Of a stretch of DNA of 53,274 bases, positions 1 to 53,274 are shown piece after piece. The notes beneath the pieces were generated by a model, which was not told the origin of the DNA, did not search any database, and saw only the letters and a program-made list of their open reading frames with translations. Each line of letters begins with the position of its first letter. Position 1 is the stretch's first letter. The translations under genes and the position numbers were made by a program. Source of the DNA: Acidobacteriaceae bacterium (lineage in GTDB: Bacteria > Acidobacteriota > Terriglobia > Terriglobales > Acidobacteriaceae); assembly GCA_003139795.1 (NCBI GenBank), contig PLGM01000314.1, forward strand, positions 1 through 53,274, written 5' to 3'.

Positions 1-286
1 TCCACGGCAAACATGCGCTAGGGGCAACCGCCCCGAGCTGGCCGCTGCTGAAGCCGCCGAGATCGTCGTCATCGAGGAATTCCTGCCCAAAGCCCTCGAC
101 GAAGCCGGCCTCCACGCCCTGGTGGCCGAAGCCATCGCCGAACTCGCCGCCTCCTCGGGCATAGCGCCCACCCCCAAAGAAATCGGCGTTGTTATCAAGG
201 CCGTTCAGGCCAAACTCCAAGCCGCCGGCCTCCGCGCCGAAGGCCGCGTGGTCAGCGAATTGGTGAAGAAGGAACTGGCAGTTTAG
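1..286 (+). CDS. GatB/YqeY domain protein, C-terminal part (cut by window start)
   Basis: Reading from base 2 the frame is open to TAG at 284-286 and gives about 94 residues. The motif RPELAAAEAAEIVVIEEFLP followed by an Ala/Glu-rich helical stretch and ending KKELAV is typical of the C-terminal half of YqeY-like proteins (usual length about 150 aa), which share the tRNA-binding tail domain of the GatB amidotransferase subunit. The start lies outside the window. The exact cellular role of YqeY is not settled. A perfect inverted repeat follows 29 bp after the stop. Confidence 0.8.
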   Translation, partial: PRQTCARGNRPELAAAEAAEIVVIEEFLPKALDEAGLHALVAEAIAELAASSGIAPTPKEIGVVIKAVQAKLQAAGLRAEGRVVSELVKKELAV

Positions 287-314
287 GAGCGCACAAACTC
301 CAGCAGCCGGATAC

Positions 315-356
315 CCCAGGTCTTCGGCCGTGGCGGACCGCGGCGGAAGACCTGGG
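315..356. repeat. Inverted repeat, dispersed CCCAGGTCT family
   Basis: Two perfect 11-bp arms, CCCAGGTCTTC (315-325) and GAAGACCTGGG (346-356), enclose a 20-base G+C-rich core. The same core (CCGCCGCGGTCCGCCACGG, opposite orientation) recurs at about 3664-3690, and CCCAGGTCT arms recur at about 18390, 19730, 19825, 22285 and 52287. It sits between convergent genes, so it could end transcripts, but no T-tract follows. I read it as one copy of a REP-like hairpin repeat. Confidence 0.75.
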
Positions 357-486
357 AATCCCTGTTATCGGCGATGGAATACGCGGAGTCGCAGAACCCG
401 CTCTCTTCTCTTCGTCAGTACAGCGCGGCCAGCCCCATCGGTCCGTCAAGCCCGGCCCTTCTTGACGCACCTCTCGGCGCGCGCCC

Positions 487-1497
487 CTACTGTTTAGCGG
501 CGCGCACCAGGAGCGCCCGGCTCGCGGTATCGATGAAGTCCTGGGAGCCGGGACGCGAGGCATCGTTGCCGGAGTGGAAATCGAAGATGGTGACGGATCC
601 CGGTTTGTCGCTGCGCTCCTGCGAGGTCCATAGACGCGTGCAGGAAAGGTGGATCAAATCCGTTACATGGACCTCGTCCGCAGCCGCGCCGAGCTCGTCC
701 ACGGCGGCCGCACAGCCAGACTTGCGAGTCTTGGCCTTATCGTACAACCCCGCCAATTCGCCGAGGGTTGGAAGCCGCCAGTCCGCGTAGCCGCCCCTGC
801 GATAACTCCCGGCATAAGACTTCGCGCCTGGCCAGCTTAAAGCGGCTCCGTTGTCCCTCGCCGCCCATATCAGGTTCGTCTTCGTATCCAATACCGTTCC
901 GTCATCGTAGGCAATGAAATGGTCGTCCTTTCCAGTCTCTGTGGGCGGAGTCTTTTCGGCGCCCTGTGCAGAAGGGGCCTTCGTGAGCGGCTTGGGAGCG
1001 GGAAGGTCCTGGCCGCCGTGCTGGCGCAACAACTCCTGAATGTCTTTTTGGTCCCACACGACTGCCGAGTGCAAAGGCGACCAGCCGTCATTGTCCACGG
1101 CATCGATATCTGCCTTGCTGGCCAGCAGCAATTCCACCATGTCCTTGTTGCCTTTCGCCGCCGCCAGGTGCAAGGGCGTCGATCCGTTGTTGGCCTTGGC
1201 GTTAACATCTGCCTTGTTCGCCAGCAGCAGTTTCGCCACGTCCAGGTGGTCATTAAACGCCGCGATGTGCAAGGGAGTCTGGCCGTATTTTTCGTCCTTG
1301 CTGGAAACCAGATCGGGATGGTCTTTGAGCAGCAATTTGACCTTTGCCAGGTCGCCGTCTCGGGCCGCTTCGTCAATCGGACCGCAGAAGCCGGCGGGGC
1401 CCGAAGCCAGCGCGGCTGACAGGAGCAGCGCAACGGCGGCGCGGCGGGGTAGGGCAAGTTGAAGTAGTTGCAGTTCGCAGCGATGGAAGGTGCTCAT
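487..1497 (-). CDS. Secreted ankyrin-repeat protein with C-terminal DUF1566 domain
   Basis: A protein of 336 aa from the ATG at 1497, chosen because an AAAGGGG stretch lies upstream and because the next 35 residues (PRRAAVALLLSAALASGPAG) form a clear signal peptide. Residues about 40-165 hold four ankyrin repeats, with the signatures GQTPLHIAAFNDHLDVAKLL and GSTPLHLAAAKGNKDMVELL. After a linker, residues about 195-336 match the DUF1566/Lcl C-type fold: LDTKTNLIWAA, YADWRLPTLGEL, LWTSQE, and a final ALLVRAAKQ. Such proteins are exported and the ankyrin part binds proteins; the partner is unknown. An in-frame ATG 16 codons upstream is a less likely start. Confidence 0.8.
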   Translation of the reverse strand: MSTFHRCELQLLQLALPRRAAVALLLSAALASGPAGFCGPIDEAARDGDLAKVKLLLKDHPDLVSSKDEKYGQTPLHIAAFNDHLDVAKLLLANKADVNAKANNGSTPLHLAAAKGNKDMVELLLASKADIDAVDNDGWSPLHSAVVWDQKDIQELLRQHGGQDLPAPKPLTKAPSAQGAEKTPPTETGKDDHFIAYDDGTVLDTKTNLIWAARDNGAALSWPGAKSYAGSYRRGGYADWRLPTLGELAGLYDKAKTRKSGCAAAVDELGAAADEVHVTDLIHLSCTRLWTSQERSDKPGSVTIFDFHSGNDASRPGSQDFIDTASRALLVRAAKQ

Positions 1498-1786
1498 ATT
1501 CAGAGAGATACCCCTTTCAGCGTTGATTCGGCAACATTTTACCACGCCCCATCCCTTGGCTGGACCGATGCGGGACGCCGGGCGCTGGGCTGCGCAGGGC
1601 TCGCCCCTGAGATTCTGGAATTTCCGCTGGACTTGCAGTCCTCTCGCCCCGAGGCCGGGGATTCTCTTCGGCTACGCCCCCCCTCTCCATGCGCGGCCGG
1701 CAGGGCGGAGATCCACGCCTGCGGCTGGCAGGCGACAACTGACAACTGAGGCGGGCCGGCGGGTTGCGGTCTGGCTGCGATCGGGC
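1498..1786. other. Intergenic spacer with short repeats
   Basis: No gene is seen. The spacer holds a GCCCCGAGGCCGGGG hairpin-like stretch near 1648-1663 and the 7-bp-periodic sequence GACAACTGACAACTGAGG at 1733-1750, which belongs to the same class as GTCAGTTGTCAG near 49770. The cytochrome stop codon follows at 1787. Confidence 0.5.
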
Positions 1787-2254
1787 CTAGTTGCCCGGCT
1801 TGGTCGCCGCGGCAGGCGGGGCCGTGGCAGGTGGGGCTGCAGCAGGTTGGCCCTTTGACATTCCGCGAAGGTAGATGATCAGGTTCCACACGTCGTCGAC
1901 CTTGGCGCGGCTCGCATCCTCGGGAGGCATCTTGTCCTTGCCCTTGCGGATGGCGTCGAACAATTGCTGATCCGACTTGGCGGCCAACGACTTTGGATCG
2001 GTCCAGTCATCGAGCGTCAGTTGCATGTCCTTGGCGAGGTCGGTCTTGCCGTTGCCGTTTTCCCCATGGCAAATCGCGCAGTCCATTGCATAGAGTTTCT
2101 TCGCCTTCTCCTGCGACGCGGCAGTCGGCTTCACAGGGTTCGTGGAAGCCGGCGCGGCCGCCTGCGGCGTGCGCCCCGAAGCGAGTGTGGGAGCAGGTGT
2201 GGGCGCAATCAAAAACAGGATCACGGCGGAAAAGAGCAAGAACGGCTTCAGCAT
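1787..2254 (-). CDS. Small exported c-type cytochrome
   Basis: A 155-aa protein starting at the ATG at 2254, which has GGAGG six bases upstream; a GTG 12 bases further out is less likely. It has an N-terminal signal peptide (MLKPFLLFSAVILFLIAPT), a Pro/Ala linker, and one haem-binding CAICH motif followed by GENGNGKTDLAKDM, then a Met-containing segment KDKMPPEDASR that probably gives the sixth ligand, and a final helix DDVWNLIIYLRGMSKG. This is the class I cytochrome c (cytochrome_CBB3-like) fold. The Pro/Ala-rich C-terminal tail (about 20 aa) is low complexity. It would act in the periplasm as an electron carrier; the partner cannot be told from the neighbours. Confidence 0.88.
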   Translation of the reverse strand: MLKPFLLFSAVILFLIAPTPAPTLASGRTPQAAAPASTNPVKPTAASQEKAKKLYAMDCAICHGENGNGKTDLAKDMQLTLDDWTDPKSLAAKSDQQLFDAIRKGKDKMPPEDASRAKVDDVWNLIIYLRGMSKGQPAAAPPATAPPAAATKPGN

Positions 2255-2348
2255 GGTAGCCTCCACAGTTGCAGGTGTCGGGAACAGGCATCTTGCAGCT
2301 GATAAGTTTTTCTGGCCCGAATTATAAGCCAGAGGGGCGGGTTGCCGC

Positions 2349-2591
2349 TCAATCGATCTTCTTCAGCCACAGATTCCAGAGGGAAACCTTCGCCGGAACG
2401 CCCTCAATCCGCAGGCCGGAAAGTCCTGAAACGTTGTTCGACGAAGCCGTGTCGTCGTCCACCGGCACCGCCATCGACTGGCTGTTGAAAATGTGCGGGA
2501 TCAAGCCTCCGCGCGCGATGATCGTGTGCTGGTTCCACTCGCCGTCCTTCCCTGCGACTGTAGCCAATGCAGGCGAGTGGCCCGCATCCCG
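2349..2591 (-). pseudogene. Remnant of a DUF1080 (3-keto-disaccharide hydrolase-like) gene
   Basis: In the same frame as dapA and directly after its stop, 80 codons run to the next stop at 2349. The stretch GEWNQHTIIARGGLIPHIFN, then VDDDTASSNNVSGLSGLRIE and VSLWNLWLKKID, matches the last third of DUF1080 domains (GEWN-I-ARG-I-H-NG, GL-LQ, FRNI-LKKL). The whole N-terminal part and signal peptide are missing and there is no good start (only a TTG at 2567). The join to dapA carries ATGCGGGCCACTCGCC, a piece of a dispersed repeat also seen near 18445 and 35680, which suggests repeat-mediated deletion. It could still be translated as a short peptide, but I consider it dead. Confidence 0.65.
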
Positions 2592-3518
2592 TCAGAATAC
2601 TTCCGAGATGCCTTCCGGCACAGGGGCGTGCTTGAGCAGGCCCAGTTCGTCGGCCAGGCGTTCCAGCCTGGCGCGGGTGGCTCCCGTGGGGGGTACCAGC
2701 GGCAGCCGGACGTGGTCGGCGCAGCGGCCCATGAGGTTGAGGACGGTCTTGACCGGGCCCGGATTCGACTCCCAGAAGTTGGCGTCGAAGAGGCGGGCGT
2801 AGCGGCGCTCCAGCTCGCGGGCCTCCACCCAATTGTTGCGGAGGGCGGCGCGGATCATGCGGCCGACCTCCCACGGGGTCTCGTTGGAGGCTACGCTGAT
2901 GAGCCCGTGGGCGCCGACGCCGATGGAGGCCAGGGCTAGGTTGTCGTCGCCACTGAAGATTTTGAAGCCAAGCGGGAGCGAATGGACCAGTTGGGCAATC
3001 TGGGGCAGCTTGCCGCTGGCCTCCTTGACGGCCTGGATGTTGGGAGCGGCCTCGGCCAGGCGGAGGACGGTTTCGGGATCGAGGTTGACGGCGGTGCGGC
3101 CGGGCACGTTGTAGAGGGCGACGGGGAGGGGGTCAACGGCTTTAGCGAGGGCCAGAAAGTGCTGGAACTGGCCCTCCTGGGAGGGCTTGTTGTAGTAGGG
3201 ATTGGCGGAGAGCACGGCGTCGATGCCGCGCATCTGGCGGAGGCGGCCGGCGAGGCGCAGCAGCGTGCGCGTGGAGTTGTGGGTGCAGCCGGCCCACACC
3301 GGCACACGGCCGGCCGCGGCCTCGGCTACGATGCACAGCGTCAGCAGCCATTCCTCTTCGTCCAGCGTGGCCGCCTCGCCTGTGGACCCGCAGGCCACCA
3401 GAAAGTCGATGCCGGAGTCGATCTGCCAGTTCACCAGCGCCCTGAGCGCCGCTTCATCGATCGATCCATCCGCCCGAAAGGGCGTAACGATAGCTGTACC
3501 GCAACCCGTGGTTTCCAT
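2592..3518 (-). CDS. dapA: 4-hydroxy-tetrahydrodipicolinate synthase
   Basis: A 308-aa protein, normal length for the family. It condenses pyruvate with aspartate semialdehyde, the first step committed to lysine and diaminopimelate. Visible motifs: GCGTAIVTPF at the start, ACGSTGEAATL (substrate carboxylate binding), LYNVPGRTAVNL with the catalytic Tyr, and QAVKEASGKL with the Schiff-base Lys. The start at 3518 (METTGCGTAIVTPF) fits the family; an upstream start would add 19 unrelated residues. It is the last gene of the minus-strand cluster asd-lysC-dapB-PAP2-dapA. The C-terminus EGISEVF is followed in frame by the DUF1080 remnant. Confidence 0.97.
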   Translation of the reverse strand: METTGCGTAIVTPFRADGSIDEAALRALVNWQIDSGIDFLVACGSTGEAATLDEEEWLLTLCIVAEAAAGRVPVWAGCTHNSTRTLLRLAGRLRQMRGIDAVLSANPYYNKPSQEGQFQHFLALAKAVDPLPVALYNVPGRTAVNLDPETVLRLAEAAPNIQAVKEASGKLPQIAQLVHSLPLGFKIFSGDDNLALASIGVGAHGLISVASNETPWEVGRMIRAALRNNWVEARELERRYARLFDANFWESNPGPVKTVLNLMGRCADHVRLPLVPPTGATRARLERLADELGLLKHAPVPEGISEVF

Positions 3519-3719
3519 GACAGATGAGTTTATAACGAACAGGGGTGCGCTGGAAAAGGCGACCCGCTGCACCAAGAGTGCATCCGCTACGAGCCGGTGA
3601 ACCTCAGGCGACCTGGTACGTGCGGTGGAAATGCCGGTGCATGGTTCGTGCTCTCCCAGGTCTCTCCGCCGCGGTCCGCCACGGCGGAAGGCTTGTGGCG
3701 CTCGGCAATCCGGGCATAC
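3519..3719. other. Intergenic spacer with dispersed repeat
   Basis: About 200 bp between the PAP2 gene stop and the dapA start. It contains CTCCCAGGTCTCTCCGCC and the core CCGCCGCGGTCCGCCACGG (about 3653-3690), a degenerate copy of the CCCAGGTCT hairpin family in the opposite orientation to the one at 315-356. No promoter was recognised with confidence. Confidence 0.5.
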
Positions 3720-4682
3720 CTACTCTGGTTCCGATGCGGCCAAGCCGATTCTTGTGAAAAGGAGGGGAGCGAGAAAGATGATCACGATGCCGGCGGCGGA
3801 GTAGCGGACGTATTCGAGAAAATAGCCGAGCGGGGAAGACTTGAGGGCAATCACGGCAAAGAACTTATCGAGAAACAGCAGCGTGGCGATCAACATGGCG
3901 ATGGAAAGAAGATAGCGCAGTATCTTGGCGGCGGCGTTCGAGCTGCGGGGATCGAAGTTCACCATCCTCAGCTCCAGCGGACGGGCGATGACGATGCCGG
4001 TCAGGAAACCAGCGGAGACTAAAGCCTCCTGCGGCTCGCCGGCGATGCGCCAACCGTTGACGGCAACGGTGAGCAACCAAAGCGCCAGGCTGGCTGCAAC
4101 GGCGGCTGCAATCTGCAGGGTGTAAGAGAGAAGGGACCATGCGGCCGAGATGGCTTCGGCGTATCTTATCCAGAGCAGGGCGACAGAGAGCCCGATGACC
4201 AAGCCGATGAGAACGTCCTCGGCATAATGCACGCCGAGATAGGGACGCGATATTCCTATAAGCAGGATGGCCATGACGGCGATAACTCGGACGTAGCGGT
4301 TCCTTACCGAGGCATAGAGATAGGAATAGAACGCGGACGACGCCATGGCGTGGCCGGAGGGGGTGGAATACTCGGCGGCAAGCGCGGCGGCGCTCTGGGG
4401 CGATACGGCCCACTTCTGGAGATAAGTTCCTTCGCGGATGAAAGGGCGGGGATTTTTGACGATGAGCTTCAATACGTCGTTGAGCGACGAGGAGAGCAAC
4501 ACCAATACCGAAAGCCGGATGGCTAACTGCTTGTTCCATGCGACATAGATCAGCGTGGCAATGAAGATGTAACCGGCGAAATTGCCGAAGAAGGTGGCGG
4601 CGAGAAAGAACCTGGTGAGGGGGATAGTTCTGTGGTCGGCCAGAAACTGCATGAGAGGCATATTGAACGGCAGCGGAGACAT
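3720..4682 (-). CDS. PAP2-family membrane phosphatase
   Basis: A 320-aa polytopic membrane protein. The three motifs of the PAP2/acid phosphatase family are all present: KLIVKNPRP (motif 1, about residues 93-101), PSGHAMASS (motif 2, about 128-136) and SRPYLGVHYAEDV (motif 3, about 165-177), giving the catalytic His and Asp. Members dephosphorylate lipid phosphates such as phosphatidic acid or undecaprenyl diphosphate. About 140 residues after motif 3 form three or four more membrane helices, longer than in minimal PAP2 proteins. It lies between dapB and dapA in the lysine cluster with no obvious link to that pathway. The substrate is not predictable. Confidence 0.9.
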   Translation of the reverse strand: MSPLPFNMPLMQFLADHRTIPLTRFFLAATFFGNFAGYIFIATLIYVAWNKQLAIRLSVLVLLSSSLNDVLKLIVKNPRPFIREGTYLQKWAVSPQSAAALAAEYSTPSGHAMASSAFYSYLYASVRNRYVRVIAVMAILLIGISRPYLGVHYAEDVLIGLVIGLSVALLWIRYAEAISAAWSLLSYTLQIAAAVAASLALWLLTVAVNGWRIAGEPQEALVSAGFLTGIVIARPLELRMVNFDPRSSNAAAKILRYLLSIAMLIATLLFLDKFFAVIALKSSPLGYFLEYVRYSAAGIVIIFLAPLLFTRIGLAASEPE

Positions 4683-4821
4683 GCTCTTACTTTCTTGCGA
4701 AGCGCAGTCGCGGTCAAGCGGCGGGATGGGAACGGGCGCGCGACGCTCCAGGCCGCGCGGGATGGATTGGCGAAGAAAACCCGCGCAGCGTACGGTCGAG
4801 GTCCTCTTCCATCGGGAACCC

Positions 4822-5499
4822 CTATAACTGGTCGAAGATCTCGCGGAAGTCCCAGGCGCCGGATTTTCCTGAGAGCCACTCGGCGGCGCGGACGGCGCCT
4901 AATGCGAAGCCGCGGCGGCTGAGGGCGTTGTGACGGAGTTCGAGGATGTCGTCGGGGCCGGTGGAGGTGACGATGTGCTCGCCTTTGGCGTCGCCTACGC
5001 GGTGGGACGTGATCTCGACGTTGGCGCCGGGTTGGGCGGCCGCGACGATCTCGCGGAGGGTGATGGCGGTGCCGGATGGGGCGTCGAGCTTGGAGATGTG
5101 ATGGGTTTCGGCGATGGAGAAAGTGTAGCCTTCGAGCTGGGCCAGCGAGGCGGTGAGGCGGAAAAGCTTTTGCACGCCGATGGAGAAGTTGGTGCCGTAG
5201 AGTAGACCGGCGTGACGGCGGATGGCGAGGGCTTTCATCTCGTCGAGATGGGCGTACCAGCCGGTGGTACCAACGACGATGCGGGCGCCGAGGGCGAGGA
5301 CGGCGCGCATGTTCTCAAGGGCGGCCTCGGGGGCGGTGAAGTCGATGACCACGTCGACGCCGGCGAGATTGGGCGCGGTGAGGGCGGAGGCGTGTTCATT
5401 TTCAGCGATGTCGAAGGCGCGGACGCCGTGGCCGCGCTCGCGTGCAACCTGGGCGACGAGCGAGCCGGTTTTTCCCTTGCCGAGAACGAGGATGAGCAT
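4822..5499 (-). CDS. dapB: 4-hydroxy-tetrahydrodipicolinate reductase (short form)
   Basis: A 225-aa protein; classical DapB has about 265-273. It reduces the DapA product with NAD(P)H. The substrate-binding signature is intact: ETHHISKLDAPSGTA (His-His, Lys, and the PSGTA loop), as are VVIDFTAPEA and VVGTTGW. The N-terminal nucleotide loop is MLILVLGKGKTGSLV, so the usual G-x-x-G-R-M-G reads GKGKTG: the Arg-Met pair is replaced. Several loops of the C-terminal domain are also shorter. Gene order (lysC directly upstream) supports the call. The start at 5499 is the only sensible one; the upstream spacer is an 8-bp repeat. Confidence 0.93.
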   Translation of the reverse strand: MLILVLGKGKTGSLVAQVARERGHGVRAFDIAENEHASALTAPNLAGVDVVIDFTAPEAALENMRAVLALGARIVVGTTGWYAHLDEMKALAIRRHAGLLYGTNFSIGVQKLFRLTASLAQLEGYTFSIAETHHISKLDAPSGTAITLREIVAAAQPGANVEITSHRVGDAKGEHIVTSTGPDDILELRHNALSRRGFALGAVRAAEWLSGKSGAWDFREIFDQL

Positions 5500-5518
5500 G
5501 GGGACCTCAGTGGAGGAT

Positions 5519-5647
5519 GGTTAGCGGAGTTACCAGAGTTAGCGGGGTTAGCGGAGTTATCACGGTTAGCGGGCTGGCAAGTTAGCAAGTTGGCGAGTTA
5601 GCAGGTTAGCCCCCGCTTCGAGGGGATGGCGAGTTGGCAGGTTGGCG
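5519..5647. repeat. 8-bp periodic TTAGC/TTGGC repeat tract between lysC and dapB
   Basis: About 130 bp of degenerate octamers such as AGTTAGCA, AGTTGGCG, AGTTAGCA, GGTTAGCC, with a GCGGAGTT variant. A second tract of the same class is at about 44017-44089, a short one at about 44612-44640, and one or two units at 39842-39855. The tract runs into the 3' end of lysC, so the last residues of LysC (QPANSPSPRSGG) are encoded by it. Confidence 0.8.
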
Positions 5648-7042
5648 CGCCTCGACGTCGAAGATGGCGGGGTCGGGGTCCTTGAAGAAGGCGGCGTGCA
5701 GGGAGCGGACGGCTTCGTCGGCGTCGTCCTCGTCGATCATGAAACTCATGTTGATCTCGCTGGCGCCTTGCGAGATCATGCGGACGTTGATGTGGCGGAC
5801 GGCGGTGAAGACCTGGGCGGCCATGCCGCTGCGGCCGCGGATGTCGTCGCCGACCAGGCAGACCAGGGCCTTGCGGCCTTCGTATTTGACGTCGGCCAAC
5901 TGGCTGAGGTCGGCGGCGATGGCGGGAAGATTGTCGTTGGAATCGACGGAGAGCGAGACGCTGACTTCGGAGGTGGAGACCATATCGACGGCGCAGTGGT
6001 GCTTGTCGAAGATGGTGAAGATGTCCTTCATATAGCCGTGGGTCATCAACATGCGGCTGGCGACGACGTCGATGATGGAGAGCTTCTTTTTGACGGCGAT
6101 GGATTTGAAAGGGCTGCGGCAGGGCGGAGCCAGCGAGGTGATGCGGGTGCCCTCGCAGGCGGCGTTGCGGCTGTTGAGGACGTGGACGGGGATGTTCTTT
6201 TTGACGGCGGGGAGGATGGTGGCCGGATGCAGGACCTTGGCGCCGAAGTAGGCCAGTTCGGCGGCTTCCTCAAAGCTGATGACCTTGACGCGCAGGGCGT
6301 CGGGGCAGACGCGAGGGTCGCAGGTCATAATGCCGTCGACGTCGGTCCAGATTTCGATGGCCTCGGCAGAGAGCGCGCCGCCGATGAGGGCGCCGGTGAA
6401 GTCGGAGCCGCCGCGGCCGAGGGTGGTGGTGATGCCGGCCTCGTTGGAGCCGATGAAGCCACCCATCACCGGGACTTTGCCCTGGCTGGTGTGGGGGCGG
6501 AGCTTTTCCTGGGCGCGTTTTTCGATGAGGGCGTCGAACGGGACGGCCTTCTGGTATTGCGAGTCGGTGACGATGATTTCGCGGGCGTCGATGTGGGCGG
6601 CGTCGATGGAGCGCTCGCGGAAGGCCGCGGCGACGATGCGGCTGGAGATGCGCTCGCCGTAGCTGGCGATGAGGTCGGAGATGCGCGGGGTGAGTTCGAG
6701 GATGGCGGCGAGACCGCGCAGGATTTCATCAAGGGAGTCGAATTCCTGATCGATGAAGTTTTGGAGCACGGCGGCGTCGGCGGGGATTTTGACGAGCGCG
6801 GCGGCGGTGTCGCGATGGCGCGAGCGGAGGCGGGAACTGATGGCCAGGGCGCCGGTGCGGTCGCCTGCGGAGGCAGCGGCGGCGGCGCGCAGCAACTGAT
6901 CAGTGACCTTGGCCATGGCGCTGACGACGACTACGGGGGTCTTGCCCTGGGCCACGCGTCCGGCCACAATGGCCGCGGTGCGGGCGATGGCCGCCGGGTC
7001 CTCGAGCGACGTGCCGCCAAACTTCATGACTACCAGGCTCAT
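5606..7042 (-). CDS. lysC: Aspartate kinase
   Basis: A 478-aa protein that phosphorylates aspartate, the entry to lysine, threonine and methionine synthesis. The N-terminal amino acid kinase domain has VVMKFGGTSLEDP, PVVVVSAMAKVTDQL, GGFIGSNEAG and TTLGRGGSDFTG, then EIWTDVDGIMTCDPR and FEEAAELAYFGAKVLHPAT. Two ACT domains follow (about residues 310-460), so allosteric feedback by lysine and/or threonine is likely. The start at 7042 has AGGAAG at a good distance. The last dozen residues come from the downstream 8-bp repeat and have no counterpart in the family. It follows asd and precedes dapB on the minus strand. Confidence 0.96.
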   Translation of the reverse strand: MSLVVMKFGGTSLEDPAAIARTAAIVAGRVAQGKTPVVVVSAMAKVTDQLLRAAAAASAGDRTGALAISSRLRSRHRDTAAALVKIPADAAVLQNFIDQEFDSLDEILRGLAAILELTPRISDLIASYGERISSRIVAAAFRERSIDAAHIDAREIIVTDSQYQKAVPFDALIEKRAQEKLRPHTSQGKVPVMGGFIGSNEAGITTTLGRGGSDFTGALIGGALSAEAIEIWTDVDGIMTCDPRVCPDALRVKVISFEEAAELAYFGAKVLHPATILPAVKKNIPVHVLNSRNAACEGTRITSLAPPCRSPFKSIAVKKKLSIIDVVASRMLMTHGYMKDIFTIFDKHHCAVDMVSTSEVSVSLSVDSNDNLPAIAADLSQLADVKYEGRKALVCLVGDDIRGRSGMAAQVFTAVRHINVRMISQGASEINMSFMIDEDDADEAVRSLHAAFFKDPDPAIFDVEARQPANSPSPRSGG

Positions 7043-7054
7043 GCCAATCTTCCT

Positions 7055-7215
7055 GCCGCACCTCAGGGGCTAAAGCCCCGTTTCATTTGGCCGGGTTCAT
7101 TTGTCGGGGCTAAAACCTCGACATCTCAGCCCGTCCCTTTCAAAGTCCGTGTTCATCTTGGCCGATTGATTTGCCGTGGTTAAAACCCCGACCTGCCAGT
7201 CGTGCCCTTTCGAAA
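7055..7215. repeat. Tandem copies of the CTTTGAAAGGGC...GGCTTTAGCC repeat (reverse orientation)
   Basis: The spacer between asd and lysC consists of repeats: GGGGCTAAAGCCCC (a 6-bp-stem palindrome), TCGGGGCTAAAACC, CCCGTCCCTTTCAAAG and CGTGCCCTTTCGAAACC. The same sequence appears in the other orientation as two to three tandem units at 28860-28985, and fragments occur at 38561-38620 and inside tatB. No promoter was recognised in it. Confidence 0.75.
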
Positions 7216-7235
7216 CCTGAGTGATTCATCAAGCT

Positions 7236-8369
7236 CTAGGCGCTGGCGGCGGTCGGTTGCCACCCCACTGACGAAGACCTGTCGCCGCACCCAGAGGGCA
7301 CCCGCCCGGGTTCCAGTTTGCCCAGGCTTGCGAGCAGTTCGGCGTTGAGGATGGCGGCGCCAGCGGCGCCGCGAATGGTGTTGTGCGAGAGGACGGTGAA
7401 CTTCCAGTCGAGCACGCCGCAGGGACGCAGGCGGCCGACGGTTACGGCCATTCCGTTGCCGCGATTGCGGTCGAGACGGGGCTGGGGGCGATCGCTCTGC
7501 GGCGCCCACTCGACAGGCTGATCGGGGGCGGTGGGCAGTCCCTGTCCGGCGAGGGGACGGAACTCAGCCCAGGCGCCGAGAATCTCTTCGCGCGTGGCCG
7601 GGCGGCCCAGCTTGTTGCCGAGCTTGATGGAGACGCTCTCGGTGTGGCCATCCTCGACCGCGACGCGGTTGCAGTGGGCGCTGATGCGCGCGGCGAGCGG
7701 GGTGACGGCGTGACCTTCGAGCCTGCCCAGCAGCTTGAGGGTCTCGGCTTCCATTTTTTCTTCTTCGCTGCCGATGTACGGCACCACGTTGCCGAGAATG
7801 TCCATGGAGGGCACGCCGGGATAGCCGGCGCCGGAGACAGCCTGCATGGTGGTGACGAAGATCTGCTCGATGCCGAAGCGCTCCTCGATGGGCTTGAGCG
7901 CCATGACCAGGCCGATGGTGGAGCAGTTGGGGTTGGTGACCATGTAGCCGCCCGAATCGCGGCGCGAGGGCTGCTCCTCAATGAGGTGCAGGTGGTCGGC
8001 GTTGATTTCAGGGATCACTAGCGGCACATTGGCGGCCATGCGGTAGGCGCTGGAGTTCGAAACCACGGCGCAGCCGGCGGCGGCAAAGCGGGGCTCGAGT
8101 TCGCGGGCAATGGCGGCGTCGAGAGCGGCGAAGATGATTCTGGGCGCGCCTTCGGGGTCGGCCGGGGCAATGACGATGCGGGCAATGCGCTCAGGCAGTG
8201 GCGTGTCCAGCCGCCACCTGGCGGCTTCGCCGTAGGGCTTGCCGCTGGAGCGGTCGCTGGCGGCCAGCCAGGCGACCTCGAACCAGGGATGGTTTTCGAG
8301 AAGCTGAATGAAGCGCTGGCCGACCATGCCGGTCGCGCCCAGGATTCCGATTGGATATTTGGTTTTCAT
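7236..8369 (-). CDS. asd: Aspartate-semialdehyde dehydrogenase
   Basis: A 377-aa protein (about 350 usual) that makes aspartate semialdehyde for the lysine, threonine and methionine branches. It has the nucleotide loop GILGATGMVGQRF, the catalytic cysteine in TNPNCSTIGL, the loop MQAVSGAGYPGV and ARISAHCNRVAVEDGH with the catalytic His; this is the fungal/archaeal-type Asd. The start at 8369 (MKTKYPIGILGATG) fits the family; an 83-residue upstream extension in frame has no similarity. The last 25 residues (from LEPGRVPSGC to the end) are Ser/Gly/Arg-rich and coded by repeat-like DNA containing GGTGCCC, CAGGTCTTC and GGGTGGC, so they are probably an added tail. First gene of the lysine cluster. 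Confidence 0.95.
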   Translation of the reverse strand: MKTKYPIGILGATGMVGQRFIQLLENHPWFEVAWLAASDRSSGKPYGEAARWRLDTPLPERIARIVIAPADPEGAPRIIFAALDAAIARELEPRFAAAGCAVVSNSSAYRMAANVPLVIPEINADHLHLIEEQPSRRDSGGYMVTNPNCSTIGLVMALKPIEERFGIEQIFVTTMQAVSGAGYPGVPSMDILGNVVPYIGSEEEKMEAETLKLLGRLEGHAVTPLAARISAHCNRVAVEDGHTESVSIKLGNKLGRPATREEILGAWAEFRPLAGQGLPTAPDQPVEWAPQSDRPQPRLDRNRGNGMAVTVGRLRPCGVLDWKFTVLSHNTIRGAAGAAILNAELLASLGKLEPGRVPSGCGDRSSSVGWQPTAASA

Positions 8370-8704
8370 CGCCGTAGACACTCCAGTGTACAGGAGGATG
8401 GGCGCGGCCCAGCAAGATCTTGAGCCCTTGGCAAGGGTGTGGCCTGGAGCAATTTCAGGGTTAACATGCTGTAGCCGAATTCCTGCAGGGTGGCTTTTGC
8501 TTCCACTCCAGCGAACAAATGTCGCTCGCCGGGGATCCCGGAGGGGAAAAGCCACTTGAGTGCATCGGTCCCAGTACGGCAATCCGAAATTGCTATAGCT
8601 CAAGCCACACGCTTGCATTCCAGCCGTTCATCGCGACGATACGCAGGATATGCGAAGCGAGGGTGGAGCCTGTCCTGGGGTGCAGACGGGCAGATTGCCC
8701 TGGA
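8370..8704. repeat. 335-bp spacer with a nested inverted repeat
   Basis: No gene is seen. Perfect 9-bp arms GTGGCTTTT and AAAAGCCAC (about 8491-8553) enclose AGCGA-ACAAATG-TCGCT and GGGATCCC, a nested hairpin arrangement like a dispersed REP element. The remainder shows no recognisable promoter or RNA. It separates the FG-GAP protein from asd, both on the minus strand. Confidence 0.55.
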
Positions 8705-10003
8705 CTACTTCTTCGGCTCCTCTTCCTGCTGAACCTCCGGTCCTTCGCCGGGGAAGGGCCAGTTTTTGTCGAGCAGAATCTCTTTCTCCCGCTGCTCTTT
8801 GGGAACGCGGTCGATCATAAGGTTCTCAAAGAAGTGCACGCCGGTCTTGCCGGCCGTGGCAAGGTCGATGTCGCCGTCTCCGTCCAGGTCCATGGCGATG
8901 ATCTGCGTACCCGCGCCGGCCGTGCCGTTGACCGAGATGGGGTAGCGCGTGAATTCGCCGGTCTTGCGATTGATCTTGTAGTAATAGACGACCAGCGGAT
9001 CGTAGGAGCCGGCGTCATGGCCGTTGTGGCCGCGGTAGCGCTTGCCGGTAATCAGTTCCGGGTCGCCGTCGCCGTCAATATCCGCCATCAAGAGCGCGTG
9101 CGACTGCGAAAACGACTCGTCGATGGTGTGCTGGACCCAGTGGCGGCCGGCGCCTTCGCCCTGCTGCTCGAGCCAATAAAGCCCGTAGCTGTGGCCCTGG
9201 CCGTAGATGAGGTCCATCTTCCCGTTGTTCAGCACGTCATAGCCGATAATGGGAAATCCCGTGTCGCCCAGGTGCCAGTCCGGGTGCCACTCCCACTGGT
9301 CCTTGTCCGCATCGATCTGCCGGAACCAGCCGGTGGTCGTGAGGATGTCGGCCTTGCCGTCGCCGTCGATGTCGGCCACGCCAATGCCATGACCGTCCTG
9401 CTCGCGGGTGCCAACGTGATGCACCTTGGGCTGGGGACCGGAAAAGTCGATCCAGATAATGCCGGAGTGGTTGTAGTGGGACAGGATCAGGTCGGGCTTG
9501 CCGTCGCCATTGATGTCGGCCACCCAGCCGCCCTCGGTGTCGTAGCTGTCGGTGATGAAGTGGCGCTTCCACTCGGCGCCCAGCTTTTTCGGGTTCTCAT
9601 ACCACCACACGCCGTTGGTCTGCCAGCCGGCGGTCACAATGTCCGGGGCTCCGTCGTGGTTCACGTCCACCGTCCACTCCCCGCAGTCGGCCACATACTC
9701 GTTGACCGTTCCCACCTCACGGTACTGGTGGCGCTTCCACTCCCCGCCCTTGGGGCCGGGATTCTCATACCAATAAGCCCCGCTGACCAGGTCGGGCAAC
9801 CCATCGCCGTTCATGTCCAGCGTGGTAATGCCCTCGGCGTGGTCGGTGCCCAGCCGGTGGACAAAGAAGGTGGCCTGCGGCACGCCGCCGGGTCCGGGAC
9901 CGCGGGTCTGTATCCGGTCGGCGCCGCCCACCAGTTGAGCCAGGGCCGGGATGGCAAGAGAAAGCAGGACGAATGCCGCCGTGCTCATAGTGTTCAATCT
10001 CAT
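8705..10003 (-). CDS. Secreted FG-GAP/VCBS repeat protein (beta-propeller)
   Basis: A 432-aa exported protein. The ATG at 10003 is preceded by AGAGGTG; a signal peptide (STAAFVLLSLAIPALAQ) follows. The body is built of about seven FG-GAP-type repeats carrying Ca-binding-like D-x-D/N-G-D-G-x-x-D loops: LDMNGDGLPDLVSG, VDVNHDGAPDIVTAG, ADINGDGKPDLILSH, ADIDGDGKADILTT, ADIDGDGDPELITG and MDLDGDGDIDLATAG. This indicates an integrin-alpha-like propeller outside the cytoplasm. The ligand is unknown. The C-terminus is short and charged (EVQQEEEPKK). Confidence 0.88.
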   Translation of the reverse strand: MRLNTMSTAAFVLLSLAIPALAQLVGGADRIQTRGPGPGGVPQATFFVHRLGTDHAEGITTLDMNGDGLPDLVSGAYWYENPGPKGGEWKRHQYREVGTVNEYVADCGEWTVDVNHDGAPDIVTAGWQTNGVWWYENPKKLGAEWKRHFITDSYDTEGGWVADINGDGKPDLILSHYNHSGIIWIDFSGPQPKVHHVGTREQDGHGIGVADIDGDGKADILTTTGWFRQIDADKDQWEWHPDWHLGDTGFPIIGYDVLNNGKMDLIYGQGHSYGLYWLEQQGEGAGRHWVQHTIDESFSQSHALLMADIDGDGDPELITGKRYRGHNGHDAGSYDPLVVYYYKINRKTGEFTRYPISVNGTAGAGTQIIAMDLDGDGDIDLATAGKTGVHFFENLMIDRVPKEQREKEILLDKNWPFPGEGPEVQQEEEPKK

Positions 10004-10062
10004 ACAATGCACCTCTTTCGCCAGCTATTCTCATACGCGGCGGCGTCCGTGCGCAAGGCGCT

Positions 10063-10863
10063 TCAGGCCGAGGGCAAGGCTGGCCGCGCGCCCTTCTCGA
10101 CAAAGTAGGTGATCAGTCCGACCGGCAGGAAGCGAACCAGGAAGGCCGTGAACCTGCCGCCGAAGTTGGGGATGATGGTTCGCTGGCCACGGGCCAGTGC
10201 GGCTACGGCCAGCCGGGCCACATCCTTGGCAGACTGCTTGCTGCCCGGCATGAAATTTTCGGAGCGGGCTACCTGGAAGAACTCGCTCTCCGTGGGCCCA
10301 GGGCAAAGCGCCGTCACCTTGACGCCGAAGCGGGCCACCTCGGCGGCCAGTCCCAGCGCAAAGAAGCGGTCGAAAGCCTTGCTGGCCGCGTAGGTGGTGA
10401 GGTAGGGCACGGGCTGAAAGCTGGCCGTCGAGGCCAGCACCAGAACCCATCCGCGGCGGCGCTCGACCATGCGCGGGACGAACAGTCGCGTGAGCCGCAC
10501 CACGGCCTCGCAGTTGACGCGAACCTGGCTCAGTTCCTGCTCGACGGGGCACTGATGGAAAACGCCGCACTGGCCGAGGCCGGCGTTGTTGATGAGAATA
10601 TCGACGGTGAGCCCGGCGCCTTCAGTGCCTTCGTAAAGCTGCTCGGGCGCGGCGGGATCGTTCAGGTCCGCAACCACGATGCGCACCTCGGTTCCCTTCC
10701 CCGCAAGCTCGGCGGCCAGGGATTCGAGCCGGTCCTTGCGGCGGGCAGTGAGGATGAGTTTCGCCCCGTGACTTGCCAGCTCCCGCGCCAAAGCCACGCC
10801 AATCCCCGAGCTGGCTCCGGTCACCAGCGCCCATTTCCCGTTGAAATCGTTTGTGTTTGCCAT
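10063..10863 (-). CDS. Short-chain dehydrogenase/reductase
   Basis: A 266-aa classical SDR from the ATG at 10863; an upstream in-frame extension of 78 codons overlaps the YjbR pseudogene and lacks similarity. Rossmann motif WALVTGASSGIGVALAREL (TGxxxGxG), NNAG in LINNAGLGQCG, catalytic Ser in VLASTASFQP, and YAASKAF giving the Tyr-x-x-x-Lys pair. The C-terminal 40 residues (FLVRFLPVGLITYFVEKG) are hydrophobic, as in SDRs of the DltE/YqjQ type acting near membranes. Substrate unknown. Confidence 0.9.
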   Translation of the reverse strand: MANTNDFNGKWALVTGASSGIGVALARELASHGAKLILTARRKDRLESLAAELAGKGTEVRIVVADLNDPAAPEQLYEGTEGAGLTVDILINNAGLGQCGVFHQCPVEQELSQVRVNCEAVVRLTRLFVPRMVERRRGWVLVLASTASFQPVPYLTTYAASKAFDRFFALGLAAEVARFGVKVTALCPGPTESEFFQVARSENFMPGSKQSAKDVARLAVAALARGQRTIIPNFGGRFTAFLVRFLPVGLITYFVEKGARPALPSA

Positions 10864-10901
10864 CGCGGGACCATCATAGCCGATGGGTCGCCGTGGGCGG
10901 G

Positions 10902-11290
10902 TCAGCAACGTTTCGCGGGCACAGCCTTTGTTGCTGCCTGCCTTTTTGTTGATGCACAGCCCTTCTTGCCCGCCTTTTGGTTCTTCTCGACCCGTAGCTT
11001 CCAGGCCGTGTGCAACGCGCCGGTCAGAACGTCTTCGTTGGCGGCGGCAAGGCGGATGTGCGTAGCGCCATGCCCCAACCACCGGCAACAGGGACAAACA
11101 TTTCCGGCGCCTCCTCCATCAACGCGGCTTGCAACTCGGGAGTCACCATCAGGTTGCCGTAGCCCTGGCTCTCGGAGGCAAGCGTGGCGAAGATCCGGCC
11201 GCCGACACGAAAATCGGCCGCGCCCATGTGGGAGCTTTCTTCAGCGCCTGCGAGGCTGAGCGCTATTCGGCGAAAGTCGGCTGCATTCAT
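10902..11290 (-). pseudogene. MmcQ/YjbR-family protein with a single-base frameshift
   Basis: The first part, from the ATG at 11290 (AGAGG nine bases upstream), reads MNAADFRRIALSLAGAEESS, then GAADFRVGGRIFATLASES and FVPVAGGWGM, a clear match to YjbR DNA-binding-like proteins (about 120 aa). After GGWG the frame runs into a stop at 11024-11026. One base shift near 11070-11075 restores the family sequence in the next frame: GATHIRLAAANEDVLTGALH, then TAWKLRVEKNQ and a Lys-rich tail ending at 10902. So one C appears to be missing in the GGC-CATGGC context. It is either a real pseudogene or a sequence error. Confidence 0.8.
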
Positions 11291-11314
11291 TTGCAAACCT
11301 CTGTTGAGGTTCAA

Positions 11315-13447
11315 CTACCGCCTCATTCCTATTCCCTCGCGCTGCCAGTCTGGAAGCTGGGAGCTGGCAGCTGGATGGTCCCCCTGAAACTCTTCATTCA
11401 ACCAGTTGGAAAACGCCTTGAACTCCTCGTCGCGGCCGAGGAAGTCGCGCACCATTTGCCGGCCGGCCTTGGAACCGCCCTGTTCGAGGACGGCCTTGCG
11501 GTAGCGGCTGCCGGCATCGCAGCCCAGCAGATCGTGGGGATCGAACTGGGCGAAGAAATCCAGCGCGATGACCTTGTCGAAGGCGTAGGTGTAGTAATTC
11601 GACGAGTAGCCGGTAAGGTGGCCAAAGCTGGCATACATGCGGTTGCCGTCCAGCCAGGTCCAGGGTTGCAGGCTTTCATAGAGACGCTTTGTGGTCTCGT
11701 CAAGGTCCAGGCCCGCGAGTTCCCCGTCGTGCAGGTCGAGCGAGAGCGTGGTGTAGTAGAGTTGCGAGCGCACCCAGTCGGCGCGGCCAAAGGCTCCCGC
11801 CAGCTTCATCTTCTTGATGGTCTCGGAGGGGAGTGTTTCGCCCGTCTGATAGTGCTTTGCAAAGGCCTGCAGCAGCTTTTCGTCGCGGAAGAATTCTTCC
11901 AGCATCTGCGAGGGCACCTCAATGAAGTCGCCCTCGGTGGCAAAGCCGGAGATCCCCGCCCACTCCGTCCGGCCGCCGAGGATGGCGTGCATCAGGTGGC
12001 CGAACTCGTGGAAAAAGGTGACCACGTCGGAATACTGGAGCAGCCCAGGATCGCCGCCTTCGTCGCCAGGGTCCCCAGCGGCGGGTCCTTGCCGCTGGGG
12101 TGGTCCGCCGGAGAAGTTGCAGATGAGCGCCGCCTCGGGCAGGGCGCGGCCGCGGACGCCGACGACGATGGGCGCGGCGGAGAACCACTTGTCTTTGCCC
12201 TCGCGAGGGTGCATGTCGAGGTAGAAGCGGCCCACGGGCTGGCCGCCGTCAAAAACCTCAAAGACCGAAACGTCCGCGTGCCATGCGGGGGCCGTCGAGC
12301 GGCGGAACTCGATCTTGAAAAGGCGCGCCGCGGTCTCGAGCACGCCCGTCTCCACCTGCGCATAGGGGAAATACGGGCGCACGGACTGGGAGTCGAATTC
12401 GAAGGCCGAGCGGCGGAACTGCTCATACCAGTAGGCGCGGCTGGTGATGTCTATCGCCGTCATCCCCGGCTGGCGCTTCCGAACGAAGTCCAGAATCAGC
12501 TCGTGCTCGCGCCGTGCGCCCTCGCGGCTGGCCTCGTCCAGTTTGGCCAGAAACGCGCGCACGTTAGCCGCCGAACCAATCATCTGGTCGGCGGTGGCCA
12601 GGTCCGCCCAACTGCGAAAGCCGAGAACCGTGGCGATCTCCTGGCGCGTGGCCAGCAGATCCAGAAGAATCTGCCGGTTGGCCGGCCAGGCGCGGGTGTT
12701 GTAGGCCAGAAACATGCGCTTCCGCAGCGCGGCGCTGGAGGCAAAGGTCATCACCGGCTGCATGTCGGGCGGGTCCGTCGTCAGAAGGATGGGGGTGGGG
12801 GTGACGCGGCCTTCGACGTCCATTTCGGGGCCCGGCTCCGATTCCTGGGCCTGATGGCGCGCGATGTAGTCGGCGGGAAGGCCGTCGAGCTCCGTCGGCG
12901 TGGCTTCGATGGTCTTGCCGCCCTCCTGGATATTGCGGCTGAATTCGAGCGCCAGCCGGGTGGCCTTTTCGTGCAGCGACTGCAGGTGGTCGCGGGTGGC
13001 CTCGTCCTTGTCCACACCGGCCAGCCGGTAGCTGAGGAGGGTGCGGTGGACGAAATGCTTCGTGGCGGCGCTCGAGCCTTCGAGGTCGATGGACGCGAGA
13101 GCCTCGTAGACTTGGGCGTTCAGGCTCAGCGCGCTGCCGGCCATGGCCACCCGCTGGGCTTCAAGCTGGGCCTGGTCGCGAACTGCCTTGTCGGCGGCCA
13201 CGGAGTTCAGCACGCCGGCTTGCGCTCCGGCCAGGCTGAGCTGCTCGATGGCCTCATCGTAGAGCCGCAGGGAGTTCTCCGGCGTGCGCGGGCCCTTGAC
13301 AGCCAGCAGAGCCGCCAGCGAGGCCTCGTGCGCGGCCAGCCGGGCGCCGACCCATGCGGAGAGCGCGTCCGCGGACGCTGCGCCGCCGGCCTCCCAGGCG
13401 TGAAGGTTTTCCGTTGCGGGGTCGACGGCAGGGCTTTCAGCAGGCAT
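11315..13447 (-). CDS. M3-family oligopeptidase (thimet/PrlC-like zinc metallopeptidase)
   Basis: A 710-aa protein with the zinc motif FFHEFGHLMHAILG around residue 480 (His-Glu-x-x-His) and the downstream third ligand in GDFIEVPSQMLEEFF. The size and the conserved RYRKAVLEQGGSKAGRQMV near the C-terminus (family signature Y-x-x-x-L-E-x-G-G-S) fit oligopeptidase A/thimet oligopeptidase, cytoplasmic enzymes that degrade short peptides. The start at 13447 is chosen for its ATG with GGAGG 12 bases upstream; a TTG three codons earlier is possible. The last 18 or so residues (PAASSQLPDWQREGIG) are encoded by a 7-bp repeat (11342-11378) and are not family sequence. Confidence 0.93.
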   Translation of the reverse strand: MPAESPAVDPATENLHAWEAGGAASADALSAWVGARLAAHEASLAALLAVKGPRTPENSLRLYDEAIEQLSLAGAQAGVLNSVAADKAVRDQAQLEAQRVAMAGSALSLNAQVYEALASIDLEGSSAATKHFVHRTLLSYRLAGVDKDEATRDHLQSLHEKATRLALEFSRNIQEGGKTIEATPTELDGLPADYIARHQAQESEPGPEMDVEGRVTPTPILLTTDPPDMQPVMTFASSAALRKRMFLAYNTRAWPANRQILLDLLATRQEIATVLGFRSWADLATADQMIGSAANVRAFLAKLDEASREGARREHELILDFVRKRQPGMTAIDITSRAYWYEQFRRSAFEFDSQSVRPYFPYAQVETGVLETAARLFKIEFRRSTAPAWHADVSVFEVFDGGQPVGRFYLDMHPREGKDKWFSAAPIVVGVRGRALPEAALICNFSGGPPQRQGPAAGDPGDEGGDPGLLQYSDVVTFFHEFGHLMHAILGGRTEWAGISGFATEGDFIEVPSQMLEEFFRDEKLLQAFAKHYQTGETLPSETIKKMKLAGAFGRADWVRSQLYYTTLSLDLHDGELAGLDLDETTKRLYESLQPWTWLDGNRMYASFGHLTGYSSNYYTYAFDKVIALDFFAQFDPHDLLGCDAGSRYRKAVLEQGGSKAGRQMVRDFLGRDEEFKAFSNWLNEEFQGDHPAASSQLPDWQREGIGMRR
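11342..11378. repeat. 7-bp periodic AGCTGGA/AGCTGGG repeat
   Basis: Heptamers CTGGAAG, CTGGGAG, CTGGCAG, CTGGATG in tandem. The same class occurs at 25680-25711 and 25768-25815. Here the tract lies inside the 3' end of the M3 peptidase gene. Confidence 0.8.
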
Positions 13448-13600
13448 GGTGAGCAAATTCCTCCAAACTTCTAGGGTGCCACAACGGGTGGGGTTCGCGT
13501 CTGTTTCCCACAGAGACGATCCGACGGCCGGAACTTCTGCCGGCTCGCGACCGTATCACAACGCATATGCCAGGGGAGTTCCTTGCCTGGAGGCTCACCG

Positions 13601-16027
13601 ATGGGTACCTTGGGTCAAAATCTCAAATTTGCCGTGCGGCAGTTGCGCCGCAATCCCGGTTTCACAGTCACGGTGATCTTTACGCTGGCCCTTTCGATCG
13701 GCGCCAACACCGCGATCTTTTCCATCGTGAATGCGCTCATGCTGAAGAGCCTTCCCTATGCGCACCCGGAACGAATGGGCGCCATCTATACGCGCATCGT
13801 GGGTGCGCAGGCGTCCGATGAGCAGAACGACCTGGACGGAGAGCAATGGGAGTTGCTGCGCGACAATGTGCCGTCGCTGATCTCCGCCATCGGCGGGGGG
13901 ACGTCCGGGGTCAATCTCCAGGCCGGCTCACATGTGCAGTATGTCCATGCAGGGCGCATCTCGGCGCATTACCTTGACGTGCTGGCCATCAGCCCTGCCG
14001 CCGGGCGCAACTTCTCAGAGGCCGAAGACCTGCCGCATGGGCCGAAGAGCGCAATTCTAAGTTATGGTCTGTGGCGCAACACATTCGGCGGCGACCGTAA
14101 TCTGCTTGGACAAGCCATCCGGCTGAAAGGCGAACCGTATACGGTTATCGGCGTGCTGCCGGAGAACGCGAACACTCCCTCGAACGCGGATGTGTACACA
14201 GCGCTGCAGCCCAGCCGCGAGGGTGAGGGCGGCGGAACCAACTTTGAAGCGATTACGCGGTTGCGCGACAGCGCCACGTGGCAACAGGCGGACGCCGAGA
14301 TCAATCGCGCCTGGGCGGCCCGCGCTGCAAACTTCGCCAAACACAACCCCGGTGGGCGGTTGACTTACTATTCTGTGCCGCTCCAGAAAGGCCAGACGGC
14401 CGAATTGCGCCCCAAGGCCCTGACGCTGATGCTGGCAGCGGGAATCATCCTGCTGATCGCCTGCGCCAACCTTGCCGGGCTGACCCTGGTGCGCATGGCG
14501 CGGCGCACTCCTGAAGTGGCCACGCGGCTGGCGCTGGGCGCCTCACGCTGGCAGATTCAGAAGCAGCTATGGGTGGAGAATCTGATCCTGGCGCTGGTGG
14601 GCGGGCTGGTGGGCGTGGGAGTGGGATTTCTGGCTCTGCGCGGGCTGCTCTCGCTGCTGCCTGAAGGTTTTCTCCCCGTAGCCAGCGTGCCGCTGGATGG
14701 CCGCGTGCTGGCGTTCACGCTGGTGGTGGCGTTGTTGACCAGTGTGCTGTTTGGCATGATGCCGGCGCTCCTCTTCCGCAAGGTGGATCTGCGTTCCTCG
14801 ATGGCCACCCGCGCGGCAACAGGCGGAGATCGCTTGCGCCTGCGTCAGGCGTTGATTGCCGGCGAAGTGGCTCTGACGGTGGTACTGCTGGCTGCCTCCG
14901 GCCTGCTCATCCGGACGCTCATCCACCTGGAAACTTTGCCGGCTGGGTTCAATCCGTCAGGGGTGATGACTGCCAAGGCGTCGCTGGACGATGCGCGCTA
15001 TCACGACTCGGCGGCCTTCAGAAAACTTCTCAATGAGACTACTGCCGCCATGCAGCGGATTCCCGGCGTGCAAAATGCGGCCGTCGGACTGACCCTGCCC
15101 TATGAGCGCGCCTTGAACGACGCGGTCACCATCCACGATGGCAAAGAGGCCGGGCAACAGTTCGGGACCGACGTGGTGTACATTACGCCGGGCTACTTCG
15201 ATACGTTGCAGATTCCGTTGCTGCAAGGGCGCGGCTTTACCTTGGCGGACGGCCCCGATACGCAGCCGGTGGTGATCGTCAACCGGAGATTCGCAAACAA
15301 ATTCTTCCACGGAGCCAATCCGGTGGGCCGCACCGTGAACAAGAACGCCGTGATTGTGGGGGTGGTGGCCGATGTTCAACTTTCGTCGGGGTTGAATCCC
15401 GTCGCGCCGCTGATGAGCGAAGAGACCATGTATATGCCTGCCGCGCAGATGAACAATCCCCGCTACCTCGCGATGGTTCATATCTGGTTCCAGCCGAGCT
15501 GGATTGTCCGCACCGCCGCGCCGGTAGCGGGGTTAACCGCGCAGATGCAACGCGCGCTCTCCAGCGCCGACCCCAGCCTGCCCTTTTCGGGCTTCTACTC
15601 GATGAGCGACCTGCAGGCGGAAACGCTGTCAACACAACGAATCGAAGTGGCGCTGCTGAGCGCGATGGCCGGCCTCGCCCTGTTATTGAGCGCGGTGGGC
15701 ATCTTTGCGCTGGTGGCGAACATGGTGGTGGAGAGAACGCGCGAAATCGGCATTCGCATCGCGCTGGGTTCGAGCATCCGTCAAGCCATGGTCCAGGTTG
15801 GCGGACCGGGGGTGCGCGCGTCGGCGGCCGGGCTTCTGTCGGGATTGATCCTGTGCATGGGAGCGCTTCGCGCGATGCGCAGTGTGCTCTACGGGGTAGG
15901 CGTCTACGATGCCACGACCATTGTGGTTGTGGTACTGACTCTGGTAGCGGTGACGCTGCTGGCCACGACGGCGCCGGCGCTGCGCATCGCGCGAATCGAT
16001 CCGGCAAAGACCTTGCGGGATGAGTAG
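13601..16027 (+). CDS. FtsX/MacB-type ABC permease of the acidobacterial ADOP family (orphan)
   Basis: An 808-aa membrane protein. The ATG at 13601 has GGAGG seven bases upstream. After LKFAVRQLRRNPGFTVTVIF comes TM1 (LALSIGANTAIFSIVNALML), a large extracytoplasmic MacB_PCD domain (about residues 50-250), three FtsX helices (LMLAAGIILLIACANLAGL onward, with RRTPEVATRLALGAS), a second periplasmic domain and a second FtsX triplet (VVERTREIGIRIALGSS) ending IDPAKTLRDE. Two fused permease halves without a neighbouring ATPase is the known ADOP (acidobacterial duplicated orphan permease) layout. The substrate is unknown; MacB-like proteins act by mechanotransmission or export. Confidence 0.93.
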   Translation: MGTLGQNLKFAVRQLRRNPGFTVTVIFTLALSIGANTAIFSIVNALMLKSLPYAHPERMGAIYTRIVGAQASDEQNDLDGEQWELLRDNVPSLISAIGGGTSGVNLQAGSHVQYVHAGRISAHYLDVLAISPAAGRNFSEAEDLPHGPKSAILSYGLWRNTFGGDRNLLGQAIRLKGEPYTVIGVLPENANTPSNADVYTALQPSREGEGGGTNFEAITRLRDSATWQQADAEINRAWAARAANFAKHNPGGRLTYYSVPLQKGQTAELRPKALTLMLAAGIILLIACANLAGLTLVRMARRTPEVATRLALGASRWQIQKQLWVENLILALVGGLVGVGVGFLALRGLLSLLPEGFLPVASVPLDGRVLAFTLVVALLTSVLFGMMPALLFRKVDLRSSMATRAATGGDRLRLRQALIAGEVALTVVLLAASGLLIRTLIHLETLPAGFNPSGVMTAKASLDDARYHDSAAFRKLLNETTAAMQRIPGVQNAAVGLTLPYERALNDAVTIHDGKEAGQQFGTDVVYITPGYFDTLQIPLLQGRGFTLADGPDTQPVVIVNRRFANKFFHGANPVGRTVNKNAVIVGVVADVQLSSGLNPVAPLMSEETMYMPAAQMNNPRYLAMVHIWFQPSWIVRTAAPVAGLTAQMQRALSSADPSLPFSGFYSMSDLQAETLSTQRIEVALLSAMAGLALLLSAVGIFALVANMVVERTREIGIRIALGSSIRQAMVQVGGPGVRASAAGLLSGLILCMGALRAMRSVLYGVGVYDATTIVVVVLTLVAVTLLATTAPALRIARIDPAKTLRDE

Positions 16028-16189
16028 AAGAAGCGCTTGGGCGACCGCGCCGCGTATCCGTCCAATGCGTTGAATTCTGGCGATGGGTGCGGGATGCAAC
16101 CCGTACCCTTCACTGGGACGCGCGCCATGGCGGTTCAAGGGCCTGCCGGCTACATTCTCCAGTTGCATCCCAAACGGAAGCGCTTTAAG

Positions 16190-17797
16190 ATGCGTCAATT
16201 GATGGCTATGCCTCACACTGCTTCCAGCACGACAGTTTCCGCTCCCGGGCCGCCTGCGCCGAGGCTGCGCGTGGGCAAGCTGTGCGTGGCCATTCAGGCC
16301 GGCTCGGCGGCGCAGATGATCGAGCGGGCCGAGGCGGCGCTGAAGGACGCGAAGTTCCTGGAATTCCGGCTGGATGCACTCGCCAGGCCGGCGGCGGCGC
16401 TGCCCAGGGTGAAGGAGTTTCTGGCGGATCACCGCGACGTGACGGCGATCGCCACCTGCCGGCGCAAGGCGTTTGGCGGGAATTTCGAGGGGACGCTGAC
16501 GGCGGAGTTGGACGTGCTGGCCAGGGCCGCGCAGGCCGGCTGCAAGATTGTGGATCTCGAAGTGGAGTCGGCCGAGGAGGCCCAGCCGGCGCAACTGGCC
16601 CAGTTTCGAGCCGGGACTCGAGCGGCGGGCGCGGCGCTGCTGGTGAGCTCGCACGACTTTACCCGCACCAAGGCGCTGGAGAAGGCGGCGCAGCGCATCG
16701 AGGTGTTTGCGCCCGATTTTGTGAAGGTAGTTTCGACGGCGCGGACGCTGGCCGACAATCTTGCCGTGCTGCGGCTGATTGAGGACCGGTCCCTGACAGC
16801 GCATGTGGTGGGCATCGCCATGGGCGAAGAGGGACTGGTGAGCCGAGTGCTGGGGCCGAGGGCCGGGGCGGCATTCACCTTCGCTGCAATGGACGATGGC
16901 GCCGGGACCGGCCCTGCACTGGCAACGGCGCCGGGCCAGGTGACGGCGCGAACCCTGCGCGACCTCTACCGCGTGGAACATCTGGACCAGGCGACGCGGA
17001 TTTTCGCAGTGGCCGGCAATCCGATTGCCCATTCGCTTTCGCCGCTGCTGCACAACACCGCTTTTCGCCGCGACAACGTGAACGCCGTTCTGCTGTCGCT
17101 GAAAGTCCGCATGCTGGACGACCTGCTGACGCTGGTGCGCGAACTGCCCCTGGCCGGAGTGGCCGTGACCATGCCGCTCAAACAAGAAGTCCTGCCCCAC
17201 CTGGCCAACATGGATCCGCTGACGGCCCGCATCGGCGCCTGCAACACGCTGCGCACCGGCGCGGACGGTAAGCTCTACGGCTTCAACACCGACGTGGCGG
17301 GGGTGGTCAGGCCGCTCGAAAAGCATCTGCGGCTGAAGGGCGCGCGGGTTGCTGTGCTGGGTGCGGGAGGCGCGGCGCGGGCCGCCGTCTTCGGCCTGGT
17401 TGACCAGGGCGCTGAGGTTTTCATCGTCAACCGCACCCACGAAAGCGCCGTGGCGCTGGCCAGGGAAGCAAAGGCCAAAGCGCTCCGGCGCGAGCAGTTT
17501 GCCAAGAGCCGCTTTGACGTGCTGATCAACACCACGCCCTGCGGAATGGCCGGCTCAAAGCAGCCGCTGCCGATTGAAGAGAACGAGCTGAATGCGGGGC
17601 TGGTCTTCGACATGGTCTATAACCCGCTGGAGACGCCGCTGCTCAGGCTGGCGAATGAGCGCGGGATTCCCGTGGTGACGGGGCTGGAGATGTTTGTGCA
17701 GCAGGGCGCGCGCCAGTTCGAGATCTGGACGGGCAAGCCGGCTCCCGAAGCGGAGATGCTTCGCGTGGTGGAACTGGAACTGCGCCGGCGCGGGTGA
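16190..17797 (+). CDS. aroDE: Bifunctional 3-dehydroquinate dehydratase (type I)/shikimate dehydrogenase
   Basis: A 535-aa fusion of two consecutive shikimate-pathway enzymes. Residues about 25-240 are a type I dehydratase: EFRLDAL, ATCRRKAFGGNFEG, VSSHDFTRT with the catalytic His, FVKVVSTART with the Schiff-base Lys, and AMGEEGLVSRVLGPR. Residues about 265-535 are shikimate dehydrogenase: VAGNPIAHSLSPLLHN, VTMPLKQEVLPHL with the catalytic Lys, IGACNTLR, FNTDVAGVVRPL, VLGAGGAARAAVFGL and NRTHESA, then EMFVQQGARQFEIWTG. The order is that of plant DHD-SDH proteins. The start is uncertain: 16190 has GGAAG nine bases upstream; the frame is open back to 16037. Confidence 0.93.
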   Translation: MRQLMAMPHTASSTTVSAPGPPAPRLRVGKLCVAIQAGSAAQMIERAEAALKDAKFLEFRLDALARPAAALPRVKEFLADHRDVTAIATCRRKAFGGNFEGTLTAELDVLARAAQAGCKIVDLEVESAEEAQPAQLAQFRAGTRAAGAALLVSSHDFTRTKALEKAAQRIEVFAPDFVKVVSTARTLADNLAVLRLIEDRSLTAHVVGIAMGEEGLVSRVLGPRAGAAFTFAAMDDGAGTGPALATAPGQVTARTLRDLYRVEHLDQATRIFAVAGNPIAHSLSPLLHNTAFRRDNVNAVLLSLKVRMLDDLLTLVRELPLAGVAVTMPLKQEVLPHLANMDPLTARIGACNTLRTGADGKLYGFNTDVAGVVRPLEKHLRLKGARVAVLGAGGAARAAVFGLVDQGAEVFIVNRTHESAVALAREAKAKALRREQFAKSRFDVLINTTPCGMAGSKQPLPIEENELNAGLVFDMVYNPLETPLLRLANERGIPVVTGLEMFVQQGARQFEIWTGKPAPEAEMLRVVELELRRRG

Positions 17798-17875
17798 GGT
17801 AGGATACGAATTCCCTTCCGCCCGGGACGAAGAATGGAGTAGGATTAAATCCTACTGGTCCATCGAGGTGAGTCA

Positions 17876-18154
17876 ATGCGGTCCACACAACAATTCAGCA
17901 TCACCCTTCCTCACGAGATGGCGGAGTTGGTGCGCGCCAAGGTCGCATCGGGCGAGTATGCCAGCGAGAGCGAAGTCATCCGCGACGGTCTGCGCGCCTT
18001 AGAGACCCGCGACCGAGCGATTGAGGCGTGGCTCAAAAACGAAGTCGTTCCGTCCATCGAGGCTGTAAAGGACAACCCTTCGCTGGTGCGAACCAGCGAT
18101 CAGGTGCGCGCATCCCTTGCGGAAGCGTACAAGGCATTGCAAAGGGCGGGATAG
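17876..18154 (+). CDS. ParD-like type II antitoxin (ribbon-helix-helix)
   Basis: A 92-aa protein beginning MRSTQQFSITLPHEMAELVR, a beta strand then helix typical of RHH DNA-binding domains, followed by GEYASESEVIRDGLRALE, the ParD/CopG signature. The C-terminal half (about residues 45-92) is helical and would wrap the toxin. The stop is one base before the toxin start. Antitoxins of this type repress their own promoter. Confidence 0.88.
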   Translation: MRSTQQFSITLPHEMAELVRAKVASGEYASESEVIRDGLRALETRDRAIEAWLKNEVVPSIEAVKDNPSLVRTSDQVRASLAEAYKALQRAG

Positions 18155-18155
18155 C

Positions 18156-18374
18156 TTGTACCAGGTAGCCTATTCTCCGCGGGCTGAGGAGCAATTGACT
18201 GACCTGCTCGCGCAAATTGCTTTGGCTGCTTCACCAGAAATTGCAGCACGCTACGTGGATGCCATTGTCGCTCAATGCGACAGCTTGTCCACCTTCCCCA
18301 GGCGCGGCGCTCGGCATTTGAGCCGCTCCGGATTCCTTGCCAAAGCGGCGCAGGAGGCTATGAGCGGAGGGTAA
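18156..18374 (+). pseudogene. ParE-like toxin, truncated
   Basis: A TTG at 18156, directly behind the antitoxin stop, starts LYQVAYSPRAEEQLTDLLAQ and continues to CDSLSTFPRRGARHL, the first 50 residues of a RelE/ParE fold. Full ParE proteins (about 95 aa) then have a short linker, a conserved Arg/Leu-rich strand and a C-terminal beta hairpin with catalytic or gyrase-contacting residues. Here the sequence turns into FLAKAAQEAMSGG and stops at 18374, at the edge of a dispersed repeat starting about 18381. The toxin is probably inactive. A short variant toxin is an alternative I consider unlikely. Confidence 0.75.
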
Positions 18375-18380
18375 GGCCGG

Positions 18381-18470
18381 TGTGGTCTCCCAGGTCTCAA
18401 AATCTAGCGAAACCTGGGGCACCCACGCATCTGGAGTAGATTGAGATGCGGGCCACCCGCCAGCATATTT
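18381..18470. repeat. Dispersed CCCAGGTCTCAAAA / GATGCGGGCCAC repeat
   Basis: Contains TCCCAGGTCTCAAAATC, GAAACCTGGGGCACCCACGC and GATGCGGGCCACCCGCCAGC. The same modules occur at 35634-35700 (TCTCAAAATCGGGACCTGGGG, then GATGTGGGCCACTTGCCAGC), and single modules at 2571-2597, 19723-19852, 22265-22345 and 52284-52330. CCCAGGTCTC/GAAACCTGGG can pair as a hairpin. Confidence 0.8.
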
Positions 18471-18477
18471 AGAAGGC

Positions 18478-19026
18478 TCATCTTCGCTTGGCCTTCGATG
18501 CGGCCAATTCTTCGTCTTCTGAACCAACAAATCGCATCACGAGTTCTACGTAATCATCCCCCCCGTTGAACAGTGACTTTTGGCAATCGCTTAGGGATGC
18601 TGATAACGGCACCAGCCCATTTGCCATTTGTGTAGTGATGTTTTTGTCTTCGCGAATTAGGGCTCTCAAGATGTCGCTCTCTGTGGAGCCTGCGCCGACT
18701 GAAAAATCATCCGAGGTTGAGAGAACGGCAACGAGAGCCTTCCCTGTTATGCGGCTCGGGTTCGCGATAAGGAAATCCGCGAACCTTTTAGCCTCGTCCA
18801 AGCTCTTAAGGTCTCTGTAGTACGGATCCGCGCCAATCACCAATTTGATGAGGGGAGCGGATGCTCCGGGCTGGACCAGCGTGTAGGACTCACGGCAACC
18901 GGACAGTGCTTTACTCATTGTCTTGAGGGACAGGGTTAGTGTCTCACTCGTAGGGGCCTGCGCCGCCACGGGCATGCATACCGCGATCAATAAGACGGTG
19001 ATTTTGAGCACCGACGAGTATAGCAC
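18478..19026 (-). CDS. Putative exported protein of unknown family
   Basis: A 182-aa protein with an N-terminal signal sequence (KITVLLIAVCMPVAAQA, cleavage likely after AQA). The mature part is mixed alpha/beta with two cysteines (in SGCRESYT and SDCQKSL) that could form a disulfide in the periplasm. I do not recognise a family. The start is a GTG at 19026; another GTG five codons later would also keep the signal peptide. Its GC content is visibly lower than the neighbouring core genes, and it lies in an island with TA genes, which suggests acquisition. Confidence 0.55.
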   Translation of the reverse strand: MLYSSVLKITVLLIAVCMPVAAQAPTSETLTLSLKTMSKALSGCRESYTLVQPGASAPLIKLVIGADPYYRDLKSLDEAKRFADFLIANPSRITGKALVAVLSTSDDFSVGAGSTESDILRALIREDKNITTQMANGLVPLSASLSDCQKSLFNGGDDYVELVMRFVGSEDEELAASKAKRR

Positions 19027-19051
19027 AGATTTGTCTTCCGTCGGTTCAATC

Positions 19052-19660
19052 CTACGAACGGCCCAATTTGGCGTCTAACCAAGCCTCAATTGAGGCTGCC
19101 TTCTCTGTCATGCCGTTCATACGAAACACAGGTGGGAGCATCAGCAACGCCGCTGAAGCAGATATCCGAAGCACTCTACAAGTATCTTCGTCACTATACT
19201 TGGGTGCCAAGACACCGGAACTTAGGGAGAACCTGGATAGGTGCTGTAGCCCCGAGTGAGTGAATCCACTCATGGTTTGCCAGCCAGTTGCGATTCCGGT
19301 AAATAGACCGTCCGCGCTCAGCGCGTCGTCAAGGTCTTTCGCCATCTTCTTAAACTTCGGAAAAGGCTCAGCCCCATCTTTCCTGATCGCCTCTACGTCG
19401 ATTTCGCTCGCTAGTTGTTGGACCCATAGCCCTCGAAAGCAGGCTTCTATCTGTGGTCGAAGTAGAGCAAATGCGGAACCCCGATGATTTTGCTCGACAA
19501 GAATACGCATCGTGGATTGATGTTCTATGTTCAATCGCGCATAGGTTGTCGTGAGTCTGATGCGGGTTTCGTTCATAAAGTCAGCGTCAGACAGTACGGT
19601 TTCAATGAAATCCGTTGTCAATTTACTGTATGCGATTTCGTATTCAAGCTCTGGCGTCAC
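19052..19660 (-). CDS. Hypothetical cytoplasmic helical protein
   Basis: A 202-aa all-helical protein without signal peptide. The segment FALLRPQIEACFRGLWVQQL (about residues 65-85) resembles uncharacterised families such as DUF6988/DUF5677, whose members carry an R-P-x-x-E-x-x-x-R-G-x-W signature after a helical N-terminus, and GFTHSGLQHLSRF is a second conserved-looking motif. I cannot assign a function. GC content near 50 percent (31 of 60 bases in the line at 19081) against about two thirds in the core genes points to recent acquisition. It is transcribed towards the exported protein at 18478 and ends 26 bp before it, so the two may be one unit. Confidence 0.55.
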   Translation of the reverse strand: MTPELEYEIAYSKLTTDFIETVLSDADFMNETRIRLTTTYARLNIEHQSTMRILVEQNHRGSAFALLRPQIEACFRGLWVQQLASEIDVEAIRKDGAEPFPKFKKMAKDLDDALSADGLFTGIATGWQTMSGFTHSGLQHLSRFSLSSGVLAPKYSDEDTCRVLRISASAALLMLPPVFRMNGMTEKAASIEAWLDAKLGRS

Positions 19661-19876
19661 ACGGACCTTTCAGCACGCTGTGCTAATTAGTGCAGATCAA
19701 AGTAATGAGGATGTCAACTTCGGCAGGTGGCCCAGGTCTGCCCCTCCCAAACTTCTTACCTCACAGATCTGGGCGGGTGGCCCAGGTTCTGACCAATCCA
19801 AAATGATTGGGCGCCCCAGTTCTCGCTTTGAGACCTGGGAAACCACGAACCTAACCAAGTGAAACTGCGAACCCGC
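19661..19876. repeat. Spacer with three CCCAGGT repeat modules
   Basis: Contains GGCAGGTGGCCCAGGTCTG, GGGCGGGTGGCCCAGGTTCTG and GCTTTGAGACCTGGGAAACC (19723-19852), i.e. three partial copies of the dispersed hairpin repeat. No gene is seen. Confidence 0.7.
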
Positions 19877-20200
19877 TCACGGCGCGCTCTCAATCTGGCG
19901 GGGAATCCAGTGGCTCAGGCTTACGCCCTCGATCGCCGCGCGCAGGGCAGCCTTTCGGTGCAGTTCCGGCTCGGTCCGCACCAGGATCTTGCCGTTGAAC
20001 GGGCGGTCGGGCTGCTGGTCGCTCTCGGCGCAAAGCTCCAGATAGCCGTTAATGCTCTCGCGAAAAACGCGCGCCAGCTCCGTGGCAGTTCTTACCCCCA
20101 AATGAATCACGTCCCGAAGCCCGGCGACCGTGCCGGAAAACGTCTTATCCTCCGGATCGAAGTCGATTGGGCCGGCCGCATAACCCTTGTATTCCATCAT
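19877..20200 (-). CDS. HicB-family antitoxin, no intact partner toxin
   Basis: A 107-aa protein. YKGYAAGPIDFDPEDKTFSG starts the degenerate RNase H-like HicB fold; RDVIHLGVRTATELARVFRE, YLELCAE and PFNGKILVRTEPELHRKAAL continue it, ending in a RHH-like DNA-binding segment (AIEGVSLSHWIPRQI). HicB proteins neutralise the mRNA interferase HicA. No HicA reading frame is found on either side: upstream (20203-20278) only a short open stretch without a start codon precedes it. It may be an orphan regulator. A second, complete HicAB pair is at 42.1-42.7 kb. Confidence 0.85.
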   Translation of the reverse strand: MMEYKGYAAGPIDFDPEDKTFSGTVAGLRDVIHLGVRTATELARVFRESINGYLELCAESDQQPDRPFNGKILVRTEPELHRKAALRAAIEGVSLSHWIPRQIESAP

Positions 20201-20260
20201 GGCTTCACCCCCGCATTGATGAGGAACTGGCGGACGGCATCGATCGCCGTTCTTTCATTC

Positions 20261-20288
20261 TTGACTCCAACTAAATAGTATATACAAT
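20261..20288 (+). promoter_or_regulatory. Promoter of brnTA, predicted leaderless
   Basis: A -35 box TTGACT (20261-20266) and a -10 box TACAAT (20283-20288) are separated by 16 bp and each matches sigma-70 consensus at five of six positions. Transcription would start close to the ATG at 20295, so the mRNA would have almost no leader. The AT-rich partly palindromic AGTATATACAATA around the -10 could be the antitoxin operator. Confidence 0.55.
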
Positions 20289-20294
20289 AAACCT

Positions 20295-20567
20295 ATGGGA
20301 ATCACGTACGATCCCGCCAAGAATGAGCGCAACATCCGGGAGCGTGGGCTTTCTTTCGAGCGGGCGGCGGATTTCGATTTCGAGACGGCATTGATCGCGG
20401 AGTACACCCGTCATGGCGAAATGCGACGCATTGCCGTAGGGTATCTGGACAGGCGGTTGCACCTGCTCTGCTACATACCCAAACCGGACGGAATCCGCGT
20501 CATCAGTTTTCGCAAAACCAACAAAAGGGAGGCTAAACTCTATGGCAAACCGCAAACCATTGATTGA
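20295..20567 (+). CDS. brnT: BrnT-family toxin
   Basis: A 90-aa protein with the BrnT signature: ITYDPAKNERNIRERGLSFE, DFDFETALI, GEMRRIAVGYLDRRLHLLCY and IRVISFRKTNKREAKLY. BrnT is a RelE-like ribonuclease toxin. The gene precedes and overlaps its antitoxin by 26 bp, the usual brnTA order, and the two would be translated in coupled fashion. Confidence 0.92.
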   Translation: MGITYDPAKNERNIRERGLSFERAADFDFETALIAEYTRHGEMRRIAVGYLDRRLHLLCYIPKPDGIRVISFRKTNKREAKLYGKPQTID

Positions 20568-20850
20568 TGAGGATGGAGAGGTCAGGGAGATAACAGCCGA
20601 AGATGTTGCCCTCTTTAAGCCATTCTCCGCCCTGCCGGAGGCGGAGCAGAAAACGCTCCTGAAACTTCGCAAGCGCGGGCCGCAGAGGACTCCCAAGAAA
20701 GTTCCCATCTCGATTCGACTTTCTCCCGATGTGGCGGAGGGCCTGCGCGCAACCGGCAATGGGTGGCAACGCCGCGCGGATGAAGCGCTCAGGTTATGGC
20801 TTGCAGAGACGAGAAATGTGCCGGCGACCCGCACTTTGCCGAGCCGCTGA
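20542..20850 (+). CDS. brnA: BrnA-family antitoxin
   Basis: A 102-aa protein. The N-terminal 55 residues are acidic (DEDGEVREITAEDVALFKPF) and would cover the toxin; the C-terminal PKKVPISIRLSPDVAEGLRA, then GWQRRADEALRLWL is the ribbon-helix-helix DNA-binding part of BrnA, which dimerises and represses the operon. It overlaps brnT. Confidence 0.92.
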   Translation: MANRKPLIDEDGEVREITAEDVALFKPFSALPEAEQKTLLKLRKRGPQRTPKKVPISIRLSPDVAEGLRATGNGWQRRADEALRLWLAETRNVPATRTLPSR

Positions 20851-20877
20851 GGTGTGGGATTCGACCGTCAGCTACAC

Positions 20878-22110
20878 CTACCTGGATTTCTTTTTCGCCG
20901 GCTTGCCGGACTTGGGCTTCTCGCCCTCCAGGTGACCCACGGGAATAGGTCCCAGGTCGGGGCCGATGCGCTTGACCTGCGTGTCGATCATCTCGTAGTT
21001 GATGGTGCGCGGGGCGACGGGGCGGGCGATGCCGGTGGAGGGATCGACGGCGAGGTCCGGGCCGTTGGCGATCTGGAAGCTGAAGGTGGGCACGGCGCCG
21101 CCGGACGCGGGCTGGAAGCCGGTTCGGACCGGAAGGAAGCCCTGGATGGGATGCAGCCGGAAGGCCGTCTCATAGCGGTGGCGCTTGACGCTCCAGGTAA
21201 AAACGCGCACTTGGTCGAAATCGAAGGGCAGGCCGGCTTTGGGCGGGGTGAGGACGGTTACGTACTCGGGAACCTCGTGGTTGGGGGTGGTGGCCTCGGG
21301 ATCGGTGACCTTGGTGAGCACGTAGGCGCCCACCATCCGCTGGCCTTCGGAGTAGGTGGCTACCTCATCCGGCACATCCACATCCATGCGGCCGGCGAGC
21401 AGCCAGCCGGCGTGGCCCCGGGTGTCGCGCACCAGCCACCAGTCCTCCATCACGACAGGCGGCCCCTCGGCCGGGCTGGGAGTTGGCGCTGCGCCGGCCG
21501 GGGCCGGCCGTGAGCTGGGCGCGGGCGAGACGGCATTTCCAGTACCCTTCGGCAAATTGGAGGCCGGCGCGGGACTCTTGCCCTCCTGACCCGGTTGCAA
21601 GAGAGGTTTCGGCACGATTGGCTTGAGGGACGCTCCCAAGCCCCGGGTGGCCACTTTGGGAACCGAAGCGCGGGCCAGAAGCTGGACCTTGGCGTTGCCG
21701 GCCAGCAGATAAAAGTGCTCCGTCTCCCGGCCGGGGAGGATGTGCAGATACAGGTCGTCGCGGAGGGCGGCGGTGGCCACTACGGGGTCCTGCCGGTGCT
21801 GGCTGGCAAGCTGGACAAACGCATCATAGGTCTTGCCGTCAATCACGGCACGGTCTTCAATCCAGCCGATCTCGTTCTTTTGCGTCTTCACCTTGAGGAA
21901 ACGGCGGCCGTGATCGAGGACTTCGAGCGGCTGTCCATTCGCCACCTCGGCTACGCGATTGGAGACGGCGGCAACCCGGTCGTGGAGGTACATCTGGCGA
22001 GCTGAGACGTAGACCGTATCGTGCTGTTCATGCCGAAATTGGCTGCATCCCGAGGCAAGGGAGAGAAAGCACAGGGCCAATACCGAAAGCAATGGCGTCA
22101 ACGAAGGCAT
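20878..22110 (-). CDS. SH3-domain lipoprotein
   Basis: A 410-aa protein. The start at 22110 gives a perfect lipoprotein signal, [20 protein letters not shown] followed by GC; a GTG 19 codons upstream would bury it. Residues about 35-95 form a bacterial SH3-like domain ([41 protein letters not shown]); a second SH3-like segment covers about 115-160 ([20 protein letters not shown]) and its end reappears after a Pro/Ala linker ([20 protein letters not shown]). The rest is a beta-rich domain ([20 protein letters not shown]) without recognised family. It would be anchored in the envelope, probably touching peptidoglycan. The basic end is [13 protein letters not shown]. Confidence 0.8.
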
Positions 22111-22381
22111 TGAGGCCCGGCGGAGCCTGAGGAAAGGGACGAATGGGATTGGAGATCGCGTGAACACAGCCAGTGGCGTTCCTCTTGAGGATAGCAGAGA
22201 ACAGGGGTCAGGGGATCAGGGAGAGAGGGAACAGGGAAGGGACAACCTCATCGGGAATCACACCGTCCCACAAGCTCCGGGCTCCCCAGGTTCCGGTTCT
22301 GAAACCTGGGAAACCACGAACCCCGATAAGTGGGTGGCCCGAATTCACTCGCCGCCGGTCCAGACAACCGGCCCCTGCTTT
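22111..22381. repeat. Spacer with 7-bp GGGAACAGGGATCAG tract and CCCAGGTT hairpin repeat
   Basis: At 22196-22240 lie heptamer-like units (AACAGGGGTCAGGGGATCAGG and AGAGAGGGAACAGGGAAGGG, split here). At 22285-22310, CCCAGGTT and AACCTGGG form a hairpin, followed by GGGTGGCCCGAATTC. No gene is seen. Confidence 0.7.
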
Positions 22382-23899
22382 CTACGGCGCCGCCGCAATG
22401 GCGACGGCTCCGACGGGGTCGGTTCCGGTGGGAACGGTGAGCGTGGAGGTGAGTGTGCCCGAACTCATGGTGTAGGCCTCAAGGTCGGGATTCCCCGCAA
22501 AGTCCACTGCAAGCAGGAAGCTGCCGGTCGAGTCTTCTGCCAGGTCTATCCGGCCGGTGGGCCCGGCCGTAGCGGTGTTGATCGAGGTCAGCGCGGTGGA
22601 TGAGACCGAAAAGCTGGCGATATTGCCGGTGGAGCCGCCGCTGACCGATTGGTTGGCGACGTAGACGTAGTTGCCGTCCGATGTGGGCAGAATGGCAGAG
22701 GGTCCCGTTCCCCCAATTGCATACGGGGAGCCGGCGCTGGTGAGCTCGGTGACTCCATTGCTGGCGATGGTGAAGACGCGCAGCCCGCCGGATTGGGTGG
22801 CGGAGGGGAGGGCGTCAGCCTCTCCGACATAGAGTAACCGGTTGCTGGGGTCCACGGCCACTGCATTGTCTCCGCCTGCGGAATTCACCAGCTTAATGGT
22901 ACCGGTGCCTCCGAAGGGATTGGCGCTGCCGGGATTAAAGAGAATGAGCTCCGTTCCCCCTGAGCCCATTCCGACAAAGACATAGCAATCGGCGCACGAA
23001 CTGGAGTCATTGGGGGAGATGGCCAACTGCGACACGGTGGAAGCGGGCAGAGCGACAGATTGCTCTTTCTCGCCGGCGGTGGCGAGCGTTCCAGCGTTGG
23101 CGCCAGTGCTGATGACGTTAATGGCGTTGACCTGGGCCACGCCGGAGACAGCCTCGACCAGCCAGGAGTCGGTCGCGTCAACCTGCATGGTATAGGCCGG
23201 ATCCGTGGTGATGGCTGTACCGCCATTTCCCAGGGTTAGCGCACCGGTGCTGGAGTTGACGGTGTAGAGGTAGATACCGTATTCCGTGCTTACATACAAG
23301 AATAGGCCGTTGGGAGCCACGGCGATGGCCACGGGCTGCACGGCGGGCAGGGTTAAGGCGCCGATCGTATTCAGCTGGCCGGAGGAAATAGTCAAGGCGA
23401 CGATCTGGTCCGTCGTCTGGTTCAGCACGTAGAAGACGCCGCTGGCGCCGGCCGCGCCGCTGCAACTGCCTGAGGATGACGTGACCTCAGCGCAAACGGT
23501 GGTGGTCTCCGAAGCACTGCCGGAAACGCCGGTAACCGTAATTTCGTAAGCTCCGGTGGTCGTCGTGGACGTAGTGGCCGCGGTCAGCGTGGCCGTTTGC
23601 GCCGTCGTGCTGCTGATCGTAACCGAAGTCGGAGAAAGGCTGCACGTCGTGGGACTGGAGGCGCCCGATGGCGAGGTGGTCACCGCGCAAGTCAGTGTAA
23701 CCGTGCCGGTAAACGAATTCGTTGGCGTCACGGTAATGGTCGAGGTGTTGGTCGCACCTGGGCTCACGGTGATGTTGCCGCTGTTGGTAAGCGTAAAGCT
23801 GGTGTTGTTGCCGCCGCTTGGCGCCTGCCAGAAATCTCCGCATCCAGCCAGGAGCGGAGCCGCCGCCAGCAACAGCCTTGCCCATTGTCCGAGTTTCAT
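22382..23899 (-). CDS. Lipoprotein with Ig-like region and lactonase-type beta-propeller
   Basis: A 505-aa protein. ATG at 23899 has AAGGAG at good distance. The signal MKLGQWARLLLAAAPLLAGC is a lipobox. Residues about 30-150 are Ser/Thr-rich beta repeats (NITVSPGATNTSTITVTPTN and similar) typical of acidobacterial exoproteins. From about residue 155 a seven-bladed propeller of the YVTN/lactonase type follows: VQPVAIAVAPNGLFLYVS, TVSQLAISPNDSSSC, NAVAVDPSNRLLYVGEA, SAILPTSDGNYVYVANQS and GRIDLAEDSTGSFLLAV. A CADC pair is in one blade. Function unknown; no lactonase activity should be assumed. Confidence 0.85.
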   Translation of the reverse strand: MKLGQWARLLLAAAPLLAGCGDFWQAPSGGNNTSFTLTNSGNITVSPGATNTSTITVTPTNSFTGTVTLTCAVTTSPSGASSPTTCSLSPTSVTISSTTAQTATLTAATTSTTTTGAYEITVTGVSGSASETTTVCAEVTSSSGSCSGAAGASGVFYVLNQTTDQIVALTISSGQLNTIGALTLPAVQPVAIAVAPNGLFLYVSTEYGIYLYTVNSSTGALTLGNGGTAITTDPAYTMQVDATDSWLVEAVSGVAQVNAINVISTGANAGTLATAGEKEQSVALPASTVSQLAISPNDSSSCADCYVFVGMGSGGTELILFNPGSANPFGGTGTIKLVNSAGGDNAVAVDPSNRLLYVGEADALPSATQSGGLRVFTIASNGVTELTSAGSPYAIGGTGPSAILPTSDGNYVYVANQSVSGGSTGNIASFSVSSTALTSINTATAGPTGRIDLAEDSTGSFLLAVDFAGNPDLEAYTMSSGTLTSTLTVPTGTDPVGAVAIAAAP

Positions 23900-24068
23900 T
23901 GCCGCTCCTTGGTCGTCGCCTGCTGAGCCACGTTCAAAGGGTATCGCTTTCGCTTGCGTCCTGTCCTGCTACCGCATTAGACGCACATAGGCGGCCTCAG
24001 GTCCTAAAGTCAGAGACGCGGCCCGGCGGGTATTCGCTCAGCTATTCAAGATTCCTGGGCCTGCGATT

Positions 24069-25054
24069 CTATTGCGGGATCGAGGTGCGCGCCTGCCAGA
24101 CCAGCCTTGCCGCGGTCAGGTCCTCTATGGCCATGCCTACGGACTTGAAGACCATGCGCCGGCCGGCGGGCGCGGCCACGGAACCGGAGAGAATTTCACC
24201 GATCTCGGTCTGCACCCTGGCGCCGGAGAGCTGCACGTCTCCCGATTCGCGCTCGACCGAGGAGCGGGACTCGGCCACCACAAAGCTCGAAAGCATGGCC
24301 TCGTCGTCCAGTTCGCGCAAACTGGCCCCGGTTGCTCCCACGGCCAGCACCAGCGCATGGGGCGCCAGCCAGCGGCCTTCCAGAACAGGGCCAGGCGAAG
24401 CGGTTGCGGTGAGCACAACGTCGGCGGCTGCTGCCTCCTCAATGGCCACGGCTCGGGCTCCGGCCTCGATAGCCAGCCGTTCGGCGTTGGCCGGGGTACG
24501 GCTCCAGATACGGATATCCGTGAGCGCCGGCCAGACCAGCCTGAGCGCCTGGATGTGCGGCCTCGCCTGCACGCCGCTGCCCAGAATGCCCAGGCTGGAT
24601 GCTTCAGGCCGAGCCAGAGCCGCAAGCGCGACCGCGGAGACCGCTGCGGTGCGCATTTCCGTGATCAGGATGCTTCAGGCCGAGCCAGAGCCGCAAGCGC
24701 GACCGCGGAGACCGCTGCGGTGCGCATTTCCGTGATCAGGCGGCCATCCATGACGGCCAGCGGCTCGCCGGTGGAGCGGCTGAGCAACTCGATGACCGCC
24801 ATGTGCGTATGCAGGCCCTTGTCGGCGTTGCCGGGGTAAAACGTGACGGTCTTGACGCCCATCACGTCGCCGTAAATCACCGGCATCACGGCAAACCAGC
24901 CGTTCAGGAATCCCTCGGCATTGCCGGCGCGCAGGACGATCCGTGGCGGCTGCTCGACAAGGCCGGCCGAGTAGTCGATCAGGGCCTGGCGAATGGCGGG
25001 AATCAGCGCGTCATAGGTAAGGACGGCGCGAACTTCTTGTTCGGGGACGTACAT
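24069..25054 (-). pseudogene. Ornithine cyclodeaminase/mu-crystallin-family gene broken by a 71-bp tandem duplication
   Basis: The first part (25054 down to a stop at 24665) gives MYVPEQEVRAVLTYDALIPA, GFLNGWFAVMPVIYGDVMGV, KTVTFYPGNADKGL and RLITEMRTAAVSAVA; the second (24656 down to 24069) gives MRTAAVSAVALAALARPEAS then LGILGSGVQARPHIQAL, the Rossmann loop, and IWSRTPANAERLA. Together they make a complete protein of about 305 aa of the OCD/alanine dehydrogenase/pyrroline-2-carboxylate reductase family. A 71-bp direct repeat (24597-24667 and 24668-24738) causes the frameshift and a stop at the junction. Loss of one copy would restore the gene. Both parts could in principle be translated separately, the second from the ATG at 24656. 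Confidence 0.9.
24597..24738. repeat. Perfect 71-bp tandem duplication
   Basis: The unit beginning GGATGCTTCAGGCCGAGCC and ending GCATTTCCGTGATCA occurs twice, head to tail, without mismatches (24597-24667, 24668-24738). As 71 is not a multiple of three it breaks the reading frame of the OCD-family gene. Exact identity means it is recent, or an assembly artefact. Confidence 0.95.
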
Positions 25055-25196
25055 AGGTTCCGGTAATCCTCAAAAAACGGGGCAGGGCGGCTGTTTGGCT
25101 ACCCACCCTAGCAACAAAAATCCGCGGCGGCGGACCGCGAGGGTGGGGCACCCGGCGAAGTCGTCGATAGTATCTCGGAACGACGTGGCGTCGCGC

Positions 25197-25637
25197 CTAG
25201 TTGGGCCGGCCGCCGGAGGCGGAACGGCGGCGGAAGCGCTCGTCCACGGGCTGGCGGCCCTGAAAACCGGAATCGACCGTGTGCCAGTGTTCGATGGAGG
25301 GCTCGCCCATGCGCCAGCAGAGCAGCACCACCTGGTCGTCGAGGCGGCAGGGAAAATCGAGCAGCCCGGCATCGATGTCCTTCACCTGCACGCCGATGGA
25401 ATCGATCTCGGCGATGCTCTCCCGGACGCGCTGCAGGTGGGTTTCTATCTCCGCGCGCGACTTGGCCACCTTGCCCACGTCCACCCTCATGCCGCCGGAG
25501 AGATAGATGCGCCGGGCCAGTTCAGAAAGGCCGGACTCGACTTCCTCGGCGGACTGCTTGCCTTCGATGGCGCGTTTCAGCAGCGATTCCAGCACCGGGA
25601 GCAGGGACTGCGCTTCTTCGAGAGTGAAGGTCTTCAT
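25197..25637 (-). CDS. DUF2203-family protein
   Basis: A 146-aa protein beginning MKTFTLEEAQSLLPVLESLL, a helical N-terminus, followed by GVQVKDIDAGLLDFPCRLDD, VVLLCWRMGEPSIEHWH and DSGFQGRQPVDERF, the hallmarks of DUF2203. The family is small, cytoplasmic and of unknown function, common in Acidobacteria and Firmicutes. The C-terminus is basic (RRRSASGGRPN). It lies between the OCD pseudogene and nadA. Confidence 0.88.
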   Translation of the reverse strand: MKTFTLEEAQSLLPVLESLLKRAIEGKQSAEEVESGLSELARRIYLSGGMRVDVGKVAKSRAEIETHLQRVRESIAEIDSIGVQVKDIDAGLLDFPCRLDDQVVLLCWRMGEPSIEHWHTVDSGFQGRQPVDERFRRRSASGGRPN

Positions 25638-25679
25638 GGGGAAATGCCCTTGGCTATAGGATACGACGGAATGGGGAAC

Positions 25680-25815
25680 AGCTTCTAGCCACTAGCTTCT
25701 AGCTGCCAGCCTTTTGCCCTAATGTCCACCTTGGCGTCGAGTTGGGTCCAAATCTCTGCAAATCGGCCTCTAGCCGGAGCTGGAAGCTAGAGGCTGGGAG
25801 CTGGAGGCTGTCTCC
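25680..25815. repeat. Two tracts of the 7-bp CTTCTAG/AGCTGGA repeat
   Basis: Tract one (25680-25711) has AGCTTCTAGCCACTAGCTTC; tract two (25768-25815) has AGCTGGA, AGCTAGA, GGCTGGG, AGCTGGA, GGCTGTC in exact 7-bp phase. The two are roughly inverted relative to each other. Tract two encodes the C-terminal Ser-rich tail of NadA. Confidence 0.8.
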
Positions 25816-26936
25816 AGCATCCGGTCCAGCGCTACGCGAGCCCAGTGCTTGACACTCGGTCGCACCTGGATGCGGTTGACGACGCGGCCCTCCAGCAGGT
25901 TTTCCAGAGCCCAGGCCAGGTGGTGGGGACTGATGCGGTACATGGTGGTGCACAGGCAGCCGGTATCGTCGAGGGTGATGACGCGCTTGCCTTCTGCGGC
26001 AAAGCGGCGGGCCAGGCGGTTGACGAGGTGAATCTCAGTGCCGACGGCGAACATTGTGCCAGCGGGGGCCTGCTCGACGAGGGCGATAAGCGGCTCCGTG
26101 GAGCCTAGTGCGTCGGCCTTCTGGCAGACCTCCCAGCGGCATTCGGGATGAACGATGACCTGGATGCCGGGATATTTGGCGCGCACCCGATCGACGTGGC
26201 TGGGCAGGAAGCGCTGGTGGACAGCACAATGGCCCTTCCAAAGCAGAATGCTGCTGGCGGCCAGGGTTTGCTTCGTCTGGCCGCCCTGAAGCGCCCATGG
26301 GTCCCAAACAGCCATTTCGTTCAGCGCAATGCCCATGGAATGCCCGGTGTTGCGGCCCAGGTGCTGATCGGGCAGGAAAAGGATGCGCTTGCCGCGGGCA
26401 AAGGCCCACTCCAAGGCGGCGCGCGCGTTCGAGGAGGTGCAGACCAGGCCGCCGCGCTCGCCGCAGAAGGCCTTGATGGCGGCGGTGGAGTTGATGTAGG
26501 TCAGCGGAATGGTCTCCTCCGCCAGGCCGAGGCGCGTGAGCGCTTCCCAGCAAGCCTCAACCTGGGAGATTTCGGCCATGTCGGCCATGGAGCAGCCGGC
26601 ATTGAGGTCGGGCAGAATCACCTGCTGGCCGTCGCGGCCGAGCACATCGGCGCTCTCGGCCATGAAGTGGACGCCGCAGAAAACAATGTACTTCGCATCG
26701 GTCTCGGCCGCGATTTTGGAGAGCTTGTAGCTGTCGCCCGTGAAGTCGGCGAAGCGAATCACTTCGTCGCGCTGATAGTGGTGGCCAAGCAGGATGGTGG
26801 TCGCGCCCAATTTGGCGCGCGCCTCCGCAATGCGTATATCCATGGAGTGGTCGGGGAGCGCCAGGTAGTCTTGAAGGCTGCAAGCGCTGCCGGCCTCCGG
26901 CGAGGCCGCCGTCAATTCGTCAAGAACCAGGTTCAT
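25770..26936 (-). CDS. nadA: Quinolinate synthase
   Basis: A 388-aa protein that condenses iminoaspartate with dihydroxyacetone phosphate to quinolinate. It shows GATTILLGHHYQRDEVIRFA, FTGDSYKLS, YIVFCGVHFMAESADVL, LPDLNAGCSMADMA, YINSTAAIKAFCGE, CTSSNARAALEWAF, VHPECRWEV and LDDTGCLCTTMYRI. The three cysteines for the [4Fe-4S] cluster are those in FCGVHF, HPECRWEV and the LCTTM region. The final residues ETASSSQPLASSSG come from a 7-bp repeat and are not conserved. The partner nadB lies 5 kb away on the same strand. Confidence 0.96.
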   Translation of the reverse strand: MNLVLDELTAASPEAGSACSLQDYLALPDHSMDIRIAEARAKLGATTILLGHHYQRDEVIRFADFTGDSYKLSKIAAETDAKYIVFCGVHFMAESADVLGRDGQQVILPDLNAGCSMADMAEISQVEACWEALTRLGLAEETIPLTYINSTAAIKAFCGERGGLVCTSSNARAALEWAFARGKRILFLPDQHLGRNTGHSMGIALNEMAVWDPWALQGGQTKQTLAASSILLWKGHCAVHQRFLPSHVDRVRAKYPGIQVIVHPECRWEVCQKADALGSTEPLIALVEQAPAGTMFAVGTEIHLVNRLARRFAAEGKRVITLDDTGCLCTTMYRISPHHLAWALENLLEGRVVNRIQVRPSVKHWARVALDRMLETASSSQPLASSSG

Positions 26937-27296
26937 TCGATTCCGCCTTCAGTCCAGCTCGCTCTGTTTATTTGGAGGCGGCGGACGGGGATGTTGAAAG
27001 CTAACGCGGCTGCAGTGGATGCACTGACCTGCCTGAGGTTATCGGCAAAACCGCCGAACCCCTCAAGCTTCCCCATCCACGGGGTTGTTGCAGCCCTTTC
27101 CCTTTTAGACGCGGCCTGGGGCCGGTTGACTCTGAAAAGATCCGGTCCGGCAAAAGCCGCCTCGTTGGAGCTTAGTGTAACGCAGCCGTAAGAGCTGGCC
27201 CAGGAGTCTTGCAGCTGGAGCCGATTGCCGCCGCGTCCGGAGCGCGAAGGAGAAGAGTTTGTGACCGCCTTGTCCGGGCAGGTATCATTGCTCTCG
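26937..27296. other. 360-bp spacer between divergent nadA and tatB
   Basis: No gene is recognised. It must carry the promoters of nadA (minus) and tatBC (plus). A TTGACT hexamer occurs at about 27127 but has no convincing -10 at proper distance. Open frames crossing it are antisense shadows of nadA. Confidence 0.4.
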
Positions 27297-28049
27297 ATGG
27301 GGACGCCGCCGACAATTCAGTTTGCTAGCCTGAGCATGGCAGACTCGCTGATCCTGATGGTGCTGGCGCTGGTGGTCTTCGGGCCGCGGCGGCTGCCGCA
27401 GATCGGCCGCCAGATTGGCAAGCTGATGTACGAGTTCCGCAAGGCCTCAAACGACTTCAAGTTCCAGATGGAAGAAGAGTTGCGCAACGCCGAGGAGGCC
27501 GACCGGCGCAAGGCCGAAGAGGAACGGCTGCGGGCGCTGGCGCTGGCGGCGCCGCCCAGGACCATCGAAGCGACGGCCGGGACACCCGTAGCGGACGGTC
27601 AGTTCCCAACCCCAAGCCCCTACCCCGGAGAGACCGAGTACCCCGCAGTGGCATCGGCTGCCTCGCCTGAGGCTCCTGAGGAAGAGACTTATCCCCGCAT
27701 TCAGCCTCCCTCGACCGGCGAGCCGGTGCCGGCGGCGCGGCCGGGCAGCCCGGCGGCGCAGATCGAGGCTCCTGCGCCTGCGGAACAAACTGCGGAAGAA
27801 GCCGTTTCGGCAGTAGGCGCGGGCCCGGAAGGTCCGGGCTCTAACCCGGACAGTAGCCCTGCGGATTCGACGGTGGCTGGCAGGGACGGGTTTCAACCCA
27901 TACCTTTATCCCCTGAGGTAAGCCCTGCAGAGAGTTCGGCCGCAATTCTCCCTGCTTCCGAAGCTTGTGAAGCCAGCGATGCGGCCGTGGAGGAATCTCC
28001 GGCTGCGGAGACCACCCCCGCCACGGAGCAGGCGGCCCCCCATGGTTGA
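27297..28049 (+). CDS. tatB: Sec-independent translocase subunit TatB with long acidic/Pro-rich tail
   Basis: A 250-aa protein from the ATG at 27297 (a later ATG at 27336 is possible). One N-terminal membrane helix, DSLILMVLALVVFGPRRLPQ, is followed by IGRQIGKLMYEFRKASNDFK and a charged amphipathic helix to about residue 80, as in TatB, which with TatC forms the twin-arginine receptor. The remaining 165 residues are low complexity (Pro, Ala, Glu, Ser). Residues about 195-207 (RDGFQPIPLSPEV) are encoded by a copy of the GGGTTTCAACCC repeat in frame, showing that the tail tolerates repeat invasion. It overlaps tatC by 8 bp. A TatA role cannot be excluded. Confidence 0.88.
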   Translation: MGTPPTIQFASLSMADSLILMVLALVVFGPRRLPQIGRQIGKLMYEFRKASNDFKFQMEEELRNAEEADRRKAEEERLRALALAAPPRTIEATAGTPVADGQFPTPSPYPGETEYPAVASAASPEAPEEETYPRIQPPSTGEPVPAARPGSPAAQIEAPAPAEQTAEEAVSAVGAGPEGPGSNPDSSPADSTVAGRDGFQPIPLSPEVSPAESSAAILPASEACEASDAAVEESPAAETTPATEQAAPHG

Positions 28050-28851
28050 TCCCGCGGAGGCCATCGGCAAGGCGCGGGCGGCAGTAACCCAGCGCGCGGA
28101 CCTCCCCGGCATGAGCCTGATGGAGCACCTGGACGAGTTGCGCCGCCGCATCGTCCACTCGGCCATCTATCTGGCCGTGGGGTTCGTTGCGGTGTGGGCC
28201 TTTCATGACCGGTTCGTCGGCTTCATCCAGGCGCCGCTCAACCACATCGGCAAGACGCTCGTCTTCACCCACCCCATGGACCCTTTGAACCTGGATCTGC
28301 AGGTTTCGCTGGTCGGCGGAGCGATTCTGGCCTCGCCCTTCATCCTCTTCCAGGTGTGGCTGTTCATTGCGCCGGGGCTCTATCAGAAGGAGCGTCGCTT
28401 CGTGGTTCCCTTCATGCTGGCCACGGTGGGGTTGTTCCTTGGCGGCGCGGCCTTCGGATACTACTATGTTCTCCCCGGCGCGCTCAAGATCCTGATCGTG
28501 GACTTCGGCCACAATTTCACCCCCATGGTCACCATCGAGGAGTACAGCGGCTTCTTTCTGTCGATCATCCTTGGCCTGGGCATCAGCTTTGAGATGCCGA
28601 TCCTCATCTTCTTCTTGGCCATGTTCGGCATCGTGAGCCCAAAGTTCCTTTGGAAGAACATCCGCTATGCCGTTCTGGCCATCTTTCTGGTGGCGGCCAT
28701 CATCACCCCCAGCCCCGACCCATGGACCATGTGCATCTACGCCATACCCATGCTGGCTCTGTATTTGATCGGCATCGGCGTGGCCTGGTGGGTGCATCCC
28801 TCGCGCCGCAAGGCCAAGGAAGCCAAGAAAGCCAAGGAGTCTGCTGGATAA
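28042..28851 (+). CDS. tatC: Sec-independent translocase subunit TatC
   Basis: A 269-aa membrane protein with six predicted helices. Hallmarks: GMSLMEHLDELRRRIVHSA at the cytoplasmic N-terminus, where the conserved Glu-x-x-Arg contacts the twin-arginine signal; PLNLDLQVSLVGGAILASPF; FIAPGLYQKERRF; and ITPSPDPWTMCIYAIPML, the conserved P-D near the last helices. The start is the ATG at 28042, overlapping the end of tatB, so they are co-translated. The C-terminus is Lys/Ala-rich (KAKEAKKAKE). Confidence 0.96.
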   Translation: MVDPAEAIGKARAAVTQRADLPGMSLMEHLDELRRRIVHSAIYLAVGFVAVWAFHDRFVGFIQAPLNHIGKTLVFTHPMDPLNLDLQVSLVGGAILASPFILFQVWLFIAPGLYQKERRFVVPFMLATVGLFLGGAAFGYYYVLPGALKILIVDFGHNFTPMVTIEEYSGFFLSIILGLGISFEMPILIFFLAMFGIVSPKFLWKNIRYAVLAIFLVAAIITPSPDPWTMCIYAIPMLALYLIGIGVAWWVHPSRRKAKEAKKAKESAG

Positions 28852-28859
28852 GCCAGCGC

Positions 28860-28985
28860 TTTGAAAGGGCCCGGCTTTACAGGGCACGAAAAACTCGCTG
28901 TTTTGAAAGCGCACGGCTTTACACGCCGCGGAAAAACTCGTTGCTTTGAAAGGGCACGGCTTTAGCCGTCCCGTGGACGGACCAA
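28860..28985. repeat. Tandem 42-43-bp TTTGAAAGGGC...GGCTTTA repeat
   Basis: Three units start TTTGAAAGGGCCCGGCTTTA, TTTGAAAGCGCACGGCTTTA and TTTGAAAGGGCACGGCTTTA; the first two end AAAAACTCG(C/T)TG. A further GTGGCTTTAGCCACCG hairpin follows near 28992-29010. Related copies in reverse orientation are at 7055-7215. There are no unique spacers as in CRISPR. Confidence 0.85.
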
Positions 28986-29065
28986 ATACGGATGTGGCTT
29001 TAGCCACCGAGGGAATGTCCGCCGTGCAACAAGACCTGTTGAAGGAGTCCCAAGGAACCCAGACC

Positions 29066-29959
29066 ATGCACTCGTTCTCGTTTTGGAAGAAGATCGCGGC
29101 CATCATGCTGCTGGCCGCGCCTCTCGCCGCCCCCGCCCAGCAGCACTTCGACGGCGCCCGGGCCTATGAATACGCCCGCCAGTTTGTGGCCATCGGGCCG
29201 CGCTGGCCCACCAGCCAGGGCCACGTCAAGGCCGAAGAGTTCCTGCGCAACCACTTCCAGCACGACCAGCTCGAAGAGGATACGTTCACGGCCGACACGC
29301 CCATCGGCCCCGTCCCCATGCGCAACTTCATCGTGCGCTTTCCGGGCAAAAAGGACGGCGTGATCGTGCTGGGTACGCACTACGAGACTAACTACCCGCT
29401 GCGCACCATCAACTTTGTGGGCGCCAACGATGGAGGCTCCACGACGGGGCTGCTGCTGGCCATCGCAGACCAATTGCGCGGCAAGACCCTCGACGGCTAC
29501 TCCGTCTGGCTGGTCTTCTTCGACGGCGAGGAGGCCATTCAGAGCTGGTCCAAGTCCGACTCCACCTACGGCAGCCGCCATCTGGCTGCCAAATGGGGAA
29601 AGGACGGAACTTTGGGCCGCGTTAAAGCTTTCATGCTGGCCGACATGATCGGCGACAAGGACCTCGACATTCAGCGCGAAGCCCAATCCACCGGCTGGCT
29701 GGTCGACCTGGTCCGGCAAGCCGCGCATAAATTCGGTTACGACCGCCATTTCTTCCAGACCGAGGAGCCGGTCGAAGACGATCATCTGCCCTTTGTCCAG
29801 CGCGGCGTGCCTTCGATCGATGTGATCGACCTCGACTACGGCCCCAACAACAGCTACCACCACACCGCCCAGGACACGATGGACAAGATCAGCGCCCACA
29901 GCCTGACCATCGATGGCGACGTGTTTCTCGAGACGATACGGCTGATCAATCAGAGATGA
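29066..29959 (+). CDS. Exported M28-family peptidase, glutaminyl-cyclase-like
   Basis: A 297-aa protein. The ATG at 29066 has AAGGA at good distance and is followed by a signal peptide (SFWKKIAAIMLLAAPLAAPA); the frame is open further upstream only through repeat DNA. Zinc-site motifs: VLGTHYETNY, GANDGGSTTGLLL (Asp), VFFDGEEA (Glu-Glu), DMIGDKDLD and NSYHHTAQDTMDKI (His). VDIIDLDYG-like DVIDLDYGP and the overall size match the plant/animal glutaminyl-peptide cyclotransferase branch of M28. It should act in the periplasm or outside, either as aminopeptidase or forming N-terminal pyroglutamate. Confidence 0.88.
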   Translation: MHSFSFWKKIAAIMLLAAPLAAPAQQHFDGARAYEYARQFVAIGPRWPTSQGHVKAEEFLRNHFQHDQLEEDTFTADTPIGPVPMRNFIVRFPGKKDGVIVLGTHYETNYPLRTINFVGANDGGSTTGLLLAIADQLRGKTLDGYSVWLVFFDGEEAIQSWSKSDSTYGSRHLAAKWGKDGTLGRVKAFMLADMIGDKDLDIQREAQSTGWLVDLVRQAAHKFGYDRHFFQTEEPVEDDHLPFVQRGVPSIDVIDLDYGPNNSYHHTAQDTMDKISAHSLTIDGDVFLETIRLINQR

Positions 29960-29964
29960 AAAAG

Positions 29965-29996
29965 ATAGGGAACAGGGATTAGGGAACAGGGAACAC
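29965..29996. repeat. 7-bp periodic GGGAACA/GGGATTA tract
   Basis: Heptamers AGGGAAC, AGGGATT, AGGGAAC, AGGGAAC between the M28 peptidase and the TerC-family gene. Same class as 22196-22240, 30850-30878 and 43976-44015. Confidence 0.8.
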
Positions 29997-30011
29997 CTGT
30001 ACCATTCCCCT

Positions 30012-30884
30012 ATGATTGCCGGCGTCTCCTGGGTCTGGTGGCTGGGGTTTCACGCTGTGGTGGTGGTGCTGCTGCTGGCCGATTCGCTGCTGCCCGGCCA
30101 CCGGCGCCCCACGCGCTACCCGCAGGCCTTTGCGTGGCTGGGCACGGCGACGGTGGTCCTGGCCGCTACCGGATTTGCGGCCTGGATCGCCGTCACCCAG
30201 GGCCGCCAAACGGCGCTCGAATTCGTCGGCGGCTACGCCATCGAAGCCTCGCTCAGCGTGGACAATCTCTTCGTCTTCATGGTCATCTTTCAGGGCTTCC
30301 GCATCAGCCCGCAGCGCCAGCACGATGCCTTGATGTGGGGCGTAGGAGGAGCGGTAGTGCTGCGCGCGCTGTTTATTGCCGCGGGCATCGCGCTGCTCAG
30401 GCGCTTCGACTGGATCACCTGGATCTTCGGCCTGTTTTTGCTCTATGCGGCCTGGCGGCTGGTGCGCGGCGGCTCGGCCAACGCGGCCGTGCCGGAGTGG
30501 ATTCGCAAGCTGCAACCGGCCAGGGGGCCGCTCTTGCCGGTGATTCTGGCCATCGAAGTCACCGATGTGCTGTTTGCCACTGATTCCATCCCCGCCGTCC
30601 TGGCCATTTCGCACAATCCTTTCGTGGTGTACACGTCGAACATCGCGGCCATCCTCGGCCTGCGTTCGCTTTACTTCGCGCTGGCTTCGCTGCTGGACCG
30701 CTTCCGCTATCTGCACTACGGCCTGGGCGCACTGCTGGCGTTTGCGGCGCTGAAGATGCTCGCTGCCCGCTGGATGGAGGTCCCCATCACCCTCTCGCTC
30801 GCCGTCATGGGCGCGATTCTCGCAATCTGCGCGGTGGTTTCCTGGTTCGCGGGGAACAGTGATCAGGGAACAGTAACCTATTAG
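30012..30884 (+). CDS. TerC/Alx-family membrane protein
   Basis: A 290-aa protein with about eight membrane helices. The two conserved acidic stretches are present: ALEFVGGYAIEASLSVDNLF (about residue 75-95) with VFMVIFQGF, and ILAIEVTDVLFATDSIPAVL (about 180-200) followed by TSNIAAILGLRSLYF. Alx and relatives export manganese, sometimes through a yybP-ykoY riboswitch; none was seen in the 52-bp spacer. The extreme C-terminus AGNSDQGTVTY is coded by a 7-bp repeat (30850-30878), unrelated to the family. Confidence 0.92.
   Translation: MIAGVSWVWWLGFHAVVVVLLLADSLLPGHRRPTRYPQAFAWLGTATVVLAATGFAAWIAVTQGRQTALEFVGGYAIEASLSVDNLFVFMVIFQGFRISPQRQHDALMWGVGGAVVLRALFIAAGIALLRRFDWITWIFGLFLLYAAWRLVRGGSANAAVPEWIRKLQPARGPLLPVILAIEVTDVLFATDSIPAVLAISHNPFVVYTSNIAAILGLRSLYFALASLLDRFRYLHYGLGALLAFAALKMLAARWMEVPITLSLAVMGAILAICAVVSWFAGNSDQGTVTY
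30850..30878. repeat. 7-bp GGGAACAGTGATCAG tract in the TerC gene end
   Basis: GGGGAACAGTGATCAGGGAA followed by CAGTAACC. It encodes the last ten residues and brings the TAG stop of the TerC-family gene. Confidence 0.75.
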
Positions 30885-31084
30885 GATTGCGCTGGATGGG
30901 TGCGAAGGAGAGAGTCCCCTATGTGGCCGGTTTGTAGCACGGATGAGAAATGAAGCGCCTCGCTCCGGTTGACCATTGATCCCCGATCTCTGCCGGAGCC
31001 CCATGGATAGGTCTTCGTCCGTGGGGCGAAGCGAGCGGCGACCCTCTGCGGAATTGGACAGGATACAGTATCCCTGGTAACGCC

Positions 31085-31492
31085 TTAGAAAACGCCATTG
31101 GCATGCATATGCTCACTGTATTTTTTGTCGGTACAGCAAATGTGATTGGTAAACCAGCCGTAAATAAAATCCATCACTTCCACTGAGAGCCTGGCGCGCA
31201 GGCCGCTCTCGTGGCGCTCTCTTAAGCCCGCAAGCATCTGTCTCAACTCGTCGTGCTCTTTCATGTGCGCCGGCGCGTCGGGGTAGCCGGTCTTGATGAA
31301 GAGCAGCTCTTCACGTAGGCAATGGTGCCGGGCGTAATTTTCCAATTGATCGAGAACGATTCCGAGTGTTTCCTTGCTGTCTCCAGCCTCGATGGCGCCA
31401 TGTAATTCGTTCACCATGGCGATGAGTTTCTTGTGCTCCTGGTCGAACTCCTCGACGCCCACCGTCAGATTTTCCGTCCAAACCAACAACAT
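31085..31492 (-). CDS. Bacteriohemerythrin
   Basis: A 135-aa protein from the ATG at 31492 with AAGGAG nine bases upstream. The di-iron ligands of hemerythrin are recognisable: LLVWTENLTVGVEEFDQEHKK (first His and Glu region), NYARHHCLREELLF (His and Glu), HMKEHDEL (two His) and YGWFTNHICCTDKKYSEHM (His and Asp). Such proteins bind oxygen or sense it. Two adjacent Cys are in the last helix. Upstream, an AT-rich AATTTATATAGTAC (about 31689-31702) may be part of its promoter. Confidence 0.93.
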   Translation of the reverse strand: MLLVWTENLTVGVEEFDQEHKKLIAMVNELHGAIEAGDSKETLGIVLDQLENYARHHCLREELLFIKTGYPDAPAHMKEHDELRQMLAGLRERHESGLRARLSVEVMDFIYGWFTNHICCTDKKYSEHMHANGVF

Positions 31493-31732
31493 GGGAGGCG
31501 GCTCCTTGGCTGGATTCTTTTCCGGTTCTGAGAGACGCGTATGGAAGCACTGCGATTCCATCCGCCTGACGAATCCACACAGACCCATGCGTTTGGGGAA
31601 TTGCTCTCTCAAGAACCCATCGCCGCGTGAAACAAGAAAGACCAGAGGAAAGAGACGGCCCGGCGCCGGAACGGAACCGAATAACAGGACAATTTATATA
31701 GTACAGCTTTGGCAGAGGGAGGCCACGGCGCT

Positions 31733-33361
31733 CTACCACGCCTCAAACACCACCTGCCCCTCGGGGCCCTTGCGATTAAGGATGGAGTGCTTCAGGAACC
31801 GCTCGTCGTCGCGCTGCGGATAGTCGTTGCGGAAGTGGGCGCCGCGGCTTTCGGTGCGGGCCAGAGCCGAGTGCAGAATGGCGTGGGCCACGCGGCTCAT
31901 GGCCTGCGCCTCGCTCAGGCGGCGGCTCCCCTTCCCCTGCTCAGCCAACTGGGCCAGGCCTGCGGCACAGACGGCCTGTGCGGCAAGACCCTCCAGCAGC
32001 GTGGACTCCCGGCGCAACAATCCGGCGTAGGCCCACATAGCCGTTCGAAGGCCGGCGATGAGCTCTTCGAGAGGAGCTTCTTCCCCGGCAGTGAGCGGGA
32101 CAGGAACGCTCTCCGTCGCGTCGGCCGCTACCAGCGGGAGCCCATCGTCGAGCATCGAATGCGCCGCCCGCGCGCCGAAGACCAACCCTTCGAGCAGCGA
32201 GTTGGAGGCCAGCCGGTTGGCGCCGTGGACGCCGCTGCACGCCGCCTCGCCGGCGGCGTACAGACCGGGCAGAGTGGTGCGGCCGAACAGATCTGTCCTG
32301 ATGCCGCCCATGAGGTAATGCGCGGCCGGGCGAACGGGAATGAGGTCGCGGGCGAGGTCGAGGCCGTGTTGGGCAAGGAAGGCGCTGATGCCGGGAAAGC
32401 GCTGACCGAGATCGATGTTCTTCACATGGCGCATGTCCAGATGGACGGGCCGGGAGCAGCCCGGCGGCGAGTCGGGAGCCGCCGCCATGCCTTCGCGGGC
32501 GATGGCGCGCGCCACCACGTCGCGCGGGGCCAGCTCAAGTTGCGGGTGGTAGCGTTCCATAAAGCGTTCGCCGCGGTCGTTGCGCAAATAAGCGCCCTCG
32601 CCGCGCAGGGCTTCAGAGATCAGGAAGCGCGGGACGCCGGGAAGCGACAGGGCAGTGGGGTGGAACTGGTAGAACTCCATGTCGGCCAGCGCGGCGCCGG
32701 CCTGGGCGGCCAGAGCGATGCCGTCGCCGGTGGCTACAGAGGGGTTGGTGGTGTCGGAGTAGACCTGGCCCGCGCCCCCGGCGGCCACCAGCACGGCCCG
32801 CGCGCTCACCCGCTTGAGCCGGCTCTCGCTGTCCAGCAGATCGGCCCCGATCACCCGACCATCGGCAACGGCGAGGCCGGTGACCGTAGTCCACTCGGCA
32901 AAGCGAATCCGCTTGTGGACGCGGGCAAAGGCGGCCAGCGACCGGCTGATTTCGGCGCCGGTGGCGTCGCCACGGGCGTGCAGGATGCGCGGCAGCGAGT
33001 GAGCGCCCTCGCGGGTGCGCAGCAGCTCTCCGCCCCCCTTACCGTCCTCGGTGTCGAAGGCCGCGCCCCACTCGATCAGCTCGGCCACCCGCACCGGCCC
33101 CTCGGCCACCAGCGCCTGGGCCGCCGGCCGGCGGACAAGCCCGTCGCCGGCGTTGATCGTGTCCAGCAAGTGGAGCGCTACATCCTCATCGCCCTCCATG
33201 GCCACGGCGATTCCGCCCTGCGCATAGTGGGTGTTCGACTCGCCCAGCGATTCCTTGGTGACCACCAGGACCTCACCGTGGCGCGCCAGTTCGACAGCCG
33301 CCCGCAGCCCCGCCACGCCCGCTCCCATCACCAGAAAATCCACCTGAGAGGCCTTTACCAT
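31733..33361 (-). CDS. nadB: L-aspartate oxidase
   Basis: A 542-aa FAD protein that oxidises aspartate to iminoaspartate, the substrate of NadA. Visible: DFLVMGAGVAGLRAAVELA (FAD fold), SNTHYAQGGIAVAM, RILHARGDATGAEISRSL, VLVAAGGAGQVYSDTTNPS, YQFHPTALSLPG, LISEALRGEGAYLRND, VRPAAHYLMGGIRTD and GLYAAGEAACSGVHGANRLA, followed by SNSLLEGLVFGARA. The C-terminal helical domain is complete. NadC was not found in the window. Confidence 0.97.
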   Translation of the reverse strand: MVKASQVDFLVMGAGVAGLRAAVELARHGEVLVVTKESLGESNTHYAQGGIAVAMEGDEDVALHLLDTINAGDGLVRRPAAQALVAEGPVRVAELIEWGAAFDTEDGKGGGELLRTREGAHSLPRILHARGDATGAEISRSLAAFARVHKRIRFAEWTTVTGLAVADGRVIGADLLDSESRLKRVSARAVLVAAGGAGQVYSDTTNPSVATGDGIALAAQAGAALADMEFYQFHPTALSLPGVPRFLISEALRGEGAYLRNDRGERFMERYHPQLELAPRDVVARAIAREGMAAAPDSPPGCSRPVHLDMRHVKNIDLGQRFPGISAFLAQHGLDLARDLIPVRPAAHYLMGGIRTDLFGRTTLPGLYAAGEAACSGVHGANRLASNSLLEGLVFGARAAHSMLDDGLPLVAADATESVPVPLTAGEEAPLEELIAGLRTAMWAYAGLLRRESTLLEGLAAQAVCAAGLAQLAEQGKGSRRLSEAQAMSRVAHAILHSALARTESRGAHFRNDYPQRDDERFLKHSILNRKGPEGQVVFEAW

Positions 33362-33546
33362 AAACGATTAGCCTACCACCGCGAGATTGGCGGGCTTTGT
33401 CATGCCGGCTCTCAGTTTCCCGCCGCCGGCCGAAGACGTGCTTCTTATTGCTCAGACTCGGCCGACACCTGCGCCTAGAGTTGAGAACGTAAGGGTAGAT
33501 AGATGACGGCCCCGATAAAGTGACGGGAATTCATGAACGGAAAGAA

Positions 33547-33639
33547 CCCCCCTTATGGTGGCTGCTGCAACCGGGTTATTCTTGACAGCGGCACAGCCTC
33601 CCACGCGACAAACGGAAACGCAGCCACCTTAAGGGGGGG
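33547..33639 (+). promoter_or_regulatory. Large inverted repeat covering the ribosome binding site of the Gly-rich protein
   Basis: Left arm CCCCCCTTATGGTGGCTGC (33547-33565) pairs with right arm GCAGCCACCTTAAGGGGGG (33620-33638) with one mismatch in 19; 54 bases lie between. The right arm contains the G-tract that ends six bases before the ATG at 33646 and would serve as Shine-Dalgarno. In a transcript starting upstream, the stem would hide this site. A TTGACA at 33579-33584 between the arms could instead be a -35 box that starts transcription inside the loop and avoids the stem. This is inference. Confidence 0.6.
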
Positions 33640-33645
33640 TCATAT

Positions 33646-34176
33646 ATGCGCGGACTCAAAGTTTTGATCGGAACTACAGCATTGCTCGCGGGCTTGGCCC
33701 TGGCGGCGCCGGTGGCTAAAGCGCAAGTCGTCGTCGATGTCGGCATTCAACCCGTCTGTGCCTATGGCTACTACGACTATGCGCCGTACGCCTGCTCGCC
33801 TTACGGTTTTTACGGGCCGGGGTACTTCTACAACGGCATATTCCTGGGCATGGGCCCATGGGCCAACTGGGGCTACGGCCACGGCTGGGGTAGCCATCGC
33901 TTCGGAGGCGGCGGCGGCGGATATGCGGGCGGTCGCGGCGGGTATGCGGGCGGTCGCGGCGGATATGCAGGCGGTCGCGCTGCGTATGCAGGCGGCGGAG
34001 CTCGCGTGAGCGGTGGCGCAAGACCCAGCGCAGGCCACGCCACAGCGGCGCGTGGCAGCACATCGCGCGCAACAGCATCCCACGCCTCAGCTGCGCATAG
34101 CAGCGGCGGTGGTGGCGGACATTTTAGCGGCGGCGGCGGCGGCGGACATGCCGGCGGCGGTGGCGGACACCGGTAA
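33646..34176 (+). CDS. Secreted Tyr/Gly-rich low-complexity protein
   Basis: A 176-aa protein with signal peptide MRGLKVLIGTTALLAGLALA and cleavage near AKAQ. The mature N-terminal part is aromatic (YGYYDYAPYACSPYGFYGPG, then YFYNGIFLGMGPW). It is followed by three to four GGYAGGRG repeats, an Ala/Ser/Thr region and a final His/Gly-rich part (SGGGGGHFSGGGGGGHAGGG), which may bind metal. No family is recognised; similar YxG-rich proteins occur in Acidobacteria as small envelope proteins. A strong inverted repeat precedes it and a terminator follows, so it is a single-gene unit. Confidence 0.8.
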   Translation: MRGLKVLIGTTALLAGLALAAPVAKAQVVVDVGIQPVCAYGYYDYAPYACSPYGFYGPGYFYNGIFLGMGPWANWGYGHGWGSHRFGGGGGGYAGGRGGYAGGRGGYAGGRAAYAGGGARVSGGARPSAGHATAARGSTSRATASHASAAHSSGGGGGHFSGGGGGGHAGGGGGHR

Positions 34177-34213
34177 CCTCTAGCTGCTGCATCAGGCAGC
34201 AGTTTGTGCAACC

Positions 34214-34245
34214 AGCGGCGGAGCCAACCTGCTCCGCCGCTTTTG
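34214..34245 (+). terminator. Rho-independent terminator of the Gly-rich gene
   Basis: Perfect 11-bp stem AGCGGCGGAGC (34214-34224) and GCTCCGCCGCT (34231-34241), 6-base loop, followed by TTT. It lies 37 bp after the stop at 34176. Confidence 0.85.
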
Positions 34246-34323
34246 CATGTGCGGGACATTTGGGTCTGATCGCCCCGGCAGGGGCGTACTCGTGCCGGCC
34301 TCAGGTGCGCGGTCCTTCGCGCC

Positions 34324-35427
34324 TCAGATGATCGGCTTTCCGTTGTCGGTCAACTGCGACAGGAGGGCCTGGCCTTGCTGCTGAACCGGAGTCGGCAACT
34401 TGGCATAGGAGAGTTCTTCAGCCGCGTCCTGCCCTGTGGTGAGCGCATAGGCGAGGTAGTCCTTGAGCGCTTCCTGCTCTCCGTCGGTGCTCTTGTTGTC
34501 CTTGGGAATCAGGATGAAGGTGATGCCCGTGATGGGATATGCGCCCCTGGCCGTTGCCGGAGGATCGACGATCGAGGTGCGGAGATCCTTGGCAAGCGCG
34601 TCGACAGAGGCATTCACCGCCGCGTAGGCGCTGGCAGGACTGGGCGCCACGTACTCGCCGGCTCGATTCTGAATCGAGGCCACCGGCACTCCGGACGTTC
34701 TGGCAAAGGTCAGTTCGAGATAGCCGATGGTTCCCGGCGTGTCCATTACCGTTTTGAGAACGGCATTGCTTCCGTTGACGCCGATGCCGGCCGGCCACTT
34801 GACGGAGAGACCCACGCCGAATTTAGCCGACCAGGCAGCGCTTGCCTTGCCGAGGAAGTTCGTGAAAATGCTGGTGGAACCGCTTCCGTCGGCGCGATGG
34901 ACCACGATGATGGCCGCATGGGGCAGCGCGGCGCCGGGATTTTCACCGGCGATCGCGGGGTCCTGCCAACTGATGATCTCACTGGCGTAGATGCCCGCCA
35001 GGGTCTTGCCGCTCAGCTTCAGCGGGGTCTTCAAGCCCGGCAGGTTATAGACCACGCAAACCGGGCCGGCGCTGACCGGAATCTGGACGATGGGTGGAAG
35101 TCCCTTCAGTTGATTGTCGCCGAGCGGCGCATCGCTGGCGGCAAAAGCCCCGTAGCCGCGACGAAGGTTGTCTATGCCGGCGCCGCTGCCGATGGGCCGG
35201 TAATTGACCTGCAGCGGGTGCGATTTCTCGTAGTCCGTGCCCCAGCGGTCAATCAGCGGCTCGATGGCCGTGCTCCCGGAAGCGGAGAGCGAACGTATCG
35301 CGGCATTGACAGTTTTAGTTTCTGCCGGCCTGCCGTCTTCGGAGAGGTTGCAACCCGTTGCCATGAGAACAGCGAGCGTTGCCAGTGCCGCGGGCGCCGT
35401 AATCATTACTCTCATTTTCAGATCCAT
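34324..35427 (-). CDS. pstS: Phosphate-binding lipoprotein PstS (orphan)
   Basis: A 367-aa protein from the ATG at 35427, preceded by GGGGGAT. The signal ends in ATLAVLMATGC, a lipobox. Phosphate-binding motifs: LSASGSTAIEPLIDRWGTDY, YRPIGSGAGIDNLRRG, FAASDAPLG, VHRADGSGSTSIFTNFLGKA and GIGVNGSNAVLKTV, then GTIGYLEL. It would bind phosphate in the periplasm for the PstCAB importer, but no pstC, pstA, pstB or phoU is nearby, so the transporter must be elsewhere. Similar orphan PstS proteins can also serve as sensors. Confidence 0.93.
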   Translation of the reverse strand: MDLKMRVMITAPAALATLAVLMATGCNLSEDGRPAETKTVNAAIRSLSASGSTAIEPLIDRWGTDYEKSHPLQVNYRPIGSGAGIDNLRRGYGAFAASDAPLGDNQLKGLPPIVQIPVSAGPVCVVYNLPGLKTPLKLSGKTLAGIYASEIISWQDPAIAGENPGAALPHAAIIVVHRADGSGSTSIFTNFLGKASAAWSAKFGVGLSVKWPAGIGVNGSNAVLKTVMDTPGTIGYLELTFARTSGVPVASIQNRAGEYVAPSPASAYAAVNASVDALAKDLRTSIVDPPATARGAYPITGITFILIPKDNKSTDGEQEALKDYLAYALTTGQDAAEELSYAKLPTPVQQQGQALLSQLTDNGKPII

Positions 35428-35769
35428 CGATCCCCCGGAAAGCAGGACAACGCGCACGCGATCCACCCGAATCGTCGATGCGTCTGCTCAGTTGGTCAAT
35501 ATAGGCATTCAATGTGAAAAGGGGATGAATTCAGATTCCCCGCCGGTCTCGCCCGGCGTTTGGAGGCCGGCAGGCGTCTTCCGTTACGCCTCTTAGCCCT
35601 GAGAAAGGCTTAGGCGGCGAGCTGGCAGAGCCGAATCCCGGGTCTCAAAATCGGGACCTGGGGCGCCCGGATTTCGGATGTGGGCCACTTGCCAGCCAGG
35701 GAATATAATCGAGCATTCTCCGTGCATGTCCAACCTTGAGGCCCTCCTCGGAAAGGAACCTGACTGCGG
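35428..35769. repeat. 342-bp spacer with dispersed repeat and a possible -10 box
   Basis: Bases 35634-35700 hold a near-complete copy of the dispersed repeat (GGGTCTCAAAATCGGGACCT, GGGGCGCCCGG, GATGTGGGCCACTTGCCAGC). Directly after it, TATAAT at 35704-35709 is a perfect -10 hexamer for the gene at 35770, though no good -35 sits 16-18 bp upstream. The rest, toward pstS, has no recognised element. Confidence 0.5.
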
Positions 35770-36549
35770 GTGGAACCAGGTCCGTTCTCATTGGTCAAGT
35801 GGTATATGGATTGCGTCACCGATTCCGGCGACGCCGCAATCCTCTATTGCGCCGACTTTTGCTGGCGCGGCATTCATGCATCCTATTGCAGCGTGCTTAC
35901 CGTCAATGAGCTGGCGGCCGAATCCCATTCTTCGATGACCCGCTACCGGCTCTCCTCGACGGACGACCAGATCCTGGTCGAGTTTCCCCGGCTGGGAGTC
36001 TCTGGGAGGTGGGAGGCTATTGCCGCGCCTTATCAGCGAGTTGTTTACCAGAGCGCCTCGGGAAATGTGGTGTGGAACTGCCTGCAGCCCAGATCGTCGG
36101 TCTATCTTCGCGTCGGGGAGCGTGAGTGGACTGGCCTGGGTTACGCCGAGTGCCTCACCCTGACGCTGCCTCCATGGCAGTTGCCGATGCGTCAACTGCG
36201 CTGGGGGCGCTTTGTTTCGCAGCAGGATTCGCTTGCCTGGGTCGACTGGCAGGGGCCATATTCCACCAGCTTCGCGGTCTGCAACAGCCTCCCATGTCAG
36301 ACACTGTCGGTCACCGACTCCGAGGTCGTACTGCGCGATCTCTCGCTGCGCATGGAAGAGAGTTTTCCTCTTCGCGCCGGGCGCTTGGGCTCCACAATTC
36401 TCCCCGGAGCACCCGCGCTGGCCAGACTCCTGCCACGCTCACTCTTCAACATTGAAGAACAGAAGTGGAGGAGCCGCGGAATTCTGAACGCGCACGGACG
36501 CAGCAGCAACGGCTGGGTCATTCACGAGGTGGTTCATTGGGAACTGTAA
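35770..36549 (+). CDS. CrtC/AttH-like lipocalin-fold protein of unknown function
   Basis: A 259-aa protein, all beta in appearance. The GTG start at 35770 gives VEPGPFSLVKWYMDCVTDSG, resembling the conserved N-terminus (P-G-x-x-x-W-x-Y-x-D) of CrtC hydroxyneurosporene-synthase/AttH proteins. Later motifs: FPRLGVSGRWEA, GLGYAECLTLTLPPWQLPM, RQLRWGRFVSQQD and LAWVDWQGPY, as expected for the two lipocalin-like barrels that bind isoprenoid or other lipid substrates. No signal peptide. It overlaps the next gene by 13 bp, so the products should work together. The family assignment is by pattern only; no carotenoid genes are nearby. Confidence 0.5.
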   Translation: MEPGPFSLVKWYMDCVTDSGDAAILYCADFCWRGIHASYCSVLTVNELAAESHSSMTRYRLSSTDDQILVEFPRLGVSGRWEAIAAPYQRVVYQSASGNVVWNCLQPRSSVYLRVGEREWTGLGYAECLTLTLPPWQLPMRQLRWGRFVSQQDSLAWVDWQGPYSTSFAVCNSLPCQTLSVTDSEVVLRDLSLRMEESFPLRAGRLGSTILPGAPALARLLPRSLFNIEEQKWRSRGILNAHGRSSNGWVIHEVVHWEL

Positions 36550-38465
36550 GCCGTTCTCAACTGTTCAAAGTGTTATACGGGACGCTCTTTGTGGCTGTGC
36601 TTCCGCTGGCGCTTGTGCTGTGGGCGCATGCCACAAGAGACGCGGTGCATCTCGCGGCCCAGCGTTCGGTGCTTTGGGGATCTGCGCTGGCTGCGTTTGG
36701 CCTGGCCATCGCGTTGACGGGCATGATGTCGCTCTGGCGGTACGGCGGCGGCTTGCCCATGAACGCCTTTCCTCCGGTGCGTCTCGTCGCCAACGGCATT
36801 TATAGCCTGGTTCCGCATCCGATCTATGGCGGATCTGTGATTGCCTGCGCCGGTGTCGCCATCCTCTCCGGTTCAGCCAGCGGATTGTGGCTTGTAACTC
36901 CCACTGTGGCGTTGGGCTGCGCCGCGCTGGTTCTGGGCTATGAGCTGCCCGACCTGCGGAGCCGATTTGGAGCGCCTGCCTTCTCCGTCTGGCTGCCGCG
37001 CGATGGGCCTGCGGCCCCGTCCCTTCCAGAACGCCTGCGCGTTTATCTGGTGGTGTTGCTGCCGTGGCTGGCGGTCTTTGAGCTCCTGTGGCGTCTCGGT
37101 ACTTCAGTTGGCGCCATCGCCACGTACTTGCCTTTCGAGCGCCGCCTGCCGGTGATTGAGCAGACGGAGGCCGTCTACGCCAGCACCTACCTGGTTGTGC
37201 TGCTGGCGCCGTTGCTCATTGGCACTGGCCATGCGTTGCGACGCTTTGCGCTGCGCGGCCTGGTTGCGATGGCGCTCATCTTTCCGCTCTATCTGCTGCT
37301 GCCGTTCTTCGTTCCGCCGCGTCCGTTCCACTCGGCCACGCCGATCGGCCAGTTGTTGTTGTGGGAGAGAACTCCCTACTCGGGGATTGCCGCCTTTCCC
37401 TCGTTTCATATTGTCTGGGCGCTGATAGCCGCCTCCGCATTGGGTGAGGGCGGGCGCGCAAAAATGAACGCATGGTGGACGTGGGCGGCGCTGGTCGGTG
37501 TCAGTTGCGTCACGACGGGGATGCATTCGATCGCCGATGTGCTTGCCGGGGTTGTCGCCTTCGCCATCGTTGTCCGCATGCACGCTATCTGGATGGCCAT
37601 CCTGCGCGTTGCGGAATGGATTGCAAACTCGTGGCGGGAGTGGCGGATTGGGCCGATAAGAATCATCAACCACGGCGGATTCGCGGCAGCCGCGATTCTG
37701 CTCGGAGTGTGGCTCATCGGCGCGCTGCTCGGCCCTGGACGCGAATGGTTGGTGGTCAGCATCTTTGTCTGCTCCACAGTGGGAGCGGCGTTCTGGGCTC
37801 AGTGGGTGGAGGGATCGCCGGCGCTGCTGCGCCCCATGGGTTTTTACGGAGGCATGATCGGCGCTGCCATCGGAGGCGCTTCCGCGCTCTTGATCCATCT
37901 CGATTTGTGGATGGTGTTTGCGGCGATTTGCATCGCGGCGCCATGGATACAGGGAATAGGCAGGCTGCGCTGTCTGGTTCAGGGGTGCTGTCACGGACGG
38001 GCCACGGAAACGGCGGATGGGATTCGTTACACACACCCCCGCTCGCGTGTTTGCCGTCTCGCGCAGCTTTCCGGAGTTCCCGTGCATGCGACGCCTGTCT
38101 ATTCCATCCTGTGGAACCTGGTGGTCGGCGCCGCCCTTCTGCGCCTCCTCCAATTGCATTCTTCCGCCACGCTGATTTGCGGCGTATACCTCTTGCTGTC
38201 GGGGGCCGGGCGCTTCGTCGAGGAGGCCTATCGCGGCGAACCTCAGACCTTGGTCTTCTACGGACTGCGTCTCTACCAGTGGATCGCAACTCTGGCAGTC
38301 GTAGCCGGAGCCGTGGTGACCTGCGTCCATGGCCCGGCGATGCCGCGGGTATTCCCCTTGCGCATCAGCTCGATTCTGGTCACGATCGGATGCAGCGCCG
38401 TGGCCTGGTTTGTCACCGGAGTCGACTTTCCTGAATCATCGCGCCGCCTTGCCCGCCTGACCTGA
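36537..38465 (+). CDS. Three-part membrane protein: ICMT-like + PAP2-like + Lgt-like domains
   Basis: About 642 aa, some 16-18 hydrophobic helices. The start is taken as TTG at 36537 (GAGG seven bases upstream, overlapping the previous gene). Residues about 1-150: VRLVANGIYSLVPHPIYGGS and YELPDLRSRFG, the pattern of isoprenylcysteine/phospholipid methyltransferases (G-x-Y-x-x-x-x-H-P-x-Y). Residues about 170-350: a PAP2_3-like unit with GIAAFPSFHIVWAL (His near 290) and TGMHSIADVLAGV (His and Asp near 330), like inositol-phosphoceramide-synthase-type transferases. Residues about 375-620: Lgt-like, with RCLVQGCCHGR, HATPVYSILWNLVVGA and GAGRFVEEAYRGEPQ, then YGLRLYQW. All three domains handle lipids; I know of no such described fusion. 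The substrate is unknown. Confidence 0.75.
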   Translation: MGTVSRSQLFKVLYGTLFVAVLPLALVLWAHATRDAVHLAAQRSVLWGSALAAFGLAIALTGMMSLWRYGGGLPMNAFPPVRLVANGIYSLVPHPIYGGSVIACAGVAILSGSASGLWLVTPTVALGCAALVLGYELPDLRSRFGAPAFSVWLPRDGPAAPSLPERLRVYLVVLLPWLAVFELLWRLGTSVGAIATYLPFERRLPVIEQTEAVYASTYLVVLLAPLLIGTGHALRRFALRGLVAMALIFPLYLLLPFFVPPRPFHSATPIGQLLLWERTPYSGIAAFPSFHIVWALIAASALGEGGRAKMNAWWTWAALVGVSCVTTGMHSIADVLAGVVAFAIVVRMHAIWMAILRVAEWIANSWREWRIGPIRIINHGGFAAAAILLGVWLIGALLGPGREWLVVSIFVCSTVGAAFWAQWVEGSPALLRPMGFYGGMIGAAIGGASALLIHLDLWMVFAAICIAAPWIQGIGRLRCLVQGCCHGRATETADGIRYTHPRSRVCRLAQLSGVPVHATPVYSILWNLVVGAALLRLLQLHSSATLICGVYLLLSGAGRFVEEAYRGEPQTLVFYGLRLYQWIATLAVVAGAVVTCVHGPAMPRVFPLRISSILVTIGCSAVAWFVTGVDFPESSRRLARLT

Positions 38466-38732
38466 TTGCGCCGCTCAAAGCTTCCTGGGGCCTCGCAGTT
38501 TCGTTGTGAGACGCGACAGCCAGGATATACAGGCTGCGGAAGAACTCGATCAGGAGGGAGGCGGGGGTTTCAACCCCCGCATAAAGCCAACAGGATCAAC
38601 GCGGGCTTTAGCCCCGGAGGGAAGCTTTCCGTCAATTTCACCCGAAATCCCGAGTTTTCCTCATCCTCTATAGTCGCCCGAACGAACGGATAAAGCAGGG
38701 GCGCGGCAGGCTTGCTTTAGGATGAAAGCAGC
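38466..38732. repeat. Spacer with GGGGGTTTCAACCCCC hairpin repeat
   Basis: GCGGGGGTT (38561-38569) and AACCCCCGC (38572-38580) form a perfect 9-bp stem with a 2-base loop, followed by CGCGGGCTTTAGCCCCGGAG (about 38600-38619). Both are modules of the repeat seen at 7055-7215, 27884-27918 and 28860-29010. No T-tract, so a terminator role is doubtful. Otherwise nothing is seen. Confidence 0.7.
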
Positions 38733-39845
38733 GTGCAAACGATACGAGTAGAGACACCAACGGCCAGGTACGACGTGATTGCGGGGAGCGGGCTGATTGA
38801 GACGCTGGCGCCGCGCATTGAGAGAGTTGCGGGCAGGTTGCCGCGACGGGTTTTTGTGCTGACTTCAGCGCCTATCTGGGCCCTGTGGGGCGAGGCCTTG
38901 CAGGCTTCCTTTGCCGAGGCGCCGGTGGTGCTGTTCCTCGAACCCGGCGAGAAATATAAGACGCTTGGAAGCGCGGAGCGCCTGCTGCGGCAGATGGCGC
39001 GGGCGGCCGGAGATCGCGGGAGCTTGCTGATTGCCTTTGGCGGCGGGATTGTGGGCGATGTGGGCGGGTTTCTGGCGGCGATTTATATGCGGGGCATCCC
39101 CTATATTCAGGTTCCGACGACTTTCCTGGCGCAGGTGGACTCGTCGGTGGGCGGCAAAACGGGCGTGAACCTGCCCGAGGGCAAGAACCTGGTGGGGAGC
39201 TTCAATCATCCGCTGGCAGTGTTTGCCGATATTGCCCTGCTGGGGACGCTGCCGGACCGGGAGTTGCGGGCCGGGCTGATGGAGAGCGTGAAGGCGGGGA
39301 TTATCCGCGACCGTACGCTGGTGCGCTTCATGGAAGAGCACGTGAACGAGGTGCTGGGGCGCCAGGCGAAGGCCCTCGAAAAGGTAATTGCGGCGTCGAT
39401 AAGGATGAAAGCCGGGGTGGTGGCCAGGGACGAGCGCGAGAACGGGCTGCGGATGATTTTGAACCTGGGGCATACGGTGGGCCACGCGCTGGAGCAGGTC
39501 ACCGGCTACCAGACTCTGCTGCATGGAGAGGCGGTGGGGTGGGGGATGGTGGCTGCGCTCTACCTGGCGCGGAAGCGCGGAACGATTGCGGGCCTCCAGT
39601 TCGAGCGGCTGGAGAGTTTGATCCACTCGTATGGGCCGCTGCCTGCGCTGAAGCTGCGGGCGAGCAAAGTGGTAGCGGCGACGGGCGGGGACAAGAAGAA
39701 CGTGGGCGGGGTGAGACGGTTTGTGCTGCCGGTGGGAATTGGCGACGCGGGGGTGGTGGAGGACGTGACGGCGGCGGAGCTGGAGGCGGCGGTGGGGTAT
39801 ATGCTGGCGCGGGCTGGGGAAGAAGCGCAAGGGCGGCGTGGTTAG
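38733..39845 (+). CDS. aroB: 3-dehydroquinate synthase
   Basis: A 370-aa NAD- and zinc-dependent enzyme of the shikimate pathway. Motifs: EPGEKYKTLGSAERLL, LIAFGGGIVGDVGGFLAAIY, RGIPYIQVPTTFLAQVDSSV, GGKTGVNLPEGKNLVGSF, LMESVKAGII, ILNLGHTVGHALE (zinc His) and LLHGEAVGWGMV. It starts with GTG at 38733, the first codon of MQTIRVETPTARYDVIAG. The tail (AGEEAQGRRG) ends in GGTTAGCAGAGTTGG, one unit of the TTAGC repeat. It is followed by ubiE after 29 bp. Confidence 0.96.
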   Translation: MQTIRVETPTARYDVIAGSGLIETLAPRIERVAGRLPRRVFVLTSAPIWALWGEALQASFAEAPVVLFLEPGEKYKTLGSAERLLRQMARAAGDRGSLLIAFGGGIVGDVGGFLAAIYMRGIPYIQVPTTFLAQVDSSVGGKTGVNLPEGKNLVGSFNHPLAVFADIALLGTLPDRELRAGLMESVKAGIIRDRTLVRFMEEHVNEVLGRQAKALEKVIAASIRMKAGVVARDERENGLRMILNLGHTVGHALEQVTGYQTLLHGEAVGWGMVAALYLARKRGTIAGLQFERLESLIHSYGPLPALKLRASKVVAATGGDKKNVGGVRRFVLPVGIGDAGVVEDVTAAELEAAVGYMLARAGEEAQGRRG

Positions 39846-39874
39846 CAGAGTTGGAAGCGGAGATTGGGGTTCAG

Positions 39875-40654
39875 ATGAGCGGGACGGGGGCCAAGCCGGC
39901 GGGGGTGGTGGATGAGGCGGACGCGGCGCGGGCGGTGCGGCAGATGTTCGACGCGATTGCGCCCCGGTATGACCTTCTGAACCACGTGCTCTCGGCCAAT
40001 GTGGACCGGCTTTGGTGGTGGCGGACGGCGCGGCGGTTCAGGGCCGTGTTGGCGCGGCCGGATGCGGCGGTGCTGGACATCTGCTGCGGAACGGGCGACT
40101 TGACCATGGCCCTGCTGAACCGCAGGCCGCGCGGGGCAACGCCGATTCTGGCGGCGGATTTTGCGCGCGGGATGCTGAGCCGTGGAGCGCGGAAATTCGG
40201 CGCGCGAAAATCCGGCGCACCGTGTGCCGTGGCGCTCGAGGCCGATGCGCTGCATCTGCCGCTGCGCTCCGCGTCGCTGGATTTGATTGTGACGGCGTTC
40301 GGCTTCAGGAATCTGGCCAACTACGAGGCTGGGCTGAGGGAGTTTTACCGGGTGCTGAAGCCCGGCGGACAGTTGGGGATTCTGGACTTCGCCGAGCCGG
40401 GCGGGCTGTTGGGCAGGGTTTATGCGGTCTACTTCCGGCGCGTGCTGCCGGCGATTGGGCGGCTGGTGTGCGGAAAGGATGGGCCGTATAACTATCTGCC
40501 TGCTTCGGTGGGGAATTTTCCTCCGCCTGGCGAGATGCTGGATCTAATGCGGGCGATGGGGTACGAAGAATGCGCGTGGCAGCCCTATACGTTTGGGATT
40601 GCGGGGTTGTACACGGCGGCGCGGCCGGTTGTGGTTGAGGAGCGCGATGAGTAG
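39875..40654 (+). CDS. ubiE: Demethylmenaquinone/ubiquinone C-methyltransferase
   Basis: A 259-aa SAM-dependent methyltransferase. The start at 39875 (MSGTGAKPAGVVDEADAARA) is followed by VRQMFDAIAPRYDLLNHVLS, the UbiE signature, then VLDICCGTGDLTMALL (SAM site), DALHLPLRSASLDLIVTAFG, RNLANYEAGLREFYRVLKPG and PIL-like DFAEPGG, and the second signature YNYLPASVGNFPP. An open frame further upstream lies antisense-like over aroB and is discounted. In Acidobacteria menaquinone is the usual quinone. Operon with aroB and the CDF gene, overlapping the latter by 8 bp. Confidence 0.95.
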   Translation: MSGTGAKPAGVVDEADAARAVRQMFDAIAPRYDLLNHVLSANVDRLWWWRTARRFRAVLARPDAAVLDICCGTGDLTMALLNRRPRGATPILAADFARGMLSRGARKFGARKSGAPCAVALEADALHLPLRSASLDLIVTAFGFRNLANYEAGLREFYRVLKPGGQLGILDFAEPGGLLGRVYAVYFRRVLPAIGRLVCGKDGPYNYLPASVGNFPPPGEMLDLMRAMGYEECAWQPYTFGIAGLYTAARPVVVEERDE

Positions 40655-42101
40655 AGCTGCTGCCAGTCCGGCGGTGAGGGGTTCCGCGTTGGGGCTGGCG
40701 GGGTTTTCCGCCGAGAAGCGGCGCGTGGCGCTGCACTCCATGGTGGCGGCGGGGGTGATGACGCTGCTGAAGCTGGCGGCGGGGCTGCTGTCGGGGTCGC
40801 TGGGCGTGCTGTCGGACGCGGCGCACTCGGCGCTGGACCTGGTGGGCGTCACGCTGACGTTCTTTTCCGTCCGGGTGAGCGACAAGCCGGCCGACGAGGA
40901 CCACACCTACGGGCACGGCAAGATCGAGAACCTGTCGGCGTTTGGCGAAGTGGGGCTGATGGCCGTCTCCTGCGCGTGGATCATCTGGGAGGCGATGCAA
41001 CGGATCTTCAACCACAAGATGGAGCTGCGGCACTCGGTATGGCCGGCGCTGGTGCTGGTGACGTCGATTGGGGTGGACTACTGGCGATCGCGGCGGCTGC
41101 GGGCGGTGGCGGAGCGGACGGGTTCGACGGCGCTGGCCACCGATGCGTTTCATTTTGCTTCCGATATCTGGTCGACGCTGGCGGTGCTCGTCGGGCTGGG
41201 CGCGAGCTGGGTGGGAGCGCGGTTCGGGATCGCCTGGCTGCGCTACGCAGACCCGTTTGCGGCGGTGGTGGTTTCGCTGATGATTCTGCGCATGACGCTG
41301 CATCTGGGCCGGGAGACGGTGGCCGTGCTGATGGACGAAGTCCCGGCGGAGACGCGGCAGCGGCTGGTGGCGGAGGTCGGGAAGGTGCCGGGCGTGCTGG
41401 CCGTGGAGCAGGCGCGGGTGCGGCGCGCGGGTGCCAGCTACTTTGCCGACCTGACGCTGGCGCTGCCGCGACGGTTTACGTTTGAGCACACCGGAGAGCT
41501 GGTGCTGGCGGCCACCGAGGCCGCGCACCGCGCGTTGCCCAAGGCGGACGTCGTCATCCATACAGTCCCGCGCGAGGCCAGGGCCGAAAGCATCTTCGAC
41601 CGGGTGCGGGCGGTGGCGGCGCGCAACAACGTGAGCGTGCACGAGCTGAGCGTGCAGTCGCACCATGGACGGCTGCGCGTGGAGCAGCATCTGGAGCTGG
41701 ACGAAAAACTGCCGCTCAGGACGGCGCATGAGTTCGTAACCGCGATGGAGGCGGAGATTCTGCGCGAGACGCCGGAGATCGACTCGGTGCTGACGCACAT
41801 TGAGAGCGAGCCGGCCACCATCGAGCTGCCGGAGGAAATGGTGGAGGTGGACCGCAAGATCGAGGTCGCGCTGCGGGCCGCGGCCAGGCTCTTCCCGGAG
41901 ATTGTGGATGTACACGAGATCGTCGTGGGCAGGGCCGCCGAACACATTTCGCTCTCCTGCCATTGCACGCTGCCGGACGACCTGCCGATGCTGCGGGTGC
42001 ACGAGGTGATTACCGGTCTCGAGGACCGCTTCAAGCTGGAGTGCCCGGAGGTGTACCGGGTGACGATCCACCCCGAGCCGGCGACGGATAATTTGCGATA
42101 G
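40647..42101 (+). CDS. Cation diffusion facilitator with extended C-terminal domain
   Basis: A 484-aa protein (typical CDF about 300). The ATG at 40647 has GAGGAG upstream and overlaps ubiE. The six-helix metal transporter part covers about residues 20-230 with the two metal-site motifs GVLSDAAHSALDLVG and ALATDAFHFASDIWSTL and DHTYGHGKIENLSAFGE. After MDEVPAETRQRLVAEVGKVP, three consecutive copies of the ferredoxin-like ZT-dimer domain seem to follow: about 235-320 (ending VVIHTVP), 325-400 (ending SVLTHIES) and 405-480 (ending YRVTIHPEP). Probable exporter of Zn, Fe or Mn. The tripled cytoplasmic part is unusual. Confidence 0.92.
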   Translation: MSRAAASPAVRGSALGLAGFSAEKRRVALHSMVAAGVMTLLKLAAGLLSGSLGVLSDAAHSALDLVGVTLTFFSVRVSDKPADEDHTYGHGKIENLSAFGEVGLMAVSCAWIIWEAMQRIFNHKMELRHSVWPALVLVTSIGVDYWRSRRLRAVAERTGSTALATDAFHFASDIWSTLAVLVGLGASWVGARFGIAWLRYADPFAAVVVSLMILRMTLHLGRETVAVLMDEVPAETRQRLVAEVGKVPGVLAVEQARVRRAGASYFADLTLALPRRFTFEHTGELVLAATEAAHRALPKADVVIHTVPREARAESIFDRVRAVAARNNVSVHELSVQSHHGRLRVEQHLELDEKLPLRTAHEFVTAMEAEILRETPEIDSVLTHIESEPATIELPEEMVEVDRKIEVALRAAARLFPEIVDVHEIVVGRAAEHISLSCHCTLPDDLPMLRVHEVITGLEDRFKLECPEVYRVTIHPEPATDNLR

Positions 42102-42121
42102 GCAACTGAATTGGGCTCTTG

Positions 42122-42514
42122 CTAGCGGGACGCGGCTTTCTCTTTCAGGGCGCTTTGCACGATGTAGGAGGAGCGGGTGAGCCCCTTTGCGCGGGCGCGG
42201 CGGTCAATCTCCGCAATCTGGCTTTGGCGGGCTGTAATATTGATGCGGACCGTTCTTTCCGGCTCGCGGAGTTCCGTTAGGAAGGCTACCGCACCCTTCA
42301 TGGCCGGATCGCCGCGCAGATCGTCGAGGGTGGCAGGCTTGGGAATCGGCTCTCTGTCCTCGCGCATACCGGCAACATGAAACGCAAGAGCTTCGACCGC
42401 CATGCTGCGCGCTTCTTCCAGGGTGGAACCGGCGGTGATGCAGCCGGGAAAATCGGGAAAGCTGACACCGTAGTCTGATTTTTTGTCTTTGTGAAGGTAG
42501 GCGATATACTCCAT
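42122..42514 (-). CDS. hicB: HicB antitoxin
   Basis: A 130-aa protein from the ATG at 42514 (AAGGAG upstream). MEYIAYLHKDKKSDYGVSFP and DFPGCITAGSTLEEARSMAV are the HicB core, and ERTVRINITARQSQIAEIDR plus GLTRSSYIVQSAL form the C-terminal RHH DNA-binding domain. It lies 10 bp after hicA, the common hicAB order. Confidence 0.94.
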   Translation of the reverse strand: MEYIAYLHKDKKSDYGVSFPDFPGCITAGSTLEEARSMAVEALAFHVAGMREDREPIPKPATLDDLRGDPAMKGAVAFLTELREPERTVRINITARQSQIAEIDRRARAKGLTRSSYIVQSALKEKAASR

Positions 42515-42524
42515 GGTTGCTCCT

Positions 42525-42713
42525 TTACCTGAGCTTGAGGCCAGATTGTTTTTCGATGCTCCTGAGAGTTCCTTCAGGAACATCTCTTTGGGGGTAGACA
42601 ACCGTGACCCGGCCCGGCTTGACGGGATGCTTGAATTGCTTGTGGCTGCCGGCCTGCGCCACTTCAAACCAGCCATCGTCTTTGAGCTTGCGAATGACTT
42701 CCCGGCTGTTCAT
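42525..42713 (-). CDS. hicA: HicA toxin (mRNA interferase)
   Basis: A 62-aa protein from the ATG at 42713. It has MNSREVIRKLKDDGWFEVAQ, then AGSHKQFKHPVKPGRVTVVY with the catalytic His in the G-S-H motif, and PEGTLRSIEKQSGL: the dsRBD-like fold of HicA. The frame is open further upstream; MSVYEMCILEVKG could add a short N-terminus. A weak promoter TTGATG-17 bp-TATTCT can be read about 50 bp upstream on the minus strand. Confidence 0.94.
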   Translation of the reverse strand: MNSREVIRKLKDDGWFEVAQAGSHKQFKHPVKPGRVTVVYPQRDVPEGTLRSIEKQSGLKLR

Positions 42714-42794
42714 CGCGGCGTGCCCTTTCACCTCAAGAATACACATTTCGTATACACTCATCAATGACCGTAAATACCTCCGGAAGGAAGTCCG

Positions 42795-43211
42795 ATGATT
42801 GCGCACAGCGAATGGAAGCACGACAGTATCTTCGAGGGAGTTGCGGAGAACGGGAACACGGTTCTGTTTGACGCGGACCCGGCGCACACCCAGGGCCCCA
42901 GCCCGATGGAAGCGGTGCTGATGGCCCTGTGCGGATGTACCAGCGTGGATGTGGTTTCGATCCTGAAGAAAAAGCGGCAGCCGCTGTCGGGGCTGCGGGT
43001 TTCGGCTGTGGCTGAACAGGCGGAAACGTCGCCGCGGGTGTTTACCAAGATCAAATTGACCTATGCGGTGAGCGGGCGATTGAGCCGCAAGGCCGTGGAG
43101 GACGCGGTGGCGCTGTCGAAGAACACCTATTGTTCGGTGTCGAAGATGCTGGAGAAGGCGGCGGCGATCGAGTACGAGATCGTGTTTGTGGACAGAGAGC
43201 CGGAGCCATGA
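42795..43211 (+). CDS. OsmC-family protein
   Basis: A 138-aa protein with GGAAGGAAG upstream of the ATG at 42795. The motifs GPSPMEAVLMALCGCTSVDV and LSKNTYCSVSKMLEKAA contain the two redox cysteines of the OsmC/YhfA family; LKKKRQPLSGLRVSAVAEQA is the central strand-helix. Members reduce organic hydroperoxides or serve related thiol chemistry; the YhfA-like branch is less well characterised. It shares an ATGA overlap with the PASTA gene. Confidence 0.92.
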   Translation: MIAHSEWKHDSIFEGVAENGNTVLFDADPAHTQGPSPMEAVLMALCGCTSVDVVSILKKKRQPLSGLRVSAVAEQAETSPRVFTKIKLTYAVSGRLSRKAVEDAVALSKNTYCSVSKMLEKAAAIEYEIVFVDREPEP

Positions 43212-43978
43212 AGACGCGTCCGGTAGTCAATTTCTTTCAAATCGCGTCGCTGGTGCTGCTGCTGGTGGCGGTGGCGCTGCTGGCGGCGATCACGACCATG
43301 CACTTTGCCATTCATGGCGCGGAGGTGCAGGTGCCGGCGCTGACGGGAATGACCGTGGCGGATGCGCGCAGCCAGACCGCCGGGCTGGGGCTGAACCTGG
43401 ACGTGGATAACCGCTATTACTCGGCGGACGTGGCGGCGGGACACATTCTGTCGCAGTCGCCGGCCGCGGGAACGGTGGTGCGGCGGGAGTGGCTGTTGCG
43501 CGCGGCGGAGAGCCTTGGGCCGCAGAAGGTGGACGTGCCCGACATGGTGGGCAAGGACGAACGGGTGGCGGCGCTCACGTTGCGGCGCGTGGGGCTGGAG
43601 GTGGGCGCGACCGCGCGGCTGCCCTGGGGCAAGACAGCGGAAGGAACAGTGCTGGCGCAGGACCCGCCGGCTCACGCGCAGGGGATTGCGCGGCCCCGCA
43701 TCAACCTTCTGCTGGCGGCGCCGGGCGACGATGCGGCCGACGGGTTTGTTATGCCCGACCTGGTCGGCTTGCCGGTGGTGAGCGCACAGGCAGCATTGGC
43801 CAGGGTGGGCATCCAGGCGGCGGAGCCTACCTATGTGGCGGTGCCGGTGGGGCCGTTGGGAAGTGGAGACGCGCCGATCAGGCCGCCGGTCAACCCGGGG
43901 GCTGTGACGGCGCAGGCGCCGGCGGCCGGATCGCGCGTGTATCAGAGCACGGTGGTGCAGTTGACAGTGGCGCAGTGA
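43208..43978 (+). CDS. Membrane-anchored PASTA-domain protein
   Basis: A 256-aa protein with one N-terminal membrane helix (IASLVLLLVAVALLAAITTM) and three PASTA domains outside: QVPALTGMTVADARSQTAGL, VDVPDMVGKDERVAALTLRR and VMPDLVGLPVVSAQAALARV, each ending in a V-x-x-Q-x-P-x-x-G strand (LSQSPAAGTVV, LAQDPPAHAQG, TAQAPAAGSRV). PASTA units bind peptidoglycan or muropeptides, usually on Ser/Thr kinases; here no kinase domain is attached. It overlaps the OsmC gene by four bases. Confidence 0.92.
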   Translation: MKTRPVVNFFQIASLVLLLVAVALLAAITTMHFAIHGAEVQVPALTGMTVADARSQTAGLGLNLDVDNRYYSADVAAGHILSQSPAAGTVVRREWLLRAAESLGPQKVDVPDMVGKDERVAALTLRRVGLEVGATARLPWGKTAEGTVLAQDPPAHAQGIARPRINLLLAAPGDDAADGFVMPDLVGLPVVSAQAALARVGIQAAEPTYVAVPVGPLGSGDAPIRPPVNPGAVTAQAPAAGSRVYQSTVVQLTVAQ

Positions 43979-44089
43979 AAAGAACAGGGATCAGAGATCA
44001 GGGGTCAGGGATCAGCAAGGCAGCGAGCTAGCAGGTCACCGAGTTAGCGAGTTAGAAAGTTAGCGAGTTGGCGAGTTGGCGAGTCAGCG
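43976..44089. repeat. Composite 7-bp GGGATCAG and 8-bp GAGTTAGC repeat tract
   Basis: Bases 43980-44015 are heptamers GGATCAG, AGATCAG, GGGTCAG, GGATCAG; bases about 44033-44089 are octamers GAGTTAGC, GAGTTAGA, AAGTTAGC, GAGTTGGC, GAGTTGGC, GAGTCAGC in exact phase. Two different repeat classes thus sit next to each other. A fragment of the octamer class is also at 44612-44640. Confidence 0.85.
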
Positions 44090-44109
44090 TTGCGCGGAGG
44101 CGAGACCGA

Positions 44110-44607
44110 ATGGGACTGAGCGAAGATTTGGAGCGGGTGGCGTTGCAGGAACATGAACTGCGGCTGCCGCGGCTGGACGCGCGGGTGGCGTGGGACCTGG
44201 GCGTCCGCCTGAGGACGCTGGCAGAAGAACGCGGGCTGGCGGTGGTGATCGATGTGCGGCGGTTCGGGCAGCCGTTGTTTTATGCGGCGCTCGAGGAGAC
44301 GACGCCGGACAATGTGGAGTGGGTGCGGCGCAAGAGCAACGTGGTGGCGCGGTTCCATCGCAGCTCGTATGCGGTGGGGTTGAAGCTGAAGGCGAAGAAC
44401 GAAACGCTCACCGAACAACAGGGCCTGCCGCTGGCCGACTATGCCACGCATGGCGGATCGTTTCCGCTTGCCGTGGAGGGTGCGGGTTTGGTGGGCAGCG
44501 TGACCGTCTCCGGGCTGCCGCAGCGCGCCGATCACGAGTTGGTGGTGGAGGCGCTGTGCGGCTTGCTGGGGCGCGACTACGCGGAGTTGCGGCTGGAGGC
44601 GGAGTAG
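44110..44607 (+). CDS. UPF0303/HbpS-like protein
   Basis: A 165-aa protein; the ATG at 44110 has GGAGG nine bases upstream. The sequence WDLGVRLRTLAEERGLAVVI, DVRRFGQPLFYAAL, VEWVRRKSNVVARFHRSSYA, YATHGGSFPLAVEGAGLVGS and VTVSGLPQRADHELVVEAL matches UPF0303 (related to the GlcG/HbpS haem-binding fold). The biochemical role is not established; some relatives bind or degrade haem. Confidence 0.85.
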   Translation: MGLSEDLERVALQEHELRLPRLDARVAWDLGVRLRTLAEERGLAVVIDVRRFGQPLFYAALEETTPDNVEWVRRKSNVVARFHRSSYAVGLKLKAKNETLTEQQGLPLADYATHGGSFPLAVEGAGLVGSVTVSGLPQRADHELVVEALCGLLGRDYAELRLEAE

Positions 44608-44654
44608 GGCTACTCAGCGCGTCAGCAAGTCAGCAGTTTGACGGCCGCTGCCTT

Positions 44655-46013
44655 TCACGAAGTTCTCTCGATCAGGGCGATGAAAAAGCCGTCGGTGTTG
44701 AAGGCGCCGGGGAGCAGGCGAAGCGCGCCTTCGGGCGTGAGCGAGGCTTGCAGCCGCTCTGCTCCTGGGGCGGTCAGAATGCCTGCGCGCAGCAGGCCTG
44801 CGACGCAGCCTTCGAGCGGAATCATGCGGGCGTTGGGCGATGCGCCGAGCACGGCGGCGACGATCTGTTCGTTTTCTTCGGGCTCCAGGGAGCAGGTGGA
44901 GTAGACGACGCGGCCGCCGGGCCGGATCGCGCGCAGGGCAGCGGCGAGAAGGTCGCGCTGGCGTTCGGCCTGGCGGGCGAGATCTTCGAGGCACAGGCGG
45001 TGGCGGATTTCGGGGTTGCGGCCCAGTGTGCCGGTGCCGCTGCACGGCACGTCGGCAAGAGCAATGTCGAAGGCGGATTCTTCGCTGAGCCTGGTGGCGT
45101 CGGCGAGGCGGCATTCGATGCGGGCTGCATGAGGGGTCAGGCGCCGGCGCAACTGGTCGAGGCGCTGGGGGTTGGACTCGCAGGCGACGATGCGGGCCTG
45201 GAGGTTGCGCTCAGCCAGGATCAGCGTTTTGCCGCCGGGTGCAGCGCAGCAGTCGAGAATTAAGCTTGCCGGGATTGCGCCGGCCTGCGCTGCGATTTCG
45301 GCCACCAGTTGCGAGCCTTCGTCCTGCAGGCGGATGCGGCCCTCATGAAAGGCTGCGCTGGCGGCGATGTCGCCGGAGACCACCGTGCGCGCCGCGGTGA
45401 GCAGTTCGCCAGCCTCAAGAACGATTCCGGCCTCAACGAGTTCGGCTTCGGCGGCTGGACTCTCGATGCGCACCGTCAGCGCGGGCTGGCTCTGCCCGTG
45501 GCGGCAGATTGCGCGGGCTGCTTCCAGGCCGTAGAAGTTGGCCCACCGCTCGACCATCCAGGCGGGATGCGCCTGGGCCAGCGCCAGTTCTGCCGGGAAC
45601 TCCTCCGAAAAGTGAAAGGGCGGCGCGCCGGCCAGTTTGCGGAGTACGGCATTGACCATGCCGGAGGCGAAGCGGTGGCCGGCCTGCTTGGCCAACTCCA
45701 CGCTCTCGTCGATGGCGGCGCGGGCGGGGATGCGGTCCAGATGCAGGATTTGAAAGGCGCCGAGGCGCAGGGCGATGAGGATTTCGGCATCGAGCCCGGC
45801 GTTGGGGCGCGAGAGCAGCGCGTGCACTTGGTGGTCGAGACGGATTTGCCAGCGGAGCACGCCCAGGACCAGGGCTGTGGCCAGGTTGCAGTCGGCCGGT
45901 GAAAGAGCGCTGACGGCCTTGCCGCGGAGCAGGTCGTCGGAGTGAGCGTGGCCGCGCCCGACGGCCATCAGGACCTGGAAAGCAGCGTTGCGGGCGGGGG
46001 AGACGGCAGCCAT
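44655..46013 (-). CDS. rsmB: 16S rRNA (cytosine-967 C5) methyltransferase
   Basis: A 452-aa protein. The N-terminal NusB-like domain (about residues 5-140) contains ARNAAFQVLMAVGRG, LVLGVLRWQIRLDHQVHALL and ESVELAKQAGHRFASGMVNA. The methyltransferase domain has LILDCCAAPGGKTLILAE (SAM site), the ADVPCSGTGTLGRNPEIR with one catalytic Cys and VVYSTCSLEPEENEQIV with the second. The start at 46013 lies 5 bp after the fmt stop; def-fmt-rsmB is the classical order. Confidence 0.96.
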   Translation of the reverse strand: MAAVSPARNAAFQVLMAVGRGHAHSDDLLRGKAVSALSPADCNLATALVLGVLRWQIRLDHQVHALLSRPNAGLDAEILIALRLGAFQILHLDRIPARAAIDESVELAKQAGHRFASGMVNAVLRKLAGAPPFHFSEEFPAELALAQAHPAWMVERWANFYGLEAARAICRHGQSQPALTVRIESPAAEAELVEAGIVLEAGELLTAARTVVSGDIAASAAFHEGRIRLQDEGSQLVAEIAAQAGAIPASLILDCCAAPGGKTLILAERNLQARIVACESNPQRLDQLRRRLTPHAARIECRLADATRLSEESAFDIALADVPCSGTGTLGRNPEIRHRLCLEDLARQAERQRDLLAAALRAIRPGGRVVYSTCSLEPEENEQIVAAVLGASPNARMIPLEGCVAGLLRAGILTAPGAERLQASLTPEGALRLLPGAFNTDGFFIALIERTS

Positions 46014-46018
46014 CGGCC

Positions 46019-46981
46019 TCAACCCAACCGCGTGTTGGCGGCGAGCCCGTTGGCATTTCCAGCGCCGCGCAGGAATTCGGCTGCGGCAAGGCGCTTTTTG
46101 CCTTCGAGTTGAATTTCGAGAAGTTCGAGCCAGGTGCCGCCGGCGCAGGCTACGAACAGGCGATGGTTTTCGACGCGCATTTGGCCGGGGACGGCTGGCC
46201 TGGATTCGGCTGCGCCGGGCGCGGGCGCAACTTCAAGGCGATGGACGATGAGCTTTTTTCCGGCCAGGGTGGTGAAGGCCCCCGGCCAGGGTTGAAAGCC
46301 GCGCCAGCGGTTATAAAGCTCGTGGGCGGTGCTGTCTGCGAAGCGCATGCGGCCGTCTTCACGGTCCAGAAGAGGCGCGAAGGTGGCGAAAGCGTGGTTT
46401 TGCGGCTGGGGGTGGATCGTCCCGTTGCCGAGGCCAGCCAGGGTTTCGACCACCAGCGGGGCACCGGCCTTGGCAAGCAGATCGAACAGGTCCACCGCCG
46501 TCTGGTCCGGGCCGATGGGAAGGGTTTGCTGCAGAAGAATCGGCCCGGTGTCGAGGCCTTCTTCCAGCAGCATGGTGGTGTTGCCGGTGAAGGCGTCGCC
46601 CATGGCCACCGCCCACTGGATGGGCGCGGCGCCGCGGTATTTGGGCAGCAGGGATGCGTGCAGGTTAATGCAGCCCAGCCGCGGCAGCGCCAGCATCCAG
46701 GGCGGAATCATGCGCCCGTAGGCGACGACAACGATGGCGTCAGGTGCGATGGCCTCAAGCTGGGCGCGAAACTCGGCGTTGGAGCGGATTTTTTCTGGCT
46801 GCGTAACGGGAAGGCCGGCGGCCAGCGCGGCCTGCTTCACGGGCGGCGCGGTGAGCTGGCGGGCACGGCCCACGGGGCGGTCGGGTTGCGAGACCACCAG
46901 CGCGATTTCATGGGCCGCCCCGAGCAGCGCTTCAAGGGTGGGCACGGCGAAGCTCGGAGTCCCGCAAAAGACGAGTTTCAC
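46019..46981 (-). CDS. fmt: Methionyl-tRNA formyltransferase
   Basis: A 320-aa enzyme that formylates initiator Met-tRNA. It begins with GTG at 46981, preceded by AAGGAG, and reads MKLVFCGTPSFAVPTLEALL, VVAYGRMIPPWMLALPRLGC, INLHASLLPKYRGAAPIQWA with the catalytic Asn-His, GNTTMLLEEGLDTGPIL with the Asp, and a C-terminal OB-like domain (VNA.. replaced by FQPWPGAFTTLAGKKLIVHR). Downstream of def, upstream of rsmB. Confidence 0.97.
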   Translation of the reverse strand: MKLVFCGTPSFAVPTLEALLGAAHEIALVVSQPDRPVGRARQLTAPPVKQAALAAGLPVTQPEKIRSNAEFRAQLEAIAPDAIVVVAYGRMIPPWMLALPRLGCINLHASLLPKYRGAAPIQWAVAMGDAFTGNTTMLLEEGLDTGPILLQQTLPIGPDQTAVDLFDLLAKAGAPLVVETLAGLGNGTIHPQPQNHAFATFAPLLDREDGRMRFADSTAHELYNRWRGFQPWPGAFTTLAGKKLIVHRLEVAPAPGAAESRPAVPGQMRVENHRLFVACAGGTWLELLEIQLEGKKRLAAAEFLRGAGNANGLAANTRLG

Positions 46982-46997
46982 TTTGCTCCTTGCGCGC

Positions 46998-47507
46998 CTA
47001 CCACTTGCCTTCGCGCTGCATCTTGCGGATCTTGCGCAGATTCAGGTCCCGCTTGAGGGCGCTCATGCGGAAGATGAACAACATGCCGTCGAGGTGGTCG
47101 ATCTCATGTTGCATGCAGCGCGACATCAGTTCTTCGCCGTCCATCTCGAACCACTTGCCGTGCAAGTCCTGGGCGCGAATGCAGACTTTCGCGTGGCGCA
47201 CCACCTTCTCGCGAATATCGGGGAAGCTCAGGCAGCCTTCCTCCTCGTATTGTTTGCCCTCGCTGAAGATGATCTCGGGATTGACGAGCACCAGCTTGTC
47301 TTTGGGGTCCTTGCCCATGCTGAGGTCGATCACAGTGACACGCTTGGACACGCCCACCTGCGGCGCGGCCAACCCGATGCCCTGCGAGGCGTAAGTGGTG
47401 TCGAACAGGTCGTCAGCCAGCTTGCGCAGCTCGGCGTTGAATTCGGTAACCGGCTCGCCGGGCTGGGAGAGAACCGGATCGGGATATTTGACAATCTTCA
47501 GTATCAT
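46998..47507 (-). CDS. def: Peptide deformylase
   Basis: A 169-aa iron-dependent enzyme that removes the N-formyl group. All three motifs are intact: GIGLAAPQVG (motif 1), EEGCLSFP (motif 2, metal Cys) and QHEIDHLDGMLF (motif 3, HExxH). MILKIVKYPDPVLSQPGEPV is the usual N-terminus. First gene of def-fmt-rsmB; the HEPN module ends 30 bp upstream of it. Confidence 0.98.
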   Translation of the reverse strand: MILKIVKYPDPVLSQPGEPVTEFNAELRKLADDLFDTTYASQGIGLAAPQVGVSKRVTVIDLSMGKDPKDKLVLVNPEIIFSEGKQYEEEGCLSFPDIREKVVRHAKVCIRAQDLHGKWFEMDGEELMSRCMQHEIDHLDGMLFIFRMSALKRDLNLRKIRKMQREGKW

Positions 47508-47537
47508 GCTTCGTGTTTGGATGACTTTCTGCGGTGG

Positions 47538-48056
47538 CTAAGTGCGATTCGCCCACTTGACACCGAAAATCAACGTAGCAAGGAACAACCTCGCCTCGTC
47601 GGTGGACTTGACTCGAATCCACGCATCAAAGGCCAGTCTGGCTTTGTCGAGACAATCCGAAGCCCATAAAAGGCCCATAGTACCTTTCGCATCAACAACA
47701 TCGTAATCGGCAATATGCCGAGCATCCTGAAGCTCCGCATATGCTTGGGCTATCACCGCCAAATCTGGGGAAAATACGCAAGGGATACCAAGGTTGGTCG
47801 AAAACGTCCTCCATTTGTTCGAGTCACTGAACGGAGCCATCGCATCTCGCATCGGACGGTGCCCCAATACACGCTGAATTCTACCGCTCATGCCTGACGG
47901 CGTCGGTGGACTCACCTGGGTCGCAACCGCGTCAGAGAGCAAATGAAACACAGCGTAATAAGAGGCCGACGCTGCCCGCCGGCAATCGATGTCCGCAACT
48001 GCCGGAGCAACAAGCAACCTCGATGCATGGTCAAGCAACTCGTCAGCCAGCGGCAC
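47538..48056 (-). CDS. HEPN-like protein
   Basis: About 172 aa if started at the GTG at 48056 (GGAG eight bases upstream); a TTG at 48086 would add ten residues. The helix-rich sequence contains CRRAASASYYAVFHLLSDAV and LQDARHIADYDVVDAKG, a pattern like HEPN proteins (R-x-x-x-S-x-x-Y-Y-A-x-F-H and A-D-Y-D). HEPN proteins are often RNases or toxins. The canonical R-x4-6-H pair of active HEPN RNases is not clear. It overlaps the upstream gene (start 48043 region), so the two form one unit. GC is lower than in the flanking aroC and def genes. Confidence 0.55.
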   Translation of the reverse strand: MPLADELLDHASRLLVAPAVADIDCRRAASASYYAVFHLLSDAVATQVSPPTPSGMSGRIQRVLGHRPMRDAMAPFSDSNKWRTFSTNLGIPCVFSPDLAVIAQAYAELQDARHIADYDVVDAKGTMGLLWASDCLDKARLAFDAWIRVKSTDEARLFLATLIFGVKWANRT

Positions 48057-48519
48057 GCAGGGCGCTCCGATCTTCTTTCGCCGCAAACTGAAGCCAGGTT
48101 CCAGAATCCATCAGCGGCTGGAGCTTCTCGCGAAGCTGGGCGTAAAAATCACTCCAGATTCTCGCCTTTGCAGGCGAAGGAACGACCTCCGGCTTCAGAT
48201 GGAAATAGACCATTATCCGCGGGGTTTCGTCGTACATCGGGTCCCATGTGACGTCGAACCGGCCCTCTTGAAAGTCCTCGGGGAAGGATACGCAATGGGC
48301 TAGGATATCCCTAAGCTCACGCCGGACACGCTCGTCGGTGGGATACCAAAAAAGCGTAGAGGGAATATTTTCAAATACTCTTCCGTCCTGAAGCCGCCTG
48401 AGCTTAAGCAGCACCTCCCCAAGAGCGCTCGTGTGCCGGCCGAGAACTTCGAATTGCGCACCATTCCAAGAGTTCTCGACCTGTTCGCCGACTTGCGGAT
48501 TGAACTCAAGCTCAACCAT
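48043..48519 (-). CDS. Unknown protein paired with the HEPN-like gene
   Basis: A 158-aa cytoplasmic protein, mixed alpha/beta, beginning MVELEFNPQVGEQVENSWNG and containing KLRRLQDGRVFENIPSTLFW, YPTDERVRRELRDILAHC and DVTWDPMYDETPRIMVYFHL. I do not recognise a family. It ends inside the start of the HEPN gene, the arrangement of toxin-antitoxin pairs, and could be the antitoxin or a substrate-binding partner. Both genes interrupt the space between aroC and def and look acquired. Confidence 0.5.
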   Translation of the reverse strand: MVELEFNPQVGEQVENSWNGAQFEVLGRHTSALGEVLLKLRRLQDGRVFENIPSTLFWYPTDERVRRELRDILAHCVSFPEDFQEGRFDVTWDPMYDETPRIMVYFHLKPEVVPSPAKARIWSDFYAQLREKLQPLMDSGTWLQFAAKEDRSALRAAG

Positions 48520-48561
48520 CGCGCCCCTCCTGCATTAGTGTACCCCGAATTGAATTCCCGG

Positions 48562-49740
48562 TTAATACGCCCGTATCTGTTCGATGTAGCCGAGAAAGTT
48601 TCGTTGCAATTCGAGGACCGAGTCGCCGCCGAACTTCTGCTGGGCGAGGCCGGCGACGGTGAGGGCGGCCATGGCCTCGGCAGCCACGCCTGCGGCCGGC
48701 ACTACGCAAATGTCCGAACGCTCGTAGCTGGCGCTGGTGGCTTTGCGGGTGTCGAAGCGGACCGATTCCAGGGGGCGGCGAAGCGTGGAGATGGGCTTCA
48801 GGTAGCCGCGGACAACGATGTCTTCGCCGTTGGAGACGCCGCCCTCGATGCCGCCGGCGTTGTTCCGAGGGCGGGTGAAGCGGGTGGGGCTGGCGGTCTC
48901 TCCGGCGGCGTAGTGGATGGGGTCGTGGACCTGGGAGCCGAAGGACTCGGCGGCGGTGACGCCGCAGCCGATTTCGACGGCTTTGACGGCTTGCAGGCTC
49001 ATGACGGCCCAGGCCAGCAGGCCGTCGAGGCGCTCGTCCCAGTTGGCGTAGGTGCCCAGGCCCGCGGGCACGCCGTGGACCACCACCTCAAAGACGCCGC
49101 CCACCGTGTCGCCGGTGCGCGAGACTTCCTCGACCTCTTCTTTCATGCGGGCTTCGGCGGCTGGATCGACACAACTGAGGACGATCTCGTCGCGAGCTGC
49201 AACGGCGGCGATCTCATCCCAGGCGGCCGTGCGGTCGAGCTCCACGCGGCCTACGCGGATCACGTGGCTGGCAACCTCAATGCCGAGTGTGCGCAGCATC
49301 AGCTTGGCCAGGGCGCCGGCGGCCACGCGGGCGGCGGATTCGCGGGCCGAGGCCCGCTCCAGCACGTAGCGGGCGTCGGGAAAGTTGTATTTGAGGGCGC
49401 CGGCCAGGTCGGCGTGGCCGGGACGCGGCGAGGCGACGACCTGGTGCTTGCCGGGGTCGCCGGCCTCGACGGGCAGCTTTTCCTCCCAGTTCTTCCAGTC
49501 GCGGTTGACGATCTCGATCGCAATCGGCGAGCCGATGGTCTTACCGTGCCGCACGCCGCTGAGCACGTGGGCCTTGTCGGCTTCAATCTTCATGCGGCCG
49601 CCCCGGCCGTAGCCCTGCTGGCGCCGCCACAGCTCGCGGTTGACGAAGTCCAGATCGACGGGAACGCCGGCCGGCAGCCCGGAGATGAGAGCGATGAGCG
49701 CCTCCCCGTGGGATTCGCCGGCGGTTGAGAAACGGATCAT
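48562..49740 (-). CDS. aroC: Chorismate synthase
   Basis: A 392-aa enzyme, last common step to chorismate, needing reduced FMN. Signatures: MIRFSTAGESHGEALIALIS, RRQQGYGRGGRMKIEADKAH, VLSGVRHGKTIGSPIAI, RPGHADLAGALKYNF (R-P-G-H-A-D), YVLERASARESAARVA, GGVEGG-like NNAGGIEGGVSNGEDIVVRG and RKATSASYERSDICVVPAAG. Complete and normal length. The other shikimate genes in the window are aroDE and aroB, not clustered with it. Confidence 0.97.
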   Translation of the reverse strand: MIRFSTAGESHGEALIALISGLPAGVPVDLDFVNRELWRRQQGYGRGGRMKIEADKAHVLSGVRHGKTIGSPIAIEIVNRDWKNWEEKLPVEAGDPGKHQVVASPRPGHADLAGALKYNFPDARYVLERASARESAARVAAGALAKLMLRTLGIEVASHVIRVGRVELDRTAAWDEIAAVAARDEIVLSCVDPAAEARMKEEVEEVSRTGDTVGGVFEVVVHGVPAGLGTYANWDERLDGLLAWAVMSLQAVKAVEIGCGVTAAESFGSQVHDPIHYAAGETASPTRFTRPRNNAGGIEGGVSNGEDIVVRGYLKPISTLRRPLESVRFDTRKATSASYERSDICVVPAAGVAAEAMAALTVAGLAQQKFGGDSVLELQRNFLGYIEQIRAY

Positions 49741-49763
49741 ATTGGTTTGATTGTAACGGAGGA

Positions 49764-49796
49764 ACAGTTGTCAGTGGTCAGTTGTCAGTCGTCAAC
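49764..49796. repeat. 7-bp periodic CAGTTGT/CAGTGGT tract
   Basis: Heptamers CAGTTGT, CAGTGGT, CAGTTGT, CAGTCGT in phase between the TPR gene stop and the aroC start. The same class is at 1733-1750. Confidence 0.8.
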
Positions 49797-49825
49797 CGCC
49801 GGGCGGCGCTCGAACGGGAACGAGC

Positions 49826-50368
49826 TTAGCGCTCCATCAGACGGGCAATTCGAGCGTCGCTCTCGGCGACGCCTGCTTGCACGTCGCCTGCCGCATAAAG
49901 GCCTCTGGCTTCCTGCCAAAGGTTCTTCGCCCCTTCCATATCGCCCGTTTCACCTTTGAGAAGCGCCAAGCCGCGAAGGGCGTTTGCCAGGTCGAGCGGA
50001 GGCGTTTCATCATGGCTGCGATAGATCTCAAGGGCTTCCTTGTAGTGGCGCGCGGCCAGGTCCAGTTTCCGCTGGTCCTGAAGGATGTCTGCAAGATGCC
50101 GGATGGTGTGAGCCAGCAGCAGCGGGGCGTCAAGGGAGCGATAGAGGTCGGCGGCGTCCCCGTAGTGCTTGAGGGCGGCATCCGCGCGGTGCAGGTCTCG
50201 CTCGATCCGCCCTGAATCTGTGAGAGCTTGCGCGAGCAATGCCCTGTCGCCGGCCTTGCGGCAAAGATCGACTGCCTTTGCGAAATGCGCTTCGGCGTCG
50301 GCGAGACGGTGTTCTCTGCGGGCCTGATAGCCCTCGGCCAGCAGGGTCTCCGGTGTACTGCCTGTCAT
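49826..50368 (-). CDS. Tetratricopeptide-repeat protein
   Basis: A 180-aa all-helical protein without signal peptide. Four TPR units: about residues 5-40 (AEGYQARREHRLADAEAHFA), 45-80 (ALTDSGRIERDLHRADAALK), 85-120 (IRHLADILQDQRKLDLAARH) and 130-165 (ALRGLALLKGETGDMEGAKN). TPRs bind peptides of partner proteins; no partner is indicated. The EVE gene is divergent, 59 bp away. Confidence 0.88.
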   Translation of the reverse strand: MTGSTPETLLAEGYQARREHRLADAEAHFAKAVDLCRKAGDRALLAQALTDSGRIERDLHRADAALKHYGDAADLYRSLDAPLLLAHTIRHLADILQDQRKLDLAARHYKEALEIYRSHDETPPLDLANALRGLALLKGETGDMEGAKNLWQEARGLYAAGDVQAGVAESDARIARLMER

Positions 50369-50427
50369 GGCGAAAGAGTAGCATAATGGATTTGCTGAAC
50401 CCTCTGGCCTCGCTTACGATGAACCGC

Positions 50428-50808
50428 ATGGCTTACTTCCTCTTCAAGACCGAGCCCGATGTCTACTCCTTCGACGATTTCCTTGGCGAAAAGGAAACGA
50501 TCTGGGATGGCGTGACCAACCCCACTGCCGTGAAGTACCTGCGCGAGATGAAGGCGGGAACGAAGTGGATCTTCTACCACACCGGCGACGAGCGCACCGC
50601 CGTGGGCACGGGAACTGTGGTCAGCGTGAACCCTGCCGACCCCAAGGTTCCCATCGTCAATGTGAAGGTGGGCAAGCGCCTCAAGCATCCGAAGACCCTC
50701 GCCGCCGTCAAAGCCGAGCCGCTGTTCGCCAAGTCGCCCCTGGTGATGATCGGCCGGCTCTCGGTGGTTCCGCTGACCGAGGAGCAGTGGGATTGGTTCC
50801 TGGCGTGA
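50428..50808 (+). CDS. EVE-domain protein (thymocyte nuclear protein 1-like)
   Basis: A 126-aa protein. The start at 50428 (MAYFLFKTEPDVYSFDDFLG) matches the family start; ATGs at 50419 and 50386 are in frame. TIWDGVTNPTAVKYLREMKA, KWIFYHTGDERTAVGTGTVV and KRLKHPKTLAAVKAEPLF are EVE signatures. EVE belongs to the PUA-like folds that read modified bases in DNA or RNA, such as 5-methyl- or 5-hydroxymethylcytosine. It is short (usually about 150) but appears complete. No modification enzyme is close. Confidence 0.9.
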   Translation: MAYFLFKTEPDVYSFDDFLGEKETIWDGVTNPTAVKYLREMKAGTKWIFYHTGDERTAVGTGTVVSVNPADPKVPIVNVKVGKRLKHPKTLAAVKAEPLFAKSPLVMIGRLSVVPLTEEQWDWFLA

Positions 50809-50864
50809 TGGAAAGTTCAGCCGGAATCTGGTAAGATTTCCTTGTTTCCTTGAATGGGCGCATC

Positions 50865-51089
50865 ATGCTGGCCAAATTGACCGTCAAAAACCAACTTACG
50901 CTCCCCAAGGCGGTCGCCACGCGGTTCGCCGGAGTCGAGTACTTCGACGTAAGCACGGATGGCTCCGCTATCCTGCTCAAGCCGCTGCGCCCGAGCAAGG
51001 CCGACGAGGTGCGACAGCATCTGGCTGACCTGGGGATTACCGAGCAGGACGTGACAGATGCTATTGCCTGGGCGCGTGAGAGCCATTGA
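50865..51089 (+). CDS. AbrB/SpoVT-type antitoxin
   Basis: A 74-aa protein. MLAKLTVKNQLTLPKAVATR is the swapped-hairpin AbrB DNA-binding domain and the C-terminal part (KADEVRQHLADLGITEQDVT, DAIAWAR) is the toxin-binding helix. The ATG at 50865 is chosen; a TTG 15 bases earlier is possible. It overlaps the PIN gene by four bases. Confidence 0.88.
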   Translation: MLAKLTVKNQLTLPKAVATRFAGVEYFDVSTDGSAILLKPLRPSKADEVRQHLADLGITEQDVTDAIAWARESH

Positions 51090-51527
51090 CCAACCTGGAA
51101 AGGCTGCGGGTTGTCTTCGACACGAACACCGTCATTTCCGCACTCGCTTTCACGGTCGGTCGCTTGGCATGGCTGAGGGCACACTGGCGTGAGCGACGGT
51201 CGGTCCCCCTTGTGTCACATGGGACGGCGGCGGAGTTGAAGTGGGTTCTTGGCTACCGCAAGCTCAAGTTGAGCCCCGAGTGCCAAATCGAACTGTTTGG
51301 GGGATTACCTCAGCTACTGCGAAATCGTAGGAGTGACGGAAGACTGCCCTATCCGATGCCGGGACGTGAAGGACCAGCTTTTTCTCGACTTGGCGCAAAG
51401 CGGCAAAGCCGATCTGCTGGTCACAGGCGACGACGATTTGCTGGCGCTGGCCGGGCAAATGGCATTTCTTATTGAAACGCCCGAGACCTATCGGCGCAGA
51501 ATCTCCGGCGACAGGCGGAATCCATAA
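51086..51527 (+). pseudogene. PIN-domain toxin with a frameshift
   Basis: From TTG 51086 the first frame reads RLRVVFDTNTVISALAFTVG (first catalytic Asp), RSVPLVSHGTAAELKWVLGY and LSPECQIELFG. At 51299-51303 a run of five G shifts the frame; in the next frame the protein continues GDYLSYCEIVGVTEDCPIRC, RDVKDQLFLDLAQSGKADLL (catalytic Asp) and VTGDDDLLALAGQMAF (Asp), then ending at 51527. The total would be a normal PIN_3-family toxin of about 147 aa. One extra G explains all, so it is a recent pseudogene or a sequencing error. Confidence 0.85.
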
Positions 51528-51580
51528 GGCTGTCAAAGGTACCTCTGCCGCTGGAGCCGAAGCTGCGCTATCATCATTGC

Positions 51581-51859
51581 ATGGCGGTCATTCACATTTC
51601 GCGTGCAGACGCGGCAAGCGACTTCGATGGGCTGATGGCTCGCGCGGCGAACGGCGATGAGATATTCATCGAATCGAATGCGCGTGTCGTCGCCAGGCTT
51701 TTGCCCGCCGATGCGCACCGCCCCCGCCTGCTCTCAGAATCGCTCAGAATTCTCAAAGAGCGTGACTCCGCCGTAACCCTGGATGGCGAGTTCGGCCGCG
51801 ACCTCGAAGAGATCGTCAACAGCCACCGCGAACCGTTGAATCCTCCGGCATGGGAGTGA
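51581..51859 (+). CDS. Phd/YefM-type antitoxin
   Basis: A 92-aa protein starting MAVIHISRADAASDFDGLMA and continuing RAANGDEIFIESNARVVARL, the Phd/YefM DNA-binding domain (I-x-x-S-x-A-x-x-x-F-x-x-L-x-x-x-A-x-x-G-x-x-x-x-I). The C-terminal 40 residues (ILKERDSAVTLDGEFGRDLE) neutralise the toxin. It overlaps the VapC gene by 10 bp. Confidence 0.88.
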   Translation: MAVIHISRADAASDFDGLMARAANGDEIFIESNARVVARLLPADAHRPRLLSESLRILKERDSAVTLDGEFGRDLEEIVNSHREPLNPPAWE

Positions 51860-52263
51860 TTCTCGACTCCAGCGTAGTGATCGCCGCCGAGCGTCGCGGC
51901 GATACGCCCCGGCAGTTGGTCGAGCAGGCTATCGCTCTGGCCGGCAATCAGCAGGCCGCCCTTTCGTCCGTGGGACTTACTGAGTTGGTGCATGGCATCC
52001 ATCGGGCAAACTCGGCGCAGATAAGTCTTCGCCGCCGATCCTTTGTAGAAGAGCTTCGCACTGCGTTGACTGTTTATCCCTACACAGAGGAAGCCGCATT
52101 GCTCGCCGGACGCATCGACGGAGAACAGACGGCCAGAGGCATTCTCATTCCATTTCCGGACCTGCTGATCGGCGCCACGGCGCTCTCGCTTGGCTTCTCT
52201 GTGCTGACCAATAACTTGCGGCACTTCAAGCTTATTCCGGGCTTGGATGTTATTTTGATCTGA
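51850..52263 (+). CDS. vapC: VapC-like PIN-domain toxin
   Basis: A 137-aa PIN endoribonuclease: GVILDSSVVIAAERR (first Asp), ALSSVGLTELVHGIHRA (Glu), AGRIDGEQTARGILIPFPDL (Asp) and LIGATALSLGFSVLTNNLRH (Asp/Asn region). PIN toxins of VapBC pairs cut tRNA or rRNA. The frame is intact, unlike the PIN gene 300 bp upstream. Confidence 0.93.
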   Translation: MGVILDSSVVIAAERRGDTPRQLVEQAIALAGNQQAALSSVGLTELVHGIHRANSAQISLRRRSFVEELRTALTVYPYTEEAALLAGRIDGEQTARGILIPFPDLLIGATALSLGFSVLTNNLRHFKLIPGLDVILI

Positions 52264-52283
52264 TCAACTGCACCAAACATCAG

Positions 52284-52330
52284 CGTCCCAGGTCTCAAAG
52301 CGAGTTTAAGACCTGGGAACCACAACCCTC
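52284..52330. repeat. CCCAGGTCTCAAA hairpin repeat
   Basis: CCCAGGTCTCAAA (52287-52299) and TTTAAGACCTGGG (52305-52317) pair with one mismatch over 13 bp. It lies between convergent vapC and the HD-domain gene and is one of the cleanest copies of the dispersed family. Confidence 0.8.
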
Positions 52331-52377
52331 TGCCCACGCCGCCGACTCGCCGCCTTCTTTTCCCGGATCCCTATCAC

Positions 52378-53274
52378 CTATTCCGTGCCTTCTCCCAGCC
52401 ACCGTTTGGTATTCAGCAACTGCCGCTGATCCAGCGCCCACACCTTCCCCGTCAGCTCGTCCGGACCTTTGCCTTCGCGGATCGACTTCTCGAATTCGTT
52501 CGCCACGGCTTGCATCTTGGCGTCCAGATCGTCGAGAAAGCTGAGCACCAGGGCTTCGGGAATCATGGGGAGCTTGGGGGAACCGAATTCCAGCTTCCCG
52601 TGATGACTGAGAATCATGTGCAGGACGAGCAGCTTCAACTTCGGCGGGAAGTTGGGCAGGCTGTCCATGGCGCGCTCGGCGAGGGCCGCGCCGATCTGGA
52701 TGTGGCCCAGTAAAACGCCTTCGACTGTATAGTCGAAGCCGATCTCCCAGCTCAGCTCGCGCACCTTGCCGATGTCGTGGAGGATGACGCCGGTGAGCAG
52801 CAGGTCGCGGTCCAAGACGGGGTAGTGCGGAGCGACGCGGTCGGCCAGGGTGAGCAGGCTGACCACGTGCTCCAGCAGGCCGCCCAGCCAGGCGTGGTGG
52901 AGCAGCCTGGCGGCGGGGGCTTCGCGGTAGGCCTGGGCGAGGGTCGGGTCGGCCAGGAGAGTGGCCAGAAGCAGCTTGAGGTCGGGGTTGGTGAAGCTGT
53001 CGACGAAGCCGAGTAGCTGGCGCCAGAGCGCGGCAACGTCATAGGTGGTCGAGGGCAGCAGGTCGGTCTTGTCCACCTCGTTCGGCTGCGCCAGGCGAAG
53101 CTGGTCGATCTTCATCTGCAGGCGGTCGTCGAAGCGGGAGGCGCTGCCGCGGGCCTTCACAATGTCGCCCTTGTCGAAGTCCCTGGCGATGCGCGGGTCT
53201 CCGGGCTCCCACACGCGGCCTTCGAGCTGGCCGGTCTTGTCGCCCAGGATCAGGTTCAGGTAGGGCTTGTTGGT
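52378..53274 (-). CDS. HD-domain protein, YhaM-like 3'-5' exoribonuclease (5' end outside window)
   Basis: The frame is open to the window edge, giving 298 residues. It starts within an OB-fold: YLNLILGDKTGQLEGRVWEP, then FDKGDIVKARGSASRFDDR, as in the nucleic-acid-binding N-terminus of YhaM. The HD part follows: AARLLHHAWLGGLLEHVVSL (His), LLTGVILHDIGKVREL (His-Asp), VLLGHIQIG (His), LHMILSHHGKLEFGSP and EALVLSFLDDLDAKM (Asp). YhaM proteins degrade RNA or DNA from the 3' end. The start codon is not in the window. Confidence 0.88.
   Translation of the reverse strand, partial: TNKPYLNLILGDKTGQLEGRVWEPGDPRIARDFDKGDIVKARGSASRFDDRLQMKIDQLRLAQPNEVDKTDLLPSTTYDVAALWRQLLGFVDSFTNPDLKLLLATLLADPTLAQAYREAPAARLLHHAWLGGLLEHVVSLLTLADRVAPHYPVLDRDLLLTGVILHDIGKVRELSWEIGFDYTVEGVLLGHIQIGAALAERAMDSLPNFPPKLKLLVLHMILSHHGKLEFGSPKLPMIPEALVLSFLDDLDAKMQAVANEFEKSIREGKGPDELTGKVWALDQRQLLNTKRWLGEGTE

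Follow-up and report, generated by a model that had tools for sequence, protein, structure and literature searches.

The window, i.e. the whole 53,274-nucleotide stretch of Acidobacteriaceae DNA analysed here, contains on its forward strand a unit of two overlapping genes: a partner gene of 259 codons with a GTG start (35770..36549) and a fusion gene of 642 codons (36537..38465), which forms an uninterrupted open frame with a TTG start located within the end of the partner gene. The 13-base overlap of the two genes is exact in the window and in two relatives, L025 and L028 (3/3), in both of which the TTG at position 36537 corresponds to an ATG start. When the Pfam calls were judged against the curated cut-offs, three domains of the fusion protein were above threshold: a PEMT/ICMT-like methyltransferase domain (PEMT, residues 47-131; 36675..36929; 30.1 bits versus a cut-off of 25), a PAP2_3 domain (residues 211-345; 37167..37571; 40.5 versus 27 bits), and an LGT-like domain (residues 370-595; 37644..38321; 73.8 versus 24.9 bits). 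The Pfam ICMT model scored 13.9, below its cut-off of 24. A preliminary description of this DNA had read the frame as a fusion of ICMT-like, PAP2-like, and Lgt-like domains, and these Pfam matches bear out the three-domain fusion. All of the motifs that it quoted are present, i.e. HPIY in the first domain (36816-36827), FPSFH (37395-37409) and HSIAD (37524-37538) in the second, and GRLRCLVQGCCHG (37959-37997) and RFVEEAYR (38211-38234) in the third. A charged helix (residues 348-369; 37578..37643) lies between the PAP2_3 and LGT-like domains, and residues 610-642 (38364..38462) form an extra membrane helix (610-628 in the structure model) and a basic tail, with a GVDFP..RRFARL pattern that is conserved in the fusions and contains 2.8 Lys/Arg on average. 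The structure model of the fusion, which had also been suggested as a check, was built from 17 relatives (mean pLDDT, 86.5; pTM, 0.89), and its LGT and PAP2 parts match known folds. Elsewhere in the window, positions 33646-34176 contain a glycine-rich reading frame with YAGGRGG repeats.

Full-length relatives of the fusion, sharing 38-69% identity, were identified in other Acidobacteriota, a Myxococcales MAG, Neisseria wadsworthii, Alysiella, a Cardiobacteriaceae MAG, and beta-proteobacteria; two relatives from the same genus are 66% identical across the full length. A scan of genome contigs detected 14 fusion loci, including both same-genus relatives, a number that is a lower bound because the scan was pattern-based. 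These loci belong to Acidobacteriaceae, Bryobacterales, the Myxococcales and Cardiobacteriaceae MAGs, N. wadsworthii, Neisseria sp. 83E34, Alysiella crassa, a beta-proteobacterial MAG, and an Azonexus MAG. The full-length fusion is present in 4 of the 396 sampled Acidobacteriota genomes (the window's own genome counted) and in 5 of 83 Neisseriaceae genomes, and 398 genomes sampled from the phylum of the Neisseriaceae yielded no additional full-length copy. The same domain order, which the preliminary description had proposed to seek in other Acidobacteriota, thus occurs both there and in other phyla. Because this order is identical on independent contigs, a frameshift or assembly join, the artefact against which that description had warned, is excluded as the origin of the fusion.

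Matches to LGT, PEMT, and PAP2_3 (E-values up to 0.1) were obtained in 17, 16, and 15 of the 17 relatives, respectively, and the one relative without a PEMT match has lost its N-terminus at a contig end. The LGT domain is the most conserved, with mean pairwise identities among the fusions of 52% for LGT, 46% for PEMT, and 37% for PAP2. In comparisons of the window with three near relatives, pN/pS values were 0.23-0.44 and changes were mostly synonymous in all three domains, each of which is under purifying selection. In the tree, a beta-proteobacterial row groups with an Acidobacteriota row (98/97), and the neisserial-cardiobacterial rows group with another Acidobacteriota row (100/99); these groupings, from few rows, would fit horizontal spread of the fusion. 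A plasmid search gave no match. On one contig (L097, 3104-4012; G390:C15), fragments of the partner and the fusion lie in several frames as a decayed two-gene unit.

The partner gene adjoins the fusion at most loci with flanking sequence and was found in all 14 carriers searched (G000, G100, G315, G366, and ten more), even when the two genes are unlinked. In Alysiella, it lies on a separate contig and the fusion is preceded by an unrelated gene, and in the Cardiobacteriaceae MAG it is broken into two frames. The Myxococcales contig (L029) contains two copies with equal match scores, at 1124-1912 and 3104-3892, of which only the second directly precedes the fusion; this arrangement reflects either a duplication or an assembly artefact. 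A partner-like match in another genome (G156) is a truncated frame with no adjoining fusion domains.

None of the 13 partner members examined matched any Pfam family at E-values up to 1, CrtC (PF07143) included; NCBIfam gave no meaningful match for the partner gene product and has no dedicated model for either the fusion or the partner, and PDB sequence searches with the fusion or partner alignment returned nothing usable. The structure model of the partner (pLDDT, 94.2) has the CrtC/AttH/Diels-Alderase fold over its whole length (Z-scores of 17-22, 227-243 residues aligned), the matches being CghA, Fsa2, and Phm7 (21-22), 25-phosphosteroid lyase (19), AttH NE1406 (19), and kievitone hydratase (17.6). 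Members of this fold act on hydrophobic substrates (PMC4717167, PMC2954199), and CrtC needs a Tyr, an Asp two residues further on, a His, and a Trp (PMC4717167). In the partner, Y-x-E (Y-x-D in the G260 relative described below) and W-G-R are invariant, the Y-x-E/D having been compared with the CrtC catalytic position by eye only. Since the start of the frame shows no signal peptide, the partner is taken to be cytosolic; it is predicted to be an enzyme of the CrtC/AttH fold.

CrtC, 25-phosphosteroid lyase, and ICMT act on terpenoid-type substrates. An isoprenoid- or sterol-type pathway, in which the partner and the PEMT domain would act on a terpenoid, PAP2 would take off a prenyl phosphate, and LGT would add a glyceryl group, is favoured by the fold that the partner has in common with CrtC-type proteins and 25-phosphosteroid lyase and by the relationship of the PEMT domain to ICMT, yet we consider it rather unlikely. 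A squalene/phytoene synthase gene is present in 17 of 19 carriers, but it is also found in 69 of 83 Neisseriaceae regardless of the fusion, so that its role as a pathway partner is unsupported; moreover, two carriers lack this gene and no terpenoid gene recurs beside the two-gene unit.

A relative without the LGT domain was found in one acidobacterial genome (G260). Here, a homologue of the partner, with 26% identity, precedes a PEMT-PAP2 protein, after which come a LysA-like PLP decarboxylase and an aldehyde dehydrogenase, with close or overlapping frames. These four genes (L096, 3475-8701; G260:C6) possibly form an operon. In the methyltransferase part of the PEMT-PAP2 protein, the RHPIY motif is complete, and this part is similar to ICMT and weakly similar to the lipid A phosphate methyltransferase LmtA. 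No LGT-free relative was found in 37 other genomes of the same class. This single case suggests that the partner and PEMT-PAP2 make up an independent unit that either acquired LGT or is left after its loss.

The LGT domains of 17 fusions were compared with 19 single LGT proteins, using the residue numbering of Escherichia coli Lgt. The LGT part of the fusion model aligns with E. coli Lgt (5azb) with a Z-score of 16.4 (3.6 Å, 227 residues), and the equivalents of R143, R239, E243, R246, and G154 are kept in all 17 fusions; the two catalytic arginines together with E243 and R246, by which membership of the Lgt family was judged, are thus all present, in addition to the Pfam match. In every fusion, however, G145 is replaced by Arg and Y26 by His, whereas position 26 is Y or F and position 145 is G in 19/19 single LGT proteins. 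D129 is replaced by A or G in the fusions, unlike in any of the 19 single proteins, and R478 and H379 of the fusion are new and invariant. In E. coli Lgt, R143 and R239 are essential and the G145A/I/V and Y26A/F/Q variants are inactive (PMC4728403); two residues needed by that enzyme are therefore absent from all fusions. At least one separate, better-scoring LGT gene was found in 14/14 carrier genomes tested, and likewise in the window's own genome, which makes it improbable that the fusion serves these bacteria as their lipoprotein Lgt.

Two other features of the domain were rejected as marks of special chemistry. The GCC(H)G motif is not distinctive, because the sole other Lgt in several Bryobacterales genomes and a Myxococcales genome has GCC(W/Y/F)G, and Cys at 146/151 and Tyr in place of H103 are shared with Bryobacterales Lgts. 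The window's genome also contains a second LGT-family gene (L002; G000:C340:20459-21208), with counterparts in three relatives (L056, L057, and L058), in which R143 is replaced by Q and R239 by I, V, or L; judged from these residues, it is likely to be a non-catalytic Lgt paralogue.

In the structure model, ten membrane helices (four PEMT and six PAP2) lie ahead of the LGT domain. The helix at residues 348-369, whose best 17-residue hydropathy averages 0.11 and which contains 5.6 charged residues, is by its composition too polar for membrane crossing. In the LGT loops of the fusions, the active-site side carries 8-15 Lys/Arg and the other side 0-3 (17/17), whereas the corresponding numbers in the single LGT proteins (n = 19, E. 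coli included) are 3-11 and 5-10; the basic C-terminal tail, reached via the extra helix, is also on the active-site side. PAP2 relatives face the periplasm. When helices 1-10 are placed so that their large basic loops are inside, the LGT active site of the fusion is predicted to be cytoplasmic and the PAP2 site periplasmic, a topology that rests on the positive-inside rule, for which 17 related sequences do not amount to 17 independent tests. The predicted orientation of the LGT domain is opposite to that of E. coli Lgt, the active site of which is periplasmic (PMC4728403). This topology, if correct, leaves the pockets of LGT and PAP2 on opposite membrane faces and would require the product to cross the membrane.

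These data bear on the possibility that the fusion is a specialised second lipoprotein Lgt, with an LGT domain that lipidates cysteines of some secreted proteins on the periplasmic side and with by-products, for example glycerol phosphate or diacylglycerol, being handled by the PAP2 and PEMT domains. The catalytic arginines and E243/R246 equivalents kept in 17/17 fusions, the fold match to E. coli Lgt, and the presence of Cys 146/151 and Tyr 103 in ordinary Bryobacterales Lgts all agree with such an enzyme. It is nevertheless improbable, because the Arg at 145 and the His at 26 found in all fusions occupy positions at which substitutions inactivate the E. coli enzyme, the loop charges and helix count predict a flipped domain, 14/14 carriers have a separate Lgt, and the cytosolic CrtC-fold partner would have no role. 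The separate Lgt in 14/14 carriers, the replaced Y26 and G145, and the loop charges that would put the site in the cytoplasm likewise speak against the Lgt-like diacylglyceryl transfer put forward in the preliminary description, which mentioned neither the partner gene, nor the separate Lgt and the replaced residues, nor the reversed loop charge; its more general proposal, that the fusion builds or remodels a lipid, is retained.

The PAP2 part of the fusion model matched LpxE (Z-score, 12.6), Aur1-Kei1 (11.9), inositol phosphorylceramide synthase (11.7), and sphingomyelin synthase-related protein (10.9); values near 12 for a helical domain are close to the warning level of the tool, and these PAP2 matches represent one superfamily with motifs that agree. 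Both the Pfam match and the His-His-Asp set identify the domain as a PAP2_3 member, H330 and D334 being present in 17/17 fusions and H291 in 16/17 (one has FPSFQ). The PEMT part is assigned to the PEMT/ICMT group by its above-threshold Pfam score, with a motif histidine that is not invariant: H94 is present in the window, and 3 of 16 relatives have D or Q at this position. Among the fold matches, no solved structure corresponded clearly to this part, possibly only as an effect of model size. Given the variation at H94, methyltransferase activity appears to be the least certain activity of the fusion, and this drift and the single FPSFQ suggest that not every domain is catalytic in every lineage. 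That only the LGT (or PAP2) domain works, the remaining domains being scaffold or regulatory remnants, would fit these replacements and the loss of both catalytic arginines in the paralogue L002 of the same genomes, by which the LGT family does shed activity, but it is quite unlikely in view of the LGT core residues that are invariant over deep divergence, the invariant H330 and D334 of PAP2, and the purifying selection on all domains.

We favour, with a probability of roughly 0.45, a module of two genes, rare and patchy in its distribution, for the synthesis or remodelling of a single unusual membrane lipid. Lipid building would be the role that the folds suggest most naturally. This proposal is based on the three lipid-enzyme domains that score above their cut-offs in one frame and keep their order across phyla; on the partner, which is present in 14/14 carriers searched and has a fold whose members act on hydrophobic substrates; on the invariance of the LGT core, R478/H379, and PAP2 H330/D334; and on the separate Lgt in 14/14 carriers, the reversed loop charges, the joining helix that is too polar for a membrane span, and the existence of an LGT-free relative. 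It is weakened by the drift at H94 and the single FPSFQ, by the predicted opening of the LGT and PAP2 pockets to opposite faces, and by the wider neighbourhood, in which, besides the overlapping frames of the two genes, only the partner recurs in at least three loci and hence no other biosynthetic gene does so. The fusion, the kept partner, and the apparently inverted LGT domain together point to a lipid that probably nobody has described.

We infer the chemical steps of this module from folds and residues. The cytosolic partner would carry out an acid-type hydration, elimination, or cyclisation on a hydrophobic substrate. The LGT-like domain, with its pocket in the cytoplasm, would use an anionic phospholipid as the donor of a glyceryl or diacylglyceryl group and transfer this group to a small or lipid acceptor via the arginine-pair mechanism of Lgt, and the extra arginine, R478, may hold one more negative charge. 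The periplasm-facing PAP2_3 domain would then remove or exchange a phospho-headgroup via its His-His-Asp set; phospho-headgroup removal or exchange is the reaction of LpxE and the phosphorylceramide synthases. The PEMT/ICMT-like domain would methylate an intermediate and, in some lineages, perhaps only bind it. The specific reading of the LGT domain as an upside-down Lgt-fold transferase, which has a cytoplasmic site, no longer serves lipoproteins, and acts with the outward-facing PAP2 domain and the CrtC-fold partner to yield a glycerolipid, is more tentative, with somewhat less than an even chance of being correct.

No description of the PEMT-PAP2-LGT combination was found among the open-licence papers searched, in agreement with the preliminary description, which knew of none. 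Lgt is regarded as a family with one reaction and one orientation, and as an antibiotic target. A conserved relative that combines the Lgt arginines with a changed pocket, a predicted orientation opposite to that of Lgt, and fusion to two further enzymes suggests that the Lgt fold could perform other chemistry, and the two-gene unit indicates that soil Acidobacteriota and cultivable Neisseriaceae may contain an envelope lipid that is so far undescribed.

The LGT domain of the fusion shares the fold, the Pfam match, and R143, R239, E243, R246, and G154 with Lgt (PF01790; E. coli, PDB 5azb), but it sits behind PEMT and PAP2 domains, has Arg for G145 and His for Y26, and has lost D129. Its loop charges are reversed, so that it faces the cytoplasm by prediction, it is followed by an extra C-terminal helix and basic tail that ordinary Lgt lacks, and it is never the sole LGT gene product of its genome (14 carriers). 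With LpxE (6ebu), Aur1-Kei1 (9ivc), and inositol phosphorylceramide synthase (9vj4), the fusion has a six-helix PAP2 core (Z-scores of 11.7-12.6) and the His-His-Asp set with FPSFH and H-x3-D in common, whereas it lacks the Arg before the C3 histidine (Cys324 is invariant instead) and is joined to two other membrane domains. Four helices, HPIY-x-G, and the following E...L..RFG are shared with the PEMT/ICMT methyltransferases (PF04191 and PF04140), from which the fusion differs in that the motif Arg is mostly missing, the His is lost in some members, and PAP2 and LGT are attached behind. The partner shares its whole-length fold with the CrtC/AttH/Diels-Alderase proteins (CghA, 6kbc; Fsa2, 7e5t; 25-phosphosteroid lyase, 9fzn; and AttH NE1406, 2ich), but is only 8-11% identical to the solved members, is about 60-120 residues shorter, and, unlike them, has no Pfam match and is associated with the fusion. 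The folds of the parts are known; what appears, as far as checked, to be new is the way in which the domains are combined, together with the partner, the substitutions at Lgt positions, and the predicted inversion.
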